Positions 1 through 64,000 of a DNA stretch of 64,000 bases are shown one piece after another. Each line of letters starts with the position of its first letter. Within the stretch, counting starts at the first letter, position 1. The notes beneath the pieces are model-generated. The model was not told the origin of the DNA and searched no databases. It saw only the letters and a list, made by a program, of their open reading frames with translations. This stretch comes from Sphingobacterium mizutaii (GTDB lineage: Bacteria; Bacteroidota; Bacteroidia; Sphingobacteriales; Sphingobacteriaceae). The stretch is from positions 2,852,001 to 2,916,000 of the forward strand of contig NZ_LT906468.1 in the NCBI RefSeq assembly GCF_900187125.1, read 5' to 3'. A program made the translations under genes and the position numbers.

Positions 1-607
1 TCTCAGAAATCCTATTGGTTTTCTTATCCATAGTATACAGCCAAATTGCCAATTTTTCGCCCTTATCAAATAAACTCAAGGAGATTTCACCCTGCGCAGT
101 TTTTCGAGATCCCAATTTAAAGTGATGGAAATGATTCTTATTTTCATTATAAATTACGCCCCGAACCTCAACCTCAGCTAAAGGGACTAAGTACTTCTCC
201 TCAGCGCCCCATTTAACCGATATTACTCGATCTAACTTTTCTGAACTTATATCCAGCAACTGTTCCACTGTCCCTTTGCTGATGATAATTTTAGAATAAT
301 TCAATTTGATTTCAGGTAAGTTGCCTTGAACCGCATGCCTTAAAATATGACTGGACAAAAGGTTGGCTGAAGTCATGTACCTGATCTTCTCATCTTCGTA
401 ATTTTCCTTTAAGAAACTTCTCAATGGATTCACAAAACTCATGGCCAAAGCAAATTTTGCCTGTTGATTTAACATCTTTTCTGTCGGTACGCGTTTAACC
501 TTTTTGGGTAGTGAACGAATGTATTGGATGCCCCTCCAACTTCCACCTACAACTGATCCTACTTTTCCTGAAAAACTCCCTAAAATTCCGTTTGAAATAA
601 TTGCCAT
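1..607 (-). CDS. DUF6266 family protein, C-terminus cut by window edge
   Basis: The reading frame is open from an ATG at 605-607 down to the window's left edge, giving about 202 residues. The N-terminus reads MAIISNGILGSFSGKVGSVV, followed by a Gly/Trp/Arg stretch. This is the typical opening of DUF6266 proteins, a Bacteroidota family of unknown function that often occurs in many copies per genome. The visible part has no signal peptide and no membrane segment. The gene is divergent from the M48 protease, with about 245 bp between them. Family assignment is from the N-terminal pattern only, and no function is claimed. Confidence 0.7.
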   Translation of the reverse strand, partial: MAIISNGILGSFSGKVGSVVGGSWRGIQYIRSLPKKVKRVPTEKMLNQQAKFALAMSFVNPLRSFLKENYEDEKIRYMTSANLLSSHILRHAVQGNLPEIKLNYSKIIISKGTVEQLLDISSEKLDRVISVKWGAEEKYLVPLAEVEVRGVIYNENKNHFHHFKLGSRKTAQGEISLSLFDKGEKLAIWLYTMDKKTNRISE

Positions 608-852
608 TTTTTTTAATTTTTAAAATTTAACCATTCGATTGCATGCAATGCTGTTTTGATATCGACAGCTAAACTCTAGTTTTACCAGCTCTTATTTTCA
701 TCTTGACAGCAAATGACTCAAATTGAAACGTCTTGAACCATTTTGGAATTATACCGATTCATCCTCCTCCATATCCCCTAATTCAAAATCAAACTAGGTA
801 TTGAATTTTGTTTCCAATAAATTTCTATATTAGACCTAACTAATCAACTAAT

Positions 853-2901
853 ATGAACGTTCAAGTTTCCCCAGCTTTTCAATCTCGAGTTAAAAAAACA
901 TTGTTTTCTATCCTAATTTTTATCCTTGTTTACAGCATCCTGCTATTAATCAGTATTGGGATCACGGCTTTCTTTACTTATATAGGAATCTGGGCGATTA
1001 TCAATTATCCAAACTTCTTGACCATTACGTTAGGTTTAGGATTGATTGCAGCCGGTTTTATGATTCTTTATTTCTTGATCAAATTCATTTTCGCCACTAA
1101 TAAAACCGACACCAGCGATTTCATAGAAATCACCCAGGATGAACAACCCGAATTATTTGCAATGATTCATGATTTAGTGAAAGAAATAGAAACAGACTTC
1201 CCGCAAAAGGTCTTTTTATCTCATAACGTTAATGCTTCCGTATTTTATAATTCGAGCTTTTGGAGTATGTTTTTCCCCGTCCGAAAAAACCTCCAAATTG
1301 GCGTAGGATTAATTAATTCGTTAACCAATCAAGAATTAAGGGCGATACTAGCACATGAATTTGGACACTTCTCACAAAGAAGCATGAAGGTCGGTAGTTA
1401 TGTCTACAACGTCAACAATGTTATTTTCAATATGTTATACAACAATGACACTTTAAAGAAAATGCATGAAAATCTTGCCAATTTAAGTTCTTATATCGCT
1501 TTGCCATTAAACATTTCAATACTCTCCATAAACGGCATCCAAAAGATCCTCCAAAAACTCTATGATTATGTTAACATCAATTACTTAGCATTATCTAGAG
1601 AAATGGAATTCCATGCAGATGAAATCGCCGCAAATGTGGCTGGATCTAATGCCATGACCGATGGCTTAAAAAGACTAAGCTTTGCAAACCATTCTATGGA
1701 AAGTGTCATATCCTTTTACGAGAAAAACCAAAAATTAAATTGGATGCCACAGGATTTTTATGAAAACCATCATGCCGTCAACTTATTTCTCGCAAAAAAG
1801 AACAAATATGAAATCAAAAATGGTTTTCCTAACGTTCCATTAGATGCAGAATCCAAATTCAATAAATCAAAATTAAATATCGACAACCAATGGCAATCTC
1901 ATCCTTCTACCCAAGATCGCATCAACGCCATCTCCAAATTAAATATCCAGGTCGCATACAATAATCAAGCTCCTGCGATCAACATCCTCAGAAACAAGGA
2001 AATCCTATTTCAAAAAATAAAAGACTATTTGTTTGCAAACATCAATCATCAAGGTCAGATACAACTCCTCGACCCAATAGAGTTTCAACATAACTTTGCG
2101 AAGGATTTTGAAAAAAATGATTTTGATGAAATTTACAATGATTTTTACTTCTTTCTGAATCCGATCATCGACGATTTTTCAAATGTTGACTACCATGCTG
2201 CCCCTATCCCAATTTCCGAGCTCTTTTCAGATCAAAATCGAGATCTTTCCTTTGAACTTAATTCCTTATCGAATGATAAACAAACCTTAATCGATATCAA
2301 CAAGAAAGCCTACAATATTAAATCTTTTGATTATGATGGGGTCAAATACAAAAGCTCAGAAGCTAATCGAATTTTAGAGGCTGTGGAAGTTGAAATAAAA
2401 ACCAAACAGGCTCAGATAAATGAAATAAACAAAAAAGCATTTGAGACGTTTTATAGCCTCGCAGCAAATGATCTGTCTAAAAACCAGTTAATGAAATACT
2501 ATGAAGATTTGAAAGAAATGGATACCATCTTCAATGAAAAGATCGAATTCTATTTTGAGCTGAACCAAAAGTATTATTTCATTTATGAACAGGTCGAATA
2601 TTCTGATATCATCAACAACTTGATGAAAAACAAGCCCTTGGAAAAGAGATTAAAAACAGAAATTGCAGCACTTCTGACAAATTCGGAACTAGTCGAAGAA
2701 TTGCCAGAAGATTTATTGAATTCCTTAAATGAATTCCAAAACAACGAGCTGGAATATTTTAAAGCAAATCAATACGATGACAACAATTTAACCTTGCTTT
2801 TCACGGCTATACATAATTATTACAACCTGATATTTAGGTCCTATTTTCTTCATAAATACAAATTATTGAAGTTCCAAAAAGAAATCTATGATTCGCAATA
2901 A
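853..2901 (+). CDS. M48 family metallopeptidase, membrane-anchored
   Basis: This is a 682-residue protein. Two hydrophobic segments at about residues 17-45 and 50-80 would anchor it in the inner membrane. The zinc motif HEFGH is at residues 168-172, and a downstream EFHAD at 252-256 supplies the likely third ligand, the standard M48 (HtpX/Ste24-like) arrangement. The C-terminal half (about 390-682) is charged, probably helical and not recognised. M48 peptidases are zinc endopeptidases, often with membrane quality-control roles; the substrate here is unknown. The Vsr-like gene follows 55 bp downstream on the same strand, but nothing ties their functions together. Confidence 0.85.
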   Translation: MNVQVSPAFQSRVKKTLFSILIFILVYSILLLISIGITAFFTYIGIWAIINYPNFLTITLGLGLIAAGFMILYFLIKFIFATNKTDTSDFIEITQDEQPELFAMIHDLVKEIETDFPQKVFLSHNVNASVFYNSSFWSMFFPVRKNLQIGVGLINSLTNQELRAILAHEFGHFSQRSMKVGSYVYNVNNVIFNMLYNNDTLKKMHENLANLSSYIALPLNISILSINGIQKILQKLYDYVNINYLALSREMEFHADEIAANVAGSNAMTDGLKRLSFANHSMESVISFYEKNQKLNWMPQDFYENHHAVNLFLAKKNKYEIKNGFPNVPLDAESKFNKSKLNIDNQWQSHPSTQDRINAISKLNIQVAYNNQAPAINILRNKEILFQKIKDYLFANINHQGQIQLLDPIEFQHNFAKDFEKNDFDEIYNDFYFFLNPIIDDFSNVDYHAAPIPISELFSDQNRDLSFELNSLSNDKQTLIDINKKAYNIKSFDYDGVKYKSSEANRILEAVEVEIKTKQAQINEINKKAFETFYSLAANDLSKNQLMKYYEDLKEMDTIFNEKIEFYFELNQKYYFIYEQVEYSDIINNLMKNKPLEKRLKTEIAALLTNSELVEELPEDLLNSLNEFQNNELEYFKANQYDDNNLTLLFTAIHNYYNLIFRSYFLHKYKLLKFQKEIYDSQ

Positions 2902-2956
2902 AAAATACTATCCTGAAGAAAACCTTTTCAGAGGTTAGGTATTGATATCCTAATAC

Positions 2957-3439
2957 ATGACTAATAAATTCTATAATCCTACTCCGATCCAGGTTCCTCG
3001 TTTTGAAGAGGCGAAGGGTTTTTACACCAGTAAAAAGCGGAGTAAGATTATGTCTAAAATCAAAGGCAAGAATTCGAAACCGGAAATTATCTTACGAAAA
3101 GCACTTTGGAACAAAAACATTCGCTACCGCATTCACCAAAAGAAATTACCGGGGACTCCAGATATAGTCATCCAGAAATATAAACTTGCCATTTTTGTCG
3201 ATGGTGAGTTTTGGCATGGCTATGATTGGGAGAATGTGAAAACAAGAATAAAAAGTAACCAAGCCTTTTGGATTCCAAAAATCGAAAGGAACATGCAAAA
3301 GGATTACTTCAATAATAAAGCCTTGCGCGACCTCGGCTATACGGTATTTAGATTTTGGTCCCATGAAGTTTTAAAGGACCTGAAAAAAGTATTGAACCAA
3401 ATCGACCTGTATATTGAAACCAGAAGCCTATACCCCTAA
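2957..3439 (+). CDS. Vsr-like very short patch repair endonuclease
   Basis: The 160-residue protein carries the Vsr signature in order: RSKIMSKIKGKNSKPE (28-43), LPGTPDIV (64-71, with the probable catalytic Asp69), FVDGEFWHG (80-88, with His87) and FWIPKIERN (104-112). Vsr enzymes nick 5' to T in T:G mismatches, usually those produced by a cytosine-C5 methylase. Compared with E. coli Vsr, the residues at the structural zinc-ligand positions are replaced (Cys66 by Glu84, His71 by Tyr89, Cys73 by Trp91), so this is probably a zinc-free branch. No Dcm-type methyltransferase is in the window. The fold is fairly certain, the exact repair role is not. Confidence 0.75.
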   Translation: MTNKFYNPTPIQVPRFEEAKGFYTSKKRSKIMSKIKGKNSKPEIILRKALWNKNIRYRIHQKKLPGTPDIVIQKYKLAIFVDGEFWHGYDWENVKTRIKSNQAFWIPKIERNMQKDYFNNKALRDLGYTVFRFWSHEVLKDLKKVLNQIDLYIETRSLYP

Positions 3440-3624
3440 TCCAAACACTTTCAAACTCAGCTTATTCCTATCCTTATAAGCCATATTCTTATTCATCTTT
3501 TCCAGTTTAAAAATTCCTATAACCCATAAATTTTCCTACCTTTAAGAGAGAGGCAAATTGACGTTACCTTAGTTAATTTTCCCCTCCAATTATCATTTTA
3601 TAAACTATTTATCCCATCACGTAT

Positions 3625-4503
3625 ATGAAGGATTCTGCAGGTCGTAAATTTAAAGAAGCTATTCAATCTGAAACCCCATTACAGGTCGTAGGCGCCATCA
3701 ATGCCAATCATGCATTATTGGCTGAACAATCTGGATTTAAAGCTATATACCTATCTGGTGGCGGCGTAGCAGCTGGTTCATTAGGAATTCCAGACTTGGG
3801 AATTACCACACTGGAGGATGTCCTGATCGATGTTCAACGGATCACCAATGTTTGCTCCCTCCCCTTATTAGTCGATATCGACACCGGCTTTGGACCATCG
3901 GCATTTAATATTGCTCGGACAATCAAATCCTTAGAAAAGGCAGGTGCTGCGGGAATCCACATGGAAGACCAAGTCGGTGCCAAACGCTGTGGCCATAGAC
4001 CCGGCAAAGAACTGGTCTCTACAGAAGAAATGGTCGACAGAATCAAAGCCGCAGTCAATGCACGCACAGACCCTGATTTCCAGATTGGTGCCAGGACAGA
4101 TGCCCTAGCCTCCGAAGGATTGGATAAAGCCTTGGAACGTGCTGTTGCCTATCAAATTGCAGGGGCAGATTTCATTTTTGCGGAAGCAGTAACCAAGTTA
4201 GAAGATTATCTGCGATTCGCTGAAGCAACCGGTCTCCCGATCCTTGCCAATATTACGGAATTTGGAAAAACAGACCTTTATACCGTACAGCAATTAAAAG
4301 ATGTGCGGGTCTCTATCGTCCTCTATCCGCTTTCTGCATTTCGTGCCGCCAATAAAGCAGCCCTTAATGTCTATCAACATATCAGGAATGACGGTTCGCA
4401 AGCTCAGGTAATCGACAGTATGCAAACCAGAGAAGAACTTTATAAAAGTATAGACTATTACCGTTATGAAAACGAACTAGACCAATTATTTAAAAACAAA
4501 TAA
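3625..4503 (+). CDS. prpB: Methylisocitrate lyase
   Basis: This 292-residue cytosolic enzyme belongs to the isocitrate lyase/PEP mutase family and cleaves 2-methylisocitrate to pyruvate and succinate, the last step of the methylcitrate cycle. The catalytic loop KRCGHRPGK is at 120-128 with nucleophile Cys122. The magnesium-binding acidic residues are in VDIDTGFG (83-90) and MED (113-115). Length is normal for PrpB. prpC begins 1 bp after the stop codon and prpD follows, so the three are one operon. No PrpR-type regulator is adjacent. Confidence 0.93.
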
Positions 4504-4504
4504 T

Positions 4505-5662
4505 ATGAAGGAAGCAAATGAATCAGGTTTCAAACCTAAAAAAAGCGTTGCCCTTTCGGGTGTTCCCGCTGGAAATACAAGTCTTTGTACCGTAGGTAAA
4601 AGTGGAAATGACCTGCACTATCGAGGTTATGATATTCTAGATCTTGCAGAACAAGCAACTTTCGAAGAAGTAGCTTATTTATTGATCCATGAACATCTTC
4701 CAACTTCAAAAGAATTGGAAACTTACCAGCAAAAACTCATAAAAGACCGTGGACTTCCTGACCCTTTGAAAGAGGTCTTGAAACTGATCCCAGAATTTGC
4801 CCATCCCATGGACTTACTTCGCACTTCTGTTTCGGTTTTTGGAAATCTAGAACCTGAACCGCTACAACACGAGGTAGAAACCACCAGGAATATTATCGAT
4901 CGATTAATGGCAAGCATGGGTTCCGCCCTGTTATACTGGTACCACTATAGCCATAATCAAAAAGAAATCGATGTAAAAACGGATGACGCTACAATCGGAG
5001 GACATTTCCTGCACCTATTACACGGAAAAAAACCTAGTGACTCCTGGGTACATGCCATGCAGGTTTCGCTAAACCTATATGCTGAGCATGAATTCAATGC
5101 CTCGACCTTTACCGCAAGAGTCATCGCGGGTACAGGCTCTGATATCTATTCCTGTATTGCAGGTGCCATTGGTGCCCTCCGAGGACCCAAGCACGGTGGG
5201 GCAAATGAGGTTGCTTATGAAATTCAGGAACGCTATGCCAATGCCGATGAAGCCGAAGCTGACATCAAAAAAAGGTTAGCGAATAAAGAGGTTATCATTG
5301 GGTTTGGGCATCCCGTATATACCATAGCCGACCCTAGAAACCAAGTCATCAAGAAAATTGCCAAAAAACTATCTGAAGAAAGTGGCGATATGCGCTTATT
5401 TGATATTGCAGAACGGATAGAAACCGTAATGTGGGATGAAAAACGCATGTTCCCGAATCTGGATTGGTTCTCTGCAGTGGCTTACCATTTAATGGGAATC
5501 CCTACGGACATGTTTACACCATTGTTTGTGATGTCCAGGATTTCAGGATGGGGAGCCCATGTGATCGAACAGAGACAAGATGGTAAAATTATCAGACCGA
5601 GTGCCAATTACACCGGTCCTGAAAACAGGGAATTCATACCTTTAGCCGACAGAAAAAATTAA
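4505..5662 (+). CDS. prpC: 2-methylcitrate synthase (citrate synthase family)
   Basis: The 385-residue protein condenses propionyl-CoA with oxaloacetate to 2-methylcitrate. The citrate synthase catalytic triad is visible as His230 (in GPKHGG), His269 (in FGHPVY) and Asp320 (in PNLDW). The length fits the short type II-like PrpC group rather than the longer Gram-negative GltA. The start codon follows the prpB stop by 1 bp, pointing to translational coupling. Some methylcitrate synthases also accept acetyl-CoA; the sequence cannot exclude that, but the prpB and prpD neighbours make propionate the likely substrate. Confidence 0.92.
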
Positions 5663-5685
5663 CATAAAAACACTTATATATTAGA

Positions 5686-7134
5686 ATGTCATCACATATT
5701 TCAAACAACAGACCAAATCCTGACCAGGTTTTGGTTGATATTGCAGATTATATCCTTGATTTTAAAATCAATAGTGACCTTGCCTTAAAAACAGCACACT
5801 ATTGCTTCCTCGATACCATCGGTTGTGGTTTCGAAGCTTTAACCTATCCTGCTTGCACAAAACTTATGGGGCCCATTGTTCCCGGAACAGTAGTTCCAAA
5901 TGGCGCCAAGGTTCCAGGAACTCCATTTCAATTAGACCCGATCCAAGCAGCCTTCAATATTGGCGCAATGGTGCGTTGGCTAGATTTCAACGACACTTGG
6001 TTGGCCGCAGAATGGGGACACCCTTCAGACAATTTAGGCGGGATCCTGGCAGTAGCCGATTGGATCTCTAGAAATAGAATTGCTGCCGGTAAAAAACCAT
6101 TGGTCATGCTAGACGTATTGGAATCAATGATCATGGCGCATGAAGTTCAAGGTGTGTTGGCATTGGAAAACTCATTCAATAAGGTTGGACTTGACCATGT
6201 TATTTTAGTGAAAGTGGCCTCAACCGCTGTCGTGAGTAAACTATTGGGCTTGAACAGAGAAGAATTGATCAATGCCCTTTCTTTAGCCTTTGTGGATGGA
6301 CAGTCACTGAGAACCTATAGACATGCTCCAAATACTGGAAGCCGCAAATCTTGGGCTGCCGGTGATGCAACATCGAGAGCCGTTCGTTTGGCTCTCATTG
6401 CCCAAAAAGGTGAAATGGGATACCCATCTGTCTTAACAGCTCCAGTATGGGGTTTTTATGACGTTTCGTTTAAAGGTAATCCATTTAAATTCCAACGTCC
6501 TTACGGCACTTATGTCATGGAGAATGTATTGTTCAAGATTTCATTCCCAGCAGAATTCCACTCTCAAACGGCTGTAGAAGCTGCAATGACCTTACATCAG
6601 CAATTAAAAGATGCAGGTAAGACTTCTGATGATATCAAAAGCATCAAAATTAGAACCCATGAAGCAGCCATTCGAATCATAGATAAGAAAGGTCCTCTTC
6701 ACAACCCAGCGGACCGTGACCATGCCATCCAATATATGGTGGCTGTGCCTTTGATCTTTGGCCGTCTTACAGCCGCTGATTATGAAGACAATATTGCTTC
6801 TGATCCGAGGATTGATGCCTTGAGAGAGAAAATTACCTGTTTCGAAGACCCGCAATTTACCAAGGATTATCACGATCCTGAAAAGAGATCCATTGCCAAC
6901 GCATTAACCCTCGAACTGAATGATGGTAGCATCTTCGAAGAGGTGGTTGTTGAATATCCAATTGGGCACCGTAGACGCCGCGATGAAGGAATCCCTAAAT
7001 TGATAGAAAAATATAAAATCAACCTTGCACGTGTTTTCGCAGAAAAACAACAAAAAACAATTCTCGAAAACACCTTGGATTATGATAAAATCAAAGATAT
7101 CCCAGTCCATGAATTAGTGGATTTAATGGTATAA
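5686..7134 (+). CDS. prpD: 2-methylcitrate dehydratase, MmgE/PrpD family
   Basis: The 482-residue protein matches MmgE/PrpD along its length. Landmarks are the N-terminal [12 protein letters not shown], the central [20 protein letters not shown] segment, and [11 protein letters not shown] near the C-terminus, all typical of PrpD proper. The enzyme is cofactor-free and dehydrates 2-methylcitrate to 2-methyl-cis-aconitate; hydration to methylisocitrate would need an aconitase encoded elsewhere. It is the last gene of the prp operon, 23 bp after prpC, and is followed immediately by a hairpin terminator. Confidence 0.93.
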
Positions 7135-7141
7135 ATAAAAT

Positions 7142-7166
7142 GCGGCTGTAATGGCCGCTTTTTTTT
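7142..7166 (+). terminator. Terminator of the prp operon
   Basis: The stem GCGGC (7142-7146) and GCCGC (7154-7158) encloses a 7-nt loop and is followed by eight T residues. It lies 8 bp after the prpD stop. Confidence 0.8.
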
Positions 7167-7193
7167 GAACCAGGATGCCCTTCGACGATCATC

Positions 7194-7408
7194 GAGCGGC
7201 ATCTCGACTTCGATAACTGCCGAGATGACGTTTACCCACTGGATAAACCAAGATCGTGCGAATGAACATTGCTTTCTGGGGCGGATTTAACCCCATTTTC
7301 GTAGGGGCTTATTGCATAAGCCCGCCCCTTACATACTTGAAATAATTCTGCCCTTCTAGGGCTGTTTATTGCAAAAAAAACATCCTTTCCGCTGTCTTTC
7401 TGACGAAG
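7194..7408. repeat. Direct repeat block A, copy 1 (215 bp)
   Basis: It matches 7467-7681 at a constant offset of 273 bp, with only scattered substitutions. It includes the gggctta hairpin at 7305-7323. A shortened third version of its end (about 57 bp) is at 8328-8384. Confidence 0.85.
7305..7323. repeat. Hairpin module, TA variant, copy 1
   Basis: The 7-bp arms GGGCTTA and TAAGCCC flank the loop TTGCA, with conserved flank GTAGG on the left and GC on the right. The same hairpin is at 7578-7596, 18421-18439 (inverted) and 57395-57413. Confidence 0.8.
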
Positions 7409-7466
7409 GAAGAATCTCGGAACCATGCAAACCATAATTCCATTGACGAACAGGTCCTTAATCTTC

Positions 7467-7681
7467 GAGCGGCATCTCGACTTCGATAACCGCCGAGATG
7501 ACGTTTACCCACTGGATAAACCAAGATCGTGGGAATGAACATTGCTTTCTGGGGCAGATTTAACCCCGTTTTCGTAGGGGCTTATTGCATAAGCCCGCTC
7601 CTTACATACTTGAAATAATTCTGCCCTTCTAGGGCTGTTTATCGCAAAAAATCGTTCCTTTCCGGCGTCATTCTGACGAAG
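7467..7681. repeat. Direct repeat block A, copy 2 (215 bp)
   Basis: This is the second copy of the block at 7194-7408, the same length and colinear throughout. The copies are separated by 58 bp holding the CCATAATTCCATT module. Confidence 0.85.
7578..7596. repeat. Hairpin module, TA variant, copy 2
   Basis: The arms GGGCTTA/TAAGCCC and loop are identical to those at 7305. It lies inside direct repeat block A, copy 2. Confidence 0.8.
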
Positions 7682-7761
7682 TAAAAATTTGGACTAAATT
7701 TATTGGAAGGTGATGACAGCAAAGTGGAAGGCAAAAAATGTTTTTTTAATTTTAAAGATAT

Positions 7762-7920
7762 AACCCCTTTTGGGGTTCCATTATTTTAGCTGGCATGGCA
7801 CGTTAGCCTGGAAGTCGCGCAAAAACGATGTTCGATTAATCGAACATCGTTTTTGCATTAGCCCTATATTGTTTACCATTGATGCTAAAATAATTCATCC
7901 CCTCTGGGGATGTATGGCGG
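7762..7920 (+). repeat. 160-bp palindromic element P, copy 1
   Basis: In order it holds a small hairpin AACCCC-tttt-GGGGTT (7762-7777), an inverted repeat end ATTATTTTAGC (7780-7790), a perfect 38-bp palindrome (7819-7856; each arm GCAAAAACGATGTTCGATT or its complement), the opposite end GCTAAAATAAT (7884-7894), and a second small hairpin CATCCCC-tct-GGGGATG. Copies at 18094-18254 (inverted) and 47996-48153 keep the same order. It has no coding capacity. The structure resembles a MITE or a compound REP-type element. Confidence 0.85.
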
Positions 7921-8237
7921 AAAAAATATATTCTCCAGATAAATAAATATAGCTCTAAATACCAAGAAACACAGATTTAACAAACTTGTCATTGGTACGA
8001 AGGAAGAATCTCGGATCTTTGCAAACCATAATTCCATTGGCGAACAGGTCCTTAATCTTCGATCAAGGATGACAAGCACATGTTGGGACATTTACGTACA
8101 GATTCTTCACTAATCGTTCAGAATTGGAAGCCTCCTGAGAGGGATTCAGAGCACAGCGAAGAATCTATTGTTTTTATTTTTTTAGGAAGATTTTGTCATT
8201 TCGAAATCGTAAGATGAGAAAACCATTTCTATTGAAG

Positions 8238-8305
8238 AATGTAACGTTCCGAGACCCTTCGGCAGAGCCTTCAGGGTGACACTAAAAGGGTATAGAAAAA
8301 TGTTA
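8238..8305. repeat. Exact 68-bp direct repeat, copy 1
   Basis: It is identical base for base to 8457-8524, an offset of 219 bp. It contains GACCCTTCGGCAGAGCC followed by TTCAGGGTGAC, which folds into an imperfect hairpin. Confidence 0.9.
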
Positions 8306-8456
8306 CATCCTTCTACAAATATTTCACCCCTTCTAGGGCAGTTTATCGCAAAAAATCGTTCCTTTCCGGTGTCATTCTGACGAAGGAAGAATCTCGGATC
8401 TTTGCAAACCATAATTCCATTGGCGAACAGGTCCTTGATCATCGATCAAGGATTAC

Positions 8457-8524
8457 AATGTAACGTTCCGAGACCCTTCGGCAGAGCCTTCAGGGTGACA
8501 CTAAAAGGGTATAGAAAAATGTTA
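8457..8524. repeat. Exact 68-bp direct repeat, copy 2
   Basis: This is the second copy of 8238-8305. The absence of any substitution implies a recent duplication or conversion event. Confidence 0.9.
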
Positions 8525-8571
8525 ACCCCTTCTAGGGGTGATCCCTTGTGCGACAATCACTCAGCATAAAT

Positions 8572-8604
8572 AAAAATTGGGCTTATGTACCATAAGCCCA
8601 ATTT
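8572..8604 (-). terminator. Terminator of the beta-oxidation operon
   Basis: A perfect 14-bp stem (8574-8587 with 8591-8604, AAATTGGGCTTATG and its complement) has a 3-nt loop. On the minus strand it is followed by a short U run. It lies 33 bp past the stop of the hydratase/dehydrogenase gene. Confidence 0.85.
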
Positions 8605-8636
8605 CACTGTCTTTTTCTGAAGGTTTTCAGATCTCC

Positions 8637-10736
8637 CTACTCATCAACCCAGTTAGATTCAAATCCATCATAAAACTGGAAACCTTCATCTCTCAATTTG
8701 ACCAATGAATCTGGGATCTCCCATTCATCGCCATATTGACTGAAATTTTCACAGATCTTGACGAATTCATCCAAACCGATCATATCGATATAACCAAATA
8801 CCCCACCGGTCTGAACTGGATAGCCTAATCCCATTACGGAACCTAGATCCCCATCAATTGGACTAAATAAAATCCCTTCTTCCAGACAACGATAACTATC
8901 CAAAGCCAAAACCGCCAATAATCGATCTTGGATATCTTTTGCAGAAATTTGGCTATCAAGATCCTTTAATTCAGGATCGGAATAGTATTTTTTAGGCTTA
9001 TTATCTGGATAATCATAAAACCCACGACTGGATTTTCTTCCGGTCCTTCCTTTTTTGATCATCCGCTGTAGGTAGTTGTATACTCTCTTCTGACTGAAGC
9101 TCATATCAGGCAACTGTTCATATACATGGACCATCAATGGCAATGAGATCTCATCCAAAACCGCTAATGGACCTACGGCAAAACCTGCAAGCTTAGCGCC
9201 TTCCTCAATTCTTTCCATAGGAACACCCTCTAACAACATGGTAATTCCTTCCAATAGGTAATAGAAAAATATTCGGGAGGTAAAAAATGCCGGTCCATCA
9301 TTCACCACGATCGGGATCTTTTTGAGTTTACCGACAAAACTCAATGCTTTATCCAGTGTTTCCTCCGAGGTTTCCTTACCGCGGATGACTTCCACCAATG
9401 CCATACGATCTACCGGCGAGAAAAAATGCAAACCAATAAAACGACTAGGATCATCAAATGATTTCGATAATTTACTGATCGGCAAAGAAGTAGTATTGGA
9501 TGCGAATAGACCACTTTGTGCTAAATATCGCTTGCTATCATTGATGACTTCCGCTTTCAATCGCTTATCTTCAAAGACTGCTTCAACAATAATTTCCGCA
9601 CCATCTAAATCCTCTAATTGATCCGTAGGAAGAATGCGCTCTAATATCTTAGGCTTATCATCCTCCTTCATCTTATTCAATTCAATCAGTTTATTGCACA
9701 GCTTCTCAGAATAAGCTCTGCCCTTTTCGGCATTTTGCAGATCCACATCCTTTAAGATCACATCAATTCCTGCTTTCGCCACTTCATAGGCTATACCAGA
9801 ACCCATCATCCCAGCTCCGATAACTGCGACCTTGCTGATTTCCGCATCTTCAACTTCTTTACACATGGAAATCGCATCCTCAACTGCATAATGGAATGTT
9901 CTCACCCTTGTTAGGGTTTCCTTCGCGGTCAACAAACCTACATAGGCAAGGTGTTCCTTTGTCAGCAACTCTTTATAGCTCTGCCCTTCAGAACCTTGTA
10001 TCAAACTCAATATTACCTCAGTCAGCAACAAAGGCTTTATAGCCTTGGCATTTAATTTTTGTATGGCTTCTGATAATTTACCCTGATCAACCTTCCATTT
10101 GAACTTATGGGACTTATTGAGGGCTGAATTTTCCTGGAGCCAAGCTTGAACCTGTTCCCAAGAACTGATTCTATCTTGGATAAGACCTGTTTTTTCAGCT
10201 TCCTCAGGTTTGATCAACCTACCTGAATTTAATAGATCGAAAACAAATTCTGCATCCACAAGCCCTAATAATTTACTGAAGCTTCCGTTACCGGTCAACA
10301 TGCCAAAGGCACCTTCTGGGAAACCCATCTTGGCTTTAGGACCGATCCCAATACGTCGATCAAATAGCAACAGAAAAGCAGCTGCCAAACCTGTACAAGC
10401 TTTATCAAATAAAACAACCGTCGGTTTCTCGATTTCAGAAAGCTCAATGATCATTTCATCGATATGCTCTAATTTAGTAAGGAAACCTTCTTTTCCGGCC
10501 ATATAGATCAATTCCTCATAATCTGCATCCCTAAACTTTCCTTCCAAGATCAATTGCAAACTAGTACAATCACTTTTCTTAAGGACAGAAAGAAGTAGTT
10601 CGATACAGAACTTGAATTCATCTAATGAAAGATCATGTGGGCGCGATCTTACGTTGATCCATCTCAATTGATAGACCCCATCAGCATTTTTACTGACACT
10701 GATTTGCTCTTTAATTCTCTCCTTAATTTTACTCAT
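8637..10736 (-). CDS. Fused enoyl-CoA hydratase/3-hydroxyacyl-CoA dehydrogenase
   Basis: The 699-residue protein has the FadB/FadJ layout: a crotonase-like domain (about 1-240), an NAD-binding Rossmann domain with GAGMMG at 307-312, then two 3HCDH C-terminal segments. The dehydrogenase catalytic pair is present as His437 (in LHFFSP) and Glu449 (in LVEVIRG). In the crotonase domain, Glu141 (in FPEG) matches FadB Glu139, but the position of FadB Glu119 is Ala120 in a GLAAAF context, so hydratase activity is doubtful. The gene follows the acyl-CoA dehydrogenase gene by 24 bp and ends at a strong terminator. No thiolase is adjacent. Confidence 0.85.
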   Translation of the reverse strand: MSKIKERIKEQISVSKNADGVYQLRWINVRSRPHDLSLDEFKFCIELLLSVLKKSDCTSLQLILEGKFRDADYEELIYMAGKEGFLTKLEHIDEMIIELSEIEKPTVVLFDKACTGLAAAFLLLFDRRIGIGPKAKMGFPEGAFGMLTGNGSFSKLLGLVDAEFVFDLLNSGRLIKPEEAEKTGLIQDRISSWEQVQAWLQENSALNKSHKFKWKVDQGKLSEAIQKLNAKAIKPLLLTEVILSLIQGSEGQSYKELLTKEHLAYVGLLTAKETLTRVRTFHYAVEDAISMCKEVEDAEISKVAVIGAGMMGSGIAYEVAKAGIDVILKDVDLQNAEKGRAYSEKLCNKLIELNKMKEDDKPKILERILPTDQLEDLDGAEIIVEAVFEDKRLKAEVINDSKRYLAQSGLFASNTTSLPISKLSKSFDDPSRFIGLHFFSPVDRMALVEVIRGKETSEETLDKALSFVGKLKKIPIVVNDGPAFFTSRIFFYYLLEGITMLLEGVPMERIEEGAKLAGFAVGPLAVLDEISLPLMVHVYEQLPDMSFSQKRVYNYLQRMIKKGRTGRKSSRGFYDYPDNKPKKYYSDPELKDLDSQISAKDIQDRLLAVLALDSYRCLEEGILFSPIDGDLGSVMGLGYPVQTGGVFGYIDMIGLDEFVKICENFSQYGDEWEIPDSLVKLRDEGFQFYDGFESNWVDE

Positions 10737-10760
10737 TATCCTCTTATTTACATCGGTTAA

Positions 10761-11924
10761 TTATCGTTTTTCATAATCCACTTCATCAATGAATATCTTC
10801 GACAGAATTTCAAGCATAATTTCCGATGTTCCCCCAATGATGGTACCAACACGTACATCTCGGTATAATCTGGAAATCTTATAATCTTCTGTAAAGCCAT
10901 AGCCACCAAACAACTGCAGGCATTCCCCAACAATTTTGATGGCCAGCTCACTACATTGCAGTTTAGCAATGGAACATTCCTTAACTGCATATTTTTTCTG
11001 ATTCTCAAGGTCACAACAGTGATAGACGAAACTTTTTAAAACCTCAATATCGGCCATCATCTGCGACACTCTATGACGAATAACTTGAAAATCCTTCAAT
11101 TGTTTGTTAAATGCCGACCTTTCTTTCAGATAATTGAGTGTGTATTCTACTGCTGATTCCGCGGTAGCGAGGCTATGTATGGCAGCTGTCAAACGCTCGA
11201 GCTGCAATCCGCCCATCAAATATTTAAATCCTTTTCCCAATTCACCAATTAAGTGGTCTTTTGGAACCTTTACATTATCAAAGCCCAGTTCGGCAGTATC
11301 GGAAGCATGCCAACCTAATTTCTGGATCTTATTGGTTGTCAAGCCTTCTGACCCTTTATCGATCAACAATAAGCTAATCCCTGAGGATCCTGCTTTTGGA
11401 TCTGTTTTTACCACGGTAATATAGAAATCACCGTAATAGCCATTGGTGATAAAAGTCTTGGAGCCATTGACCAAGAAATAATCACCCTGATCAATCGCTG
11501 TGGTCTTGATGTTCTGAACATCCGAACCAGCTCCAGGTTCAGTAATTGCAATTGCACTAACCAGTTCCCCAGAAATGACCCTACTCAAGTACTTTTCTTT
11601 GAGAAATGTCGAACCATATTTCAATAAATAAGGCGCAGACATATATTCTATTACAAGCGCAGAAATGGTAAACCCTCCAGAAAAGCAATATGATAGTTCT
11701 TCGCAAAATATTAGGGAATAATAGAAATCTAGGTCTAATCCGCCATATTCTTCGGGATAAATTAGGCCTAAGTAACCCATCTCTCCCATTTTCCGCCAGA
11801 TGGCTTTATCAATTTTACAGGTACTCTCCCATTCATCGATATGTGGAAGGATTTCTTTTTTGATAAATGAACGTAAACTCTCCCTGAAAAATTGGTGTTC
11901 AGGGCTAATTGGTGTCGAAAGCAT
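10761..11924 (-). CDS. Acyl-CoA dehydrogenase, LCAD/IVD-type active site
   Basis: This 387-residue flavoprotein would introduce the alpha,beta double bond into acyl-CoA. Family motifs include ITEPGAGSD (128-135), LVNGSKTFITNG (151-162) and a C-terminal LFGGYGFTEDY. The usual catalytic Glu of MCAD/SCAD (YEGT) is Gly here (IIGGTSE), while the position corresponding to MCAD Thr255 is Glu243 (in LERL). That swap is characteristic of long-chain and isovaleryl-CoA dehydrogenases, so the enzyme should be active with base Glu243. It is the first gene of a two-gene operon with the hydratase/dehydrogenase. Acyl-chain specificity cannot be read from the sequence. Confidence 0.88.
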   Translation of the reverse strand: MLSTPISPEHQFFRESLRSFIKKEILPHIDEWESTCKIDKAIWRKMGEMGYLGLIYPEEYGGLDLDFYYSLIFCEELSYCFSGGFTISALVIEYMSAPYLLKYGSTFLKEKYLSRVISGELVSAIAITEPGAGSDVQNIKTTAIDQGDYFLVNGSKTFITNGYYGDFYITVVKTDPKAGSSGISLLLIDKGSEGLTTNKIQKLGWHASDTAELGFDNVKVPKDHLIGELGKGFKYLMGGLQLERLTAAIHSLATAESAVEYTLNYLKERSAFNKQLKDFQVIRHRVSQMMADIEVLKSFVYHCCDLENQKKYAVKECSIAKLQCSELAIKIVGECLQLFGGYGFTEDYKISRLYRDVRVGTIIGGTSEIMLEILSKIFIDEVDYEKR

Positions 11925-12169
11925 ATAAGTTTATTTGGTTTCAAAGAGCATAGATTAAACAGAAATAAATTAATGCTCTTATTGGGATAAATTTAGGAAA
12001 TAATGGTCAAATTTCCATAAATTATCCGTTAAAACAAAAGGCATCAGACAGATTGCAAATTCCTTCTATAAATAAGAGGTTTTATATTTGTCCTGGCCAA
12101 AAAACTAGAAGAAAACCAGGGCAAATGGAAGGTCTTGCTTATCCGCCGATGCCTAAAATTGTTGAATGA

Positions 12170-12595
12170 TTATTCAAAGTAATTTCCAGAAATCTCTTTT
12201 ATCTTTTCGTCAAAGATTTCTTCTGGACAGTGTATCAATTGTCTCAATGCAAATAATTGATAGAAACTGGGTTCATCAAGGATGTTCAAGAACAGAAACA
12301 TCTCTTTAAGGATCAATCTTTCTTTATCATCCGAACGTGAAGACAAAACTTCCAATAAGGTCAGTTTTATCTCGTTTAAGCTAAGTTTATAATGGGTCAA
12401 CCCACCGCCTAAGCTCCAAAATCCTTGATCAATTATGTCCTTATATTTGATGCGTTCAAATAGGTTGATTATCTGCGATCGTTGCTCAACACTCAAGTTT
12501 TCTAAGTTTTTTGAAGTGGTAAAACAATTCGCAGCGACATCCTGTAGTTTCCTTTCAAGATCCTGCCCTTCCAAAGTGTTGTTTGGTATTTCCAT
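12170..12595 (-). CDS. Hypothetical protein, 141 aa
   Basis: I do not recognise this protein. The ATG at 12593-12595 (MEIPNNTLEGQ) is chosen because the 15-residue extension to 12640 is Asn/Lys/Tyr-rich and looks untranslated; an upstream start remains possible. The protein is acidic, soluble and predicted mostly helical, with no signal peptide or Cys motif. A GTATATAT/ATATATAC inverted repeat lies about 90 bp upstream. It stands alone between the beta-oxidation operon and a long gene-free stretch. Confidence 0.6.
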   Translation of the reverse strand: MEIPNNTLEGQDLERKLQDVAANCFTTSKNLENLSVEQRSQIINLFERIKYKDIIDQGFWSLGGGLTHYKLSLNEIKLTLLEVLSSRSDDKERLILKEMFLFLNILDEPSFYQLFALRQLIHCPEEIFDEKIKEISGNYFE

Positions 12596-12685
12596 ATTAA
12601 AATAATTAAGATATTTCAAAAGCTTATTGCTCCTCCCCAATCATGTCCGCAATCGCTTTTAGTCAATAAACCACTGTACCGAAAC

Positions 12686-12704
12686 GTATATATAGCATAT
12701 ATAC
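12686..12704. promoter_or_regulatory. Short inverted repeat upstream of the 141-aa gene
   Basis: The 8-bp arms GTATATAT and ATATATAC are separated by AGC. The position, about 90 bp upstream of the chosen start, would suit an operator, but AT-rich palindromes arise easily by chance. Confidence 0.3.
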
Positions 12705-13113
12705 AACTCAGCCCATTGCGATTAGCGTTATTAATCTGCAATAAATTTTAATTACTACCCAAAGGAATTACCTGTACAAAAGTAACTATATTTAAATTAA
12801 TTTAATATTAAAACATATTTTTTATTATATTTTTAATAAAGAGAAAACAACAGAATTATTGAATCGCAATAAATAACCAAGCCTGAATTTTTTTTCAGCA
12901 AACTATAAATCAATCCATTAAGCATTGCATACTTTGCTAAAAATCAATTTTTTCATTATTTTATAAATTAAAATTTTCATAAAACTAGATGAAGTTGGTT
13001 TAAAATTTAACATATAAACATTAAGTAATTGTTAATTATACCAGATGGAAATCTTAGCGCTTTGCAATTATCCTATATGGAACCAAGAATTTTTGATGAG
13101 GCTGTTTATTTCA

Positions 13114-13146
13114 CAAAAAAAAGTCATCAAGGCTGATGACTTTTTG
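13114..13146. terminator. Orphan terminator-like hairpin
   Basis: The stem GTCATC-aaggct-GATGAC is extended by A:T pairs on both sides and could end transcription in either direction; the U run is longer on the minus strand (eight). No gene ends near it on either strand, so it may terminate an unannotated small RNA. Confidence 0.55.
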
Positions 13147-13359
13147 ACTATGATTTTCTTAGGTAGTTAAAATACGATTTATTAAACTAATTTTAGAATT
13201 ATTAAACGACTAAATTAGATAAATAAGGACTTAATAGCCAAATATTATTTGCAAAATTTCCGTTATTTTGTCAGATTATTTCGACAAAAAAATAAAATAT
13301 TGCTTCAACAACTATATTTCTGTAATTTTATTAAACCAATTAATAAACTTTAACCAAAA

Positions 13360-13892
13360 ATGTCCACAGTTTCTGAAACCAAAAGGCTGATTCTCCGTGA
13401 AATTTCCACAGCCGACCGTAATGACATGTTCGAAATGGATGCTGACCCCGAGGTACATCAGTATATCTTCAACCAACCTGTAAAATCCATCCAAGAAATT
13501 GATGAAGCAATACAATTTATTAAAACCCAATACCTAGAAAATGGCGTTGCTCGCTGGGCCATTATCAAAAAAGACGGTATGGAAATGATTGGCTGGTGTG
13601 GATTAAAGTACATCAAGGAGCCCTTGAATGGGATCAGTAATTTTTATGACCTAGGTTATAGACTCAAAAGAAAGCTTGGGGAAATGGATTTGCCTCAGAG
13701 GCATGTATTGCCAGCTTGAAATATGCCAAGGAGGTCCTGAACCTTAAGAAAGTCTACGCTACGGTACATCCTGAAAACGTAGGCTCACTAAATGTGCTCA
13801 AGAAAATGGGTTTTGAAATCGGTGAAATTTTTGATTACGAAGGATCTCCTTCTTTTTTCTGTGAATTAGACCTCGATAAGTTCAATTTTTAA
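13360..13892 (+). pseudogene. GNAT acetyltransferase, frameshifted
   Basis: The frame starting at the ATG at 13360 encodes a GNAT N-terminus (ETKRLILREISTADRNDMF, then an Asp/Glu-rich segment) but runs off at 13719 after YRLKRKLGEM. Reading one base differently at about 13674 gives WGNGFASEACIASLKYA, the acetyl-CoA motif A, then NVGSLNVLKKMGFE and a stop at 13892. One G appears to be missing in AAGCTTGG. The rest is intact over about 177 codons, so the lesion is either recent or a sequencing error. The substrate is unknown. Confidence 0.8.
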
Positions 13893-14042
13893 AGAAGGTC
13901 CACATTAAAAAAAACCTGTCATTAAAAATCTACTAAATTCATATCCTCTTAATAATCAATAAAAATTATCTTAAACAATAGCTTTTTTGCTCATCAATTA
14001 TTCGTAAATTTAAGAGACAAATAGATGTAAAAAAAAGGTACT

Positions 14043-14795
14043 ATGGCAACTTTTAGCGACAACTTCTCTAAACAAGCATCTATTTATGCTCAGTTTAGAC
14101 CATCATACCCTCACGAGCTGTATGATTATCTCAGCAACTTAACTCCAGCGCATGATTTGGCATGGGACTGTGGAACGGGAAACGGCCAATCTGCCATACA
14201 TTTAGCCGACTTTTATAATCAAGTCTATGCCTCAGACCCTAGCGAAGCCCAAATAAAAAATGCTTTCGAGCATGAAAAGGTGACTTACCATGTGGAAAAG
14301 GCAGAAGAACCCAGCCTTCCTGAGCATGCTGTTGATATAATCACTGTGGCACAAGCCATACACTGGTTCGATATCGACAAGTTCTACGAAGCTGCAAAAA
14401 AAGTCCTTAAAAAAGATGGAATTATTGCTGTCTGGGCCTATGCTGTCCCACAAGTAGACAAAAACATCGATCCCATCACCCAAAATTTCCATGATAAGAC
14501 CGTAGGTCCATATTGGCCTTCTGAGATCAAATTACTGCAACAGGGTTACACCACCATACCTTTTCCTTTCCGGGAAATTGAACCTCCTGAATTCTATATC
14601 CACAAAAAATATAAACTCCAGGATTTCCTTGGCCATCTGTTGAGCTGGTCTGCTACACAACGCTATATCCAACAGGAAGAAAGAAATCCTCTCTTTAAAT
14701 TAAAGGAGGAATTAGTCCCCTTTTGGAAGGATGAGGAAGAAGCTAAACAGGTAACCTGGAAGATCATTATGCGCGTTGGAAAATTACCGAGTTAA
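14043..14795 (+). CDS. Class I SAM-dependent methyltransferase
   Basis: The 250-residue protein has SAM motif I as DCGTGNGQSAIHL (about 45-57), an acidic end to strand 2 (ASDPSEAQI), and AQAIHWFD after motif II. The AQAIHWF pattern is typical of the Methyltransf_11 group that includes trans-aconitate and fungal Crg1-like enzymes. The substrate cannot be deduced. It is a single gene, convergent with the downstream acetyltransferase across a bidirectional terminator. Confidence 0.85.
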   Translation: MATFSDNFSKQASIYAQFRPSYPHELYDYLSNLTPAHDLAWDCGTGNGQSAIHLADFYNQVYASDPSEAQIKNAFEHEKVTYHVEKAEEPSLPEHAVDIITVAQAIHWFDIDKFYEAAKKVLKKDGIIAVWAYAVPQVDKNIDPITQNFHDKTVGPYWPSEIKLLQQGYTTIPFPFREIEPPEFYIHKKYKLQDFLGHLLSWSATQRYIQQEERNPLFKLKEELVPFWKDEEEAKQVTWKIIMRVGKLPS

Positions 14796-14882
14796 TTTTT
14801 TAATATTCCAAACAAACTTTATTAAACAAATCCTGTTTAATTCTTGGGTTTGGTGACAGAAAAAAAAAGTATTTCATCAAAA

Positions 14883-14906
14883 AAAGAGGTTCTTTCGAAC
14901 CTCTTT
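14883..14906. terminator. Bidirectional terminator
   Basis: The 10-bp stem AAAGAGGTTC/GAACCTCTTT with loop TTTC lies between the convergent methyltransferase and acetyltransferase genes. A and T tracts flank it on both sides. Confidence 0.8.
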
Positions 14907-14938
14907 CTATTTATTTCTCAATTATTATTTAAGCTTTT

Positions 14939-15469
14939 TTAATCATCTAATTTCTTTTCGAAAGCTTTCCTAGCGCTACCCCGGAAGTATACCTCCCCAC
15001 AATACACATAGCCTAACTTTTCCAATACCCTTAACATCCCCGTATTATCAAAGTTGGTATCCACTTTCAGGCTCAAATAACCATTGTCAAAACTCAGCTT
15101 CTGAGCTTCCTCCAGCATCCAGGTCGCCTGCCCTTTCACATAATTCGCTTGGGAAACAGCAATCCTATGCACTACAGAAAAAGGCCTATTGGTCAACCAT
15201 TGATCGGCGATCGCCTCATAGGCTGGCTCTCCATCAAAAATCAGCGCCAAATAGCCCGTCAATTTTCCCCTGGGATCAATACTCACATAACCATACCCCT
15301 TTTCAATATCTGTTTTCACCACATCAAGGTTAGGATAACCATCTTGCCATTGGTTACTTCCCTCCTCGCGCCTTTTATCGATCGCCTCTTGCATAATGGA
15401 CCAAATCAACTCTGCTTCCTCTGGCAAAGCTTTTCTAAAAGTAAATCCTGAAAATTGTTCTTTTGACAT
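14939..15469 (-). CDS. GNAT family N-acetyltransferase
   Basis: A protein of about 176 residues, started at ATG 15467-15469 (MSKEQFSGFTFRKA); the six bases upstream would need a TTG start. GNAT features are an N-terminal RKALPEEAELIWSIM helix, GYLALIF, VHRIAVSQ as strand 4, and DTNFDNTGMLRVLEKLGY, the typical motif B region. The acetyl-CoA loop is weak (YVKGQATWM instead of RxxGxG/A). It would transfer an acetyl group to an unknown amine. Confidence 0.8.
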   Translation of the reverse strand: MSKEQFSGFTFRKALPEEAELIWSIMQEAIDKRREEGSNQWQDGYPNLDVVKTDIEKGYGYVSIDPRGKLTGYLALIFDGEPAYEAIADQWLTNRPFSVVHRIAVSQANYVKGQATWMLEEAQKLSFDNGYLSLKVDTNFDNTGMLRVLEKLGYVYCGEVYFRGSARKAFEKKLDD

Positions 15470-15599
15470 AACCAAAAATACTGTTTTTATTCAGATTCCA
15501 TTTTAATCAAGCAGGAAGTTTTTAAGCTATAATATTGTCCTTATTTTTTTCTTCTAGATAAGGTTTGGATGGAGAAGATCAATCGAACCTGGTTTTACT

Positions 15600-15645
15600 C
15601 TTATTCGAGGCATATTCGGAAAATTCAAAATATGCCTCGAATAAG
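15600..15645. repeat. Inverted repeat E, copy 1
   Basis: The perfect 17-bp arms CTTATTCGAGGCATATT (15600-15616) and its complement (15629-15645) have a 12-nt loop. The 18-mer TATTCGAGGCATATTCGG recurs exactly in a second inverted repeat at 56634-56719, so this is a dispersed repeat rather than only a terminator. Confidence 0.75.
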
Positions 15646-15755
15646 GTTAAGAAAAAAGCAAGACCTATTCTGATTGCTCCGGAATAAATTGAGCTACAAT
15701 AATGACCAAGGGAAACCCAGGTTCTTTGAAAACCAACAGGGGATTAGAAAGATAA

Positions 15756-15786
15756 AAAAAATTCCCCAAAGGGCTTTGGGGAATTT
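15756..15786 (-). terminator. Terminator downstream of the 45-aa gene
   Basis: The stem ATTCCCCAAA/TTTGGGGAAT with loop GGGC is followed on the minus strand by a run of about eight U. It lies about 155 bp past the 45-aa ORF and could also act on the plus strand. Confidence 0.7.
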
Positions 15787-15941
15787 ACAGAAACGGGTTT
15801 TGATAACCCTTATGAACCAATTTAATTAATGATGATCTTGTATGTCGTTTTGTTATTTATCAATGAAACTTTATAAAGTAAGGGGTTATAACTATGCAAG
15901 GCCCATCCTATTGTAATTATAACCCTTCACCAAGGTTGAGT

Positions 15942-16079
15942 TTAGGTTTTATTTTTAAAGCAGTACCAATGCCCTTTGTCCAAATCTAAAAAGATTCCAT
16001 TTCCCATCCATCCTGTACCATCCTGCAAAAATTCTTGTTTCGAAAGCATTTTCTTGCTTAAATCGAAATCTAGGCGCAT
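15942..16079 (-). CDS. Small protein, 45 aa
   Basis: An ATG at 16077-16079 opens a 45-codon frame: MRLDFDLSKKMLSKQEFLQD, then a Gly/Trp-rich middle (GTGWMGNGIF) and the end HWYCFKNKT. The composition (Trp, Gly, Asp, one Cys) looks like a real folded peptide rather than noise, but I recognise no family. Directly upstream (16084-16100) is a half-site, ATAAAACAAGTAT, matching the arm of the large palindrome at 16570-16605. A terminator at 16184-16209 separates it from the 87-aa gene, so it would be a separate transcript. Confidence 0.45.
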   Translation of the reverse strand: MRLDFDLSKKMLSKQEFLQDGTGWMGNGIFLDLDKGHWYCFKNKT

Positions 16080-16083
16080 TATT

Positions 16084-16100
16084 CCTTAAATAAAACAAGT
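16084..16100. promoter_or_regulatory. Half-site matching the 36-bp palindrome
   Basis: ATAAAACAAGTAT is shared exactly with the left arm of the palindrome at 16570-16605 and lies just upstream of the 45-aa ORF. A 13-bp AT-rich match could be chance, but its position before a small gene in the same locus favours a binding site. Confidence 0.35.
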
Positions 16101-16183
16101 ATTAATTATTAAAAATTTTCATTAAGTAAGGCCGTAACTTTTATTTTTCTTCAGAAAATGCTGGTTTTTAGCGAAACAAAAAA

Positions 16184-16209
16184 GCGGATCCTTCAACAGA
16201 AAGACCCGC
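16184..16209 (-). terminator. Terminator of the 87-aa gene
   Basis: A 7-bp stem with one G:U pair (GCGGGTC with GGATCCGC on the minus strand) is followed by six U. It starts 25 bp after the stop of the 87-aa gene. Confidence 0.7.
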
Positions 16210-16233
16210 CAGACAAATAGAAATGAAAAAATA

Positions 16234-16497
16234 TTAAGCAATCTTGACCTTAGGATCAAGTACTTTGATCAAATCAGCTTTTAGGAAAGCGACGCGGAAT
16301 CCGTAGCTCAACAAGGTGTTTTGAATGTCGTTCTCCAGCCGACCTGGAGCATGGACATTCATGACATATTGTTTATCATCCATATCAATCGATATCGGAC
16401 CCAATTGAGGATATTCGCGAGCTAACTTTTCAAAGATTTGTTGCCTTTGCAAAAGCGCATTTAATGGTGCTCGAAAGGATAATATGTAGTTCTCCAT
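16234..16497 (-). CDS. Small conserved-looking protein, 87 aa
   Basis: A cytosolic protein of 87 residues, MENYILSFRAPLNALLQRQQ to DPKVKIA. The order of likely elements (strand, helix LLQRQQIFEKLAREY, strand ISIDM, strand YVMNVHA, helix LENDIQNTLLSYG, strand FRVAFL) is a ferredoxin-like beta-alpha-beta-beta-alpha-beta pattern, weakly reminiscent of heavy-metal-associated domains, but there is no CxxC and no Cys at all. It has its own promoter (16554-16583), overlapped by a 36-bp palindrome, and faces away from the SufR-like regulator. Its function is unknown; it may be a target of that regulator. Confidence 0.65.
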   Translation of the reverse strand: MENYILSFRAPLNALLQRQQIFEKLAREYPQLGPISIDMDDKQYVMNVHAPGRLENDIQNTLLSYGFRVAFLKADLIKVLDPKVKIA

Positions 16498-16553
16498 GAT
16501 AAGGTTGTGTTAATTGAAGTAATAGCTAACAATCTATTCCAGATTGTGTATAT

Positions 16554-16583
16554 CAAAGTTAAAAAATAGCTTTAATAAAACAA
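16554..16583 (-). promoter_or_regulatory. Bacteroidota-type promoter of the 87-aa gene
   Basis: On the minus strand TTG (16581-16583), 19 nt and TAACTTTG (16554-16561) match the TTG-N19-TAnnTTTG consensus of the Bacteroidota primary sigma factor. The -33 box lies inside one arm of the palindrome at 16570-16605. Confidence 0.65.
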
Positions 16584-16605
16584 GTATACACTTGTTTTAT
16601 TAAAG
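16570..16605. promoter_or_regulatory. 36-bp palindromic operator candidate
   Basis: The perfect 16-bp arms CTTTAATAAAACAAGT and ACTTGTTTTATTAAAG are separated by ATAC. It lies between the divergent 87-aa gene and the SufR-like regulator and covers the -33 box of the former. Such symmetry is what a dimeric winged-helix regulator would bind, so autoregulation and repression of the small gene is the simplest reading. Confidence 0.65.
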
Positions 16606-16760
16606 CAAAATTAATGCTGGATTAATGATAAAATAACCTTTAAAAGAACAAATAACACTGTATTAGGGGGAAATATAGATTTTTCCTATTCTCCTTAGAA
16701 AAAATCTATTGAAATTATTTATTTATATTTGCTAGAATAAAGCAAGAAATAACTTGGCTA

Positions 16761-17387
16761 ATGAAGAAGAGCAATTCGGACAAAATTATTATGTTGATGA
16801 AGATGCGTGGTGAAATTGATGCCGCTTGCATCGCTGAGGAATTAGGCATCAGCAAGGAAGGTGCGAGGCAACAATTATTAAAGCTTTCTGAAGAAGGTTT
16901 GGTCCATGGCGTATGCAAAAAATCAGGGGTTGGTAGACCTTTTACCTTTTATTCCTTAAGCCAGACCGGACTTGCCAAGTTTCCCGACAACCATGCCGAT
17001 ATTACGGTACAACTTCTACAGTCCATCAAGTCGCTCTTGGGCGATAATGCCTTAGACTTGCTGATCACAGATCGTGAAAAAAGCTCCTATTTGAGGTATG
17101 AAGAAAAACTAAAGGGTTCCAAAAGCATCAGTGACAAATTAAAGAAATTGGCTCAAATCAGGTCTGAAGAAGGCTATATGGCGGAATGGAAGAAAGAGGG
17201 ACAGACCTATTACTTAATTGAAAATCATTGTCCAATTTGTGCTGCCGCAACGGAATGTCAGCAATTCTGCCGGGCAGAACTCAAGAACTTCAGGGCATTA
17301 TTAGGTGAGGACCTGGAGGTAAATCGGGTCAAACATATTTTAGCAGATGATAACCGCTGTGTGTACAAGATTGAGAAGAAACAATAA
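16761..17387 (+). CDS. SufR-like Cys-rich winged-helix regulator
   Basis: The 208-residue protein has an N-terminal winged helix-turn-helix (about 8-62; DAACIAEELGISKEGARQQL is the HTH and GRPFTFYSL the wing). The C-terminal half has CPIC (157-160), Cys166, Cys170 and Cys200 in the spacing of SufR-family iron-sulfur regulators, whose cluster tunes DNA binding. No suf genes are in the window. A 36-bp palindrome lies 155 bp upstream and a TATATTTG box 30 bp upstream of the ATG. I infer an iron-sulfur or redox sensor acting on the neighbouring small genes; the iron-sulfur ligation is by analogy. Confidence 0.78.
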   Translation: MKKSNSDKIIMLMKMRGEIDAACIAEELGISKEGARQQLLKLSEEGLVHGVCKKSGVGRPFTFYSLSQTGLAKFPDNHADITVQLLQSIKSLLGDNALDLLITDREKSSYLRYEEKLKGSKSISDKLKKLAQIRSEEGYMAEWKKEGQTYYLIENHCPICAAATECQQFCRAELKNFRALLGEDLEVNRVKHILADDNRCVYKIEKKQ

Positions 17388-17397
17388 ACCAAACAGT

Positions 17398-17733
17398 TTA
17401 ATCATTTCTTGATCTTCGATTTAATTCTTCAACCAATCGCGAAGCCGTAAAACTAAAATCAGCACCAAAGCTATTGATCACTAATCCTTTGATGAGGTTA
17501 TCGGTCGAGGAAATAGCAAACAAAATGCTTTCATCCCCCGGATCCGTCATCCCTTCAAAACGGTAAATCTCATCGATCACAAATTGCTCTGGAGAAAGCT
17601 CCATCGAACGACCTACACAAAACAAACACTCCCCCTCCTCCTGAATCACAAAATCTTCTACATAACCCATGCTTTGCAAGTCATTGACAGCCTCACTTAA
17701 CGTATCGTAACTCTTCCTATTTCTTGGTTCCAT
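17398..17733 (-). CDS. Conserved small protein of the type often labelled PRPP synthetase
   Basis: The start chosen is ATG 17731-17733 (MEPRNRKSYDTLSEAVNDLQ), giving 111 residues. The longer frame to 17958 runs into repeat island 2 and should be discarded. The pattern DTLSEAVNDLQSMGYVEDF, LSPEQFVIDEIYRFEGMTDP, then SILFAISS and a Gly-Ala ending belongs to a widespread Bacteroidota family of about 100 residues. As I recall, it is often named phosphoribosylpyrophosphate synthetase. It has no PRPP-binding loop and is far too short for that enzyme, so the name should not be trusted. Cys36 and Cys39 form CLFC. The function is unknown. Confidence 0.75.
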   Translation of the reverse strand: MEPRNRKSYDTLSEAVNDLQSMGYVEDFVIQEEGECLFCVGRSMELSPEQFVIDEIYRFEGMTDPGDESILFAISSTDNLIKGLVINSFGADFSFTASRLVEELNRRSRND

Positions 17734-17861
17734 AGTATTTTGATTTATTGGAATAACCCTGATTATCAGATTATTGTAATTTAATAAATTATCCGAAAAC
17801 AATGGACATCTTAAAGTAAATAAATAAAAAGAGGATGTTTGGAGTGGATATTTTGGTATTT

Positions 17862-17985
17862 GAACCAGGATATGGCTCGACTCCGCTCGCCAACCGAGGA
17901 TAAGAGGATGGGCCAAGATCGGGGTGGAACCAGGATGTGGGTCGACTCCGCTCGCCAACCAAGGATAAGAGGATGGGCCAAGATT
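17862..17985. repeat. Tandem pair of about 59-bp units
   Basis: Each unit runs GAACCAGGAT, then TCGACTCCGCTCGCCAACC, AGGATAAGAGGATGGGCC and AAGAT. The units start at 17862 and 17927 (offset 65 bp) and differ at a few bases. A related unit is at 57228-57290 in island 4. Confidence 0.8.
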
Positions 17986-18093
17986 ATTTGGGGGATAATA
18001 CGTTTTTGCGCGACCTCCAGGATGAACATTTTGTTAAAACTGTGTTTCTAGCCATTTTGTCCCATATTTATTTATCTGAAGAATTTTTATTAT

Positions 18094-18254
18094 CCGCCAT
18101 ACATCCCCAGCGGGGATAAATTATTTTAGCACGAATGGTATTGAACAATATAGGGTTAATGCAAAAACGATGTTCGATTAATCGAACATCGTTTTTGCGC
18201 GACTTCCAGCCTAATGTGCCATGTCTGCTAAAATAATGGAATCCCGATAGGGTT
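18094..18254 (-). repeat. 160-bp palindromic element P, copy 2 (inverted)
   Basis: The order is the same as copy 1 but reversed: CATCCCC hairpin, ATTATTTTAGC (18120-18130), the perfect 38-bp palindrome (18161-18198), GCTAAAATAAT (18227-18237), and a weak ATCCC/GGGTT hairpin. The palindrome is identical to that of the other two copies, while the spacer between arm and palindrome has diverged. Confidence 0.85.
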
Positions 18255-18420
18255 ATATCTCAAAAATATAAAAAACGATTTTTTTGCCTTGCACTTTGCA
18301 GCCTTCACCTTCTAATAAATTTAGGTCAAATTTTTTATCTCAGGTTGATGGAATGATTGTGAACCTGGCTTGCGTAACTGTTTGCCAATGCAAACCTATC
18401 ATATGTTCAAAATTGGATGC

Positions 18421-18439
18421 GGGCTTATGCAATAAGCCC
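18421..18439. repeat. Hairpin module, TA variant, copy 3 (inverted)
   Basis: GGGCTTA-tgcaa-TAAGCCC with flank CCTACGGAATTGGGG is the exact complement of the arrangement at 57384-57413. Confidence 0.8.
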
Positions 18440-18711
18440 CTACGGAATTGGGGTCATATATAGTCAAAGATGCAACTCCCAGATCTTGGTCCATCCTCCC
18501 ATCCCGTACCCTGAGCCGCACCCTTAGCGGAACCGAAGGGGAGCCGAAGGGGCGTCGAAGGGCATCCTGGTTCATTTCCTGATCTTGGTCTATCCTCCCA
18601 TCCCAACCATCCTGGTTCAAATCCCAGATGGTCGTAGAACCCCAAATATCCTGACGCCAACCCTACTCCAAAACCTCTCTCAAAACCTTATATTTGTCCA
18701 AAGAAATCCAC

Positions 18712-19215
18712 ATGACTAATATAAAATTCAGGGAGGCTAATTATGCAGATCTTAACCAGATTGTAGAAATATACAATACCACCATTGCTTCTAGAATGGT
18801 TACTGCTGATCTAGAACCTGTATCTGTTGAAAGCAGGAACAATTGGTTTTATGAACACAATGCTAAGCATAGGCCTTTATGGATTTTGGAGATGGAGAAT
18901 AACACCGTTGGTTGGCTTAGTTTTCAATCTTTTTATGGCAGACCCGCCTACAATGCGACTGCTGAGATCAGCATTTATTTGGATCCAACTGTAAGGGGAA
19001 TGGGATTGGGCAAAACCGCCTTAGAATATGCCATCAGCCAGGCACCTGGATTGGGCATTAAAACCTTATTAGGTTTTATCTTTTCTCATAACCAGCCGAG
19101 TCTGAAACTTTTCCAACATTTTGGCTTTGAGGAATGGGCAAACCTGCCCAATATCGCCCAATTGGATGACACCGAAAGGGGACTGATAATTATGGGCAAG
19201 AGGATCATTCCATAG
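18712..19215 (+). CDS. GNAT N-acetyltransferase, phosphinothricin-acetyltransferase-like
   Basis: The start is ATG 18712 (MTNIKFREANYADLNQIVEI); a TTG six codons upstream coincides with a TATATTTG promoter box and is unlikely to be used. The 167-residue protein has the PAT/YwnH pattern: IYNTTIASRMVTADLEPV, AEISIYLDPTVRGMGLGKTA (acetyl-CoA loop RGMGLG), and FIFSHNQPSLKLFQHFGFE (motif B). Such enzymes acetylate methionine sulfone or sulfoximine-like amino acids; the actual substrate is not shown. It is probably a single gene, 53 bp before the next. Confidence 0.85.
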   Translation: MTNIKFREANYADLNQIVEIYNTTIASRMVTADLEPVSVESRNNWFYEHNAKHRPLWILEMENNTVGWLSFQSFYGRPAYNATAEISIYLDPTVRGMGLGKTALEYAISQAPGLGIKTLLGFIFSHNQPSLKLFQHFGFEEWANLPNIAQLDDTERGLIIMGKRIIP

Positions 19216-19268
19216 TACCATTTTTAGCCTTTTCCAAACAAAAACAATTTTCTCTTATTTTAGTAATA

Positions 19269-20324
19269 ATGGAAATCGCACTAATTGTTTTTGGGAGTTT
19301 GCTAATAATATTTACAATTCTTCCTCTAATTCGGCTGGATTATTGGACCTTTCGAGTATTCGAATATCCTAGAATCCAGAAACTTGCCCTATCTGTTCTT
19401 TGGATAATCCTATATTTGATCCACGCAGATTTTCACAACTCCCTATTGCTGGTTTTTGGGATATTAATCCTTATCAATATCATTTATCTTCTCAAACAAA
19501 TCCTTCCCTTTACCCCATTGGGTAAAAAACAGGTTTACAAAGCAGATATGATTGATGACAAGAACAGTCTGAAGGTCATGATTTCCAATGTGTATGAGGA
19601 CAACGATGATTATAAAGGTTGTTTGAGTGTGGTCCATAGCAATAAGCCTGATCTTTTGCTGCTATTAGAAACTAGTCATGAATGGGATCGACAGACTCAA
19701 TCTCTGGAAACAGATTACAAATACCAGGTAAAGATTCCAATTGACAATACCTATGGGATGTTATTTTACTCCAAATTTCCAATCCATAATGCGGAAGTGA
19801 AATACCTTGTAGAAGATGAAATTCCCAGTATCGATTGCCAGATTGAGCTTCCTTCGGGGCAACTCGTTCAGGTTTTTGCGGTCCATCCTACTCCACCTGT
19901 TCCCAATGAGAATCCGAGATCGACAGAAAGGGACAAAGAGCTGTTGATCGTGGCTGAGAAAGCTAAAAAATGTGATCTGCCGGTCATTGTTATTGGCGAT
20001 TTAAATGATGTCGCATGGAGCTATACCACTGAATTATTCCTGAAAATGAGCGAATTGCTCGACCCGCGGAGAGGAAGAGGTTTTTACAATACCTTCCACG
20101 CCAAACAGCCTCTGATGCAATTTCCCTTGGACCATGCTTTTATCTCTGCCGATTTTAAATTGAGGGAATTAAAGAAATTGGACAATTATAATTCTGATCA
20201 CTTTCCTATATTCGTACATATACAATTTGAGAAAAGCGCAGAGGAAGAGCAGGAAGACAATCAATTGGAGGCCAACCAAGAGGATAAAGAAATGGCTGCT
20301 GAGAAACGGAATGCAGACACTTAG
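19269..20324 (+). CDS. Membrane-anchored endonuclease/exonuclease/phosphatase family protein
   Basis: A 351-residue protein with three N-terminal membrane segments (about 3-25, 38-55, 58-78), then an EEP domain from about 100. The core motifs are ISNVYEDND, LLLLETSHEWD (metal-binding Glu), VIGDLNDVAW (GDxN), and the C-terminal NYNSDHFPIFV (SDH catalytic). This layout resembles the YafD/VanX-like membrane EEP group. The catalytic domain should be on one face of the inner membrane; the substrate (DNA, phosphoinositide-like or sphingomyelin-like) is unknown. The C-terminal tail (about 320-351) is strongly acidic and looks disordered. Confidence 0.82.
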   Translation: MEIALIVFGSLLIIFTILPLIRLDYWTFRVFEYPRIQKLALSVLWIILYLIHADFHNSLLLVFGILILINIIYLLKQILPFTPLGKKQVYKADMIDDKNSLKVMISNVYEDNDDYKGCLSVVHSNKPDLLLLLETSHEWDRQTQSLETDYKYQVKIPIDNTYGMLFYSKFPIHNAEVKYLVEDEIPSIDCQIELPSGQLVQVFAVHPTPPVPNENPRSTERDKELLIVAEKAKKCDLPVIVIGDLNDVAWSYTTELFLKMSELLDPRRGRGFYNTFHAKQPLMQFPLDHAFISADFKLRELKKLDNYNSDHFPIFVHIQFEKSAEEEQEDNQLEANQEDKEMAAEKRNADT

Positions 20325-20338
20325 AAGACCAATAGACC

Positions 20339-21142
20339 ATGAACGAGCAACATAATTACAAGGAGATCAACAAAAATCTGTGGAATCAAAAAACCGCAGC
20401 ACATGTGGATAGTGACTTTTATGATAACGATGGATTTCTGAAGGGAAAAAGCTCTTTAAATCCTATTGAAATAGAATTATTGGGAGATGTAAATGGTAAG
20501 AAAATCCTTCATCTGCAATGTCATTTTGGCCAAGATAGCCTTTCCCTTGCTCGCTTAGGTGCGAAAGTAACGGGATTGGACTTATCAGACCGAGCCATCG
20601 AACAAGCCCAAAAAATAAATGATCAACTTGGTTTAGACGCCCAATTCATCTGTTCGGATGTATACGATGCTCCAGCTTCTTTAAATGGTCTATTTGACAT
20701 CGTCTACACGAGTTATGGAACTATTGGTTGGTTACCTGATTTGAACCGTTGGGCGGAGGTAATTTCAAGATGCTTAAAACCCGACGGAGAACTAGTATTT
20801 GTCGAGTTCCATCCAGTGGTCTGGATGTTTGACTATGATTTCAGCAAGTTCCAATATTCTTATTTTAATGATGGTGCAATCATTGAAGTCCAAGAAGGAA
20901 CTTATGCCGATCGGAATGCAGACATTGTTGCCGAGGAAGTTTCTTGGAACCACTCCTTATCTGAAGTTTTCCAAGGTTTATTGAACAATGGACTGCAAAT
21001 AGAATCCTTCGCAGAATATGATTATTCGCCTTACAATTGTTTTAAAAATACAGTAGAAATTGAAGCCGGCAAATATCAAATCAAAGGATTGGAGAAGACC
21101 ATTCCGATGCTGTACTCCATTACAGCTAGGAAAAAAAGCTAA
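20339..21142 (+). CDS. Class I SAM-dependent methyltransferase
   Basis: The 267-residue protein has motif I as ILHLQCHFGQDSLSLARLGA (about 55-74), VTGLDLS as the acidic strand-2 end, DIVYTSYGTIGWL as motif II, and LKPDGELVFVEFHPV as motif III. The HLQCHFGQDS variant is common in a Methyltransf_25-like Bacteroidota and Firmicutes group of unknown substrate. It begins 14 bp after the EEP gene, so the two are probably cotranscribed, and it ends at a bidirectional terminator. Confidence 0.85.
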   Translation: MNEQHNYKEINKNLWNQKTAAHVDSDFYDNDGFLKGKSSLNPIEIELLGDVNGKKILHLQCHFGQDSLSLARLGAKVTGLDLSDRAIEQAQKINDQLGLDAQFICSDVYDAPASLNGLFDIVYTSYGTIGWLPDLNRWAEVISRCLKPDGELVFVEFHPVVWMFDYDFSKFQYSYFNDGAIIEVQEGTYADRNADIVAEEVSWNHSLSEVFQGLLNNGLQIESFAEYDYSPYNCFKNTVEIEAGKYQIKGLEKTIPMLYSITARKKS

Positions 21143-21153
21143 GTGAAGAAATT

Positions 21154-21190
21154 AAAGCATCCAGTTGAATTATCTTGAACTGGATGCTTT
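21154..21190. terminator. Bidirectional terminator
   Basis: The 13-bp stem AAAGCATCCAGTT/AACTGGATGCTTT has an 11-nt loop and sits between the convergent methyltransferase and arsenite-efflux genes. Confidence 0.85.
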
Positions 21191-21194
21191 TTAA

Positions 21195-22238
21195 TTACAC
21201 TGGTTTCACCATAAAATATTTTTTTCGAAACCAAAAGGCCAGGTTTACCAATGCTATCAATGCCGGCACTTCCACCAAGGGCCCAATCACCCCGACAAAT
21301 GCTTGACCACTATTAATTCCGAAGACCGCAATGGCAACCGCAATTGCCAATTCAAAATTATTCCCGGCGGCCGTAAAAGCGATAGCCGTGCTTTGCGAAT
21401 AATCTGCCCCCACCCTTTTCCCCGCCAGAAAGCTAACAACGAACATAATGGCAAAGTAAATGACTAAAGGTATGGCTACCCTAAGCACATCAAGAGGTAA
21501 TTGCACGATCATTTCACCTTTAAGGCTAAACATAACAATGATGGTGAAGAGTAGCGAAATAAGAGTGATTGGAGAGATGAATGGAATAAATTTATTTTGG
21601 AACCAATCTTCTCCTTTTATGGCAATCAATGTATAACGACTGATAATTCCCATCAGAAATGGAATACCCAGATAGATTCCAACGCTCTTCGCAATCTCTA
21701 GGATTGAAATATCCACTGAAATACCTGCTACACCAAAATATGGAGGCAAGACGGTAATAAAAAAATAAGCAAAAAGGCTATATAAAATCACTTGGAAGAT
21801 ACTATTCAATGCAATCAATCCGGCAGCATATTCCCGATTTCCTTCCGCGAGCTCATTCCAAACGACCACCATGGCGATACAGCGAGCCAAACCGATCAAA
21901 ATCAATCCTGTCATGTATTCGGGATAACCGTTGAGGAACAATATTGCCAAGACAAACATAAGAACAGGTCCGATAACCCAATTTAAGATTAAGGATGTCG
22001 TCAATACTTTAATATTCCGAAAAACTTTTCCAATATGCTCATACTTCACCTTGGCTAATGGTGGGTACATCATGAGAATAAGTCCAATGGCTAAAGGAAT
22101 GTTCGTCGATCCGGTTTGAAAATGGTTAATCCATTGCGAAGAGGAAGGAAACATTTTACCAATAGTAACTCCAATTGCCATGGCTAAAAATATCCAGAGG
22201 GTTAGATAGCGGTCAAGAAATTTTAGTTTTGAATTCAT
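21195..22238 (-). CDS. ACR3-family arsenite efflux transporter
   Basis: A 347-residue inner-membrane protein with about ten hydrophobic segments. The ACR3 signature is visible: the N-terminal [50 protein letters not shown], and [18 protein letters not shown] with the conserved Cys. It exports arsenite (and possibly antimonite) using the proton gradient. Its ATG directly abuts the stop codon of the upstream phosphatase-like arsenate reductase, so both come from one transcript. ACR3 is unrelated to E. coli ArsB even though arsB is often used as its label. Confidence 0.9.
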
Positions 22239-22856
22239 CTATTCGGCTTTGATTTGTGAAAAAACATAGAACATTTCCTCAGCAATCTGGAGACTACGTG
22301 ATGCATAGACTGCTGCTTGCTCCGGGGAGCCATCTGAAATCTTAGGGTCTTCGTAAGTTATGGGGATCCTTTTCTCGGCACCCGCGATAAAAGGACAACC
22401 TGCATCGGCTTGAGAACAGGTCATGATGGCAGCAAATCCAGATGCAGGATTAAAGGGATGGTCATGTTTTTTAGAAAAACCTATAATCGGTGGATCTGTT
22501 CTTGCATATTTTATTGCGTAAATAGGATTCTCTGATTCTGATAATTTAAAAATCTCAAAACCTTGCGGCTTCAATGTATCAATCACGGCAGGGAATAAGC
22601 TCGTTTCTTCGGTTCCTCCAGAATAACAATTCACATGGGGAATATTAAAATAGGCAGCTGCAGTCTGCGACCAAATCTGAGATAAATGACTCCGACGTGA
22701 ATTGTGGGTACAGATGAAGTTGATATTGATTTTCTCTTTAGCATCTGTTTTATGCTGGATGAAATCGATAAGTGGTTTTAGGGTCTCCTTTCGTGAACTG
22801 TTGTCAAAACCTTTCCAGTTTAATTGGTTTATGCTATTTGTTAAATTGGCATTCAT
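22239..22856 (-). CDS. Low-molecular-weight phosphatase-like arsenate reductase
   Basis: The 205-residue protein has the LMW protein tyrosine phosphatase P-loop CX5RS as CTHNSRRS (49-56), GFAAIMTCSQADAGCPFI and the general-acid region YEDPKISDG. Bacteroidota arsenic operons commonly carry this type, annotated as protein-tyrosine-phosphatase, next to ACR3. It would reduce arsenate to arsenite using Cys49 and resolving cysteines (Cys142 and Cys148 are candidates). It precedes the ACR3 gene with no gap. No ArsR-type regulator is adjacent, which is unusual for such an operon. Confidence 0.82.
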   Translation of the reverse strand: MNANLTNSINQLNWKGFDNSSRKETLKPLIDFIQHKTDAKEKININFICTHNSRRSHLSQIWSQTAAAYFNIPHVNCYSGGTEETSLFPAVIDTLKPQGFEIFKLSESENPIYAIKYARTDPPIIGFSKKHDHPFNPASGFAAIMTCSQADAGCPFIAGAEKRIPITYEDPKISDGSPEQAAVYASRSLQIAEEMFYVFSQIKAE

Positions 22857-23019
22857 AAATAATAATGAATAAATAAAACGTTAAAAAAAGCTGTTTATCT
22901 CGCTTCCGAGAGAGAAGAATGAAAACAACATCGCAATATTACGATATTAGAATTTTAATTTCAAATAGTTTATATTAATTTTTCAATAAGTTATTTAACT
23001 AACAACTTTCAATTCTGGG

Positions 23020-23055
23020 CATAAAAAAACGGAGACCCAAAAAAGATCTCCGTTT
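23020..23055 (-). terminator. Terminator of the SusCD operon
   Basis: The 9-bp stem AAACGGAGA/TCTCCGTTT has an 11-nt loop and is followed by seven U on the minus strand. It lies 18 bp past the SusD stop. Confidence 0.82.
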
Positions 23056-23072
23056 ACATAACTGATTACATT

Positions 23073-24611
23073 TTACTTATTCCACCAGATTTTTGTGAAC
23101 TGCACATCATCGCCTTGATTGCTCAATGCAGATTGATAGTTTGTCTTATTAGTACTTTGCTCCTTCAAAGGATACACCAATCTACTTGGAATGGCATCTC
23201 CTATCTCAGGCACAAAAGAATAGGAAACTGGTTTTCCTTCTACCGTTCCAGACCAGACCACATCTCCCTTTTTCACTAAGAACAGAGGATAACCCGTTCT
23301 ACGGATCTCTGTCCAAGACTCTATTCCCTGGCCATATAAGGCGAGGTATTTTTGGGAAAGGACATTTTCCTTATTTGCTTTAGGTACTTTAGCTAAATAG
23401 GCCGTTACTTCCGCAGGACTAGCACCCCAGCGTTCTAAAGAGGCTTTGACTCCATTTTCATAGCTGGCCTGCTCCCAACCTTTATATTCGGAGATCAAGA
23501 ACTCCACTTCGGAATATTCCTGCAATACCTCAACGGCATTCGCCTTATTGACCAAGTCTCCTGGTAATGAAATACTATCCAATGGGAATAGATTTCCTGC
23601 TGCCAATGGTAAACCATAAGGCTGGCCCTTGTAAATATTTTTGCTGTTTGGTTTCGCATACTTGTTCAACCTTGGGTCTTCAATCTTAAATGGACCTCGG
23701 TTTCCTTTTAAAACATCAATAAGCACATGGGATACTGCAAAATCCTTTCTGTTGGCCGTTACGGTCGCTCTAAATAATGGAGCTTCATAGGGCGAAGCAC
23801 TGGAATAGGTAAAGCCGGCATTATCCGCATTCGACGTGAACACTCCTTTTTTCAAGGCATCTTCAATATGTTGGGTTGCCAAAGCCCTATCTTTTGTGAG
23901 GATGCGATTTGCTAACCTTAGTCTTAATGAATTGGCAAACTTGAACCATTTCTCGTTCTTTCCTTGGTACACAATATCCGAGGTTCCAAAGGTCACTCCT
24001 GACTTATATTTAGCCAATGTATCAGCCGCAATCTTAAGTTCATTGAGGATATCCTTGTAAATCTTCTCTTGGGAAGCATATTTAGGTGTCAGAATATCTG
24101 GATTTCTCTTCAAGGCCTCAAAATCGGCATCTTTATTCCCATAGGATTCATAAGGGATATCTCCAAAAACATCTGTTAGGGAATGGAATGCAAAGGATTT
24201 CAGGATCCTAGCAATTGCAATCTGGGTAGAATTTGCTCCCGCTCCATTTGCTTGTGCTTGGACTTTCGTCGCTTCATCTTCGTTCAGTACGATGATTTCA
24301 TTCAGGTTGCTGAGGGCTTTGTAGGTATTGGTCCAATATTCATCGGAATAACTTGCCGAAATCAAATACCTAGATTGATCGGTATAGATATTCTGGCTAA
24401 AATATTGGGCAAAGAGTTGCGCACCTCGGAAATGGATGCTTTCGCTTCTTAATGCATTGACCACCTGCCTTTCTGCAGAAAGAAAAAGACTGGGCGTAGG
24501 CACATTGGATGGCCTATTGGGATCGACATTAATCTCTTGGAGGGTATCTTTGGAGCAGGAGATAAAACTCAAGGACAGCAAAGATGTATATAGGATATGT
24601 TTAATTTTCAT
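23073..24611 (-). CDS. SusD/RagB-like outer-membrane lipoprotein
   Basis: The 512-residue lipoprotein has the signal MKIKHILYTSLLSLSFISC with lipobox Cys19. It then has the SusD-like opening LQEINVDPNRPSN, a helical TPR-like part (FHSLTDVFGDIPYES) and ending DVQFTKIWWNK. The pattern LQEINVDPNRP points to the SusD-like 2 group, often tied to peptide or unknown ligands rather than starch. It sits on the outer membrane as a lid over the SusC partner encoded 11 bp upstream. No glycan enzyme adjoins the pair, so the ligand is not indicated. Confidence 0.9.
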   Translation of the reverse strand: MKIKHILYTSLLSLSFISCSKDTLQEINVDPNRPSNVPTPSLFLSAERQVVNALRSESIHFRGAQLFAQYFSQNIYTDQSRYLISASYSDEYWTNTYKALSNLNEIIVLNEDEATKVQAQANGAGANSTQIAIARILKSFAFHSLTDVFGDIPYESYGNKDADFEALKRNPDILTPKYASQEKIYKDILNELKIAADTLAKYKSGVTFGTSDIVYQGKNEKWFKFANSLRLRLANRILTKDRALATQHIEDALKKGVFTSNADNAGFTYSSASPYEAPLFRATVTANRKDFAVSHVLIDVLKGNRGPFKIEDPRLNKYAKPNSKNIYKGQPYGLPLAAGNLFPLDSISLPGDLVNKANAVEVLQEYSEVEFLISEYKGWEQASYENGVKASLERWGASPAEVTAYLAKVPKANKENVLSQKYLALYGQGIESWTEIRRTGYPLFLVKKGDVVWSGTVEGKPVSYSFVPEIGDAIPSRLVYPLKEQSTNKTNYQSALSNQGDDVQFTKIWWNK

Positions 24612-24622
24612 GGTTTCTCGCT

Positions 24623-27600
24623 TTAAAATTTAAGGTTAACATTAAATCCATAGGTTAGTGGCGTTGGGATATTCCCACCTTCTATACCCTGAACATTGCC
24701 ACTGCTGTTGGTAAATTCTGGATCGATGTATTTACTCTTGGTATAGATATTCCATACGTTTCGCGCATATGCTGATAAACGAACTCCTTTTACCACTTTA
24801 GGATTATTCAAAGGAATGGTATAGCCTAAAGTTACTTCTCTTAGTTTTACGAAAGTGCCATCAAAAATGGAGAAGGTAGTCGGACCACTGGATTCATTTC
24901 TTCCCCATTGCTGAGCGGTGATTCGTGTATCATTAGGCCTGATATTGCTTGTGGAATAGGTTCCATCTGCATTAAATACCACATCGGCTTTAACACCTTC
25001 TAAGATGATTCCATCTTCACGTACATTATTTTCAGCGGTACGCTCTAGGATACCTGAATACATCCCGACATTATAGGTCTGTGAATAGAAGCTTCCACCT
25101 ACTCGACCATCGATTAGAAATCCGAAATTGAAGTTTTTATAACGGAAACTGTTTTGGAAGCCAAATAGATAATCCGGTAAAACAGATCCTAGTGGAACCA
25201 ATTGGGAAGTCCTTTGATAAGTTCCATCTTCTTTTATGACGCGTTGTCCATCAGCATAAACGAAATCATAACCTAAAAGCTGTCCGTAAGGCTGACCTTC
25301 TCTAGCCACTAAATTGATCAAGGTGGAGCTTAAGGTTAAAGTATTTACAAGTTCATCCAGTTTAAGGACTTTATTCCTATTTCTTGCCCAGTTGATACTA
25401 GAGTTCCATTCGAAATCTTCAGTGCGGACTGGCGTTGCATTCAAGATCACTTCAATACCCTTATTCTCTACCTTTCCGGCATTCAAGACTTTTGCTTCAT
25501 AGCCAAATGCTGATGAAACAGGAATAGGAAGGATCTGGTTTCTGGAGGTATTGTGGTAATATGTCACATCAAAACCTAATCTATTTTTGAAGAACTGCAA
25601 GTTCAGACCGGTCTCCCAAGAACTGGTGATCTCTGGTTTAAGGTCTGCATTATTCAAAGTTGAAGGTAGTTTGTTGGATGGTTTGCCATCAAAAGATTGC
25701 TCTACATCATAAACCTTGTTCAACTGGTAAGGATCGGTGTCATTACCGACTTGCGCCCAACCTAACCTAACTTTACCGAAGGACAACCAATCTAGATTTT
25801 GGATAACTGGCAACTGTGAAAACACAAAACTTCCAGTAAACGATGGATAGATAAAAGAGTTGGCATGGCTTGGTAAGGTCGAAGACCAGTCATTACGTAC
25901 TGTTGCATCTAAGAACAATAAATCATTGTATCCAAAGGAAGCACTACCATACAAAGAGGCAATACGACGGTTGTAAGTGAAGTTTTCGATCTTCACGCTA
26001 GATGCGTTTTTCAGGTTGTAATAGTTTGGAACAATCAGACCACCTTGGGTAATGGCATAATCAACTTTTCTATTTTGATCTCTTAAGTTAGCTCCTACAT
26101 TGGCTACCAAGGAAATCTTATCCCAGTTCTTTTTGGCGGTAGCCAAGAACTCATAGTTGTATTCGTTTAATTTATTGCTGGTTTCTTCATATTGAGAAGC
26201 ACTACGGGAGTATACCGCAATACGATCTTGGGTTCCGAACTGATAGATATCGCCATGGACTTTAGCGCCAATCTGCAACCAATCGGTCACTTCATATTGT
26301 GCGCCAATATTACCATAGAAACGGTCTCTCTTTTCTTCTAAATAGCTTTCATAGGCCGACCAATAAGGGTTGTCGATAAAACGGGTCGCTTCTGCAGCTG
26401 GCGTATTTTGCCAACCTGTTCTATTCCATGCTAAAGGTGTTCCATCTGGACGCTTGTAGTTTTCTAAACGTTTGTAATCCACTTGAACTGCTCCCCACTG
26501 GAAAGCTTCCAAGATGATATTTCTATTGGATGCTCCGGTCCATGGTTTTCCTAAGGACGTATTGTGGATGTAGTTGATGCTGGAATTGATGCTCAACTTC
26601 CCTAATTTTGTTCCCCCTGAAAAGTTTAAGGTATTACGACCTAAAGTAGAATTAGGCACCGTACCTTTTACGTTTTTATTCGTGTATGAGAACCTATAAT
26701 TTGTATTTCCTGAGTTTCCTGCAATGGCTAGATTGTTGGTATTTGCCAAACCAGTATTGAAGAAATAGCTGACATCATGCTCTGGATATATCCAAGGCGA
26801 TGGATTTAAATAATCAGCGGCATCTTCTGGATTTAAATTGTACCATTGAAGAACTGGAGTTCCATCTAATTTAGGCCCCCAACTCTCATCCGCTGCATAA
26901 TCCACTATTTTATAGTCTTGGCCTTCAATATTGACGGTTTGAAAGTTTTGGCTATAACCTTGGCCATAAAGATGCTGGCGTTTTGGGAGTCTGACAATGT
27001 TTTCAAATTCCAGACCTGTATTTAAATCAATGCTAACTTGCTCGCCCTTTCCGGCACGTTTAGTGGTAATCAAGATTACCCCATTGGATGCCCTGGAACC
27101 ATATAAAGCTGCAGCTGAAGGTCCCTTTAGGACAGAGATATTCTCGATATCATCTGGGTTTAAATCTTGGATCATGTTCCCCACATCTTTACCGGCTGAT
27201 CCGTTGATGGTTGAGGAAGAGTTTAGATCGGAGTTATCAATCGGAGTTCCGTCTACTACATAAAGCGGTTGATTGCTTCCTGCGATAGAATTGATCCCTC
27301 TTAATAAGGTACGTGTAGATCCACCCATATTTCCACCGGATGACACGATCTGAAGACCTGCAACCTTTCCAGACAAAGCCGCCATGGCATTGGTAGGTCT
27401 TGTTTGCAGTTCAGTGGATTTTACTTCTTGCACAGCATATCCCAATGCTTTCTTTTCTCTTGAAATACCTAATGCAGTAACTACAACTTCTTCCAATACA
27501 TCATTGCTAGGGACTAACTTAATCGTATTGGACTCGGATGCACCTACTTCTAGGTCCTGATCTTGATAGCCCAAGAACCTGACCTTGATCTGAGTCTTTG

Positions 27601-27802
27601 GATTCGAAGAGTCAATACTGAATTCCCCTGCTGCATTGGTTTGGGTTTGCTTTTGTGTTGTTTTATCAATGACGGTAGCTCCTGAGATGGCTTGATTCAG
27701 CTCATTCAGCACCTTACCTTTAATGATATTTTGGGCTTGTGTTTGACCAATTCCTATGGCAAAGAATAGCCCTACGAGATAAAAATATATCGTTCTGTTC
27801 AT
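24623..27802 (-). CDS. SusC/RagA-type TonB-dependent outer-membrane transporter
   Basis: This 1059-residue protein has a signal peptide ending in IGQTQAQ, then a CarboxypepD_reg-like domain (about 27-100, IIKGKVLNELNQAISGATV), the SusC linker EEVVVTALGISREKKALGYA, and a plug with GKVAGLQIVSS and LRGINSIAGSNQPLYVVDG. The barrel ends PLTYGFNVNLKF. It imports an unknown ligand using TonB energy, with SusD as partner. A leader of about 130 nt with a hairpin precedes it. Neighbouring genes give no hint of the substrate. Confidence 0.93.
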   Translation of the reverse strand: MNRTIYFYLVGLFFAIGIGQTQAQNIIKGKVLNELNQAISGATVIDKTTQKQTQTNAAGEFSIDSSNPKTQIKVRFLGYQDQDLEVGASESNTIKLVPSNDVLEEVVVTALGISREKKALGYAVQEVKSTELQTRPTNAMAALSGKVAGLQIVSSGGNMGGSTRTLLRGINSIAGSNQPLYVVDGTPIDNSDLNSSSTINGSAGKDVGNMIQDLNPDDIENISVLKGPSAAALYGSRASNGVILITTKRAGKGEQVSIDLNTGLEFENIVRLPKRQHLYGQGYSQNFQTVNIEGQDYKIVDYAADESWGPKLDGTPVLQWYNLNPEDAADYLNPSPWIYPEHDVSYFFNTGLANTNNLAIAGNSGNTNYRFSYTNKNVKGTVPNSTLGRNTLNFSGGTKLGKLSINSSINYIHNTSLGKPWTGASNRNIILEAFQWGAVQVDYKRLENYKRPDGTPLAWNRTGWQNTPAAEATRFIDNPYWSAYESYLEEKRDRFYGNIGAQYEVTDWLQIGAKVHGDIYQFGTQDRIAVYSRSASQYEETSNKLNEYNYEFLATAKKNWDKISLVANVGANLRDQNRKVDYAITQGGLIVPNYYNLKNASSVKIENFTYNRRIASLYGSASFGYNDLLFLDATVRNDWSSTLPSHANSFIYPSFTGSFVFSQLPVIQNLDWLSFGKVRLGWAQVGNDTDPYQLNKVYDVEQSFDGKPSNKLPSTLNNADLKPEITSSWETGLNLQFFKNRLGFDVTYYHNTSRNQILPIPVSSAFGYEAKVLNAGKVENKGIEVILNATPVRTEDFEWNSSINWARNRNKVLKLDELVNTLTLSSTLINLVAREGQPYGQLLGYDFVYADGQRVIKEDGTYQRTSQLVPLGSVLPDYLFGFQNSFRYKNFNFGFLIDGRVGGSFYSQTYNVGMYSGILERTAENNVREDGIILEGVKADVVFNADGTYSTSNIRPNDTRITAQQWGRNESSGPTTFSIFDGTFVKLREVTLGYTIPLNNPKVVKGVRLSAYARNVWNIYTKSKYIDPEFTNSSGNVQGIEGGNIPTPLTYGFNVNLKF

Positions 27803-27845
27803 GTAAATAATTTGAAATGGATTAATAAAATGGAATAGAATTACT

Positions 27846-27876
27846 GGAGATAGTTTTCCTTCGCTTACCTACCTCC
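27846..27876 (-). promoter_or_regulatory. Hairpin in the SusC mRNA leader
   Basis: On the minus strand GGAGGTAG pairs with CTATCTCC (one G:U) across a 15-nt loop, 44 nt before the start codon. It does not match a riboswitch class I know and may simply be leader structure or a small-RNA target. Confidence 0.35.
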
Positions 27877-28179
27877 TACGCACATTCGGAAACTAATATG
27901 GGTTGATTTGATATACATATTTTATAAATTCTGTTGCAAATATATAAAATCTACCTAATTAGTAGATTACATTATTGGAAAAATCTATAGTTTTTTAATA
28001 GACATTATTTGAATTTATAATTCTTAGGTTTTCATAGTACTGATAACCAAATGTATACACATTAAATTGTATTCTCAAATAATTTTGACCTTATTCCCTA
28101 AAATCGATAATAATAGCTGAAATCAGCTATATTTGATCGGCAGATTGTTATTATTTTTGTATAGTCTTAAAATCACACA
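27877..28179. other. Divergent promoter region
   Basis: A TATATTTG box for the SusC transcript is at 27937-27944 (minus) and a TATTTTTG box for the SH3-like gene is at 28152-28159 (plus). A short inverted repeat AATCTAC/GTAGATT lies around 27948-27968, just upstream of the SusC box. Nothing else is supported. Confidence 0.45.
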
Positions 28180-29079
28180 ATGAAATATTTCAGCACGCTT
28201 CTTATCCTTTTCACTTTACTCAGCCTCCACCCGCAGCAGCTAAAAGCGCAAGAAGCGGCTGCTTACCTGGTTTATGATGATTTCAATCTTTATCATACCA
28301 GCAAGGATAGTTCTGCCTTGGTTTTTGTCAATATGGCTTATGTAAGAAGTGAACCAAGCTCAAAGAGTGAATTGCTGGACTCTATCCCCTTGGGTACCGA
28401 GGTGAAATTTATGGAGGAATCTTCTTTGAATCCCATCTCTTTACGTGGTATGTACCTGCCTTGGCATAAAATTGAATACCATAAGGATAATCAGAAAAAA
28501 TCGGGTTTTATTTGGCTAGGTTTATTGAGCCTGGATTATGAACTGAATAAAAAGTCTGGTGAAACCTTCCTGTATGGTTTTGCGTGGAAGTCTAATGAGG
28601 AATTGGAAAATTACTATTGGGTGGAAGCCAAAATATTAAACAAAAACAAGGAAATGATTGCATCGAAGAGCTTTCCATATTATCCGGGTGAACAATCTTA
28701 TACCTTAGGTGAATTAAATACAAAACCTGGATTGAATTATGCCAAATCCATCTATGCCATTAAATTCTTAGGAGAAGCCTGTGGAATAGCGTCGGAAGAA
28801 AATTACTTTGCATGGGACGGTGAACAACTCACTACCCTACCGAAAACCACTTCGGTTTCAGACGCAGGTGTTTTTTACTATGCAGAGGAATTGGTCTATC
28901 CAAACGCTCATAAACTGGGTAAGGATATAATCCTAAAACGATCAGAGGAAGGTGAAGCTGAATATGAGGAAGATGCAAACCCTGAGGCTGAGATCAAGTT
29001 TAAAGTCTCGAAAAAGGAAGAAACTTACCAACGAAATGGAAATGCTTATCTCAAAGTCTCCGAAAAGACCATACAATAA
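28180..29079 (+). CDS. Secreted SH3-like domain protein
   Basis: The 299-residue protein has a signal peptide (MKYFSTLLILFTLLSLHPQQ, cleaved after about LKAQ). An SH3b-like segment follows at about 46-120 (MAYVRSEPSSKSELLDSIPL, then GTEVKF, KSGFIWLGLLS), the fold that bacteria use to bind cell-wall peptides. The remaining 180 residues look beta-rich and are not recognised; the C-terminus is highly charged. It is a single gene with its own promoter box, convergent with the biotin operon. It is likely periplasmic; no function is known. Confidence 0.72.
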   Translation: MKYFSTLLILFTLLSLHPQQLKAQEAAAYLVYDDFNLYHTSKDSSALVFVNMAYVRSEPSSKSELLDSIPLGTEVKFMEESSLNPISLRGMYLPWHKIEYHKDNQKKSGFIWLGLLSLDYELNKKSGETFLYGFAWKSNEELENYYWVEAKILNKNKEMIASKSFPYYPGEQSYTLGELNTKPGLNYAKSIYAIKFLGEACGIASEENYFAWDGEQLTTLPKTTSVSDAGVFYYAEELVYPNAHKLGKDIILKRSEEGEAEYEEDANPEAEIKFKVSKKEETYQRNGNAYLKVSEKTIQ

Positions 29080-29086
29080 TAAAAAC

Positions 29087-29118
29087 GGCTTGCTTGAGTA
29101 AACTCAGCAAGCCTTTTT
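29087..29118. terminator. Bidirectional terminator
   Basis: The stem GGCTTGCT-(t)-GAG with CTCAGCAAGCC has one bulged T and loop TAAA, with A tract before and T tract after. It serves the SH3-like gene and the biotin operon, which converge here. Confidence 0.85.
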
Positions 29119-29146
29119 AGTCACACTACTATTATCAAATAGTTCC

Positions 29147-30421
29147 TTAAATATCATTGTTATTCAACAGCTCCAATATCTGTTGATAGGTATATTCTAA
29201 ATCTTCTTTCTCCGTACAATATGGCGGTAAGATATACAGCACATTGCCCATTGGTCTTAACAAGACCCCTCTCTTCATAAATTCATTGAACAACTTTTCC
29301 TGTACCCTATTAAAATAAGAGGTCTCGGATTTTGTTTCCCAATCAAAAGCAAGAATGGTTCCTGTTTGGCGGACATTCTTGGCGTTTTCATATCCTTTTA
29401 ACTCCTCTGCAAATTGATAATGCGATTCTACGATCGCTTTTATTTTCGCCTGGGTAGCATCGAGAAGCAATAAATCCATGCTTGCCAAGGATGCCGCACA
29501 TGCTATCGGACTTGCAGTAAAGGAATGGCCATGGAATAAGGCCTTCTTTTTATCATCCGAATAGAATGCTTGGTAAAGCTCCTCCGTGCAGGTTGTGATC
29601 CCCATGGGCATAGTACCGCCGGTCAGTCCTTTGGAAAAGCACATTACATCGGGCTTTTCAGTCAATTGATCCGCAGCAAATAAGGTCCCAGTTCTACCGA
29701 AGCCAACGAAGACTTCATCTTGAATCAATAAAACTCCTTGCGACTTACAATAAACCATTAAGTCCGATAAATGTTCGGCTTGATGCATCAACATCCCTCC
29801 TGCCCCTTGAACCAATGGTTCGTAAATGAAACAAGCAATCTGATCTGCATGCTCAGCAATGATCTTTTTATTCGCTTCCAGGTTTTCAGCCGTAGGCGCA
29901 TCAATAAATAGGACATCAAATAACAAATCTGCAAATGGCGCAGTCCACTGTCCACGAGCGCTTACCGACATGGCACCAAAGGTATCCCCATGGTATCCAT
30001 CCTTAAAAGCAACAATCTTATTCTTCTGCTTACCCTGATTATAGGCATACTGTATACACATTTTCAGGGCCACTTCCACTGCTGTTGAACCATTATCCGA
30101 ATAAAATACCTTCTCCTGATTAGAAGGAAGCAATTCTAATAACCTTTCTGAAAGAGTGATTGCTGGTAGATGCGTGAAGCCAGCAAAGATGACCTGCTCT
30201 AAAGTATTAAGCTGCTCATAAACTTTATCGGCAATATACGAATTTGAATGGCCATGGAGGTTAACCCACCACGAACTTACCATATCTAGATAGCGATTTC
30301 CTTCCATATCGAAAAGATAGGCATCCTTGCCACGTACAATGGGAAGATGTGTACTGGTTTTCATTTGCGAATAGGGATGCCAATTCACCGCAACATCACG
30401 GTCTATCCATTGCTGTTGCAA
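29147..30421 (-). CDS. bioA: Adenosylmethionine-8-amino-7-oxononanoate aminotransferase
   Basis: This 424-residue PLP enzyme uses SAM as amino donor to convert KAPA to DAPA. The class III aminotransferase features are NWHPYSQM and SSWWVNLHGH (substrate and SAM recognition), DNGSTAVEVALK (108-120), DEVFVGFGRTG (235-245) and the PLP Lys264 in CFSKGLTGG. Length and motifs fit BioA rather than the lysine-using variants. It is the last gene of the biotin operon and overlaps bioB by 19 nt. Confidence 0.95.
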   Translation of the reverse strand: MQQQWIDRDVAVNWHPYSQMKTSTHLPIVRGKDAYLFDMEGNRYLDMVSSWWVNLHGHSNSYIADKVYEQLNTLEQVIFAGFTHLPAITLSERLLELLPSNQEKVFYSDNGSTAVEVALKMCIQYAYNQGKQKNKIVAFKDGYHGDTFGAMSVSARGQWTAPFADLLFDVLFIDAPTAENLEANKKIIAEHADQIACFIYEPLVQGAGGMLMHQAEHLSDLMVYCKSQGVLLIQDEVFVGFGRTGTLFAADQLTEKPDVMCFSKGLTGGTMPMGITTCTEELYQAFYSDDKKKALFHGHSFTASPIACAASLASMDLLLLDATQAKIKAIVESHYQFAEELKGYENAKNVRQTGTILAFDWETKSETSYFNRVQEKLFNEFMKRGVLLRPMGNVLYILPPYCTEKEDLEYTYQQILELLNNNDI

Positions 30422-31401
30422 ACCGCCTCCTTTTTCACTTCCATTGGTCGCAACCCCAAGTTTTTCAACATCTGCATATCTTCATCAACCCCTGGATTTG
30501 GGGTAACCAACAAGGTCTGCCTTTCTCCTGTGAATATAGAATTGGCTCCCGCCATAAAACACCATGCCTGTTCCTCCTCATTCATTTCTATCCTACCGGC
30601 ACTCAATCTGACCATCGAGGAAGGCAATACAATCCTGGCAGTCGCAATCATCCTGACCATTTCCCAGGTATCAATCTTAGGGAGATTTTCTAATGGAGTA
30701 CCAGCGACCCTAGCCAAGGCATTGATCGGCACAGACTCAGGATGTTTTTCCATATTCGCCAAGGTGCGAAGCATCGAAATCCTATCTTCAGCCTTCTCAC
30801 CTAATCCAATAATACCGCCTGAGCAAACGGTAATACCAGCTTTCCTGACATTTTTGATGGTTTCGATCCTGTTGTCGAATTTCCTTGTTGAGATAATCTC
30901 ATCATAAAACTCTTCGGAAGTATCCAAGTTATGGTTATAGGCATATAGACCTGCTTCTTGAAGCCTGTTAGCCTGATCTTCGGTCAACATCCCTAAAGTG
31001 CAGCACACCTCCAAGCCCATTTCATTTACACCTTGGACCATTTCGATAATCCTATCAAAGTCTCTGTTGTCCCTAACTTCGCGCCATGCTGCTGCCATAC
31101 AGAAGCGAGAGGAACCGCTGTCCTTTGCTTTCTTTGCATGTGCCAATACGGTCTCGGTTGGCAATAAGGCCTGGACCTTGATATCGGTATGGTAGCGAGC
31201 CGCCTGACCACAGTAAGAACAGTCTTCGGGACATCCACCAGTCTTGACAGACAATAAAGTGGAAATCTGTACTTCTTGGGGATTATGCCATTGCCTATGT
31301 ACCGTTGCAGCCTCATAAACCAGTTCCAATAAGGGTTTATTGTAGATTTCCAACAACTCCTCTTTTGTCCAATCGTGTTTTAATGTTTTACTAGCACTCA
31401 T
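30403..31401 (-). CDS. bioB: Biotin synthase (radical SAM)
   Basis: The 332-residue radical SAM enzyme inserts sulfur into dethiobiotin. The cluster motif CPEDCSYCGQ (Cys57, Cys61, Cys64) binds the 4Fe-4S/SAM centre. Cys residues in KEVCCTLGM and CSGGIIGLGE with the later RLSAGRIEM provide the 2Fe-2S site, the last Arg being the usual non-Cys ligand. Length is normal. It lies 4 bp after bioD and overlaps bioA. Confidence 0.96.
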   Translation of the reverse strand: MSASKTLKHDWTKEELLEIYNKPLLELVYEAATVHRQWHNPQEVQISTLLSVKTGGCPEDCSYCGQAARYHTDIKVQALLPTETVLAHAKKAKDSGSSRFCMAAAWREVRDNRDFDRIIEMVQGVNEMGLEVCCTLGMLTEDQANRLQEAGLYAYNHNLDTSEEFYDEIISTRKFDNRIETIKNVRKAGITVCSGGIIGLGEKAEDRISMLRTLANMEKHPESVPINALARVAGTPLENLPKIDTWEMVRMIATARIVLPSSMVRLSAGRIEMNEEEQAWCFMAGANSIFTGERQTLLVTPNPGVDEDMQMLKNLGLRPMEVKKEAVCNSNG

Positions 31402-31405
31402 TTTT

Positions 31406-32023
31406 TTATTTTTCTATTCTAATTTTTTTAATTGCTTTTTCTAAACCTGCAGCATCTATTGTTTCGAATTGTGGAATCTCCATTATCTTACTTCCAGCTG
31501 GTTTGTTCTTGATCAATATCCTTCTACTGGATTCCTTGAACTCTCCATTCAAGACGATATATTCGACGGCTATCCCGCGTTCATTCAAGCTGTGAAAGGA
31601 GAGCAAACTATGGTTGATGCTTCCCAAATAATCTGAACATACCAGTATTACCGGAAGGTCTAAATGCTCTGCCAGGTCTATGATAAATTCCTGATCGTTT
31701 ATGGGAACAAACATGCCTCCTGCACCTTCTACAATCAGGTTACCGCTTGTTTCAGGGAGTTGAAAGTCTTGGATCGATATCTCGACTCCATCGACTTCCG
31801 CAGAATAATGCGGGGAAGCGGGAGTATTTAATTTGAATCGTTCAGGATGAACGATGAGCTCATTGCCTACTAATGCTCGAAGCATCAGGCTATCGCTGCT
31901 TTCTAGATCTCCTGATTGTATAGGTTTCCAGTATTTGGCGTTCCAAAGCTTTACCAGGACTGCCGAAACAATGGTTTTCCCTACAGATGTGCCGATTCCA
32001 GTAACAAAATATTTCTTACTCAT
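31406..32023 (-). CDS. bioD: Dethiobiotin synthetase
   Basis: The 205-residue ATPase closes the ureido ring of dethiobiotin from DAPA and CO2. It has the P-loop GIGTSVGKT (9-17), KPIQSGDLESSDS as the DAPA-binding strand, and IVEGAGGMFVPI, the hallmark GAGG loop. It overlaps bioF by 8 nt. It is slightly shorter than the usual 220-230 residues but complete. Confidence 0.94.
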   Translation of the reverse strand: MSKKYFVTGIGTSVGKTIVSAVLVKLWNAKYWKPIQSGDLESSDSLMLRALVGNELIVHPERFKLNTPASPHYSAEVDGVEISIQDFQLPETSGNLIVEGAGGMFVPINDQEFIIDLAEHLDLPVILVCSDYLGSINHSLLSFHSLNERGIAVEYIVLNGEFKESSRRILIKNKPAGSKIMEIPQFETIDAAGLEKAIKKIRIEK

Positions 32024-33128
32024 TTTTTATTTCTTTTAGGCTGTTCTTTAATAACCCAATTTCTTCTTTTGTGTTGAAGGAATGAATGGAAATACGCAAC
32101 ATTTCTTCTTCTTTAGCCACGGTGGGATGCTTGATGGCATAGCTTAAAATCCTTTGTTTTTCCAATAATTCAACTGCCTTCTCCAAATCCCTTGAATCTG
32201 GAAACCTGATCGGTATTATGGGACTTCTAAAAGGACTGGCATCAACTTCTTCGATAGGAAGAAATTGTTTAACATTAGCTTGTAGACCATAAATTAGCAA
32301 TTCATTATCCTTTAAAAAATCATAGGATGCTTTAATTGCTAAAGCATGAAAATCAGGCATTCCCGTAGTATAGATAAAGGTTGAAGAATAGTTGATCAGA
32401 TACGCAATAAGGCTTGAAGAACCTAAGATTGATGCCCCAGATAAACCCATTGACTTACCATAAGTGATCACTGTTGCGAAAACCTGGTTCTGTAATCCAA
32501 AATGATCCACCAAGCCCAAACCACAAGTCCCGATAGCATGGGCTTCATCAACAATCAAGGCTGCTGAATACTGTTGGCATAGAGCTGCAATATCTTGGAT
32601 CGGAGCAAAATCCCCATCCATGGAATAAAGACTTTCTATCCCTACCCAGATATGACCTGTAGCTTTCTTTAGTAATTCTTCGAGATGGTCCAGGTTATTA
32701 TGTCGAAATTTCCAACGATTCGCCGGTGATAGTCTACAGCCATCATAAACAGATCGATGAACCTTCTCATCTAATAGGATCGTATCGGATTTCTTCGGCA
32801 ATGTTGAGAATAAGGCAAGGTTCGCGTTGTATCCAGATGGAAATAATAAAGCTGATTCAAAACCATGTTGATTCGCGATAAACTGCTCTATCTCCATCTG
32901 TAAGTCTGAATTTCCTGAGATTAGCCTAGAACCAGTAGCCCCCAATATAGATTCCGGGTATTGAAGCACCAAAGCATGCAACCTGTCCTTAAATTCTTCA
33001 TTTTGCGCAAAACCTAGGTAATCATTTGAAAAGAAATCAATTCCTTGTCTTTCCTTCTTTAACTGCCTATATCGTCCTGAGTGCTTTCTATTCTGCAGCT
33101 CTACCCTAAATTCATCAATTATTGACAT
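32016..33128 (-). CDS. bioF: 8-amino-7-oxononanoate synthase
   Basis: Start ATG 33126-33128 (MSIIDEFRVELQNRK) gives 370 residues; a TTG 12 nt upstream is less likely. This alpha-oxoamine synthase condenses a pimeloyl thioester with alanine. Motifs are DFFSNDYLGFA, GATGSRLISGN, FPSGYNANLA, DEAHAIGTCG and the PLP Lys225 in TYGKSMGLSG. The start overlaps the end of the ferritin-like gene by 14 nt, indicating translational coupling. Confidence 0.93.
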   Translation of the reverse strand: MSIIDEFRVELQNRKHSGRYRQLKKERQGIDFFSNDYLGFAQNEEFKDRLHALVLQYPESILGATGSRLISGNSDLQMEIEQFIANQHGFESALLFPSGYNANLALFSTLPKKSDTILLDEKVHRSVYDGCRLSPANRWKFRHNNLDHLEELLKKATGHIWVGIESLYSMDGDFAPIQDIAALCQQYSAALIVDEAHAIGTCGLGLVDHFGLQNQVFATVITYGKSMGLSGASILGSSSLIAYLINYSSTFIYTTGMPDFHALAIKASYDFLKDNELLIYGLQANVKQFLPIEEVDASPFRSPIIPIRFPDSRDLEKAVELLEKQRILSYAIKHPTVAKEEEMLRISIHSFNTKEEIGLLKNSLKEIKNE

Positions 33129-33735
33129 CACAAAGCGCAACTTCCTTTGAAACCTCAGCTATCCAATGATGAAATAATGCTGCTTCAATCTGCAAAACAT
33201 GCTCAGCATGTGCCTCCCATTTAGGATCAAATCCCTTCAATTGGCTGATCATTTCCTCAAGATGGCCTTCCTCTTCTAGAATAATGGATTTTACCATCAC
33301 TTTTGATCCGACCGAAGTCAGTACTTCTTGGTAGATTGGGTACAATTCATCTGCCCTTACCTCGATAGCATAGGTCACAAATAAGTATGCAGCATAACGT
33401 AATTCTTGACCAGTAAGATTAAACTGTTCTTTTAGATATCGACTGGTTTTTACATCCAGACGATGTAAATATTGGACGGAGGCCTTTCCTCCTATCAATG
33501 AACTTTCATTATAAAATTCAAAGCCTTCTATTCCTAATTTTCCTATTTGCTTCTTAAGGTAATAGGCGTGTCTATGCTCCTCAGCAGCATGCTTCAGTTG
33601 AATCAGATCTGTATTCAATGGATCTTCGCATGCTGAAATCTTTCTCGCTCCGGCATTTTCCATAAAAGAAAGGGTATTGAGCCATTTAGCATGAAGTATG
33701 GCATCTGCCACTATTTGTTCCAGGATTGCTTTCAT
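33115..33735 (-). CDS. Ferritin-like di-iron protein, first gene of the biotin operon
   Basis: A 206-residue helical protein with a complete di-iron carboxylate pattern: Glu26 in helix 1, Glu53xxHis56 in helix 2 (AEEHRHAYYL), Glu125 in helix 3 (YAIEVRADEL) and Glu155xxHis158 in helix 4 (LEEEGHLEE). This Glu-ExxH-Glu-ExxH arrangement is that of ferritin-like oxidases, rubrerythrin and AurF-type N-oxygenases. It opens the biotin operon and overlaps bioF by 14 nt, which argues for a role in biotin synthesis, perhaps in supplying the pimeloyl precursor in the absence of bioC/bioH here. That role is inference. Iron storage or peroxide protection of BioB are alternatives. Confidence 0.75.
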   Translation of the reverse strand: MKAILEQIVADAILHAKWLNTLSFMENAGARKISACEDPLNTDLIQLKHAAEEHRHAYYLKKQIGKLGIEGFEFYNESSLIGGKASVQYLHRLDVKTSRYLKEQFNLTGQELRYAAYLFVTYAIEVRADELYPIYQEVLTSVGSKVMVKSIILEEEGHLEEMISQLKGFDPKWEAHAEHVLQIEAALFHHWIAEVSKEVALCDVNN

Positions 33736-33751
33736 ATTTTTCTAATTGGAC

Positions 33752-33781
33752 CAAAAGTACTACCTTGCCGGATGGTTCAAA
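33752..33781 (-). promoter_or_regulatory. Promoter of the biotin operon
   Basis: On the minus strand TTTG (33778-33781), 18 nt and TACTTTTG (33752-33759) match the Bacteroidota consensus, 17 bp upstream of the ferritin-like start. The imperfect direct repeats TTGGACCAAAAG (33746-33757) and ATGGTTCAAAGG (33772-33783), on the plus strand, cover both boxes and may be the binding site of the divergent MocR regulator. Confidence 0.6.
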
Positions 33782-33799
33782 GGTGCCAGTTTCAAGAAT

Positions 33800-35269
33800 A
33801 TGATTAGTCCGGTTAGCATTCCCTTTAAAAGTTTTATCCAAATACAAAGAAATTCTGCGACACCCATTTACTTACAGGTGGCAAATCAATTTATCCAAGC
33901 TATCGCACAAGGGAAGCTTAAACCAGGAACTAAATTATTAGGGACAAGAGCATTAGGAGACCTCTTAGAAGTCCACAGAAACACGATTACTGCAGTCTAT
34001 GAAGAACTCTTTGGACAAGGTTGGGTTGAAATCCATCCGAATAAAGGAACCTATGTAGCCTCCCAACTCCCGCTTCAAGATCTTCAAACTTCCAGCAGCT
34101 TTCAGTATCCAAAAGAAACCGGTTATACTTTCAAAAAATCAATATTACTGGACAGTCCTTTTGAACACACCAACTGCGACTATATATTAAATGATGGCAG
34201 TCCTGACATCCGATTGACCCAATTCGACGATTTATCAAGATTTTATAGCTCCAACATGAAGCGCAAAAGCAATCGTTCTAAAATGGGCTATTACAATCAA
34301 GAAGGCAGTGAGTATTTCAAGGAACAGATGCTTGATTACCTGCAGAGCAGTCGAGCCTTGAAGATCAATAAAAACAATCTTCTCATCAGTAGAAGTATAG
34401 AAATGAGTCTTTTTATTATTTCTGAGATCTTGCTTTCAGCAGATGACACTGTTGTTGTAGCTGAACTGAGTTATTTTGCGGCAAACATGATTTTTCAGAA
34501 ATCAGGCAGCAAAATCAAATCCATTCCTTTAGAAGATGACGGCATAGATGTGGAAGCCCTGGAAAGACTTTGCAAAAAGCAAACTGTCCGTATGCTATAC
34601 CTCACGGCACAACAGCATTACCCTACTACAGTTAGCCTGAGCGCGCATAAAAGAATGAAAATCCTTCAACTTGCCAATCAATACGGCTTCATTATCGTAG
34701 AGGATGACCATGATTACGATTTCCAGTTCGACAAGCAGCCTCTATTGCCCCTTGCCACTTCAGATCAGAATGGAATGTTGATTTATGTAGGTTCCTTTGG
34801 GAAATCACTTGCGCCGGGATTCCGAACAAGTTTTATCATTGCCCCTGAAAACCTAATGGTAGAAATGCGAAAGCATTTAGGGATCATTGACAGGCAAGGC
34901 GACATCCTTATGGAGCAAGCTTTAGGCGAAATGATTGAAGAAGGTGCGATCCATAGGCACCTCAAAAAATCGTTGAAAGTATATAAAGAAAGAAGAGATT
35001 ACATGGCCCATTTACTGGAAAAAGAATTAGGTGATATGTTGGAATTTCAAATTCCAAATGGTGGCTTGGCATTTTGGTTAAAATGGAAAAAACCAATCAA
35101 TCTACTCAAGCTAAGCCTGCAAGCTGCCAAAAACAATCTCTTCATCCCAAAAACATTACTGTACCAGCAAAAGAACCTGCAGGCAATGCGCATTGGGTTT
35201 GGAAACCTGAACTTAGAAGAAATGGAAAGATCTATCCAGATCCTAAAAAAGAGCCTCTTGGAAATTTAA
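33800..35269 (+). CDS. MocR-type transcriptional regulator (GntR HTH plus aminotransferase domain)
   Basis: ATG 33800 (MISPVSIPFKSFIQIQ) is chosen over the TTG at 33746, which lies inside the divergent promoter; this gives 489 residues. The N-terminal winged helix (about 15-85) reads PIYLQVANQFIQAI, LGTRALGDLLEVHRNTITAV, GWVEIHPNKGTYV. A fold-type I aminotransferase domain follows with YYNQEGSEYFKEQML, EDDHDYDF and the PLP lysine in GSFGKSLAPGFR. MocR regulators sense PLP and amino compounds. Only 64 bp separate it from the divergent biotin operon, so control of bio genes is the natural inference, though MocR proteins more often control PLP or GABA genes. Confidence 0.85.
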   Translation: MISPVSIPFKSFIQIQRNSATPIYLQVANQFIQAIAQGKLKPGTKLLGTRALGDLLEVHRNTITAVYEELFGQGWVEIHPNKGTYVASQLPLQDLQTSSSFQYPKETGYTFKKSILLDSPFEHTNCDYILNDGSPDIRLTQFDDLSRFYSSNMKRKSNRSKMGYYNQEGSEYFKEQMLDYLQSSRALKINKNNLLISRSIEMSLFIISEILLSADDTVVVAELSYFAANMIFQKSGSKIKSIPLEDDGIDVEALERLCKKQTVRMLYLTAQQHYPTTVSLSAHKRMKILQLANQYGFIIVEDDHDYDFQFDKQPLLPLATSDQNGMLIYVGSFGKSLAPGFRTSFIIAPENLMVEMRKHLGIIDRQGDILMEQALGEMIEEGAIHRHLKKSLKVYKERRDYMAHLLEKELGDMLEFQIPNGGLAFWLKWKKPINLLKLSLQAAKNNLFIPKTLLYQQKNLQAMRIGFGNLNLEEMERSIQILKKSLLEI

Positions 35270-35272
35270 TGC

Positions 35273-35689
35273 TTAGTTAGCCAAAATCGGTCTGCTTTCT
35301 CTTGGTTGCGAATCTTTATAATGCACATACATGCGCTTATATTTCACCATCTCCCGAGAATCCGCAAGATAATTCATCTTGGTATCCCTGAAGACTAATT
35401 GAGCAGCCTTTTTCTCCATTTTAGTTGCAAAATCAAGAAACTCGCGAAAAAGCAGCCGGCGTTCATGGGTAGAGAAACTACTCTGTTGACAAACATTTAA
35501 GATTAGCTCTTCATCAAAATGCAAGGTAATTTTAGTGCCATGTGAATTCAAGAGGTAAAAAATCGGTCTAGCAGAATTATTTGGGAATAAGCCAAACCCT
35601 ATAACACCATTATCAGTGTTGAATACGTAAGCATAAAAGTGCATAGTGCCAATCAATGCAGAATCTACTAGTATGTTTTTGGTAACCAT
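35273..35689 (-). CDS. Hypothetical protein, 138 aa
   Basis: I do not recognise this protein. It is soluble, with a beta-rich first half (MHFYAYVFNTDNGVIGFGLF, RPIFYLLNSHGTKITLHFDE) and a helical, charged second half (HERRLLFREFLDFATKMEKK), followed by a basic tail. It has one Cys and no signal peptide. It converges tail to tail with the MocR gene, 3 bp apart, without a visible terminator between them. Confidence 0.55.
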   Translation of the reverse strand: MVTKNILVDSALIGTMHFYAYVFNTDNGVIGFGLFPNNSARPIFYLLNSHGTKITLHFDEELILNVCQQSSFSTHERRLLFREFLDFATKMEKKAAQLVFRDTKMNYLADSREMVKYKRMYVHYKDSQPRESRPILAN

Positions 35690-35877
35690 AGCTTCATAAT
35701 TAATGATGTTAATAAATAAAAGATTATTAGAGATTCAACAGAAAAATCTATAATGACCTTTAATTGGTTTAATTTACTCTTTTGGTTAGTAACGGCTGTA
35801 AAGATTTAGATTATCTTATTATTAATTAATTGAAATATAAACCTTTAAGCCACTTATCAATACTTGGAGCTTACAAA

Positions 35878-36219
35878 TCAAGCTACCAATTTTCTACAAG
35901 CCTCTGCACAAGATCTACATGCGTCCGCACATTCACGACAGTGTTCCATTCCATGGGCTGCATGTTTCTCACATTCTTCAGCACAGGATTCGCAGATGTC
36001 CAAACAAATTCTAACTAACTCTAACTTAGACCCACTGTCCATAATCAACAGTTTATAGGTAGACTCACAAATCTCTGCACATTCCAAATCTGTTTGAATG
36101 CACTTGCGCATCATCTCCAATTTCTCTTCTTGCAAACATGCTTGCGCACATTTAAGACAAGCTACCACACATTGCTGACACGCCTCTATACAATTCTTTA
36201 TCAATTGATCTTGTTCCAT
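35878..36219 (-). CDS. Cys-rich four-helix-bundle copper-binding protein
   Basis: A 113-residue cytosolic protein with 18 cysteines at 10, 14, 17, 21, 24, 28, 40, 47, 51, 72, 76, 79, 83, 94, 97, 101, 104 and 108. They sit in CxxxC and CxxC spacings along helices, as in Csp copper-storage proteins and DUF326 proteins. His86, His89 and His93 (KHAAHGMEH) add metal ligands. Such proteins bind many Cu(I) ions inside the bundle. There is no signal peptide, so it would act in the cytosol like Csp3. No copper pump or regulator is adjacent. Confidence 0.85.
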   Translation of the reverse strand: MEQDQLIKNCIEACQQCVVACLKCAQACLQEEKLEMMRKCIQTDLECAEICESTYKLLIMDSGSKLELVRICLDICESCAEECEKHAAHGMEHCRECADACRSCAEACRKLVA

Positions 36220-36626
36220 TTGTTCTCCTTTTTATTTACAACAATAAGACCGAGTCCAATAGCTTTAGCATTGATACCCATCAAGTTAACACTTTAGAAC
36301 TACATTCGTTCAAATTAAATTCATTTTTATAAGTTAATTTTTGATTTGTATTAAATTAATTACAGTCACAGACAATATTTTTCCTTGGAGACCTAGTGCC
36401 TTGAAAATTCTCATAACACTTTGAATATGATTTATATTTCCGATTAATTTTAACCATAATCGCGAAATCAATAATTTTTATTTTTGTAGAAAATCCTCTA
36501 CTTCAATGTTTTAAAATAAACTGAACTGAATTTTCTAATCCTAAAAATACAAGCTACATTTATCTTGAAATTGCAATTCAACTCCATGTTTTGGGCTGAA
36601 AGCAATAGAAACCTTAATTAAAAATT
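36220..36626. other. Divergent intergenic region
   Basis: About 400 AT-rich bases lie between the Cys-rich protein and the serine hydrolase. A TATTTTTG box at 36479-36486 could serve the hydrolase with a leader of about 130 nt, but no matching TTG box was found. No repeat or hairpin stands out. Confidence 0.4.
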
Positions 36627-38186
36627 ATGAACATTTACAAATCTTACTTTAATCTTTTATTGACCATACTTTTCCTATTGTCTCTTTCTGCGATGGCCCA
36701 TTCGCAGGGACTTCCAGAGAAAGATTTAGATAATCTGGTGGAAAAAACCATGAAAAGCTTCAATGTTCCGGGCATTGCACTTGGAATTATAAAAGACGGC
36801 AAAACGATACATCTAAAAGGATACGGTGAAAGATCCATCAATAGCAAAAAGCCAGTTGATAATCAAACTGCCTTTGCCATTGCATCAAATAGCAAAGCCT
36901 TTACCGCATTTGCCCTAGGAATGCTGATGGATGAAGGTAAATTAACTTGGGACAGCAAGGTCACTGAGTTTATCCCAGAATTCAAGATGCACGACCCCTT
37001 TGTCACCTCTGAATTTACTGTAAGGGACTTATTAACTCATCGTTCCGGATTAGGCTTAGGAGCTGGCGATTTAATGTTTTGGCCAGACTCTGCAAATTTC
37101 AATACTGAGGAGGTTATCCATAACCTGAGGTACCTAAAGCCTGTCTCCAGTCTCAGGACAAAATTTGACTACGACAACCTATTGTACATCGTGGCTGGCG
37201 AAGTATTAAAAAGAGCTTCAGGAATGAGCTGGGAGGATTTTATCGAAAAAAGGATCATGGCTCCTCTGGGCATGAACAACAGTGCAGCCTCCCTTAGCCG
37301 CATGAAATCGAAAAACAATGTCATCGATGCGCATGTGCCCATAGATGGTAAATTAATTACGATAGCAAGATACTTAAGTGAAACTACAAACGCTGCCGGC
37401 GGAATCAACAGTAGTATTGAGGACATGAGCAAGTGGGTCACTATGTTGTTGAACAAAGGAAAGTATGGAAATAACCTAGAAAAGCAACTCATCAGCGAGC
37501 GACGCCTAGCGCAAATTATGACCTTGCAAACGGTCATCGGAGGATCAGGACCTTATAATGCTCATTTTACAGGTTACGGATTAGGGTTTTTCCTTAGCGA
37601 CCAAAATGGCTACTTTGTTGCAGAGCACACTGGCGGATTAGGTGGCATGGTCACTCAAGTAACTTTGATTCCTGAACTTAAACTAGGAATCATCGTGCTG
37701 ACCAACCAACAATCTGGCTATGCCTTCACCACGATAACAAATCAAATCAAAGACTCCTATTTTGGGATCAAGGGAACCGATAGACTGACCGAACTAAAAG
37801 CGAGAGAAGCCAAAAACGAAAGCGAAGGCGATAAAGTGACCAATGAAGTTTGGGCAAAGATCAAATCCCAAGACCAAAAAATAGACTTCTCTCCATACCT
37901 TGGAAAATATAAGGATGCTTGGTTCGGGGAAATTGAAATCAGCAACCGAAATGGGCAGCTTTATTTCACTTCTTCTAGATCACCGCAATTACAAGGAAAA
38001 ATGCACTATTACCAAGGCAATACTTTCGTTGCTGCATGGAATGACCGCAGCATGAATGCCGACTCTTATGTCATGTTCAATCTGGATGAAAATGCCAAAG
38101 CAGAAAGCATCAAAATGAAAGCCGTTTCACCATTAACTGACTTCTCTTTTGACTTCCATGACTTAGATTTAAAAAGAATAAATTGA
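36627..38186 (+). CDS. Secreted serine hydrolase, class C beta-lactamase fold
   Basis: The 519-residue protein has a signal peptide (MNIYKSYFNLLLTILFLLSL, cleaved near AHSQ). The beta-lactamase/PBP fold shows SxxK as SNSK (Ser87, Lys90), YxN as YDN in KFDYDNLLY, and HTGG in AEHTGGLGG in place of KTG. A C-terminal DUF3471-like domain (about 420-515) follows: FSPYLGKYKDAWFGEIEIS. Such proteins are usually D-aminopeptidases or esterases of cell-wall or small substrates, rarely true beta-lactamases. It is a single gene. Confidence 0.85.
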   Translation: MNIYKSYFNLLLTILFLLSLSAMAHSQGLPEKDLDNLVEKTMKSFNVPGIALGIIKDGKTIHLKGYGERSINSKKPVDNQTAFAIASNSKAFTAFALGMLMDEGKLTWDSKVTEFIPEFKMHDPFVTSEFTVRDLLTHRSGLGLGAGDLMFWPDSANFNTEEVIHNLRYLKPVSSLRTKFDYDNLLYIVAGEVLKRASGMSWEDFIEKRIMAPLGMNNSAASLSRMKSKNNVIDAHVPIDGKLITIARYLSETTNAAGGINSSIEDMSKWVTMLLNKGKYGNNLEKQLISERRLAQIMTLQTVIGGSGPYNAHFTGYGLGFFLSDQNGYFVAEHTGGLGGMVTQVTLIPELKLGIIVLTNQQSGYAFTTITNQIKDSYFGIKGTDRLTELKAREAKNESEGDKVTNEVWAKIKSQDQKIDFSPYLGKYKDAWFGEIEISNRNGQLYFTSSRSPQLQGKMHYYQGNTFVAAWNDRSMNADSYVMFNLDENAKAESIKMKAVSPLTDFSFDFHDLDLKRIN

Positions 38187-38187
38187 T

Positions 38188-38225
38188 TTTTTGCAGCATT
38201 ATGAATGCTGTAAAAGAGGTTTTTT
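38188..38225 (+). terminator. Probable terminator of the serine hydrolase gene
   Basis: The stem TTTTGCAGCATT/AATGCTGTAAAA with loop ATG is followed after four bases by six T. It starts just after the stop codon. Confidence 0.5.
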
Positions 38226-38343
38226 AGCCAACAAATAAAAATATCTCATTAGAAATGAGCTTTTTCGCTGTTTAAAGCATTGAATAGCGTAAAAACATTT
38301 GGAGTATATAGAGATTAATGATACTTTTGTATCACAAAATCAC

Positions 38344-38418
38344 GGTAGGTATAGCTCAGTTGGTTAGAGCACTAGATTGTGGTTCTAGGGGTCGTGGGTT
38401 CGAGCCCCATTACTTACC
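38344..38418 (+). tRNA. tRNA-His (anticodon GTG)
   Basis: The cloverleaf is complete. G-1 is at 38344, the acceptor GTAGGTA pairs with TACTTAC (one G:U), the D stem is GCTC/GAGC, the anticodon stem CTAGA/TCTAG holds loop TTGTGGT (GTG at 38379-38381), and the T stem GTGGG/CCCAT holds loop TTCGAGC. The encoded G-1 opposite discriminator C73 is diagnostic of tRNA-His. The CCA end is not encoded. A terminator follows within 6 bp, so it is transcribed alone. Confidence 0.96.
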
Positions 38419-38423
38419 CGGTT

Positions 38424-38452
38424 AAAGGAGGTCCAAAAGACCTCCTTTTTTT
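38424..38452 (+). terminator. Terminator of tRNA-His
   Basis: The 10-bp stem AAAGGAGGTC/GACCTCCTTT with loop CAAAA runs into a T tract. Confidence 0.88.
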
Positions 38453-38776
38453 ATGGAGCAAAACACAAGTTTCCAGCTTGTTACCGCGGCTTTCTGCACT
38501 GACACTTCAACTCGCATCTTCCAGACTTTTCCTCGAAACCCCAGTTTTTAGTGACTCCATTTGAAATACGATTCCAGCTCATACGGCCTAATTCGTCTTT
38601 AAACGCAATCGTAGTGACGCAATCGTAGTGACTCAATTTTAGTGACACAAAATTTCTAAATCATCTTAACCGGTGAATTGAAAAGTTACAAAACTGCCCC
38701 ACAAATGCCATAAAAAGAAGAGCTCATAAATATTAAAAAATCTCAACAACTTGCGAACCTGCATACAAAATAAAAA
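38453..38776. other. Gene-free stretch after tRNA-His
   Basis: There is no supported ORF. The only pattern is a 14-bp tandem repeat at 38604-38645. Confidence 0.55.
38604..38645. repeat. Three tandem 14-bp units
   Basis: Two exact units CGCAATCGTAGTGA (38604-38617, 38618-38631) and a decayed third, CTCAATTTTAGTGA, lie in tandem. Confidence 0.75.
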
Positions 38777-38798
38777 CGGATTGACTTTCATCAACCCG
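38777..38798 (-). terminator. Terminator of the WbqC gene
   Basis: The stem CGGATTGA/TCAACCCG (one mismatch) with a 6-nt loop is followed on the minus strand by five U. It lies 17 bp past the stop. Confidence 0.65.
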
Positions 38799-38814
38799 CT
38801 TTTTTTCACCAATT

Positions 38815-39537
38815 CTAATTCAATTTATAATTATCTAGCATTTCATGCACTTCTTCTCTGCTATTGAACATCAAAGTATCCAGGATGGATAGACCAGGCT
38901 CAAAAGCCCTGCCCCCTTGATGGTAATTCCGAAGGTTAATCTCATGGAAGTAAATCTCAATATCCGATTGCAAATATTTCTCTCGATTATAAAAACTCAT
39001 CCCCCCAATCGGATTGATATAAGAAATATTAGGGCCCATCGTCTTACAGATATTCAAAGCCCATTCATCCGAATCCATTGGTTGCTCAATCACCAGTTCC
39101 ATCTCCGAAAGAGACTCTATTACTCTTGGCATATCCAAGTAATTACAGATCTCGGTCAGTACATGCCGGTTCAAGGAAGTAATATCATCAAAATCCTTTG
39201 ATAGGGTCTCTTTCAAAAATTCCACAGTAGGCTTATAATAAGGAGCAATCTTCTTATAGATGGCCACTTGTGCCATTATTTTCTCCTTCCATGGCTGTCC
39301 ATTGTCCAAAACACAATCCTTGATCAACGAAGCTCTGCCATTTGGTTTTTTCACTGGGACTTGGATATATAACCAACCATCATCCTGTTTCAAAATCCGG
39401 TTCCGCTCTATCCAACCTCGTTGAATAAATTGCACGGTATCCAATAAAATAAATCGATCCGTATGTTTCAATAAACTGATATAACCTAAATACGGAAAGA
39501 AATAAGGCTGAATAATTCCAATTTTTTTTCTAAGCAT
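38815..39537 (-). CDS. WbqC-like family protein
   Basis: The start at ATG 39535-39537 (MLRKKIGIIQPYFFPYLGYI) gives 240 residues; the 18-residue upstream extension is not conserved-looking. The WbqC pattern is clear: IIQPYFFPYLGYISLLKHTD, FIQRGWIERNRIL, WLYIQVPVKKP, YINPIGGMSFY and YHQGGRAFEPGLSILDTLMF. WbqC proteins occur in O-antigen clusters and are suspected of sugar modification, but the reaction is unproven. Here it stands alone, far from polysaccharide genes. Confidence 0.85.
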   Translation of the reverse strand: MLRKKIGIIQPYFFPYLGYISLLKHTDRFILLDTVQFIQRGWIERNRILKQDDGWLYIQVPVKKPNGRASLIKDCVLDNGQPWKEKIMAQVAIYKKIAPYYKPTVEFLKETLSKDFDDITSLNRHVLTEICNYLDMPRVIESLSEMELVIEQPMDSDEWALNICKTMGPNISYINPIGGMSFYNREKYLQSDIEIYFHEINLRNYHQGGRAFEPGLSILDTLMFNSREEVHEMLDNYKLN

Positions 39538-39921
39538 TTTATTTAATAATAGTTTGGTGTGTGTGCATACCTCTACCCGCAAGAAGCCCACAGGATGTGG
39601 TGTTTTCTTTTAGATATAGAATTTTATTCCATTCGGAATTTTATCTAGATAGATTTAATTAATAGTTCTACAATTTACAGGCTAAAATCAGTGTGATTTA
39701 CTTGCGATAGAACCGTAAAATCTATCAATTTTTGATCAATAATGCCCTAAATCGGATTGATTGGGACACCTTAACCACTAACTAAACCAAAGGTAAAACG
39801 AACATTTCGACTATTATTACGGATTACCATAATTCGATACCAATAAATATTAAAAAGTGCCTTAATCGCATGCTATTTAACTTCCAAGATTTTTGTAAAT
39901 TGTATCATCGCTCGACCTAAC
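39538..39921. other. Divergent intergenic region
   Basis: The region separates the WbqC gene and the propeller gene. The sequence is AT-rich with no convincing promoter boxes, hairpin or repeat that I can support. Confidence 0.4.
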
Positions 39922-41496
39922 ATGAAAAAACTACTCGCTATAATCGCCCTTTTCCTTATTATCATCAGTCCTACCCAATCTCAGACTGCAGCTACCGACA
40001 TACAATTTGTCCGTCAGGCAGTCAAGAGGATTATCTTTGATCAGGATCAATCTATTTCCCTGGCCAGCCTGAAGCCTGAAAAGATTATTGGATTAGATGT
40101 GATGCACCCGGTCCATCATTTAGGCAAGGACAGCGCAAGGATTAGCATTGAAAATGGAATTCTTCAATTTTCCACCCCTTCTGAGTCCGAAACGACTATG
40201 TGGTTAGCTGGGTTTAATCCTTTTGCCACATACATCATGGAAGTTGGCGAAATAACCGGCGCAGGGAAACTGGGATTTCAATTTGCGGACCCCAAAAACA
40301 AAGAAAAGGTTATGGTCTCAATAGCATACAGGACAGGACTTATAGCTGACATTGAATTTAACCGTCAAAAACCAACAGAGCATATTGATTTCAATCAATC
40401 GATTTATATCCCCGATCATAAAGACATTCCATTAAAAGGCAAGTTGATCTTACAAATGCTGGGCAGTGGATTGACGTTATACCTTCAAAACGAAGAATTA
40501 CCCATCGTCTTAGCCCAAATGGATTTTGCAGAACATATAGACCTTCGTGAAATTGAAAAGATCCACAAATTCCAAACTTCATTATATGTACAGCAGCAAA
40601 AAGGAACCATAGCAATCCAATCGATAGACATCCAATTGAACGCAGGGATGGGACTAGCAGATATTCGAGCACTGACTTATGAAACCGGTGAACCCATTAT
40701 GGATCAAGGTCGTTTATGGTTCAGCATGAGCGTTCGAGGACGGGCCTTGCCCCATCACCTACAAGGCATCTTCAGCATGAATCCTTCAGTATTTGACATC
40801 AAATTCGAGGGCATTGTGGTCTTTGACCGTGGAGATGGATTATGGCGAAACGAGGTGGCCTCCCATATCTTCTTTGATCGTCGGGATTCCATTTGGAGAG
40901 GTATCACGACTGGATTTAGCGCTTATGCCAATAAAACCGAGAAAAAACAATTACTAGCGATTGAGTCGAAACGGGATCCTCGATTTGGTTTCTCCGTGAT
41001 GAAAGCCAAACCAATGGGTCAAGTTGGCGACATTGAAGACCCGCATATTATATTTGACAAGAACGCAAATAAATGGCGCATATTGACCTGTGAAAATAGC
41101 GATGGTTACAAAGCGATTATATTGGAATCTGATCATTGGGATAAAGATTACAAGAAGATAGCTGGACCAGTAAAACATAACTCAACCGGAACTTCTATTC
41201 AAAGAATCAACGGAAAACTCTATTGTTTTTCAGGCAGCTCCGAAAAAGAAGTCTTCATCTATTCCTATCCTGACCTTAAAGAATTGGGTCAATTAAAAAT
41301 GGATCTTCCTCCATGGGACGAAAATAGCAACAGTAGGGTTTGGCCGAATGTCATACAGCTTCCTGACGGATACCCCTCAAAATATATCGCCCTGATGATG
41401 GATCGCTTCAATTACCCTGGTTTAAAAGGACCAAATTGGACTTATGGAGCCTTATACCTCTATCATGGCTATGAAGAGGAAAGCAAAAAACATTAG
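39922..41496 (+). CDS. Secreted protein with a glycosidase-like beta-propeller
   Basis: The 524-residue protein has signal peptide MKKLLAIIALFLIIISPTQS and matures near SQTAATD. Residues about 60-230 look like a beta-sandwich (WLAGFNPFATYIMEVGEITG, GKLGFQFADP). Residues 260-520 show repeated Asp-containing blades (GIVVFDRGDGLWRNEVA, IFFDRRDSIWRG, GDIEDPHIIFDKNANKWRIL, SSRVWPNVIQL-like), resembling the five-bladed propeller of GH43/GH32/GH130-type enzymes. Catalytic residues cannot be assigned safely. It converges on the GH92 gene with a 4-bp overlap of coding ends, suggesting a shared glycan-related context. Confidence 0.6.
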   Translation: MKKLLAIIALFLIIISPTQSQTAATDIQFVRQAVKRIIFDQDQSISLASLKPEKIIGLDVMHPVHHLGKDSARISIENGILQFSTPSESETTMWLAGFNPFATYIMEVGEITGAGKLGFQFADPKNKEKVMVSIAYRTGLIADIEFNRQKPTEHIDFNQSIYIPDHKDIPLKGKLILQMLGSGLTLYLQNEELPIVLAQMDFAEHIDLREIEKIHKFQTSLYVQQQKGTIAIQSIDIQLNAGMGLADIRALTYETGEPIMDQGRLWFSMSVRGRALPHHLQGIFSMNPSVFDIKFEGIVVFDRGDGLWRNEVASHIFFDRRDSIWRGITTGFSAYANKTEKKQLLAIESKRDPRFGFSVMKAKPMGQVGDIEDPHIIFDKNANKWRILTCENSDGYKAIILESDHWDKDYKKIAGPVKHNSTGTSIQRINGKLYCFSGSSEKEVFIYSYPDLKELGQLKMDLPPWDENSNSRVWPNVIQLPDGYPSKYIALMMDRFNYPGLKGPNWTYGALYLYHGYEEESKKH

Positions 41497-43793
41497 TGCT
41501 GTACCTTCGGCATTGCCCCCATCTCAAGCCTAAGCGTACCGCCTTTCAAAATATCTGCATGGGAAAGCTGCATCTTCTCCAATGGCTTCCCATTCAAACT
41601 TGCCGCTTGTATATAGATGTTTTCTTTAGCATTATTGGCAGCAATAATATTGAACTGCTTGCCATTATCTAACTTGAATGTTATTTCCTCAAATACCGGA
41701 CTCGTGATTTCATAAACCGGATCTCCAGGTGCAATTGGGTGTATTCCCGATGCTGCAAGGACATACCAAGCCGACATTTGCCCCACATCTTCATTACCAG
41801 TCAAACCCTCCACCTCATTTTTATAGGCATGCTCACAGATGTACCGAGTCCATTTCTGTGTCAATTCGGGCGCGCCCAATCTATTGAACAAGAAGGGAAC
41901 ATGGTGTACAGGCTCATTAGCATGGTTATAATACTTATTCCATAGGAAGTCCTTCGGTGTATTTTCAAAGAATGCCGTCAGGTCCGCCAATACCTTTTCT
42001 CGACCACCCATCAGTTCAACCATTCCCTCTACATCATGCGGCACAAACCATCCTTGCTGGTACGAATTGGCTTCGATACTCCCGTACCATTCCTTTAAGC
42101 GTCCTTCTTCAGGCCATTTCTCCCAAGATCCATCTTTATGTTTCGGACGAAACCAATCCTTCCTGGAATCAAAAATATTCTTGTAGAACTGACCTCTCTC
42201 CATATATTTCTCATAAATATCCTTCTTACCCATATTTTTGGCCATCTGAGCAATGCACCAATCTGTATAGGCATATTCCAAGGTTTCAGAAATACTAAAC
42301 CCTGCTTCCACCGGCACATAGCCTAGATCAGAGTTCCCGAACTTTTCCGAAGTTTTGATCATCAGGTCTAAGGCCTGTTCCTGGTCAAAGCCACGGATCC
42401 CTTTGGCATAAGCATCTGCAATCACAGACAGAGCCGGGTTCCCGATCATACAACCGCTATAAGCATTGAAAAACTCCCAACGCTCTAAATAATTCTTATT
42501 GCTTTGTTGGGCCAAGCTGATCAATGAATTGATTTCTTCATTGACTAGCTTTGGGTTGATAATCGTCTGCAACGGAAACTGACTTCTAAAAACATCCCAA
42601 CCGCTAAAGATCGTCCTTTTGGTAAACCCCTCCGATTCATGGACTTTCCCGTTAGGTCTTGGATAGCGCCCATCGACATCCGTGATGTTCCGAGGGTCTA
42701 TCATCGTATGGTATAGGGCCGTATAGAATATCGATTTTTCGTCTTCCGTACCACCTTTTACATCAATTTTCCCCAGCGCATCATCCCAAGCTTTTTGGGC
42801 CAATTCCTGCATGGTCCTAAAATTCTTGCCTTTCACATCCGCAAAGAAATTATTTTCCGCACCCTGCATATCAGTAAAGGAAATCCCCACTTTTAGCAGT
42901 ACCTGTTCTTGGTCCCGCGTTGGAAATTCAAGGTAAAACCCAACATGATCAGCTTCAACGGCAGAAGCTCCAGGAATAATCTTTGCCTTTTCCAGCATTC
43001 GCTGATATTCCAAACTCGCTACATCCTTATTTTTCCTATCCTGCCCATCAGGCACATCCTGAGCCCAAAATCCATAGTTCAATAGAGGTTTACTAAATTC
43101 CGCATAAAAATAGACAGTATAGTCTGGATGTCCATCTCCATCTCCCCAGCCTCCGCCCGTTGAATCACACTTTATCCATCCTTTGATCGTATTTCCATCT
43201 ACAACCTCGACCGACTGACGAGTCGATGTACCTCCAACCCTCCTTGCTAAATCTATTTGAATCCTTGAGGTATCATTTTCCGGAAATGTAAAGCGGAGCA
43301 TGCCTCCATAGGGAGAAGCTGTAGCTTCAGCCTGGATCTGATAGCGATCCAAGAAAACCGAATAATAACCTGCTTCAGCTTTCTCAGAAGCCTTATCATA
43401 AGTAGATCGATAGCCTTTGATCTCATCCGAATCTTCTTTCCCAGCCACTACATGCAATGGTCCGGTACTGGGCATTACTAAAAAATTCCCCAAATCACCA
43501 TACCATCCCACCCCACTCATCTGCGTAAAGGCAAATCCTTCTATCGTTTTATGTTCATAGCTATAGCCAGACCCATTATCACCACCTGTGATGGTATTGG
43601 GGCTCACCTGTGTCATACCGAATGGAGTGGCTGCCCCTGGGAAGGTTTTCCCAAGGCCATGATAGGAACTTGCCGTATTGGTACTCGCACCTATAAAAGG
43701 ATTCACATATCTTGAAACGCCAACCGTAGTTTGCGCTTGGACAGTAATGGCCAAGCTTACAAAACACAGGGCAGCAAAGGATTTAAATGACAT
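41493..43793 (-). CDS. GH92 family alpha-mannosidase, secreted
   Basis: The 766-residue enzyme has signal peptide MSFKSFAALCFVSLAITVQA. GH92 landmarks are VNPFIGASTN and PGAATPFGMTQVSPNT at the N-terminal beta-sandwich, FSGWDVFRSQFPL in the (alpha/alpha)6 barrel, and the C-terminal GNEDVGQMSAWYVLAASGIH with the acidic catalytic-site residues. GH92 enzymes are calcium-dependent inverting exo-alpha-mannosidases acting on N-glycans or yeast mannan. It is the last gene of an operon with glycerate kinase 40 bp upstream. No SusCD pair is adjacent, so its glycan source is open. Confidence 0.9.
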   Translation of the reverse strand: MSFKSFAALCFVSLAITVQAQTTVGVSRYVNPFIGASTNTASSYHGLGKTFPGAATPFGMTQVSPNTITGGDNGSGYSYEHKTIEGFAFTQMSGVGWYGDLGNFLVMPSTGPLHVVAGKEDSDEIKGYRSTYDKASEKAEAGYYSVFLDRYQIQAEATASPYGGMLRFTFPENDTSRIQIDLARRVGGTSTRQSVEVVDGNTIKGWIKCDSTGGGWGDGDGHPDYTVYFYAEFSKPLLNYGFWAQDVPDGQDRKNKDVASLEYQRMLEKAKIIPGASAVEADHVGFYLEFPTRDQEQVLLKVGISFTDMQGAENNFFADVKGKNFRTMQELAQKAWDDALGKIDVKGGTEDEKSIFYTALYHTMIDPRNITDVDGRYPRPNGKVHESEGFTKRTIFSGWDVFRSQFPLQTIINPKLVNEEINSLISLAQQSNKNYLERWEFFNAYSGCMIGNPALSVIADAYAKGIRGFDQEQALDLMIKTSEKFGNSDLGYVPVEAGFSISETLEYAYTDWCIAQMAKNMGKKDIYEKYMERGQFYKNIFDSRKDWFRPKHKDGSWEKWPEEGRLKEWYGSIEANSYQQGWFVPHDVEGMVELMGGREKVLADLTAFFENTPKDFLWNKYYNHANEPVHHVPFLFNRLGAPELTQKWTRYICEHAYKNEVEGLTGNEDVGQMSAWYVLAASGIHPIAPGDPVYEITSPVFEEITFKLDNGKQFNIIAANNAKENIYIQAASLNGKPLEKMQLSHADILKGGTLRLEMGAMPKVQH

Positions 43794-43833
43794 GGATTGT
43801 TGTTAAGGATTTAACTAAAATATTAATTTGTGT

Positions 43834-44970
43834 TTACTTAAACTGAGCGAGCATCCTTCCTAATTGCAGAGCAGTTCGAACAAGGTTCTTTTCGGTATGT
43901 TCCAAAGACTCCTCCAATTCCTCCGGTTGATTTCCAATTGGCAACAACATCAGAAAATACTCTTGTAGCTCTTTCGAAATCTTCAAAGGAACTTTACCCG
44001 CCAATGCGATACAAGGAATCTGCTTAGCTTTTGCTTTGGCTGCTACCACAATTGGCGCTTTTCCTTCCAGCGATTGACTGTCAATGCTCCCTTCTCCCGT
44101 CATCAGGAGTTGAGCTTGATCTAAAGCAGCGTCAAAACCAGTGAGCTCACAGAAATAAGAAGCTCCTTCTTTCAGCTCGGCATCAAAAAACACCGAAAAT
44201 GCAGCCCCTAATCCTCCAGCAGCCCCTCCAGCTTTCATACTGTTCAATGATTTTTGAACTGTCTTTCTCGTCAACCTGTCAAAGCTTTTCAAAAACTCTT
44301 CCAATTTTTCGATATCTTCTTCACTGGCTCCTTTTTGAGGCCCAAATACCCTTGCGGCACCCTTTGCACCCAGCAATTTATTCTCCACATCACAAAGGAC
44401 CGTAAAGCGACAACCTGCAATACGCTCCTTGAATTCCGAAGTATCTATGCTTTCCACTTTGTCGAAATTATGGGGCAATGGCTGAATCTCATTGCCTTTT
44501 TTATCCCGAAAGACCAAGCCCAATGCTTGCAGCATTCCAATTCCGCAGTCCACAGTCACTGATCCACCTAAACAAATAATAAAATCTTCGACTCCTGATT
44601 CAATCTGTGCTGAAATTAATTGACCTAAGCCCTTGCTGCTTGATTGCAATGGACTCTTCAGTTTGCCCTTGATAGATTTAAACCCAGAGGTCTCAGCTAC
44701 TTCTATGACCGCACATTTCCCAGAATCAATCAAACCAAAACTTGCTTTCGTTTTCCTTAGATAGGCGCCAGCTACTTCCATGCTCTTCATTTCTCCATTC
44801 AATTGTTTGCATATGAGAAAAGAACTATAGTCACCGCCATCGGCAATTGGAAATTTAGAAATTTGGGCTTGGATCCCACTTCCCTTCAGTCCTTTCTCGA
44901 TCGCATTGGCAACTTTATCTGCCTTTAGGCTATTTTTAAAACTATTAGGTGCTATTAAGATGTGGAACAT
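43834..44970 (-). CDS. Glycerate kinase, GarK/GlxK family
   Basis: The 378-residue cytosolic enzyme phosphorylates D-glycerate to 2- or 3-phosphoglycerate. Family motifs are the N-terminal ILIAPNSFKNSLKADKVANA, PIADGGDYSS, the nucleotide-binding IICLGGSVTVDCGIGMLQAL, AAGGLGAAFSVFFDAEL and TGEGSIDSQSLEGKAP. Its ATG overlaps the last base of the upstream hydroxyacid dehydrogenase gene. Together they convert hydroxypyruvate or glyoxylate-derived carbon to phosphoglycerate. Confidence 0.92.
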   Translation of the reverse strand: MFHILIAPNSFKNSLKADKVANAIEKGLKGSGIQAQISKFPIADGGDYSSFLICKQLNGEMKSMEVAGAYLRKTKASFGLIDSGKCAVIEVAETSGFKSIKGKLKSPLQSSSKGLGQLISAQIESGVEDFIICLGGSVTVDCGIGMLQALGLVFRDKKGNEIQPLPHNFDKVESIDTSEFKERIAGCRFTVLCDVENKLLGAKGAARVFGPQKGASEEDIEKLEEFLKSFDRLTRKTVQKSLNSMKAGGAAGGLGAAFSVFFDAELKEGASYFCELTGFDAALDQAQLLMTGEGSIDSQSLEGKAPIVVAAKAKAKQIPCIALAGKVPLKISKELQEYFLMLLPIGNQPEELEESLEHTEKNLVRTALQLGRMLAQFK

Positions 44971-45944
44971 TAAGAATAGACTTCAGGATTCAAACAGGTT
45001 TTCAATTTCTCTCCTTCCACAAAGGCAACAATATTTTCTGCTGCAATCCTTGCCATTCCGCCTCTTGCCTCCATAGTCGCTGAACCTATATGGGGCAATA
45101 CACAGACACGCTCTTGTTTCAACAATGGATTATCTGGCAACATCGGCTCAGGATCTGTCACGTCCAATCCTGCTCCCCAAACTTTCCCCGAACTCAGCGC
45201 TTCATCCAAATCCTGTTCATTGATAAATCCTCCCCTCGCCGTATTTACAATTATTGCATTGCTCTTCATCTGTTCAAAAACCTCCTTATTGAACAACCCC
45301 CTATACTCAGGAGCATAATTGGCATGAATCGACAAAACATCGGATTGGGCCAGTAACTCTTCAAAACTGACATACTTCGCCCCCAACTTTTCTTCTAATT
45401 CTTCATTTCTATTCCTATTATGGTAAATGACCGGCATTTGATAGGCCGCTTGACATTTTATCGCCATCTCATAGCCAATCCTGCCCAATCCAAATACGCC
45501 CAAGGTTTTTCCATAAAGTTCCTGACCAAGGTTTGCTATCGGATTAAAATATTTGAATCGAACCCCAACACGTACTTGGTTGGTATGGAATGATGCCATC
45601 CGCGATACCATCAACATCAACATAAAGGAAATATCCGAAGTAGCCTTGCTCAAAACATCAGGCGTATTGGAAACTGGGATGCCACGTCGGGTAGCTTCCT
45701 CCAAATCGACCTGATCATAACCCACAGAAAACAAGGAAACTGCTTTCACCGATGGGCAGAGATCAAAGAACTTGGCATCGATCTTATAAGCGCCAATATT
45801 CAGGATAGCATCACATTGCTGGCAATAGGATATCCATTCCTCATAGGATATTTCCGGATTCTCAGGCATCAATAAATCTATATCGGGTCTAGCCAGCATT
45901 TCCATGCCCACTTCAGGTATTAGTTTGTTTATGAAGATCTTCAT
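44970..45944 (-). CDS. D-2-hydroxyacid dehydrogenase, glyoxylate/hydroxypyruvate reductase type
   Basis: The 324-residue enzyme has the NAD(P) motif GVFGLGRIGYEM (about 150-161), the catalytic Arg in NTARGGFINEQDL and the Glu/His relay in DVTDPEPML and CVLPHIGSAT. The residues after strand 2 (HNRNRNEELE) favour NADPH, as in GhrB-type enzymes. With the downstream glycerate kinase the likely substrate is hydroxypyruvate or glyoxylate. It is the first gene of the operon; an 8-bp inverted repeat lies 68 bp upstream. Confidence 0.85.
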   Translation of the reverse strand: MKIFINKLIPEVGMEMLARPDIDLLMPENPEISYEEWISYCQQCDAILNIGAYKIDAKFFDLCPSVKAVSLFSVGYDQVDLEEATRRGIPVSNTPDVLSKATSDISFMLMLMVSRMASFHTNQVRVGVRFKYFNPIANLGQELYGKTLGVFGLGRIGYEMAIKCQAAYQMPVIYHNRNRNEELEEKLGAKYVSFEELLAQSDVLSIHANYAPEYRGLFNKEVFEQMKSNAIIVNTARGGFINEQDLDEALSSGKVWGAGLDVTDPEPMLPDNPLLKQERVCVLPHIGSATMEARGGMARIAAENIVAFVEGEKLKTCLNPEVYS

Positions 45945-46358
45945 GTTGAATAGGTTTTTTAAGCAATAAGTTTAATATACTAAAAATGTACGGTTTTTAG
46001 GGAATAGGTCTGAAATCCTAGAGGATTTCTAAACATCCCATACCTTTGATCTTGATTGAATACCGTTACAAATCAAAAGCTTATTTCTCTTCATATTAAT
46101 TTAAAAAAAATGTTTGAACAACTGATCAAAATTGAAAACCGCTTATTCGACAAACAATAATCTTTTGAAAGACATAAAGCCAGCGATTTTCCAGCTTTTT
46201 TGATTATCGTACCTAATATCATTCGGTGAGGCATATTAACTGACCACAACCTTCATATTGCCCAATTATTAAGTTTACATTAACTTTCTGAACCTTAGTA
46301 AATTGAATCAGATCAATTGGTAAATTTATACTAGTAATCAGATAGATAGATTAATATC
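45945..46358. other. Divergent intergenic region
   Basis: About 410 bp hold a perfect 8-bp inverted repeat, GAAATCCT-ag-AGGATTTC, at 46012-46029, upstream of the hydroxyacid dehydrogenase operon and a possible operator. No gene or other repeat is supported. Confidence 0.45.
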
Positions 46359-46607
46359 ATGACACATAAGATTCAAGAATTAAGCGAAGCCGAATTGCTG
46401 AGACGGCTGAGCAGATTGAAGACCTTAACCTCAATTCATGTTATTGCACTAGGTCTTTATTGGGTTTCCTCACTAGCATTAGGTATAGTCGTCGAACATA
46501 TGTATGTCTGGCTCTTCAGCATCATATCCTTTCCCATCCTGATTTTGAATGTGAAAGCCATCAACGAAATAAAAGAAGAATTTGAAATTAGAAAAACTAT
46601 GGTATAA
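46359..46607 (+). CDS. Small membrane protein, 82 aa
   Basis: Not recognised as a named family. A charged N-terminal helix (MTHKIQELSEAELLRRLSRL) precedes two membrane segments (about 25-45 and 49-66), and a charged tail follows (KAINEIKEEFEIRKTMV). The pattern resembles small 2TM redox or stress-induced membrane proteins of Bacteroidota. It is a single gene ending at a strong terminator. Confidence 0.7.
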   Translation: MTHKIQELSEAELLRRLSRLKTLTSIHVIALGLYWVSSLALGIVVEHMYVWLFSIISFPILILNVKAINEIKEEFEIRKTMV

Positions 46608-46682
46608 ATGTGATATGCCGAAGCAATAAACTTTTGATTTCGAGCCGATACGTTTTAATAATTTAGTATTGTTTTTTAATTG

Positions 46683-46718
46683 AAAGAAGGTCAAGTTCCT
46701 ATTGACCTTCTTTTTTTT
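46683..46718 (+). terminator. Terminator of the 82-aa membrane protein gene
   Basis: The 12-bp stem AAAGAAGGTCAA/TTGACCTTCTTT with a 7-nt loop is followed by a T tract. Confidence 0.88.
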
Positions 46719-46900
46719 ACTCTCGACATATTGTCCCTAGGCTTCCCAGACCATGATTAACCTTCTATTGTAACGAAAAACCTAAAGATTGTTACAATCA
46801 AAAATTAAAAATCGCCCTTTATCGAATCTCAATACAGATTTACTTGTTAAGAAAAGTTAAGACTTTAAAAATAGCTTGCAATTCTTATAGATTTGCTTCC

Positions 46901-47530
46901 ATGATTAAACATATGTATTTAAAATTATCAGCTGTTATATTAGGATTAAGCATTTCAGGAAATGCATTAGCTCAAGAATCAGATTCAGTAGTATATAAAG
47001 AAAACAAAGAAAAGGCAATTAAATTTGCTGTTAATAAAAACATCAATGCAGCATTGCCCCTTTTAACTTCATGTTACCAAAAGAACATGGAAGACAAAGA
47101 GGTTCAAACCATGATCTCTGCTTCATTGATCAGCATCGCATCAGACAAGAATAACTTACAAGGTTCATTGGACAGTATTGATTCATGGACTGCCAAGTTC
47201 CCTTTCTTGCAAGAAGACAAACAAGTACGCAAGATATACACCATAAATGCTAACCAACTAGCATTCCTTAGCTTCCAAGAAAAGAACATTGAAAAATCCC
47301 TAGCTTACCATGATTTAGTAATCGAAGAACTTTCAAAAAATCAGGACCTAGGATTAAAAGACAATAAAGATCTTATTTCATTAGCGGTTAGCTTAGCAGC
47401 AGACCAGCTTGAAAAGAAAGAATTCAGGATCGCCAGAAAGATCGCCAGCGAAAGCTTAGCCTATTTCAACGATCCAGAACTCAAAAAGATGTTAAAATAC
47501 ATGGATGATAAAAACTTGGGACTTAATTAA
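46901..47530 (+). CDS. Secreted TPR-like helical protein
   Basis: The start at ATG 46901 (MIKHMYLKLSAVILGLSISG, cleaved near NALAQE) gives 209 residues with a good signal peptide; the upstream TTG extension would bury the signal. The mature part is all-helical with TPR-like spacing (KEKAIKFAVNKNINAALPLL, KNIEKSLAYHDLVIEELSK, KEFRIARKIASESLAYFND). Its role is unknown, probably periplasmic scaffolding. The stop codon lies inside the terminator hairpin at 47518-47535. Confidence 0.7.
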   Translation: MIKHMYLKLSAVILGLSISGNALAQESDSVVYKENKEKAIKFAVNKNINAALPLLTSCYQKNMEDKEVQTMISASLISIASDKNNLQGSLDSIDSWTAKFPFLQEDKQVRKIYTINANQLAFLSFQEKNIEKSLAYHDLVIEELSKNQDLGLKDNKDLISLAVSLAADQLEKKEFRIARKIASESLAYFNDPELKKMLKYMDDKNLGLN

Positions 47531-47544
47531 GTCCCATTTTTTTT
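47518..47544 (+). terminator. Terminator overlapping the stop codon of the TPR-like gene
   Basis: The stem GGGACTT/AAGTCCC with loop AATT is followed by A and eight T. The last codons and the stop (47528-47530) lie within the hairpin. Confidence 0.85.
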
Positions 47545-47740
47545 GTTCTTGTTTTTCTAAACCACAACCAAATCCTAAATTCTTTTCCAGGGATACCATA
47601 TTTAAAATAATTCTGCACTTTTAAGGCAATGTCATTGGATTAATGAAAAAAAGATTCATTGTTACTTTTGGAGCCCAAAAGTAACCAAAACCGACGAAGG
47701 AGCTCACGGATACTAAAAACAACTCGAATCCGTAACGCTT

Positions 47741-47922
47741 CGGCCCATTTAAGGTGGCTTTTCGCACCATCATCCGCACATGGATAGAATGCCTTGTTGT
47801 CGGGAATATCTTTCCATAGATCATCTCCTTTAATAGGATAATCTATTGAAAGCATTCCAAGGCCAATCCCATCGCACAGGGCATCGGCATTCTATCCATT
47901 TTTCCGCCAAGGAAATGGGCCG
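47741..47922. repeat. Nested inverted repeats, about 180 nt
   Basis: The outer arms CGGCCCATTT (47741-47750) and AAATGGGCCG (47913-47922) enclose inner arms ATGGATAGAATGCC (47780-47793) and GGCATTCTATCCAT (47886-47899), all perfect. Between them ATAGAT and ATCTAT pair again. The co-axial nesting suggests one long folded element, either a structured RNA or a defective mobile element. Confidence 0.65.
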
Positions 47923-47995
47923 GGTGCTAAAGGACTTCCTCTGGAAGGATGATGTTTGTAAACTCACTGGGAATACAGAATTCTTGCAAAAAAGA

Positions 47996-48153
47996 ACCCT
48001 GGAAGGGTTCAATTATTTTAGCTAACATGGCACGTTAGCCTCGAAGTCGCGCAAAAACGATGTTCGATTAATCGAACATCGTTTTTGCATTAGCCCTTTA
48101 TTATTCGATACCATTGCTAAAATAATTCATCCCCGCTGGGGATGTATGGCTAA
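47996..48153 (+). repeat. 160-bp palindromic element P, copy 3
   Basis: Same orientation as copy 1: hairpin GAACCCT-gga-AGGGTTC (47996-48012), ATTATTTTAGC (48014-48024), the perfect 38-bp palindrome (48053-48090), GCTAAAATAAT (48118-48128), and ATCCCC-gct-GGGGAT. The outer left hairpin has changed both arms relative to copy 1 while keeping pairing. Confidence 0.85.
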
Positions 48154-48644
48154 AAACACAGTTCTACCAAGCTTGTCATTGGTACGTAGGAAGGATCTCG
48201 TAACTATGCAAACCCCTGTTTTGTTTAAAACCTTATCTAAAATAATTCTACATGATAGGACGGCTTGTCGCAAAAAAGATTTCCTATTCCAGTGTCACCT
48301 TGAGGAACGAAAGGTCTCGGAACCACACAAAAACATAATTCCATTGGCGAACAGGTCCTTGATCTTCGATGAAGAATGACAAAAACATGTTGAGGCATTT
48401 ACGTACAGATTCTTCACTGATCGTTCAGAATCAAAATGCGCTAGAGAGGGATTCTTCGCTGCGCTCTGAATCTATTTTTTTTGAGGTTTTTCAGGAAAAT
48501 ATTTCACCCACTTTGTGGGTTATCCGTTTGAAGATTCGATTTTCTACAAAGATTCCACCCCCTCCTGGGGGTTCATTAAATCATGTAAAAAAATAATGAG
48601 ATAATCAACCTAAAAGGTGAAATGAAGATAGAATATTATGCAGC

Positions 48645-48663
48645 GGGCGTATTCAAAACGCCC
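48645..48663. repeat. Hairpin module, CG variant, copy 1
   Basis: GGGCGTA-ttcaa-AACGCCC. It is the counterpart of the gggctta hairpins with the paired T:A replaced by G:C; this copy has one mismatch at the loop end (A opposite A). Confidence 0.75.
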
Positions 48664-48715
48664 CTACCGTGGATGATGATCTTGGCCCATCCTCTCATCC
48701 CATCCATCCTGGTTC

Positions 48716-48742
48716 AAAAAAAACAACCCCTTTTGGGGGTTG
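48716..48742 (-). terminator. Terminator of htpG
   Basis: On the minus strand CAACCCC pairs with GGGGTTG across a short loop, followed by eight U. It lies about 100 bp past the htpG stop, at the edge of repeat island 3. Confidence 0.8.
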
Positions 48743-48843
48743 CTTTATTATCTATTGAATAGAAATATCTCCTGAAACATGAAACCTTCCTCTTAAAACA
48801 TCAGCAAAGTCTCAAATCTCATATCTCAAATCTCATATCTATC

Positions 48844-50733
48844 CTAAATCAAATCCACGCTTCTCTTCACAAAGGCTGTCAATTCGGCGCCTGTCAATAG
48901 ACCTCTTGACAATAGAGCAAGGTCAAAAGCTTGTTTTGCTAGCTTTTCGCCTTCTTCTTCGGAAGATTCGACAATGCGTTTCACTAATGGGTGGTTTCCA
49001 TTAACCGTCACCTTATAATTATCAGGCAAGGTTCCATAGAATCCCATACCTCCACCAGTTTTAGCCATATCTTTCATACGACGCATAAACTCGTCGATGG
49101 TTACTGCAACAGGCAGGTCATTGGCATTCAAGGCATCCACTTCTACTTTCATATCTGGACGGGAAATCGCTTTCTCAAAAATTCCAGTTGCCTTCTTGCT
49201 CTCATCTTCGCTCAAGGTTTGTTCGATTTTCTCGTCTTTAGCAATCAATTTATCGATTACGTCCGAGTCAACTCGTTTCAACTGAACTTTCTCACCGCCA
49301 TGTTGCTCAACATAGCCTGCAAAATGCGTATCCAAAGGACCATTGAAATTCAATACATCATAACCTTTAGCCAAAGCTGCTGAAATATATCCATCCTGTT
49401 GTGCTTTATCTTGGGTGTACAGGTAGATAATGTTGCCATCTTTGTCGACCTGGATATCCTTAACCTTTTCGTAGTACTCCTTGAAGGTGTAGTATTCATT
49501 GTTCACATTCTGAAGCAAGCAGAAATCATTGGCTTTTTCAGCAAATTTCTCATCGCTTAGCATACCGTACTTAATGAACAAACTGATATCTGACCATTTT
49601 TCTTCAAAGCCTTTACGGTCTGATTTAAAGATCTCGTTCAATTTATCAGCCACCTTCTTAGTGATATAGTTATTGATTTTCTTGACATTGCTGTCTGCTT
49701 GCAAGAAAGATCTTGAAACGTTCAATGGAATATCTGGAGAATCAATCACCCCTTGCAATAACATCAAGAATTCAGGAACGATGTCTTTTACCTCATCGGT
49801 AATGAACACCTGTCTTGAATACAATTGGATCTTATTGCGTTGGATTTCCAATTCGTTCTTGATTTTTGGGAAGTACAAAATACCAGTCAAATTGAATGGA
49901 TAATCTACATTCAGGTGGATCCAGAACAAAGGTTCGTCCATGGAATGTGGATACAGTTCATGGTAGAACTTCAAATAATCTTCATCAGTCAATTCTGATG
50001 GCGATTTTGTCCATGCAGGATGCGTATTGTTGATAATATTGGGAACCTCTACGGTCTTGTATTTTGGCTTACCTTCTTCATCTTCACCATCAGGTTCAGA
50101 CTCTGATTTCATTCCAAACTGGATTGGAACTGGTAAGAACTTACAGTATTTATTTAATATCTGTTGGATTCTTTGTTTTTGAAGGAATTCCAAAGACTCA
50201 TCATTGATATGTAAGATTACATCGGTTCCTCGTGTGGTTCTACTACCTGCAGAAATCTCATAGGAAGTCGATCCATCACAAACCCAATGTGCTGCCTCTG
50301 CTCCTTCTTGATAAGAAAGGGAATCAATCTCAACCTGATCAGCCACCATAAATGCAGAATAAAAACCAAGACCAAATCGACCAATGATCTCATTGGCGTC
50401 GTTGGCTTCTTTAAATTTCTCCATGAATTCAGTTGCTCCAGAAAAGGCAATCTGATTGATGTATTTTTTGATTTCTTCAGCTGTCATACCAATACCGCTA
50501 TCCGAGATGGTAATGGTTTTTGCTTCTTCATCAACTTTTACTTGTACCGTTAGGTCACCTACTTCGCCATTATATTGACCTAAAGAAGCTAATCTTTTGA
50601 TTTTTTGGGAAGCATCCACGGCGTTGGAAACAAGCTCGCGTAAAAAAATTTCGTTATCTGAGTATAAGAACTTCTTAATCACCGGGAAGATATTCTCGGT
50701 ATGAATTGAAATAGTGCCTTTCTCTTCTTGCAT
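48844..50733 (-). CDS. htpG: Chaperone protein HtpG (Hsp90)
   Basis: The 629-residue cytosolic ATP-dependent chaperone has the GHKL ATPase domain (about 1-230) with FLRELVSNAVDAS, ITISDSGIGM and IGRFGLGFYSAFMVAD. The middle domain has LYSRQVFITDEV and GVIDSPDIPLNVSRSFLQ with the catalytic-loop Arg, and a short C-terminal dimerisation domain ends the protein. The length is that of standard bacterial HtpG. It is a single gene with its own terminator. No recognisable heat-shock element was seen upstream. Confidence 0.97.
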   Translation of the reverse strand: MQEEKGTISIHTENIFPVIKKFLYSDNEIFLRELVSNAVDASQKIKRLASLGQYNGEVGDLTVQVKVDEEAKTITISDSGIGMTAEEIKKYINQIAFSGATEFMEKFKEANDANEIIGRFGLGFYSAFMVADQVEIDSLSYQEGAEAAHWVCDGSTSYEISAGSRTTRGTDVILHINDESLEFLQKQRIQQILNKYCKFLPVPIQFGMKSESEPDGEDEEGKPKYKTVEVPNIINNTHPAWTKSPSELTDEDYLKFYHELYPHSMDEPLFWIHLNVDYPFNLTGILYFPKIKNELEIQRNKIQLYSRQVFITDEVKDIVPEFLMLLQGVIDSPDIPLNVSRSFLQADSNVKKINNYITKKVADKLNEIFKSDRKGFEEKWSDISLFIKYGMLSDEKFAEKANDFCLLQNVNNEYYTFKEYYEKVKDIQVDKDGNIIYLYTQDKAQQDGYISAALAKGYDVLNFNGPLDTHFAGYVEQHGGEKVQLKRVDSDVIDKLIAKDEKIEQTLSEDESKKATGIFEKAISRPDMKVEVDALNANDLPVAVTIDEFMRRMKDMAKTGGGMGFYGTLPDNYKVTVNGNHPLVKRIVESSEEEGEKLAKQAFDLALLSRGLLTGAELTAFVKRSVDLI

Positions 50734-50878
50734 ATGATTGTTATTTTATTTTTTAAGATTTATACATTTCCGTAATCAACTTATATTCCAATGTTATTTT
50801 TAAGTCAAATTGACAGCTTATTCTGAAATTTTTACACAATTGGCTATTTTTGACTTAAAAAACAGGTTAAATCTTCAG

Positions 50879-51442
50879 ATGATATTTAAAAAACCCGATT
50901 TCCTTAAGTCTCCATTGGAACATTATCGCAGCCAATTGGAAGAAATGTTTCAGGCTCAGGCATCCGTTTTCCGCGAGAAGAGTGTCAAGAAAAAACTGCC
51001 ATTCGTCTATACTTTGGTTTTTCAAAAAAATGAGGATAGACCCTTGACCAGCTTTTCCTACGGCTTATCCTTTGCCAACCATCCCGACCAACACAATAAG
51101 GTTGAATTATGTTTACAGATGGATGCTGAAGATATGGCCTGGGCGCATGTAGTTGGCTATTTGACCAACCAGCTCCGAGGCGACTGTCCCTTCAATAGTG
51201 GTGAAATCATCCGACTTGGACAAAAGATTAGTCAAGAATCCGATCTAAATGCCTTTGTTGTCATTCCAGTTGATCAAAATATTCCCAAAAAAGTTCAGGA
51301 TGGCCGCAAATCATCCGTGCAATTGCTGGAATTACTTCCGATTTATGAACAGGAAGTTTATAATATCCAAAAACTTGGCTTGGATGAATTTATTAAACAA
51401 CTTGGAAAATCCAAAACAGACCCCAAACGAAAGCCCCTGTAG
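50879..51442 (+). CDS. SUFU-like (suppressor of fused) domain protein
   Basis: The start at ATG 50879 (MIFKKPDFLKSPLEHYRSQL) gives 187 residues; the 23-residue upstream extension crosses a TATTTTTG promoter box at 50845-50852. The core reads LPFVYTLVFQKNEDRPLTSFSY, LCLQMDAEDMAWAHVVGYLTNQ, LRGDCPFNSGEII and DLNAFVVIPVDQN, matching the bacterial SUFU domain. Such domains occur as immunity proteins of polymorphic toxins and as stand-alone proteins. No toxin gene is nearby, so its role is open. Confidence 0.7.
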   Translation: MIFKKPDFLKSPLEHYRSQLEEMFQAQASVFREKSVKKKLPFVYTLVFQKNEDRPLTSFSYGLSFANHPDQHNKVELCLQMDAEDMAWAHVVGYLTNQLRGDCPFNSGEIIRLGQKISQESDLNAFVVIPVDQNIPKKVQDGRKSSVQLLELLPIYEQEVYNIQKLGLDEFIKQLGKSKTDPKRKPL

Positions 51443-51586
51443 AAAAATCCAATGACAATCCCAATTTTTAGCCTGGAAAAGGGCTAAAAAAAAGATTTTT
51501 TCAAAGGGGTGTAGCATATCTGTAAACATTACCGTTTTTTTATTGAACGTTCAAAAATTGAAATCCATTAAGAATTTACTGAACAA

Positions 51587-52288
51587 ATGAAAAAACATAT
51601 TCTACTATTAGTCATTGCACTAAGCATATTAACATTAAGTAGTTGTCTAAAGGATAATGATGATTATCCAGATTTACACTACCCCGCTGTTTCCCTATTT
51701 AACTTCTACCCTAAAGAATCAGGAATCTTATACGCAGTCAATGGTAATTTATTGAATCAGATAGATCCAAGATACAAAGGTATCTCTATGTTCTTCGCCA
51801 TACCTGGAAACAAGAAACTTCAAGTAGTTGATCGTTCCAATAATCAACCGATCATTGATACGACACTAACCTTTACAGATTCAGTAGTATACAGCTGTAT
51901 GGTTTATGGAACAGAACAAAATCCAGAATTTATCAGGGTTCCAGATGTGGAATTGAAAAATGCAGGTACCAAGACAGGCGTAAGATTTTTCCATTTGGCC
52001 AATCAAGTTGGAAAAGTAAATTTCAAAGTAGGAAGCCAGGAAATCCCAGGATCGACCAATCGTGTTAAAGAAAACCCTAGCACAGTGGCACAGACACAGA
52101 TTTTCAGGGAATCTACTACGGGAAAAACAGCAGTTACCGTGACAGATGAACAAGGAAAAGTAATTGCCAAAATTGATGAAATCAATTTGGAGAACAATAA
52201 GCATTATAACTTTATGTTGATCGGAACTAAAGACAATAGCCAATATCCTTTAGAACTTGTTTATAGCTTCTATAACATTACAGATTAA
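51587..52288 (+). CDS. DUF4397-type lipoprotein
   Basis: The 233-residue protein has lipoprotein signal MKKHILLLVIALSILTLSSC with lipobox Cys20, followed by acidic residues (KDNDDYPD). Two beta-sandwich repeats of DUF4397 type are suggested by AVSLFNFYPKESGILYAVNG and GVRFFHLANQVGKVNFKVGS. It is likely anchored in the outer membrane. DUF4397 proteins are cell-surface adhesin-like or unknown. It is a single gene with a terminator downstream. Confidence 0.8.
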   Translation: MKKHILLLVIALSILTLSSCLKDNDDYPDLHYPAVSLFNFYPKESGILYAVNGNLLNQIDPRYKGISMFFAIPGNKKLQVVDRSNNQPIIDTTLTFTDSVVYSCMVYGTEQNPEFIRVPDVELKNAGTKTGVRFFHLANQVGKVNFKVGSQEIPGSTNRVKENPSTVAQTQIFRESTTGKTAVTVTDEQGKVIAKIDEINLENNKHYNFMLIGTKDNSQYPLELVYSFYNITD

Positions 52289-52323
52289 CCACTTACAATT
52301 TGGCAGCTTTATAATACATCCAT

Positions 52324-52356
52324 AAAAACGGAAAGGCCCAATTATTTGGGCTTTTC
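52324..52356 (+). terminator. Terminator of the DUF4397 gene
   Basis: The stem GCCCA/TGGGC, extended by AAG/CTT around a bulged G, with loop ATTATT, is followed by a T-rich run. Confidence 0.7.
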
Positions 52357-52388
52357 TTATTTTTAAGGTTTTGCTATATTTATGGCCT

Positions 52389-52862
52389 ATGAGCCTTGAG
52401 AAACCCAAAATAGACGATTCATTCCGTGTCCTGCACGCCAAAGCACATGAATACATTACTGATCAACAAGAAATTCTGGAGGAAGAACATGCTTTTGGCC
52501 AATATTCCAGTTATACCGTGGATTGGGAAAATAATATCATCAGCTTTTCAAATGAGGACAATTCAAACTTAAATCTAGCGTTTCAGATTGTGGGTAGTCT
52601 TGATCCTGAAAAATCTATTTGGACCTGGAGATGGGATAATCCACAAATCAGTGATTCTGAGAGAGAGGAATTGGATATCATAAAAAATTATGGTGATTTC
52701 TACGATTTTGGATACCTTACTACTGCAAAACTGGAAATCGACAACCCTATTGCTTGGGCATTGACCGCTGTTTCCGGCTACCTCCGCATTTCTAAAGGAA
52801 TCTTCAGGATTCAAAAAGAGAACGAAGCCCAATTTGTATACTTTAAGGAAGTACTGGCTTAA
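52389..52862 (+). CDS. DUF6882-like hypothetical protein, 157 aa
   Basis: The start at ATG 52389 (MSLEKPKIDDSFRVLHAKAH) is preferred over the upstream frame start. The soluble acidic protein has a Trp-rich centre (SYTVDWENNIISFSN, KSIWTWRWDNPQISDSERE) and PIAWALTAVSGYLRISKGIF near the end. The W-x-W-x-W-x-N pattern and overall layout resemble DUF6882 proteins, sometimes linked to immunity functions; this is a weak recognition. It is a single gene before smc, separated by about 100 bp. Confidence 0.6.
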   Translation: MSLEKPKIDDSFRVLHAKAHEYITDQQEILEEEHAFGQYSSYTVDWENNIISFSNEDNSNLNLAFQIVGSLDPEKSIWTWRWDNPQISDSEREELDIIKNYGDFYDFGYLTTAKLEIDNPIAWALTAVSGYLRISKGIFRIQKENEAQFVYFKEVLA

Positions 52863-52961
52863 TATCCTAAAATACAATCGAGCACTTACTCCATAATTAG
52901 GGTATTTCATTCATTGCTGAAATTCCTTAATTTCGCACACATTTTTTACTTATAAGAGCTA

Positions 52962-55900
52962 ATGCAATTAACAAAATTAGAGATTAGAGGGTTTAAAAGT
53001 TTTGGTGACAAAGTAACCATCAACTTCAACGAAGGGGTAACCGCCATTGTTGGACCGAATGGTTGTGGCAAGTCTAACGTTGTTGATGCAATGCGCTGGG
53101 TACTAGGTGAACAAAGCACCAAGAACCTGCGTTCGGACAAAATGGAGAATATCATCTTTAACGGCACAAAAAACCGTAAAGCTGCTAATCTGGCCGAAGT
53201 TTCATTGACCTTTGATAATACTAAAAACATATTACCAACCGAGTTTGCTACTGTTACAATCACCAGAAAATTATTCAGGACCGGTGAAAGTGAATATAGA
53301 CTAAACGATGTGAAATGTAGGTTGAAAGATATCACTGACCTATTCCTCGATACTGGGATTGGTTCAGACACTTACTCCATCATTGAATTAAAGATGATCG
53401 ATGAGATCATCGCCAATAAGGATAATTCCAGGAGAAACCTCTTTGAGGAAGCTTCAGGAATCTCTAAATATAAAGTCCGTAAAAAACAGACCCTATCGAA
53501 ACTAAAAGATACTGAATCTGATCTTTCTAGAGTGGATGATCTTTTGTTTGAAATCAACAAGAACCTAAAATCTCTTGAAAATCAAGCGAAGAAAGCTGAG
53601 AAATACTTCAAGCTTAAGGAAGAATATAAGGATGCCAGCATAGGCTTAGCCTATTACAAACTTGAGGGCTTCCAAGGAGATTTAGAAAGAATTACCGATC
53701 AGGAAGCAGAACAACAAGACAGGCTGAAAAACGTACTTTCCAACATGGAGAGTAAGGAAAAAACCTTGCAAGAATCTAAAACGGATATTCTTGCCAAAGA
53801 ACAGAACTTGTCTGCCCAACAGAAAGCTACCCAGGAGTACATCAATAAGATCCGCTCGTATGAATCGGAAAAGAAGATCAAGAATGCGCAGTTGCAACAC
53901 CTTCAAGAGAAGGAAACGCGCCTTAACAATGACCTTCAGAACGATAAGCAGCAATTGAACCATGTCCAATATCAAATAAAGAGATTGAACGAAGAGCTTT
54001 ATGAAGAGCAGAACACCTTAGACGCTGTAAAACAAGACCTTGAGAGCAATAAAACAGAAGTTGAAGAACTGAGAGCACAGCAATCTTCGGCAAAGTCAAA
54101 ATTGGATGAATTTTCCAAGAATAGCCAAGCTTTACAGAGTCAGATCTATGCTTTGGAAAAAGAATTGGCGGTTTTGGCAATTCAGAAGGAAGCGTTGGAA
54201 CAAGAATCTTTGAGAACCAGCAATGATGCTGAATCGAAAGAATTGGAACTTCAACAGTTTAACCATGCGGTTGCTGAATTAGAAGAGCGTGTAGCGATTC
54301 AACAAGATCAATTTGATGAGGCAATGCGTACCGAAGAGGAAATCCAAAGACAGATTGCCCAATGCGAAACTAAACTCAAAGAATCTGCAGATGACCTAAG
54401 CAGAAAAGCGCGCTCCGTAGATTCCAAACAGAACGAATATAATTTGACCAAATCCTTGGTGGATAACTTAGAAGGTTTTCCGGAGTCCATCAAATTCCTG
54501 AGAAAACATGCGGGCTGGAAGAAAAATCCGCCATTGTTTTCCGACATCCTTTTCTGTGAAGAAGACTATCGCGTGGCGGTGGAGAACTTCCTGGAACCCA
54601 TCATGAACCATTATGTGGTGGAGACCAAAGAAGATGCTGTACAGGCAATCAAGTTGTTAAGTGATTCTTCAAGAGGTAGAGCCAATTTCTTTGTTTTAGA
54701 AGCAATTAACGAATTAAAAACCAATCCATCTTCGAAGGAAAGCAATAAGTCCCTCATACCAGCAATGGAGATCATTAAGGTGGATGAAAAGTACCGCAAC
54801 CTTTGTCAAATCCTATTAAAAGATGTGTACTTGATCGATGCCGAGTCTGAGATTGACATCGATGCCAATCTACCAGATGACAATATGGTCCTACTTCAAA
54901 AAGAAGGAAAATATTCTAAAAATAAACTGGGAATCTCCGGTGGTTCCGTAGGCTTATTTGAAGGTAAACGTATCGGTAGAGCAAAGAACTTGGAAATCCT
55001 GGAAAAGGAAATCAAGGATTTGAATGAACAGATTGATATCATCCAAGAGACCCAGGAAGAATTAAATGGTCGATTGATTGGGTTAAAGGGTAGTTCTCAA
55101 AAAGATTTCATCGATGAACAAAGACTGCAATTGAACCGTCTGAACAATGAACTGACTACGGTAAAGACCAAGCAAGAGCAATATCAAACTTTCATCAACA
55201 GCAGCCAGAATAGAAAACAGGATATAGAGACCAAAGTTGCCAATATTATTGCTCAGTTAGAGAAATCTGAGCCTGAATTGCACTCTTTCAAAGAAACTGC
55301 GCTAGAAAACCAAACGGTATTAAGCAGACTTGAAGACTCCTATCATGAATTGACAGAGATCCTGAACGAGAAATCATCCGTTTACAACCAGGAGAACATC
55401 AAGTTCCACCAACAACAGAACAAGGTAAATACCCTGCAAAGGGATGTAGAATACAGGGAAACACAACGTGAGAATCTGGAAGAAAGAATTGAAAAGTTCA
55501 CGATAGAGTTCGATACGGTCAAAAACGACCTAAAAGATGCCTTGAGTTTTGTAGACAATAACGATACAGACCTAGGTTCCATGTACGAACAGAAGGAATT
55601 GCTTGAGAAAGGATTGCAAGAAGTTGAAGAAGACTTCTTTAAATCGAGAAAAGTAATCAATGACCTGGAAGATGAAATCAATCAGCTCCGTAAATCCAAA
55701 GATATCTCAGACTCCTTGATTTCTGAGTTAAAGGACAAGAAAACAGCTTTACAGATCGATTTAAATGCCTTAAAGGAAAGGTTATCCGTGGAATTCAATA
55801 TTGAACTTCAAGATTTGTTGGAAGCAGAAATCCCGGAGGAAAGATTGGCAATGGCTGATCTAGAAACTTCTTGCAGAAAGCTTAAGAAACAATTGGATGA

Positions 55901-56507
55901 TTATGGCAGCATCAATCCCATGGCAAAAGAGGCTTACGATGAAATGGATGAACGCCATGGCTTTATCCAAAAGGAAAAAACAGACCTTATGGAAGCCAAA
56001 GCTTCTTTGTTGAGCACAATTCAAGAGATTGACCAGTCTGCAAATGACAAATTCATGTACGCCTTTACCACTGTTCGTGAAAACTTCATCAAAGTATTCC
56101 GTTCTCTGTTCAATGAGGAAGACTCTTGTGATATCGTATTAAGTGATCCAAACAATCCTTTGGAATCCGATATAGATATTGTCGCTCGTCCGAAAGGAAA
56201 ACGTCCTTTATCGATCAACCAGCTTTCCGGTGGTGAAAAAACATTGACGTCCACTGCCCTATTGTTCTCTTTATACTTATTGAAACCAGCCCCGTTCTGT
56301 ATTTTCGATGAGGTGGATGCTCCTTTGGATGACACCAATATTGATAAGTTCAATAACATCATCCGCGAATTCTCCAACCAATCTCAATTTATTGTGGTAT
56401 CCCATAATAAACGTACGATTGCCAGCACCGATATTATCTACGGTGTAACCATGGTAGAACAAGGAGTATCAAGAGTTGTAGCGGTAGATTTAAGGGACGT
56501 CGCTTAA
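52962..56507 (+). CDS. smc: Chromosome segregation protein SMC
   Basis: The 1181-residue ATPase of the SMC-ScpAB condensin organises and segregates the chromosome. The Walker A motif GPNGCGKS is at about 32-39. Long coiled coils span about 170-510 and 670-1010, separated by a hinge (about 515-650, FPESIKFLRKHAGWKKNPPL onward). The signature LSGGEKTLTSTALLF and Walker B FCIFDEVDAPLDD lie near 1090-1140. The two heads meet through the antiparallel coil. It is a single gene with a strong terminator. Confidence 0.97.
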   Translation: MQLTKLEIRGFKSFGDKVTINFNEGVTAIVGPNGCGKSNVVDAMRWVLGEQSTKNLRSDKMENIIFNGTKNRKAANLAEVSLTFDNTKNILPTEFATVTITRKLFRTGESEYRLNDVKCRLKDITDLFLDTGIGSDTYSIIELKMIDEIIANKDNSRRNLFEEASGISKYKVRKKQTLSKLKDTESDLSRVDDLLFEINKNLKSLENQAKKAEKYFKLKEEYKDASIGLAYYKLEGFQGDLERITDQEAEQQDRLKNVLSNMESKEKTLQESKTDILAKEQNLSAQQKATQEYINKIRSYESEKKIKNAQLQHLQEKETRLNNDLQNDKQQLNHVQYQIKRLNEELYEEQNTLDAVKQDLESNKTEVEELRAQQSSAKSKLDEFSKNSQALQSQIYALEKELAVLAIQKEALEQESLRTSNDAESKELELQQFNHAVAELEERVAIQQDQFDEAMRTEEEIQRQIAQCETKLKESADDLSRKARSVDSKQNEYNLTKSLVDNLEGFPESIKFLRKHAGWKKNPPLFSDILFCEEDYRVAVENFLEPIMNHYVVETKEDAVQAIKLLSDSSRGRANFFVLEAINELKTNPSSKESNKSLIPAMEIIKVDEKYRNLCQILLKDVYLIDAESEIDIDANLPDDNMVLLQKEGKYSKNKLGISGGSVGLFEGKRIGRAKNLEILEKEIKDLNEQIDIIQETQEELNGRLIGLKGSSQKDFIDEQRLQLNRLNNELTTVKTKQEQYQTFINSSQNRKQDIETKVANIIAQLEKSEPELHSFKETALENQTVLSRLEDSYHELTEILNEKSSVYNQENIKFHQQQNKVNTLQRDVEYRETQRENLEERIEKFTIEFDTVKNDLKDALSFVDNNDTDLGSMYEQKELLEKGLQEVEEDFFKSRKVINDLEDEINQLRKSKDISDSLISELKDKKTALQIDLNALKERLSVEFNIELQDLLEAEIPEERLAMADLETSCRKLKKQLDDYGSINPMAKEAYDEMDERHGFIQKEKTDLMEAKASLLSTIQEIDQSANDKFMYAFTTVRENFIKVFRSLFNEEDSCDIVLSDPNNPLESDIDIVARPKGKRPLSINQLSGGEKTLTSTALLFSLYLLKPAPFCIFDEVDAPLDDTNIDKFNNIIREFSNQSQFIVVSHNKRTIASTDIIYGVTMVEQGVSRVVAVDLRDVA

Positions 56508-56532
56508 ATAATTGACAGCAAAATTAATATGG

Positions 56533-56567
56533 AATCCCCCTAAGAACAGAAACTTAGGGGGATTTTT
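56533..56567 (+). terminator. Terminator of smc
   Basis: The 12-bp stem AATCCCCCTAAG/CTTAGGGGGATT with an 8-nt loop is followed by T residues. Confidence 0.9.
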
Positions 56568-56633
56568 ATATCCTTAATTTTTTCTATAAAGTTATAGCAA
56601 GGCAACAGGCTTCTTCGACTTTCCTTTTACCCA

Positions 56634-56719
56634 TATTCGAGGCATATTCGGGAATACTTCGGGCATAGCTTTCTTAAGATTTTGAACATTTGGCCAAAAT
56701 TCCGAATATGTCTCGAATA
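56634..56719. repeat. Inverted repeat E, copy 2
   Basis: The 20-bp arms (56634-56653 and 56700-56719) have two mismatches and enclose a 46-nt loop. The left arm shares TATTCGAGGCATATTCGG exactly with the inverted repeat at 15600-15645. It sits just past the end of the 61-aa gene. Confidence 0.75.
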
Positions 56720-56728
56720 AGATAGGAA

Positions 56729-56914
56729 TTACCTGGGTTTCCGATTGATCCAATCCTTGGAAAACAAGAAGTAGATGGTATTAGTTCCGATCAGGATTAA
56801 AAGAGCGAAGTAACCCAGTGATTTATTGTCCTTGTTCGGTCCAAATAAGAAGAAGAACATGGTCGCCGCTGCCGTTAATGATATAATCAGCAACAGAAGT
56901 CGATTATAATTCAT
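56729..56914 (-). CDS. Small membrane protein, 61 aa
   Basis: Two membrane segments (about 4-24 and 33-51) are joined by a charged loop, GPNKDNKS, with a basic tail WINRKPR (positive inside). The composition and good hydropathy pattern support a real gene, but no family is recognised. It lies between smc and repeat island 4. Confidence 0.6.
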   Translation of the reverse strand: MNYNRLLLLIISLTAAATMFFFLFGPNKDNKSLGYFALLILIGTNTIYFLFSKDWINRKPR

Positions 56915-57394
56915 AACAAATTGGTTAATTGGTTAGTAAACCTTGAAGATAAGAAGAAAAACTGAAAAAATGGTAAACAGATGAATAAACCTAAGCGGGT
57001 TTTGAATCTTTGTAGAAATTAGATATATGCAATGCCCGACCCCAGTGGATGTGGAATATTTTTCTGCAAATCCTTTCCTATGGGCAAATAGCAATAAAAA
57101 AAATAGTTTTCTCATCTTACGATTTCGAAAGGACAAACACCTCAAAAAAAACAATAGATTCTTCGCTACGCTCTGAATCTCTCTCGAAGATCAGCGGAGC
57201 CGAGATGCCGCTCACCTACTGGATATTTGAACCAGGATGTGGCTCGACTCCGCTCGCCAACCGAGGATGGGAGGATAGACCAAGAACTGGGAATGAACCA
57301 GGATAGGGTTAGACAGGCTAACCCACAGAGGATGGGAGGATGGACCAAGAACTGGGGTTGCATTCTAGACTATATTTGACCCCCAATTCCGTAG

Positions 57395-57413
57395 GGGCTT
57401 ATTGCATAAGCCC
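57395..57413. repeat. Hairpin module, TA variant, copy 4
   Basis: GGGCTTA-ttgca-TAAGCCC, with CCCCAATTCCGTAG before it and GC after it. Confidence 0.8.
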
Positions 57414-57663
57414 GCATCATTTTTTGAACATATAATAGGTTTGTTTTGCGGTCTGTTCCTCAAACTACGTTCCCAATTATGCTGTCCATCCTGACCTAGG
57501 AAGGGTCTCGGAACTTTACACTCTTCATTTGTAATAGTTTTCTCATCTTGCGATTTCGTCTGAACGATTAGTGAAGAATCTGTACAGTCCTTCTCCCATA
57601 GGATCATTCATTCTGCATCTTCGATGCAGAAACCGAACGCCAATGCAAACAAAATATTGAGGC

Positions 57664-57682
57664 GGGCGTATTCAATACGCCC
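57664..57682. repeat. Hairpin module, CG variant, copy 2
   Basis: GGGCGTA-ttcaa-TACGCCC, a perfect 7-bp stem. The second base pair from the loop outward differs from the gggctta form by a G:C for T:A exchange on both arms. Confidence 0.8.
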
Positions 57683-57878
57683 CTACAATAATGGGGGTAA
57701 ATATCGTTGAATAATGCACGATTATACCATGATCTTGGCCCATCCGATGGGTGAGCCTGTCGAACCCCAAATCCCCTACCCTGAGCTGCATCTCGACTTC
57801 GCTCGATGAACTGTCGAAGCCCATCCTAGTTCAAACTACAATAATCTGGCAAAATATTCTGGAAGAAGACTCTGCTTT

Positions 57879-60209
57879 TTATTTCTTCAAGGTATTTTCA
57901 AACAACTTAAATATCCTTTTGTACTCATCAGTCCAACTGCTTGGTTGTACAAATCCATGGTCTTCGACTGGATAAACGGCTAAATCCCAATTTTCTTTAC
58001 CTAACTCAATCAATCGCTGGTTTAAACGCACTATATCCTGGAACTGCACATTCACATCCACCATACCATGCAACATCAAAAGGTTACCCTTCAATTTATC
58101 GGCAAAATAGATTGGCGAACTTCTTTTGAATGCGATCGGATCTTCAACCGGGGTATTCAAGATATTGGCGGTATAACCATGGTTATAATGCGCCCAATCG
58201 GTAACTGACCTTAGCGCCGCTCCAGACTTAAACACATCGGGTTCGGTAAATAACCCCATCAAGGTAATGAAACCCCCGTAGGAGCCTCCATATAGGCCTA
58301 CATTGGCAGGATTAACTCCATAATGGTCTACCAAATACTTAACCCCATCCACTTGGTCGGTAAGGTCTTTCCCGCCCATATGTCTGTAAATGCCTGTACG
58401 GTGATTACGTCCATAACCGGAGCTGGCTGTATAATCGATGTCAATTACGGTATAGCCATTGTCGGCTAACATATTATTGAACATATATTCCCTGAAATAC
58501 TGGCTCCACCAATAGTGCACATTTTGCAAATACCCTGCTCCATGTACAAAAACCACCGCCGGTTTATTTGGATGAGGATTCTTGGCTGGATAAACGCGAG
58601 CATAGACATCATCCCCATAACGGTTTTGGAATTTAACCATATCCGGTTCACGCCAAGCATAGCTATCAAATTCTGCTGTGGTCGACTTGGTAATCTTACT
58701 GGCATCAGCTTGAGGCTTGTTATTCTGCAAATACAGTTCCCAAGGTTTGTTCATGGTCGAATGGCTGATCGCCAAATATTTTTCATCCGGTGAAAGCGTG
58801 ACTTCATTACCACCCTTCATTGAAGTGATCTGGACTAAATTCCCGCCTTGAACAGGTAAACTATAAAAATGCGTAATGCCGGGATGTTCTTTGTTGGCAG
58901 ATATATAGAAATTCTTTCCATCCTTTGACAACTGTACTGATTGTACCTCCCAATTTCCTTCGGTCAATTGCTTTTTATTATTGCTGTTAAGGTCATAGCT
59001 ATACAAATGCGAATAACCGGAGGCTTCACTATTGAAATAAAAAGTATGCTCATTCAACCATTTTACATCCCTCCCAATTCCAGGACCAGATATCCAAGCA
59101 TCATCATGCTGCCTATCCAACTGGACCAAACTTGCATCTTCTGGATTAACTTTCAGGATCCAAAAATCCTTATTGTCCTGTGCCTTAGCCGTGATTACAG
59201 CATATTTTGCATTTGGAGACCAAGAACTTACTCCCCAACTTACCTGACGGTCTTTATTTGCCTTTTGAAGTTCGGCTAAGCGTTCTGGATAGTCACTTAA
59301 ATAAGCAGGTAAATCTTTGATCCCCGGGATATTGGATGCTTTAACCTCTAGAGCAGTATCTTGTTTCACTTTATAGACAAAGCTCTTAAACTGTGTAAGT
59401 TCATTACCCACCTTTGTACGCATATTGAGGTCCTCTACATATCCTGAACGGGTGATGAAATCGGGAACAATGGTATTTCTATTTCCTTTGGCAGGATAGA
59501 TCAATCGGTAGGTGATAAATTGGCCGTCAGGACTCACGGACAATCCGCCTAAATAAGCGTCGCCTAGATATAAGGTCTTCTTATTCTCTTTCTTTTTGGT
59601 CTTATCCTTCAAGCGATCTTCTTCCTTAAATACTTCAAACAGCTGTTCTTGGTCCTTTTTCAACCATTCATCCTGATCGGAAAGCTTTTGTCCAGCTTTT
59701 GGAGCAACACCTCTTTGAAAGTTGGTTAATTGACGAACCGTGTTATTGTTCAGGTCTAGGGTATATACATTTTCATTCCTTTGGAAAACGAGTTCATCGT
59801 TCAACAAAAAGGATAATGGGTTTTCCCTTTCGATAGTTTCGGTAAGGCGTTTGACCTTCTCCTTGTTCTTGACATAGATGTCTCCTTCCCTTTCGAAAAC
59901 AGCCAAAGTTTTGTCCTGATTGAAAATATATTGTGGAGCTTCATCCAGCTTAGCTAGGCTATCGGAGCTCAGTTCATATTTCTTGGAGGCAACATCTAAG
60001 CGATAGACTTGGGATTTATCCTTTCCTTCTGGGTTCCAATTGAAATACAGATATCTACTGTTGTCAGACCATCGATAATTGGAGGGTGAAGTGCCCATCC
60101 ATTTCGGATCTCGCATGATCTTTTCTACGGTTAAGGGTGATAGTTGGGCAAAACTGCTACCAACAGAACCAAGGACCAAACAAGAAATGATTAGGTTAAT
60201 CTTATGCAT
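57879..60209 (-). CDS. S9 family peptidase, dipeptidyl peptidase IV-like
   Basis: The 776-residue protein has signal peptide MHKINLIISCLVLGSVGSSF, then a beta-propeller (about 40-500) with blade repeats such as SVSPDGQFITY and LSPDEKYLAIS. The alpha/beta hydrolase domain has nucleophile Ser643 in GGSYGG, the acid in MVDVNVQF and His in PVEDHGF. It should remove Xaa-Pro or related dipeptides from the N-terminus of peptides in the periplasm. It is a single gene. Confidence 0.92.
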   Translation of the reverse strand: MHKINLIISCLVLGSVGSSFAQLSPLTVEKIMRDPKWMGTSPSNYRWSDNSRYLYFNWNPEGKDKSQVYRLDVASKKYELSSDSLAKLDEAPQYIFNQDKTLAVFEREGDIYVKNKEKVKRLTETIERENPLSFLLNDELVFQRNENVYTLDLNNNTVRQLTNFQRGVAPKAGQKLSDQDEWLKKDQEQLFEVFKEEDRLKDKTKKKENKKTLYLGDAYLGGLSVSPDGQFITYRLIYPAKGNRNTIVPDFITRSGYVEDLNMRTKVGNELTQFKSFVYKVKQDTALEVKASNIPGIKDLPAYLSDYPERLAELQKANKDRQVSWGVSSWSPNAKYAVITAKAQDNKDFWILKVNPEDASLVQLDRQHDDAWISGPGIGRDVKWLNEHTFYFNSEASGYSHLYSYDLNSNNKKQLTEGNWEVQSVQLSKDGKNFYISANKEHPGITHFYSLPVQGGNLVQITSMKGGNEVTLSPDEKYLAISHSTMNKPWELYLQNNKPQADASKITKSTTAEFDSYAWREPDMVKFQNRYGDDVYARVYPAKNPHPNKPAVVFVHGAGYLQNVHYWWSQYFREYMFNNMLADNGYTVIDIDYTASSGYGRNHRTGIYRHMGGKDLTDQVDGVKYLVDHYGVNPANVGLYGGSYGGFITLMGLFTEPDVFKSGAALRSVTDWAHYNHGYTANILNTPVEDPIAFKRSSPIYFADKLKGNLLMLHGMVDVNVQFQDIVRLNQRLIELGKENWDLAVYPVEDHGFVQPSSWTDEYKRIFKLFENTLKK

Positions 60210-60350
60210 GAATAATTGATTGTTGTTATTACTAAAGCAAGTATACGAGATTAGTCAGGAATATGGGAAACTGTCAGCTTTATTTTACGATAAAAAGCTC
60301 CTATTAAAGCATTATTGGGAACAAAACAGGAAAATCTAAAAATCCAGCGG

Positions 60351-60392
60351 AAAAAACAGGGGCTGTCCAAAATATTTGGACAGCCCCTGTTT
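60351..60392 (-). terminator. Terminator of the HEAT/DUF1080 gene
   Basis: A 17-bp perfect stem (60355-60371 with 60375-60391 or one more pair; AACAGGGGCTGTCCAAA and its complement) with a 3-nt loop is followed by six U on the minus strand, 21 bp past the stop. Confidence 0.88.
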
Positions 60393-60413
60393 GGTAATAT
60401 TTAAAAAATCTAT

Positions 60414-63400
60414 TTACATTTTTTTCACTCGGATGTTACGAAGGAAAACCTCTGTACCATGGCCAAGGAAACCGATATGGCCTGAGCTATTGCTTAATCC
60501 AGGGTGACTTTTCCCATCAGCAGGACCATTCTTGGTTGCTTGTTTCAAGTCGCCATCAACAATAACTTTTCCATTGACAGTGATTTTGATCTTATCCCCT
60601 TGGATACGGATTTCTTCAGTATTCCATTCTCCAACTGGATTTAAGGCACCACGTTTCGCAGCGATGATTCCGTAAACAGAACCGTGATATTGATAAGGTT
60701 TAAGATCTTTGTAAACATCTGCCCCATCATCCAAGATCTGGATTTCCATTCCTTGGTATGCTGCATCACCTTCTAATGGGGTACGGATTCCCACACCATT
60801 GTTCGCTCCTGGAGTTAATTTGAACTCAAATCTATAAACGAAATCGCCATATTGATCTTTCGTATATAAGTTCTTTCCAAATTTAGCATCAGGATTCGAA
60901 CGGATATAACCTTCCGGAGTGACCTCATAAGCTGGAGTACTGGTCCATTTATCTAAGTTCGTACCGTCAAAAAGCATTTCAAAACCTTCTTGTTTCTCTT
61001 GATTGCTCAAGGAGTAAACTTCTTTACGTGGAATTTCCTTGATAAAGATATCACGGTACCATACTCTTGAACCATGGGCTTGTAGCTCGATCTGTTCTGT
61101 TGGGAAGATAGATTGATTGCGGTCCCAATAGTTTTCCAATGGAACATTATCAACGACCAATTCACCATTTAACCAAACGGAAACATCTTCACCTACCATT
61201 TTGATCTTAAAGGTATTCCACTCTCCTAAAGCATTATCTGCAACCTTAATAGGGTCTTTGGCATTTTTAGCATTGTTGTATAGACCACCAGAACCTACTT
61301 GGGCACCTACCTCGGTACGGGAGATATCCCAGATCTGAACTTGTGGAGTTCCTCTTAGGTAAATACCAGCATCTGGTTCTTTACCATTAGGATCTAATTT
61401 CCAATCCACCAACATTTCAAAATCGCCGTATTTCTTAATGGTTGCGATATTGTCGCCATGACCGCTGAAAACTAAGTCTCCATTTTCTGCAGTCCAGCTT
61501 TCGCGCATCTTTTTGTCAGCTTCAACTTGTTTCTTTGCCAATTCAGCTTTTGACATATTAGCACGTTTGATCGGATTTTCAACCAAGCCTTGCCATCCTG
61601 TCAAATCTTTACCATTGAACATGGAAATGTAGCCTTCACCACTTGGCATTTCAGCTAAATGACGTACAATAGCTTCTTTCAGGTAAGAGCTTTCGCTTCC
61701 TGATAGTCTAGTTGCAGCATCATTTAAGATCTTGCGAACATCAGCTCCAATATAGTCCTTGTGGTCCATAGCAATATTCATGGCTACGTTTGTTGCTGAC
61801 CCACCTAAATCTTTGTCATTCATGTACTGCGCAGCAAACATCAATGCTTGGTAAGTACCAGTAGATTGAAGATTGGATAAAGCCGCTCTCTTTTGTTTGA
61901 CATCTTGAGCAAGCTCAAAAGCATCTTTTAACAATAAGGTTTTCTGATCAGGATTTACTTTGCTCGCATTCAATTGTTTGATCAGGCCATTGAAAATGGT
62001 ATTGAAAAGTGCTGGATCTTTTTCTGTTTTGGAGAGACGGATCAAGACTGGAAGAGATTCCGAATTTGACCAGTTCGCCAAAGCTTGGATAGATTCAGCT
62101 TTCAATGGACCATTACTACCTACATAGTTTTCAACTGCTTTTAGTGCCTCTGTACCCCCCACTCCTGCGAAGATTGGGAAATATTTAGCAGCTGAAGGAG
62201 CAGCAGAACGTGAAATATTTGCAGCTAAACGTTGGATTTTTGCATCCTTATCTGGGCTGGCATTAATAGCATCAATTGCTGCTTGTTGTGCGTATTTTAA
62301 TTCTTCACCTGAAGCATTATCCATTAATTGGATGACAGCCTCTAGGTTATCTGGGTTTACGGTATTGGATAAGGCTTTGAAAGCCGCCAATTTCACTGCA
62401 GCATCCGATGAAGCCGTTAAGGGCAATACCGCAGCTGAAGAGGATGGATTTGTTCTGTGGGAAAGGACATCCAATAAAGCAACTTGTGTTTTAGCATCCG
62501 CGTTGGCTAAAGCTCCGTTTACCACATCCATTGTTCCTTTATCCTTTGAAGATAAAAGCAAGGTTTTGATCACAGCCAATTCCTTTTCAGAAGCATTTGG
62601 AATCTGCTTGATCAAGAAGTCTGAATTTGCACCTTTGGTCAAAACAGAAAGCGCATTTAAAGCAGCGATTTTAGCTTCCTCATCTTTCAATGCAGGAAAG
62701 CTCTTCTCAATAGCCTTTACTGAGCCCGTTGCGTCTTCAGTTGCCAAGAAGTTCAGTAAGCTTTCTTGCGCATCTCCATCGAATTTTCTCAAGGAGCCCG
62801 CTAATTTCACTAGGTCACTAGCCTTTGCCTCATCAGCCAATAAGCCTAGGGCTACATTGCGAAGAAGCTTGTCTTCATTCGAAGCCAATTTGATCAATTG
62901 TTTCTTCTGCTTTGCAGGGTTGATGGCCGTCAATACAGAAATAGCTCCGGCTTGGATTGTTGGAGCTTTGAATGCTGTAGCATTTTTGTATAAGGTGGTA
63001 GCAAATCTGGTTGCTTCCGCATCTTTATCTTTCTTAGCTAATCCTTCTGCATAGTCAACTGCTAAACTTGCAGCATTGGTTCTATCGTATTGGTAGCTCT
63101 TCTCTTCTGCTTTCGTTAAGAAAAGTTCGGCTGAATTAGGGCCTGCAATTTTACTCAATGCAGTAAGACCCGCCAATTGGAAATTATCTGATGTATACTT
63201 CGCAATCAGCTCAATGATTTTCGCCTCTGCTTCTGTAGATTCCAACTCACCAAGTGCCGTAACGATCGCGCTAGCTGTTTTTTCAGTCGCTGAGCTATTT
63301 AAAGCAGCATTCAAAGCACTTGCAGCTTCTGGAGTATGGATTGCATTCAGAACGCGGGCAGCCTTTTCAGCTAGGTCCTCGTCTGCCAAATAGGGTGCTA

Positions 63401-63812
63401 CCTTATCAATAGCATCGTTTTTAGCACAGAACTTAAGCAATTCAAAGACGTATCCTTTGTTGTTTTTGTCGGTCAATTTATCCAATGCCTCCAATAAGCC
63501 TTTCACATAGGTTGCACGCTGGCTTTCCATGTTCGGCTGCATCACAAAAAAGGCATACGAATTCGTTGCATATTCGATTGGCGCATTATTTCCTCCTTGA
63601 GGTTTCAATCCTAGCAACAGCGCTGAAACATCCTCGGAAGTAAAACCTTCCAATTCCTTCATCGCCGATAAGAACTTTGCTTGTTCTTCAGCAGGCTGTT
63701 GGGCTAATACATCGGCAATCTTGGTCGCGGTGGTGCGTCCTGAAGGTTGCTGTGCATAAGCGGCAACTTGTAAAAATAATAATGCGGCTATGGTGTTAAA
63801 TACTTTTTTCAT
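60414..63812 (-). CDS. Secreted HEAT-repeat protein with two DUF1080 domains
   Basis: The start at ATG 63810-63812 (MKKVFNTIAALLFLQVAAYA, cleaved at AQQ) gives 1132 residues; an upstream TTG adds only eight. Residues about 60-720 are Ala/Leu-rich helical HEAT-like repeats. Two DUF1080 domains follow, at about 725-935 (MFNGKDLTGWQGL) and 943-1132 (LFDGTNLDKWTS). DUF1080 is the 3-keto-disaccharide hydrolase fold, a jelly roll acting on oxidised glycosides or binding glycans. The next gene upstream ends as a Gfo/Idh/MocA oxidoreductase, the usual partner that makes 3-keto sugars, so the pair probably acts on one glycoside pathway. Confidence 0.87.
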   Translation of the reverse strand: MKKVFNTIAALLFLQVAAYAQQPSGRTTATKIADVLAQQPAEEQAKFLSAMKELEGFTSEDVSALLLGLKPQGGNNAPIEYATNSYAFFVMQPNMESQRATYVKGLLEALDKLTDKNNKGYVFELLKFCAKNDAIDKVAPYLADEDLAEKAARVLNAIHTPEAASALNAALNSSATEKTASAIVTALGELESTEAEAKIIELIAKYTSDNFQLAGLTALSKIAGPNSAELFLTKAEEKSYQYDRTNAASLAVDYAEGLAKKDKDAEATRFATTLYKNATAFKAPTIQAGAISVLTAINPAKQKKQLIKLASNEDKLLRNVALGLLADEAKASDLVKLAGSLRKFDGDAQESLLNFLATEDATGSVKAIEKSFPALKDEEAKIAALNALSVLTKGANSDFLIKQIPNASEKELAVIKTLLLSSKDKGTMDVVNGALANADAKTQVALLDVLSHRTNPSSSAAVLPLTASSDAAVKLAAFKALSNTVNPDNLEAVIQLMDNASGEELKYAQQAAIDAINASPDKDAKIQRLAANISRSAAPSAAKYFPIFAGVGGTEALKAVENYVGSNGPLKAESIQALANWSNSESLPVLIRLSKTEKDPALFNTIFNGLIKQLNASKVNPDQKTLLLKDAFELAQDVKQKRAALSNLQSTGTYQALMFAAQYMNDKDLGGSATNVAMNIAMDHKDYIGADVRKILNDAATRLSGSESSYLKEAIVRHLAEMPSGEGYISMFNGKDLTGWQGLVENPIKRANMSKAELAKKQVEADKKMRESWTAENGDLVFSGHGDNIATIKKYGDFEMLVDWKLDPNGKEPDAGIYLRGTPQVQIWDISRTEVGAQVGSGGLYNNAKNAKDPIKVADNALGEWNTFKIKMVGEDVSVWLNGELVVDNVPLENYWDRNQSIFPTEQIELQAHGSRVWYRDIFIKEIPRKEVYSLSNQEKQEGFEMLFDGTNLDKWTSTPAYEVTPEGYIRSNPDAKFGKNLYTKDQYGDFVYRFEFKLTPGANNGVGIRTPLEGDAAYQGMEIQILDDGADVYKDLKPYQYHGSVYGIIAAKRGALNPVGEWNTEEIRIQGDKIKITVNGKVIVDGDLKQATKNGPADGKSHPGLSNSSGHIGFLGHGTEVFLRNIRVKKM

Positions 63813-63823
63813 GTTTCGTAGGT

Positions 63824-64000
63824 TTAGAAAGACCAAGGTCCTCTCATCGGCTGGTGAATTAATCTGTTAGCTGCTTCATCATTGACAAACTCCTGTTTAG
63901 CGGAATCATAATGCAAAGTTCTGTTCAACCTAAGTGCTGCAAGCCCTAAGTTGATCAAGGTACAGGAGTAATAACCATTTTCTTCGTTCAGTGCGAATTT
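63824..64000 (-). CDS. Gfo/Idh/MocA-type oxidoreductase, C-terminal end only
   Basis: The frame is open from the right window edge to TAA at 63824-63826, giving 58 residues. They read NGYYSCTLINLGLAALRLNR, then YDSAKQEFVNDEAANRLIHQ and the end PMRGPWSF. The end QPMRxPW is typical of Gfo/Idh/MocA family proteins of Bacteroidota that pair with DUF1080 hydrolases. It is 11 bp upstream of the HEAT/DUF1080 start, so both are in one operon. The NAD-binding part lies outside the window. Confidence 0.7.
   Translation of the reverse strand, partial: KFALNEENGYYSCTLINLGLAALRLNRTLHYDSAKQEFVNDEAANRLIHQPMRGPWSF

Follow-up and report, generated by a model that had tools for sequence, protein, structure and literature searches.

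A predicted BioE ortholog at the head of the biotin operon of Sphingobacterium mizutaii and a putative operator for its divergent regulator BioL

The biotin genes of Sphingobacterium mizutaii raise the question of where the pimeloyl chain of the vitamin comes from. In the window (the whole stretch of 64,000 nucleotides that was analysed), a gene for a ferritin-like diiron protein leads bioF, bioD, bioB and bioA, and neither bioC nor bioH was found among the eight genes scanned around this operon, in agreement with the preliminary description of the locus. That description had proposed that a di-iron oxidase might form the pimeloyl chain by cleaving an acyl chain oxidatively, as the P450 BioI does, or might protect the clusters of BioB, and had held that no biotin role was established for such a family. 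The latter statement is out of date: the Elizabethkingia meningoseptica enzyme BioE, a ferritin-like diiron oxygenase, was described in 2025 as cutting long-chain acyl-ACP or acyl-CoA at the C7-C8 bond, which gives pimeloyl-ACP or pimeloyl-CoA (PMC12915131, Adv Sci, December 2025, where Xu et al., PNAS 2025, e2501226122, is cited as the founding report). The proposed oxidative cleavage is the activity reported there for BioE, of which the window protein is an ortholog. The activity having been published, the feature itself is already known; by the discoverers' count it is the fourth characterised way of forming the pimeloyl moiety (PMC12915131), and it accounts for biotin synthesis without BioC-BioH in some of the Bacteroidota.

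The bioE gene, its operon and its distribution

The bioE gene (33115-33735, minus strand) is an open reading frame of 206 codons with an ATG start. It is followed on the same strand by bioF (8-amino-7-oxononanoate synthase, 32016-33128, minus strand), bioD (dethiobiotin synthase, 31406-32023, minus strand), bioB (biotin synthase, 30403-31401, minus strand) and bioA (adenosylmethionine-8-amino-7-oxononanoate transaminase, 29147-30421, minus strand). BioD, BioB and BioA scored over the cut-offs of TIGR00347, TIGR00433 and TIGR00508, respectively, and the best match of BioF was TIGR00858, with 298 bits, under the cut-off of 426. The last base of the bioE stop codon is 33115 and the bioF ATG lies at 33128 (an alternative TTG is found farther upstream, at 33140), so that the 14-nt overlap at the head of bioF-bioD-bioB-bioA described previously was confirmed from the ORF coordinates. 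The bioF and bioD genes overlap by 8 nt, bioD and bioB are separated by 4 nt, and bioB and bioA overlap by 19 nt if TTG 30421 is the bioA start. Since none of these gaps and overlaps exceeds 19 bases, the five genes were taken as a single operon, bioEFDBA.

The full set of diiron ligands pointed out in the preliminary description (Glu26, Glu53xxHis56, Glu125, Glu155xxHis158) is present in the window protein, and all 81 sequences of the alignment, the window included, share the six residues (E26, E53, H56, E125, E155, H158). They carry the same residue numbers as the ligands of EmBioE (PMC12915131, Figure 3 legend). The pocket residues published for EmBioE (L22, Y117, I124 and L131) were also invariant in the 81 aligned proteins. 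Compared with its homologs from three Elizabethkingia loci (L046, L066 and L082), the window protein was 65-66% identical over residues 1-199 of 206, which lies well above the ortholog rule of the discoverers (more than 40% identity to EmBioE with more than 85% coverage; PMC12915131), as measured on these three homologs and not on E. meningoseptica itself. Among the CoA-interface residues proposed for EmBioE are R87 and K46 (PMC12915131, section 2.4). Residue 87 is Val in the aligned window protein; therefore, the carrier preference of BioE in this species may differ. All 81 sequences, the three Elizabethkingia homologs among them, had Gln at position 46, and position 48 was Lys; the K46 of the published list possibly stems from misnumbering or from a difference between species.

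According to PMC12915131, BioE orthologs require O2 and a reductant and convert C14-C18 acyl-ACP into pimeloyl-ACP, with undecanoic acid as the second product from C18; CpBioE, the Chlamydia psittaci enzyme, contains about two Fe. The same source reports that a BioE ortholog rescues E. coli bioC and bioH deletions and that bioE and bioL mutants are auxotrophic, the activity, the mutant auxotrophy and the binding of BioL to the promoters having been shown in Elizabethkingia, Chryseobacterium or Chlamydia. The protein studied here has the ligand set, is encoded together with bioF, bioD, bioB and bioA, and belongs to a genome with no BioC over the model cut-off (see below). Hence, we regard it as very probably a pimeloyl-forming BioE ortholog, accompanied by the operon and the divergent BioL as proposed overall.

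Genome contigs were scanned for BioE and the best 80 of 451 relatives, mostly from Chryseobacterium, were kept. Among these closest 80 of 451 loci, bioE was followed by bioF in 73 and by bioB in 7, and a divergent bioL adjoined bioE in 76. Among the best 80 of 451, the named relative closest to the locus was a Sphingobacterium (L005; BioE 69%, BioB 88%). A phylum sample of 395 Bacteroidota genomes, which is less biased than the closest 80 loci, was analysed with cut-offs of E<=1e-40 for bioB and E<=1e-30 for BioC. BioE was found in 14 of the 395 genomes (4 of 170 genera), bioB in 193 and BioC in 122; the scores of the 122 BioC genomes ranged from 126 to 239 bits, with 80 of them over the model cut-off. 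All 14 BioE genomes contained bioB and none contained BioC at E<=1e-30 (Fisher p 3e-6 among the bioB-positive genomes, a value that ignores shared ancestry and is indicative only). That BioE and BioC were never found together in 395 genomes tests the published claim independently, from genomic data. Each of the 14 bioE copies adjoined another bio gene; bioL was adjacent in nine, and was not present in the short flank examined of the other five, which belong to one genus (L095-L099).

This distribution also bears on a ferritin- or rubrerythrin-like role, in which the protein would protect the iron-sulfur clusters of BioB or would store or detoxify iron and oxygen, pimelate being formed by another route. 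The ferritin-like fold of BioE, the operon shared with BioB and the weak contact of 2 of 24 family members with Pfam Rubrerythrin (best E 0.0059) are consistent with such a role. Nevertheless, 179 of the 193 bioB-bearing genomes of the sample yielded no BioE, indicating that BioB does not need BioE, and its failure to coincide with BioC (0/14) is not predicted of a protective protein. In addition, the published ortholog cleaves acyl chains and rescues E. coli devoid of bioC or bioH (PMC12915131). We therefore consider a protective role very improbable, and the protection of BioB clusters put forward initially is left without support.

Two further observations were made in the phylum sample. 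In the genus of L095-L099, which belongs to the same family, bioE lies beside bioA in four genomes and beside bioF in one; in two of them bioB is located on another contig, and in three it shares the contig of bioE at a distance of ~110-606 kb; neither bioL nor the operator motif was found in the short flanks. Of the 193 bioB-positive genomes, 68 have neither BioE nor BioC (E<=1e-30). Thirteen of these 68 bioB loci were inspected: seven had bioB without bioF, bioD or bioA within 19 kb, two were partial and four (G122, L102; G166, L106; G039, L108; G164, L110) had bioB-F-D-A runs. BioC-like matches elsewhere in these four genomes were weak (best, 75.5 bits), and these genomes may rely on another route, on a divergent BioC or on BioZ.

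Fold of BioE and search for other pimeloyl routes

No Pfam family was found for the window BioE up to E 10, and no NCBIfam family either; therefore, annotation pipelines resting on those models may still label BioE as hypothetical. The sole match in a PDB sequence search was bacterioferritin (E 0.065), which the BioE family profile did not improve, and Foldseek against the PDB gave zero matches at E<=0.001. The AlphaFold2 model of the protein is a helical bundle (mean pLDDT 93.6, pTM 0.89). After structural realignment the best neighbours were proteins of the aldehyde-deformylating-oxygenase type (Z 16.8, rmsd 2.5, 173 aligned residues), followed by the tRNA hydroxylase MiaE (Z 15.9, rmsd 2.6, 173 aligned residues), scores that must be read with the caveat that helical bundles can attain Z ~14 without meaning. 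These neighbours could suggest a different diiron reaction, such as a MiaE-like tRNA hydroxylation or an aldehyde deformylation, but identity to them is 14-18%, the window protein does not belong to their Pfam families, and neither of these was among the 10 Pfam families that touch any of 24 BioE members at E<=1. Moreover, bioE is found with biotin genes in all 80 of the closest loci (best 80 of 451) and in all 14 loci of the phylum sample. A reaction of this kind is hardly credible for BioE, whose likeness to these proteins is one of shared fold only.

The S. mizutaii genome (one contig, 4.65 Mb, 99.98% complete) was searched with models for BioC, BioG, BioW and P450. It contains one bioE copy in its 4.65 Mb. 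No BioC was found over the cut-off of 185 bits; 15 places with BioC-like methyltransferases lay below it, the best of them with 74.9 bits, and this place reached 165 bits with the trans-aconitate methyltransferase model (cut-off 297) as against 75 with BioC. BioG, BioW and P450 (BioI type) gave zero matches at E<=0.1. The BioG model matched none of 14 control genomes, but it matched 82 of 395 across the phylum and hence works in Bacteroidota. The preliminary description had named a bioC-bioH pair elsewhere in the genome as part of what would speak against its proposal. For BioC, the half of this pair that the search covered, there was nothing over the cut-off and a best match of trans-aconitate-methyltransferase type; of the alternative routes whose search had been recommended, BioC, BioG, BioW and the BioI-type P450 were covered. 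That BioE is redundant, with pimelate supplied by an unrecognised BioC-BioH-type pair encoded elsewhere, would fit the 15 places under the cut-off (74.9 versus 185 bits) and a search confined to the four models above, but it is scarcely believable given that the BioC genomes of the phylum score 126-239 bits (80 of 122 over the cut-off), that the best match in this genome scores higher with trans-aconitate methyltransferase, and that the catalytic residues of BioE are all intact.

The BioE pathway is thus the reading that we favour. By orthology with the published enzymes, the di-iron centre of BioE, with O2 and external electrons, would cleave the C7-C8 bond of a long-chain acyl-ACP, acyl-CoA possibly being a substrate as well, and would release pimeloyl-ACP/CoA, plus undecanoic acid when the chain is C18. 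BioF, BioA, BioD and BioB, encoded in the same operon, would then convert this product into biotin, so that BioC and BioH would not be needed. BioL, which is reported to respond to 8-amino-7-oxononanoate (PMC12915131), would repress bioEFDBA by acting at a site that overlaps with the bioE promoter.

The divergent regulator BioL and a putative operator

The gene divergent to bioE (33800-35269, plus strand), which was absent from the preliminary description, encodes a protein with the Pfam domains GntR and Aminotran_1_2 and shares the promoter region with bioE. BioL has been described as the MocR-family repressor of the BioE pathway, with R50 as DNA-contact residue and K340 as PLP lysine (PMC12915131). 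In our alignment R50 was invariant in 77 of 77 copies, and residue 335, which corresponds to K340 of Elizabethkingia, was Lys in 76 and Arg in one. The first methionine was also invariant (77/77) and aligns with ATG 33800; because of this, the TTG start at 33746 that results from mechanical ORF calling is probably not used. Judging by its MocR architecture, with R50 and the PLP lysine, the divergent gene is a bioL ortholog, and repression of the bioE promoter by its product is predicted. Among NCBIfam models, PdxR (pyridoxine regulator) matched the protein best, but its 295 bits fall short of the cut-off of 320, and NCBIfam would leave the protein unnamed. Beyond bioL, a 138-aa ORF (35273-35689) had no Pfam match, and upstream of this ORF there is a gene for a protein of 113 aa that is rich in cysteine and contains five DUF326 stretches (PF03860; 35878-36219, minus strand).

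Conservation of the bioL-bioE intergenic region exceeds what two start codons need, and comprises CCGGACTA, AAACTGGYACC, ATCCGGCAA and then TACTTTTG. The last of these (33752-33759, minus strand) is a candidate -7 element of the bioE promoter, on the basis of TAnnTTTG, which we take to be the Bacteroidota -7 consensus. The other conserved blocks make up a putative three-part BioL operator (33765-33812, minus strand), recognised by the alignment and by a two-block matrix. Its first part, CCGGACTA (33812-33805, minus strand), coincides in the window with the initial codons of bioL, the second is the conserved block CTGGCACC (33789-33782, minus strand) and the third is the conserved block CCGGCAA (33771-33765, minus strand), the starts of the putative repeats being 23 and 18 nt apart.

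The two-block matrix was trained on 65 loci. At >=25 bits it gave 83 matches across the 1.58 Mb of locus sequence, and a Markov-shuffled control of 4.74 Mb gave none. Eighty-two of the 83 sit 57-213 nt upstream of bioE, a number in which two sites are counted repeatedly (window/L089/L100 and L093/L117). The remaining one, at position 935411 of the S. mizutaii genome (L085, 26.8 bits), lies inside an open reading frame; L085 was chosen by pattern search and not by bioE, and L085, L089 and L100 are counted in the 83 and stand outside the held-out list. Genome-wide, the operator pattern was found in two places, the window site and 935411, and in none with the reversed-pattern control. We take the 935411 match as due to chance, although it scores as high as many real sites, and the specificity of the matrix is thus imperfect. 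Out of 46 held-out loci, 17 reached 22 bits, each of them upstream of bioE (L093 and L117 being one site). The 29 that did not include five of six held-out Chitinophaga loci (the exception was L039), L064, L065 and L076, together with L095-L099, where bioE has no adjacent bioL, and L101, where bioB and bioL are neighbours. With a loose threshold of 14 bits, 74 of 81 loci had matches before bioE (77 in all), and 206 matches fell elsewhere; four of these 206 were sites >160 nt upstream of bioE and the rest were taken as noise, mononucleotide shuffles having given 80. No operator site was detected by this 14-bit scan of 81 loci within 160 nt before bioF, bioD, bioB or bioA.

Binding of BioL at the bioB promoter of Elizabethkingia has been reported, and palindromic probes of ~50 bp are mentioned in the same source (PMC12915131). 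Neither by eye nor with the matrix was an operator-like site seen before bioB in three Elizabethkingia loci, and the motif therefore does not explain that result. The CCGGACTA element is retained in two loci without a detected bioL, L064 and L076, and in the form CCGGAC in a third, L025; in two Chitinophaga loci (L011 and L039) it is placed >150 nt away from the bioL start. This indicates that the first element, as conserved among these loci, is more than bioL coding sequence.

The sister genome G359 (L101, 9279-11788), from the same genus, has at the bio place bioB and, divergent to it, a gene for a BioL-like protein (48% identity), with an operator variant between them, bioE, bioF, bioD and bioA being absent there. 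The variant scores 17.0 bits, within the noise range, and was recognised by its position and by CCGGACTA; the arrangement perhaps represents dethiobiotin salvage under BioL control. We infer that the conserved motif is the BioL operator. More specifically, and with somewhat better than even confidence, we propose that BioL reads a three-part, roughly direct-repeat operator (CCGGACTA - CTGGYACC - CCGGCAA) over the bioE core promoter and, in the window, over the bioL start. Owing to this double overlap, a single site would govern both bioEFDBA and bioL, and the site would travel with bioL, since G359 retains a variant between bioL and bioB after the loss of bioE, bioF, bioD and bioA.

Comparison with known systems

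Sphingobacteriaceae are already among the BioE-bearing families listed in PMC12915131. The window adds one BioE member with a single-operon arrangement within a bacterial family named by the discoverers, and the additions of the present analysis are small, namely the conserved three-part putative operator and the mutual exclusion of BioE and BioC.

The window protein resembles EmBioE in the six ligands at equal residue numbers, in the pocket residues, in the place of its gene before bioF and in the divergent MocR regulator. It differs in residue 87 (Val instead of Arg) and is 34-35% divergent from the Elizabethkingia homologs. The single bioEFDBA operon contrasts with Elizabethkingia, for which bioEFD and bioBA promoters are described in PMC12915131. 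The window BioL shares with the published one the GntR-type N-terminus and the aminotransferase domain, R50, the PLP lysine and the orientation divergent to bioE, the lysine being at position 335 in the window and at 340 in Elizabethkingia.

BioI of Bacillus subtilis is a heme P450 and thus belongs to another enzyme family, of which the S. mizutaii genome gave no match. Aldehyde-deformylating oxygenase and MiaE have the ferritin-like diiron fold in common with BioE, but they act on other substrates, differ from it in sequence (14-18% identity) and lack the biotin context in which bioE is found.
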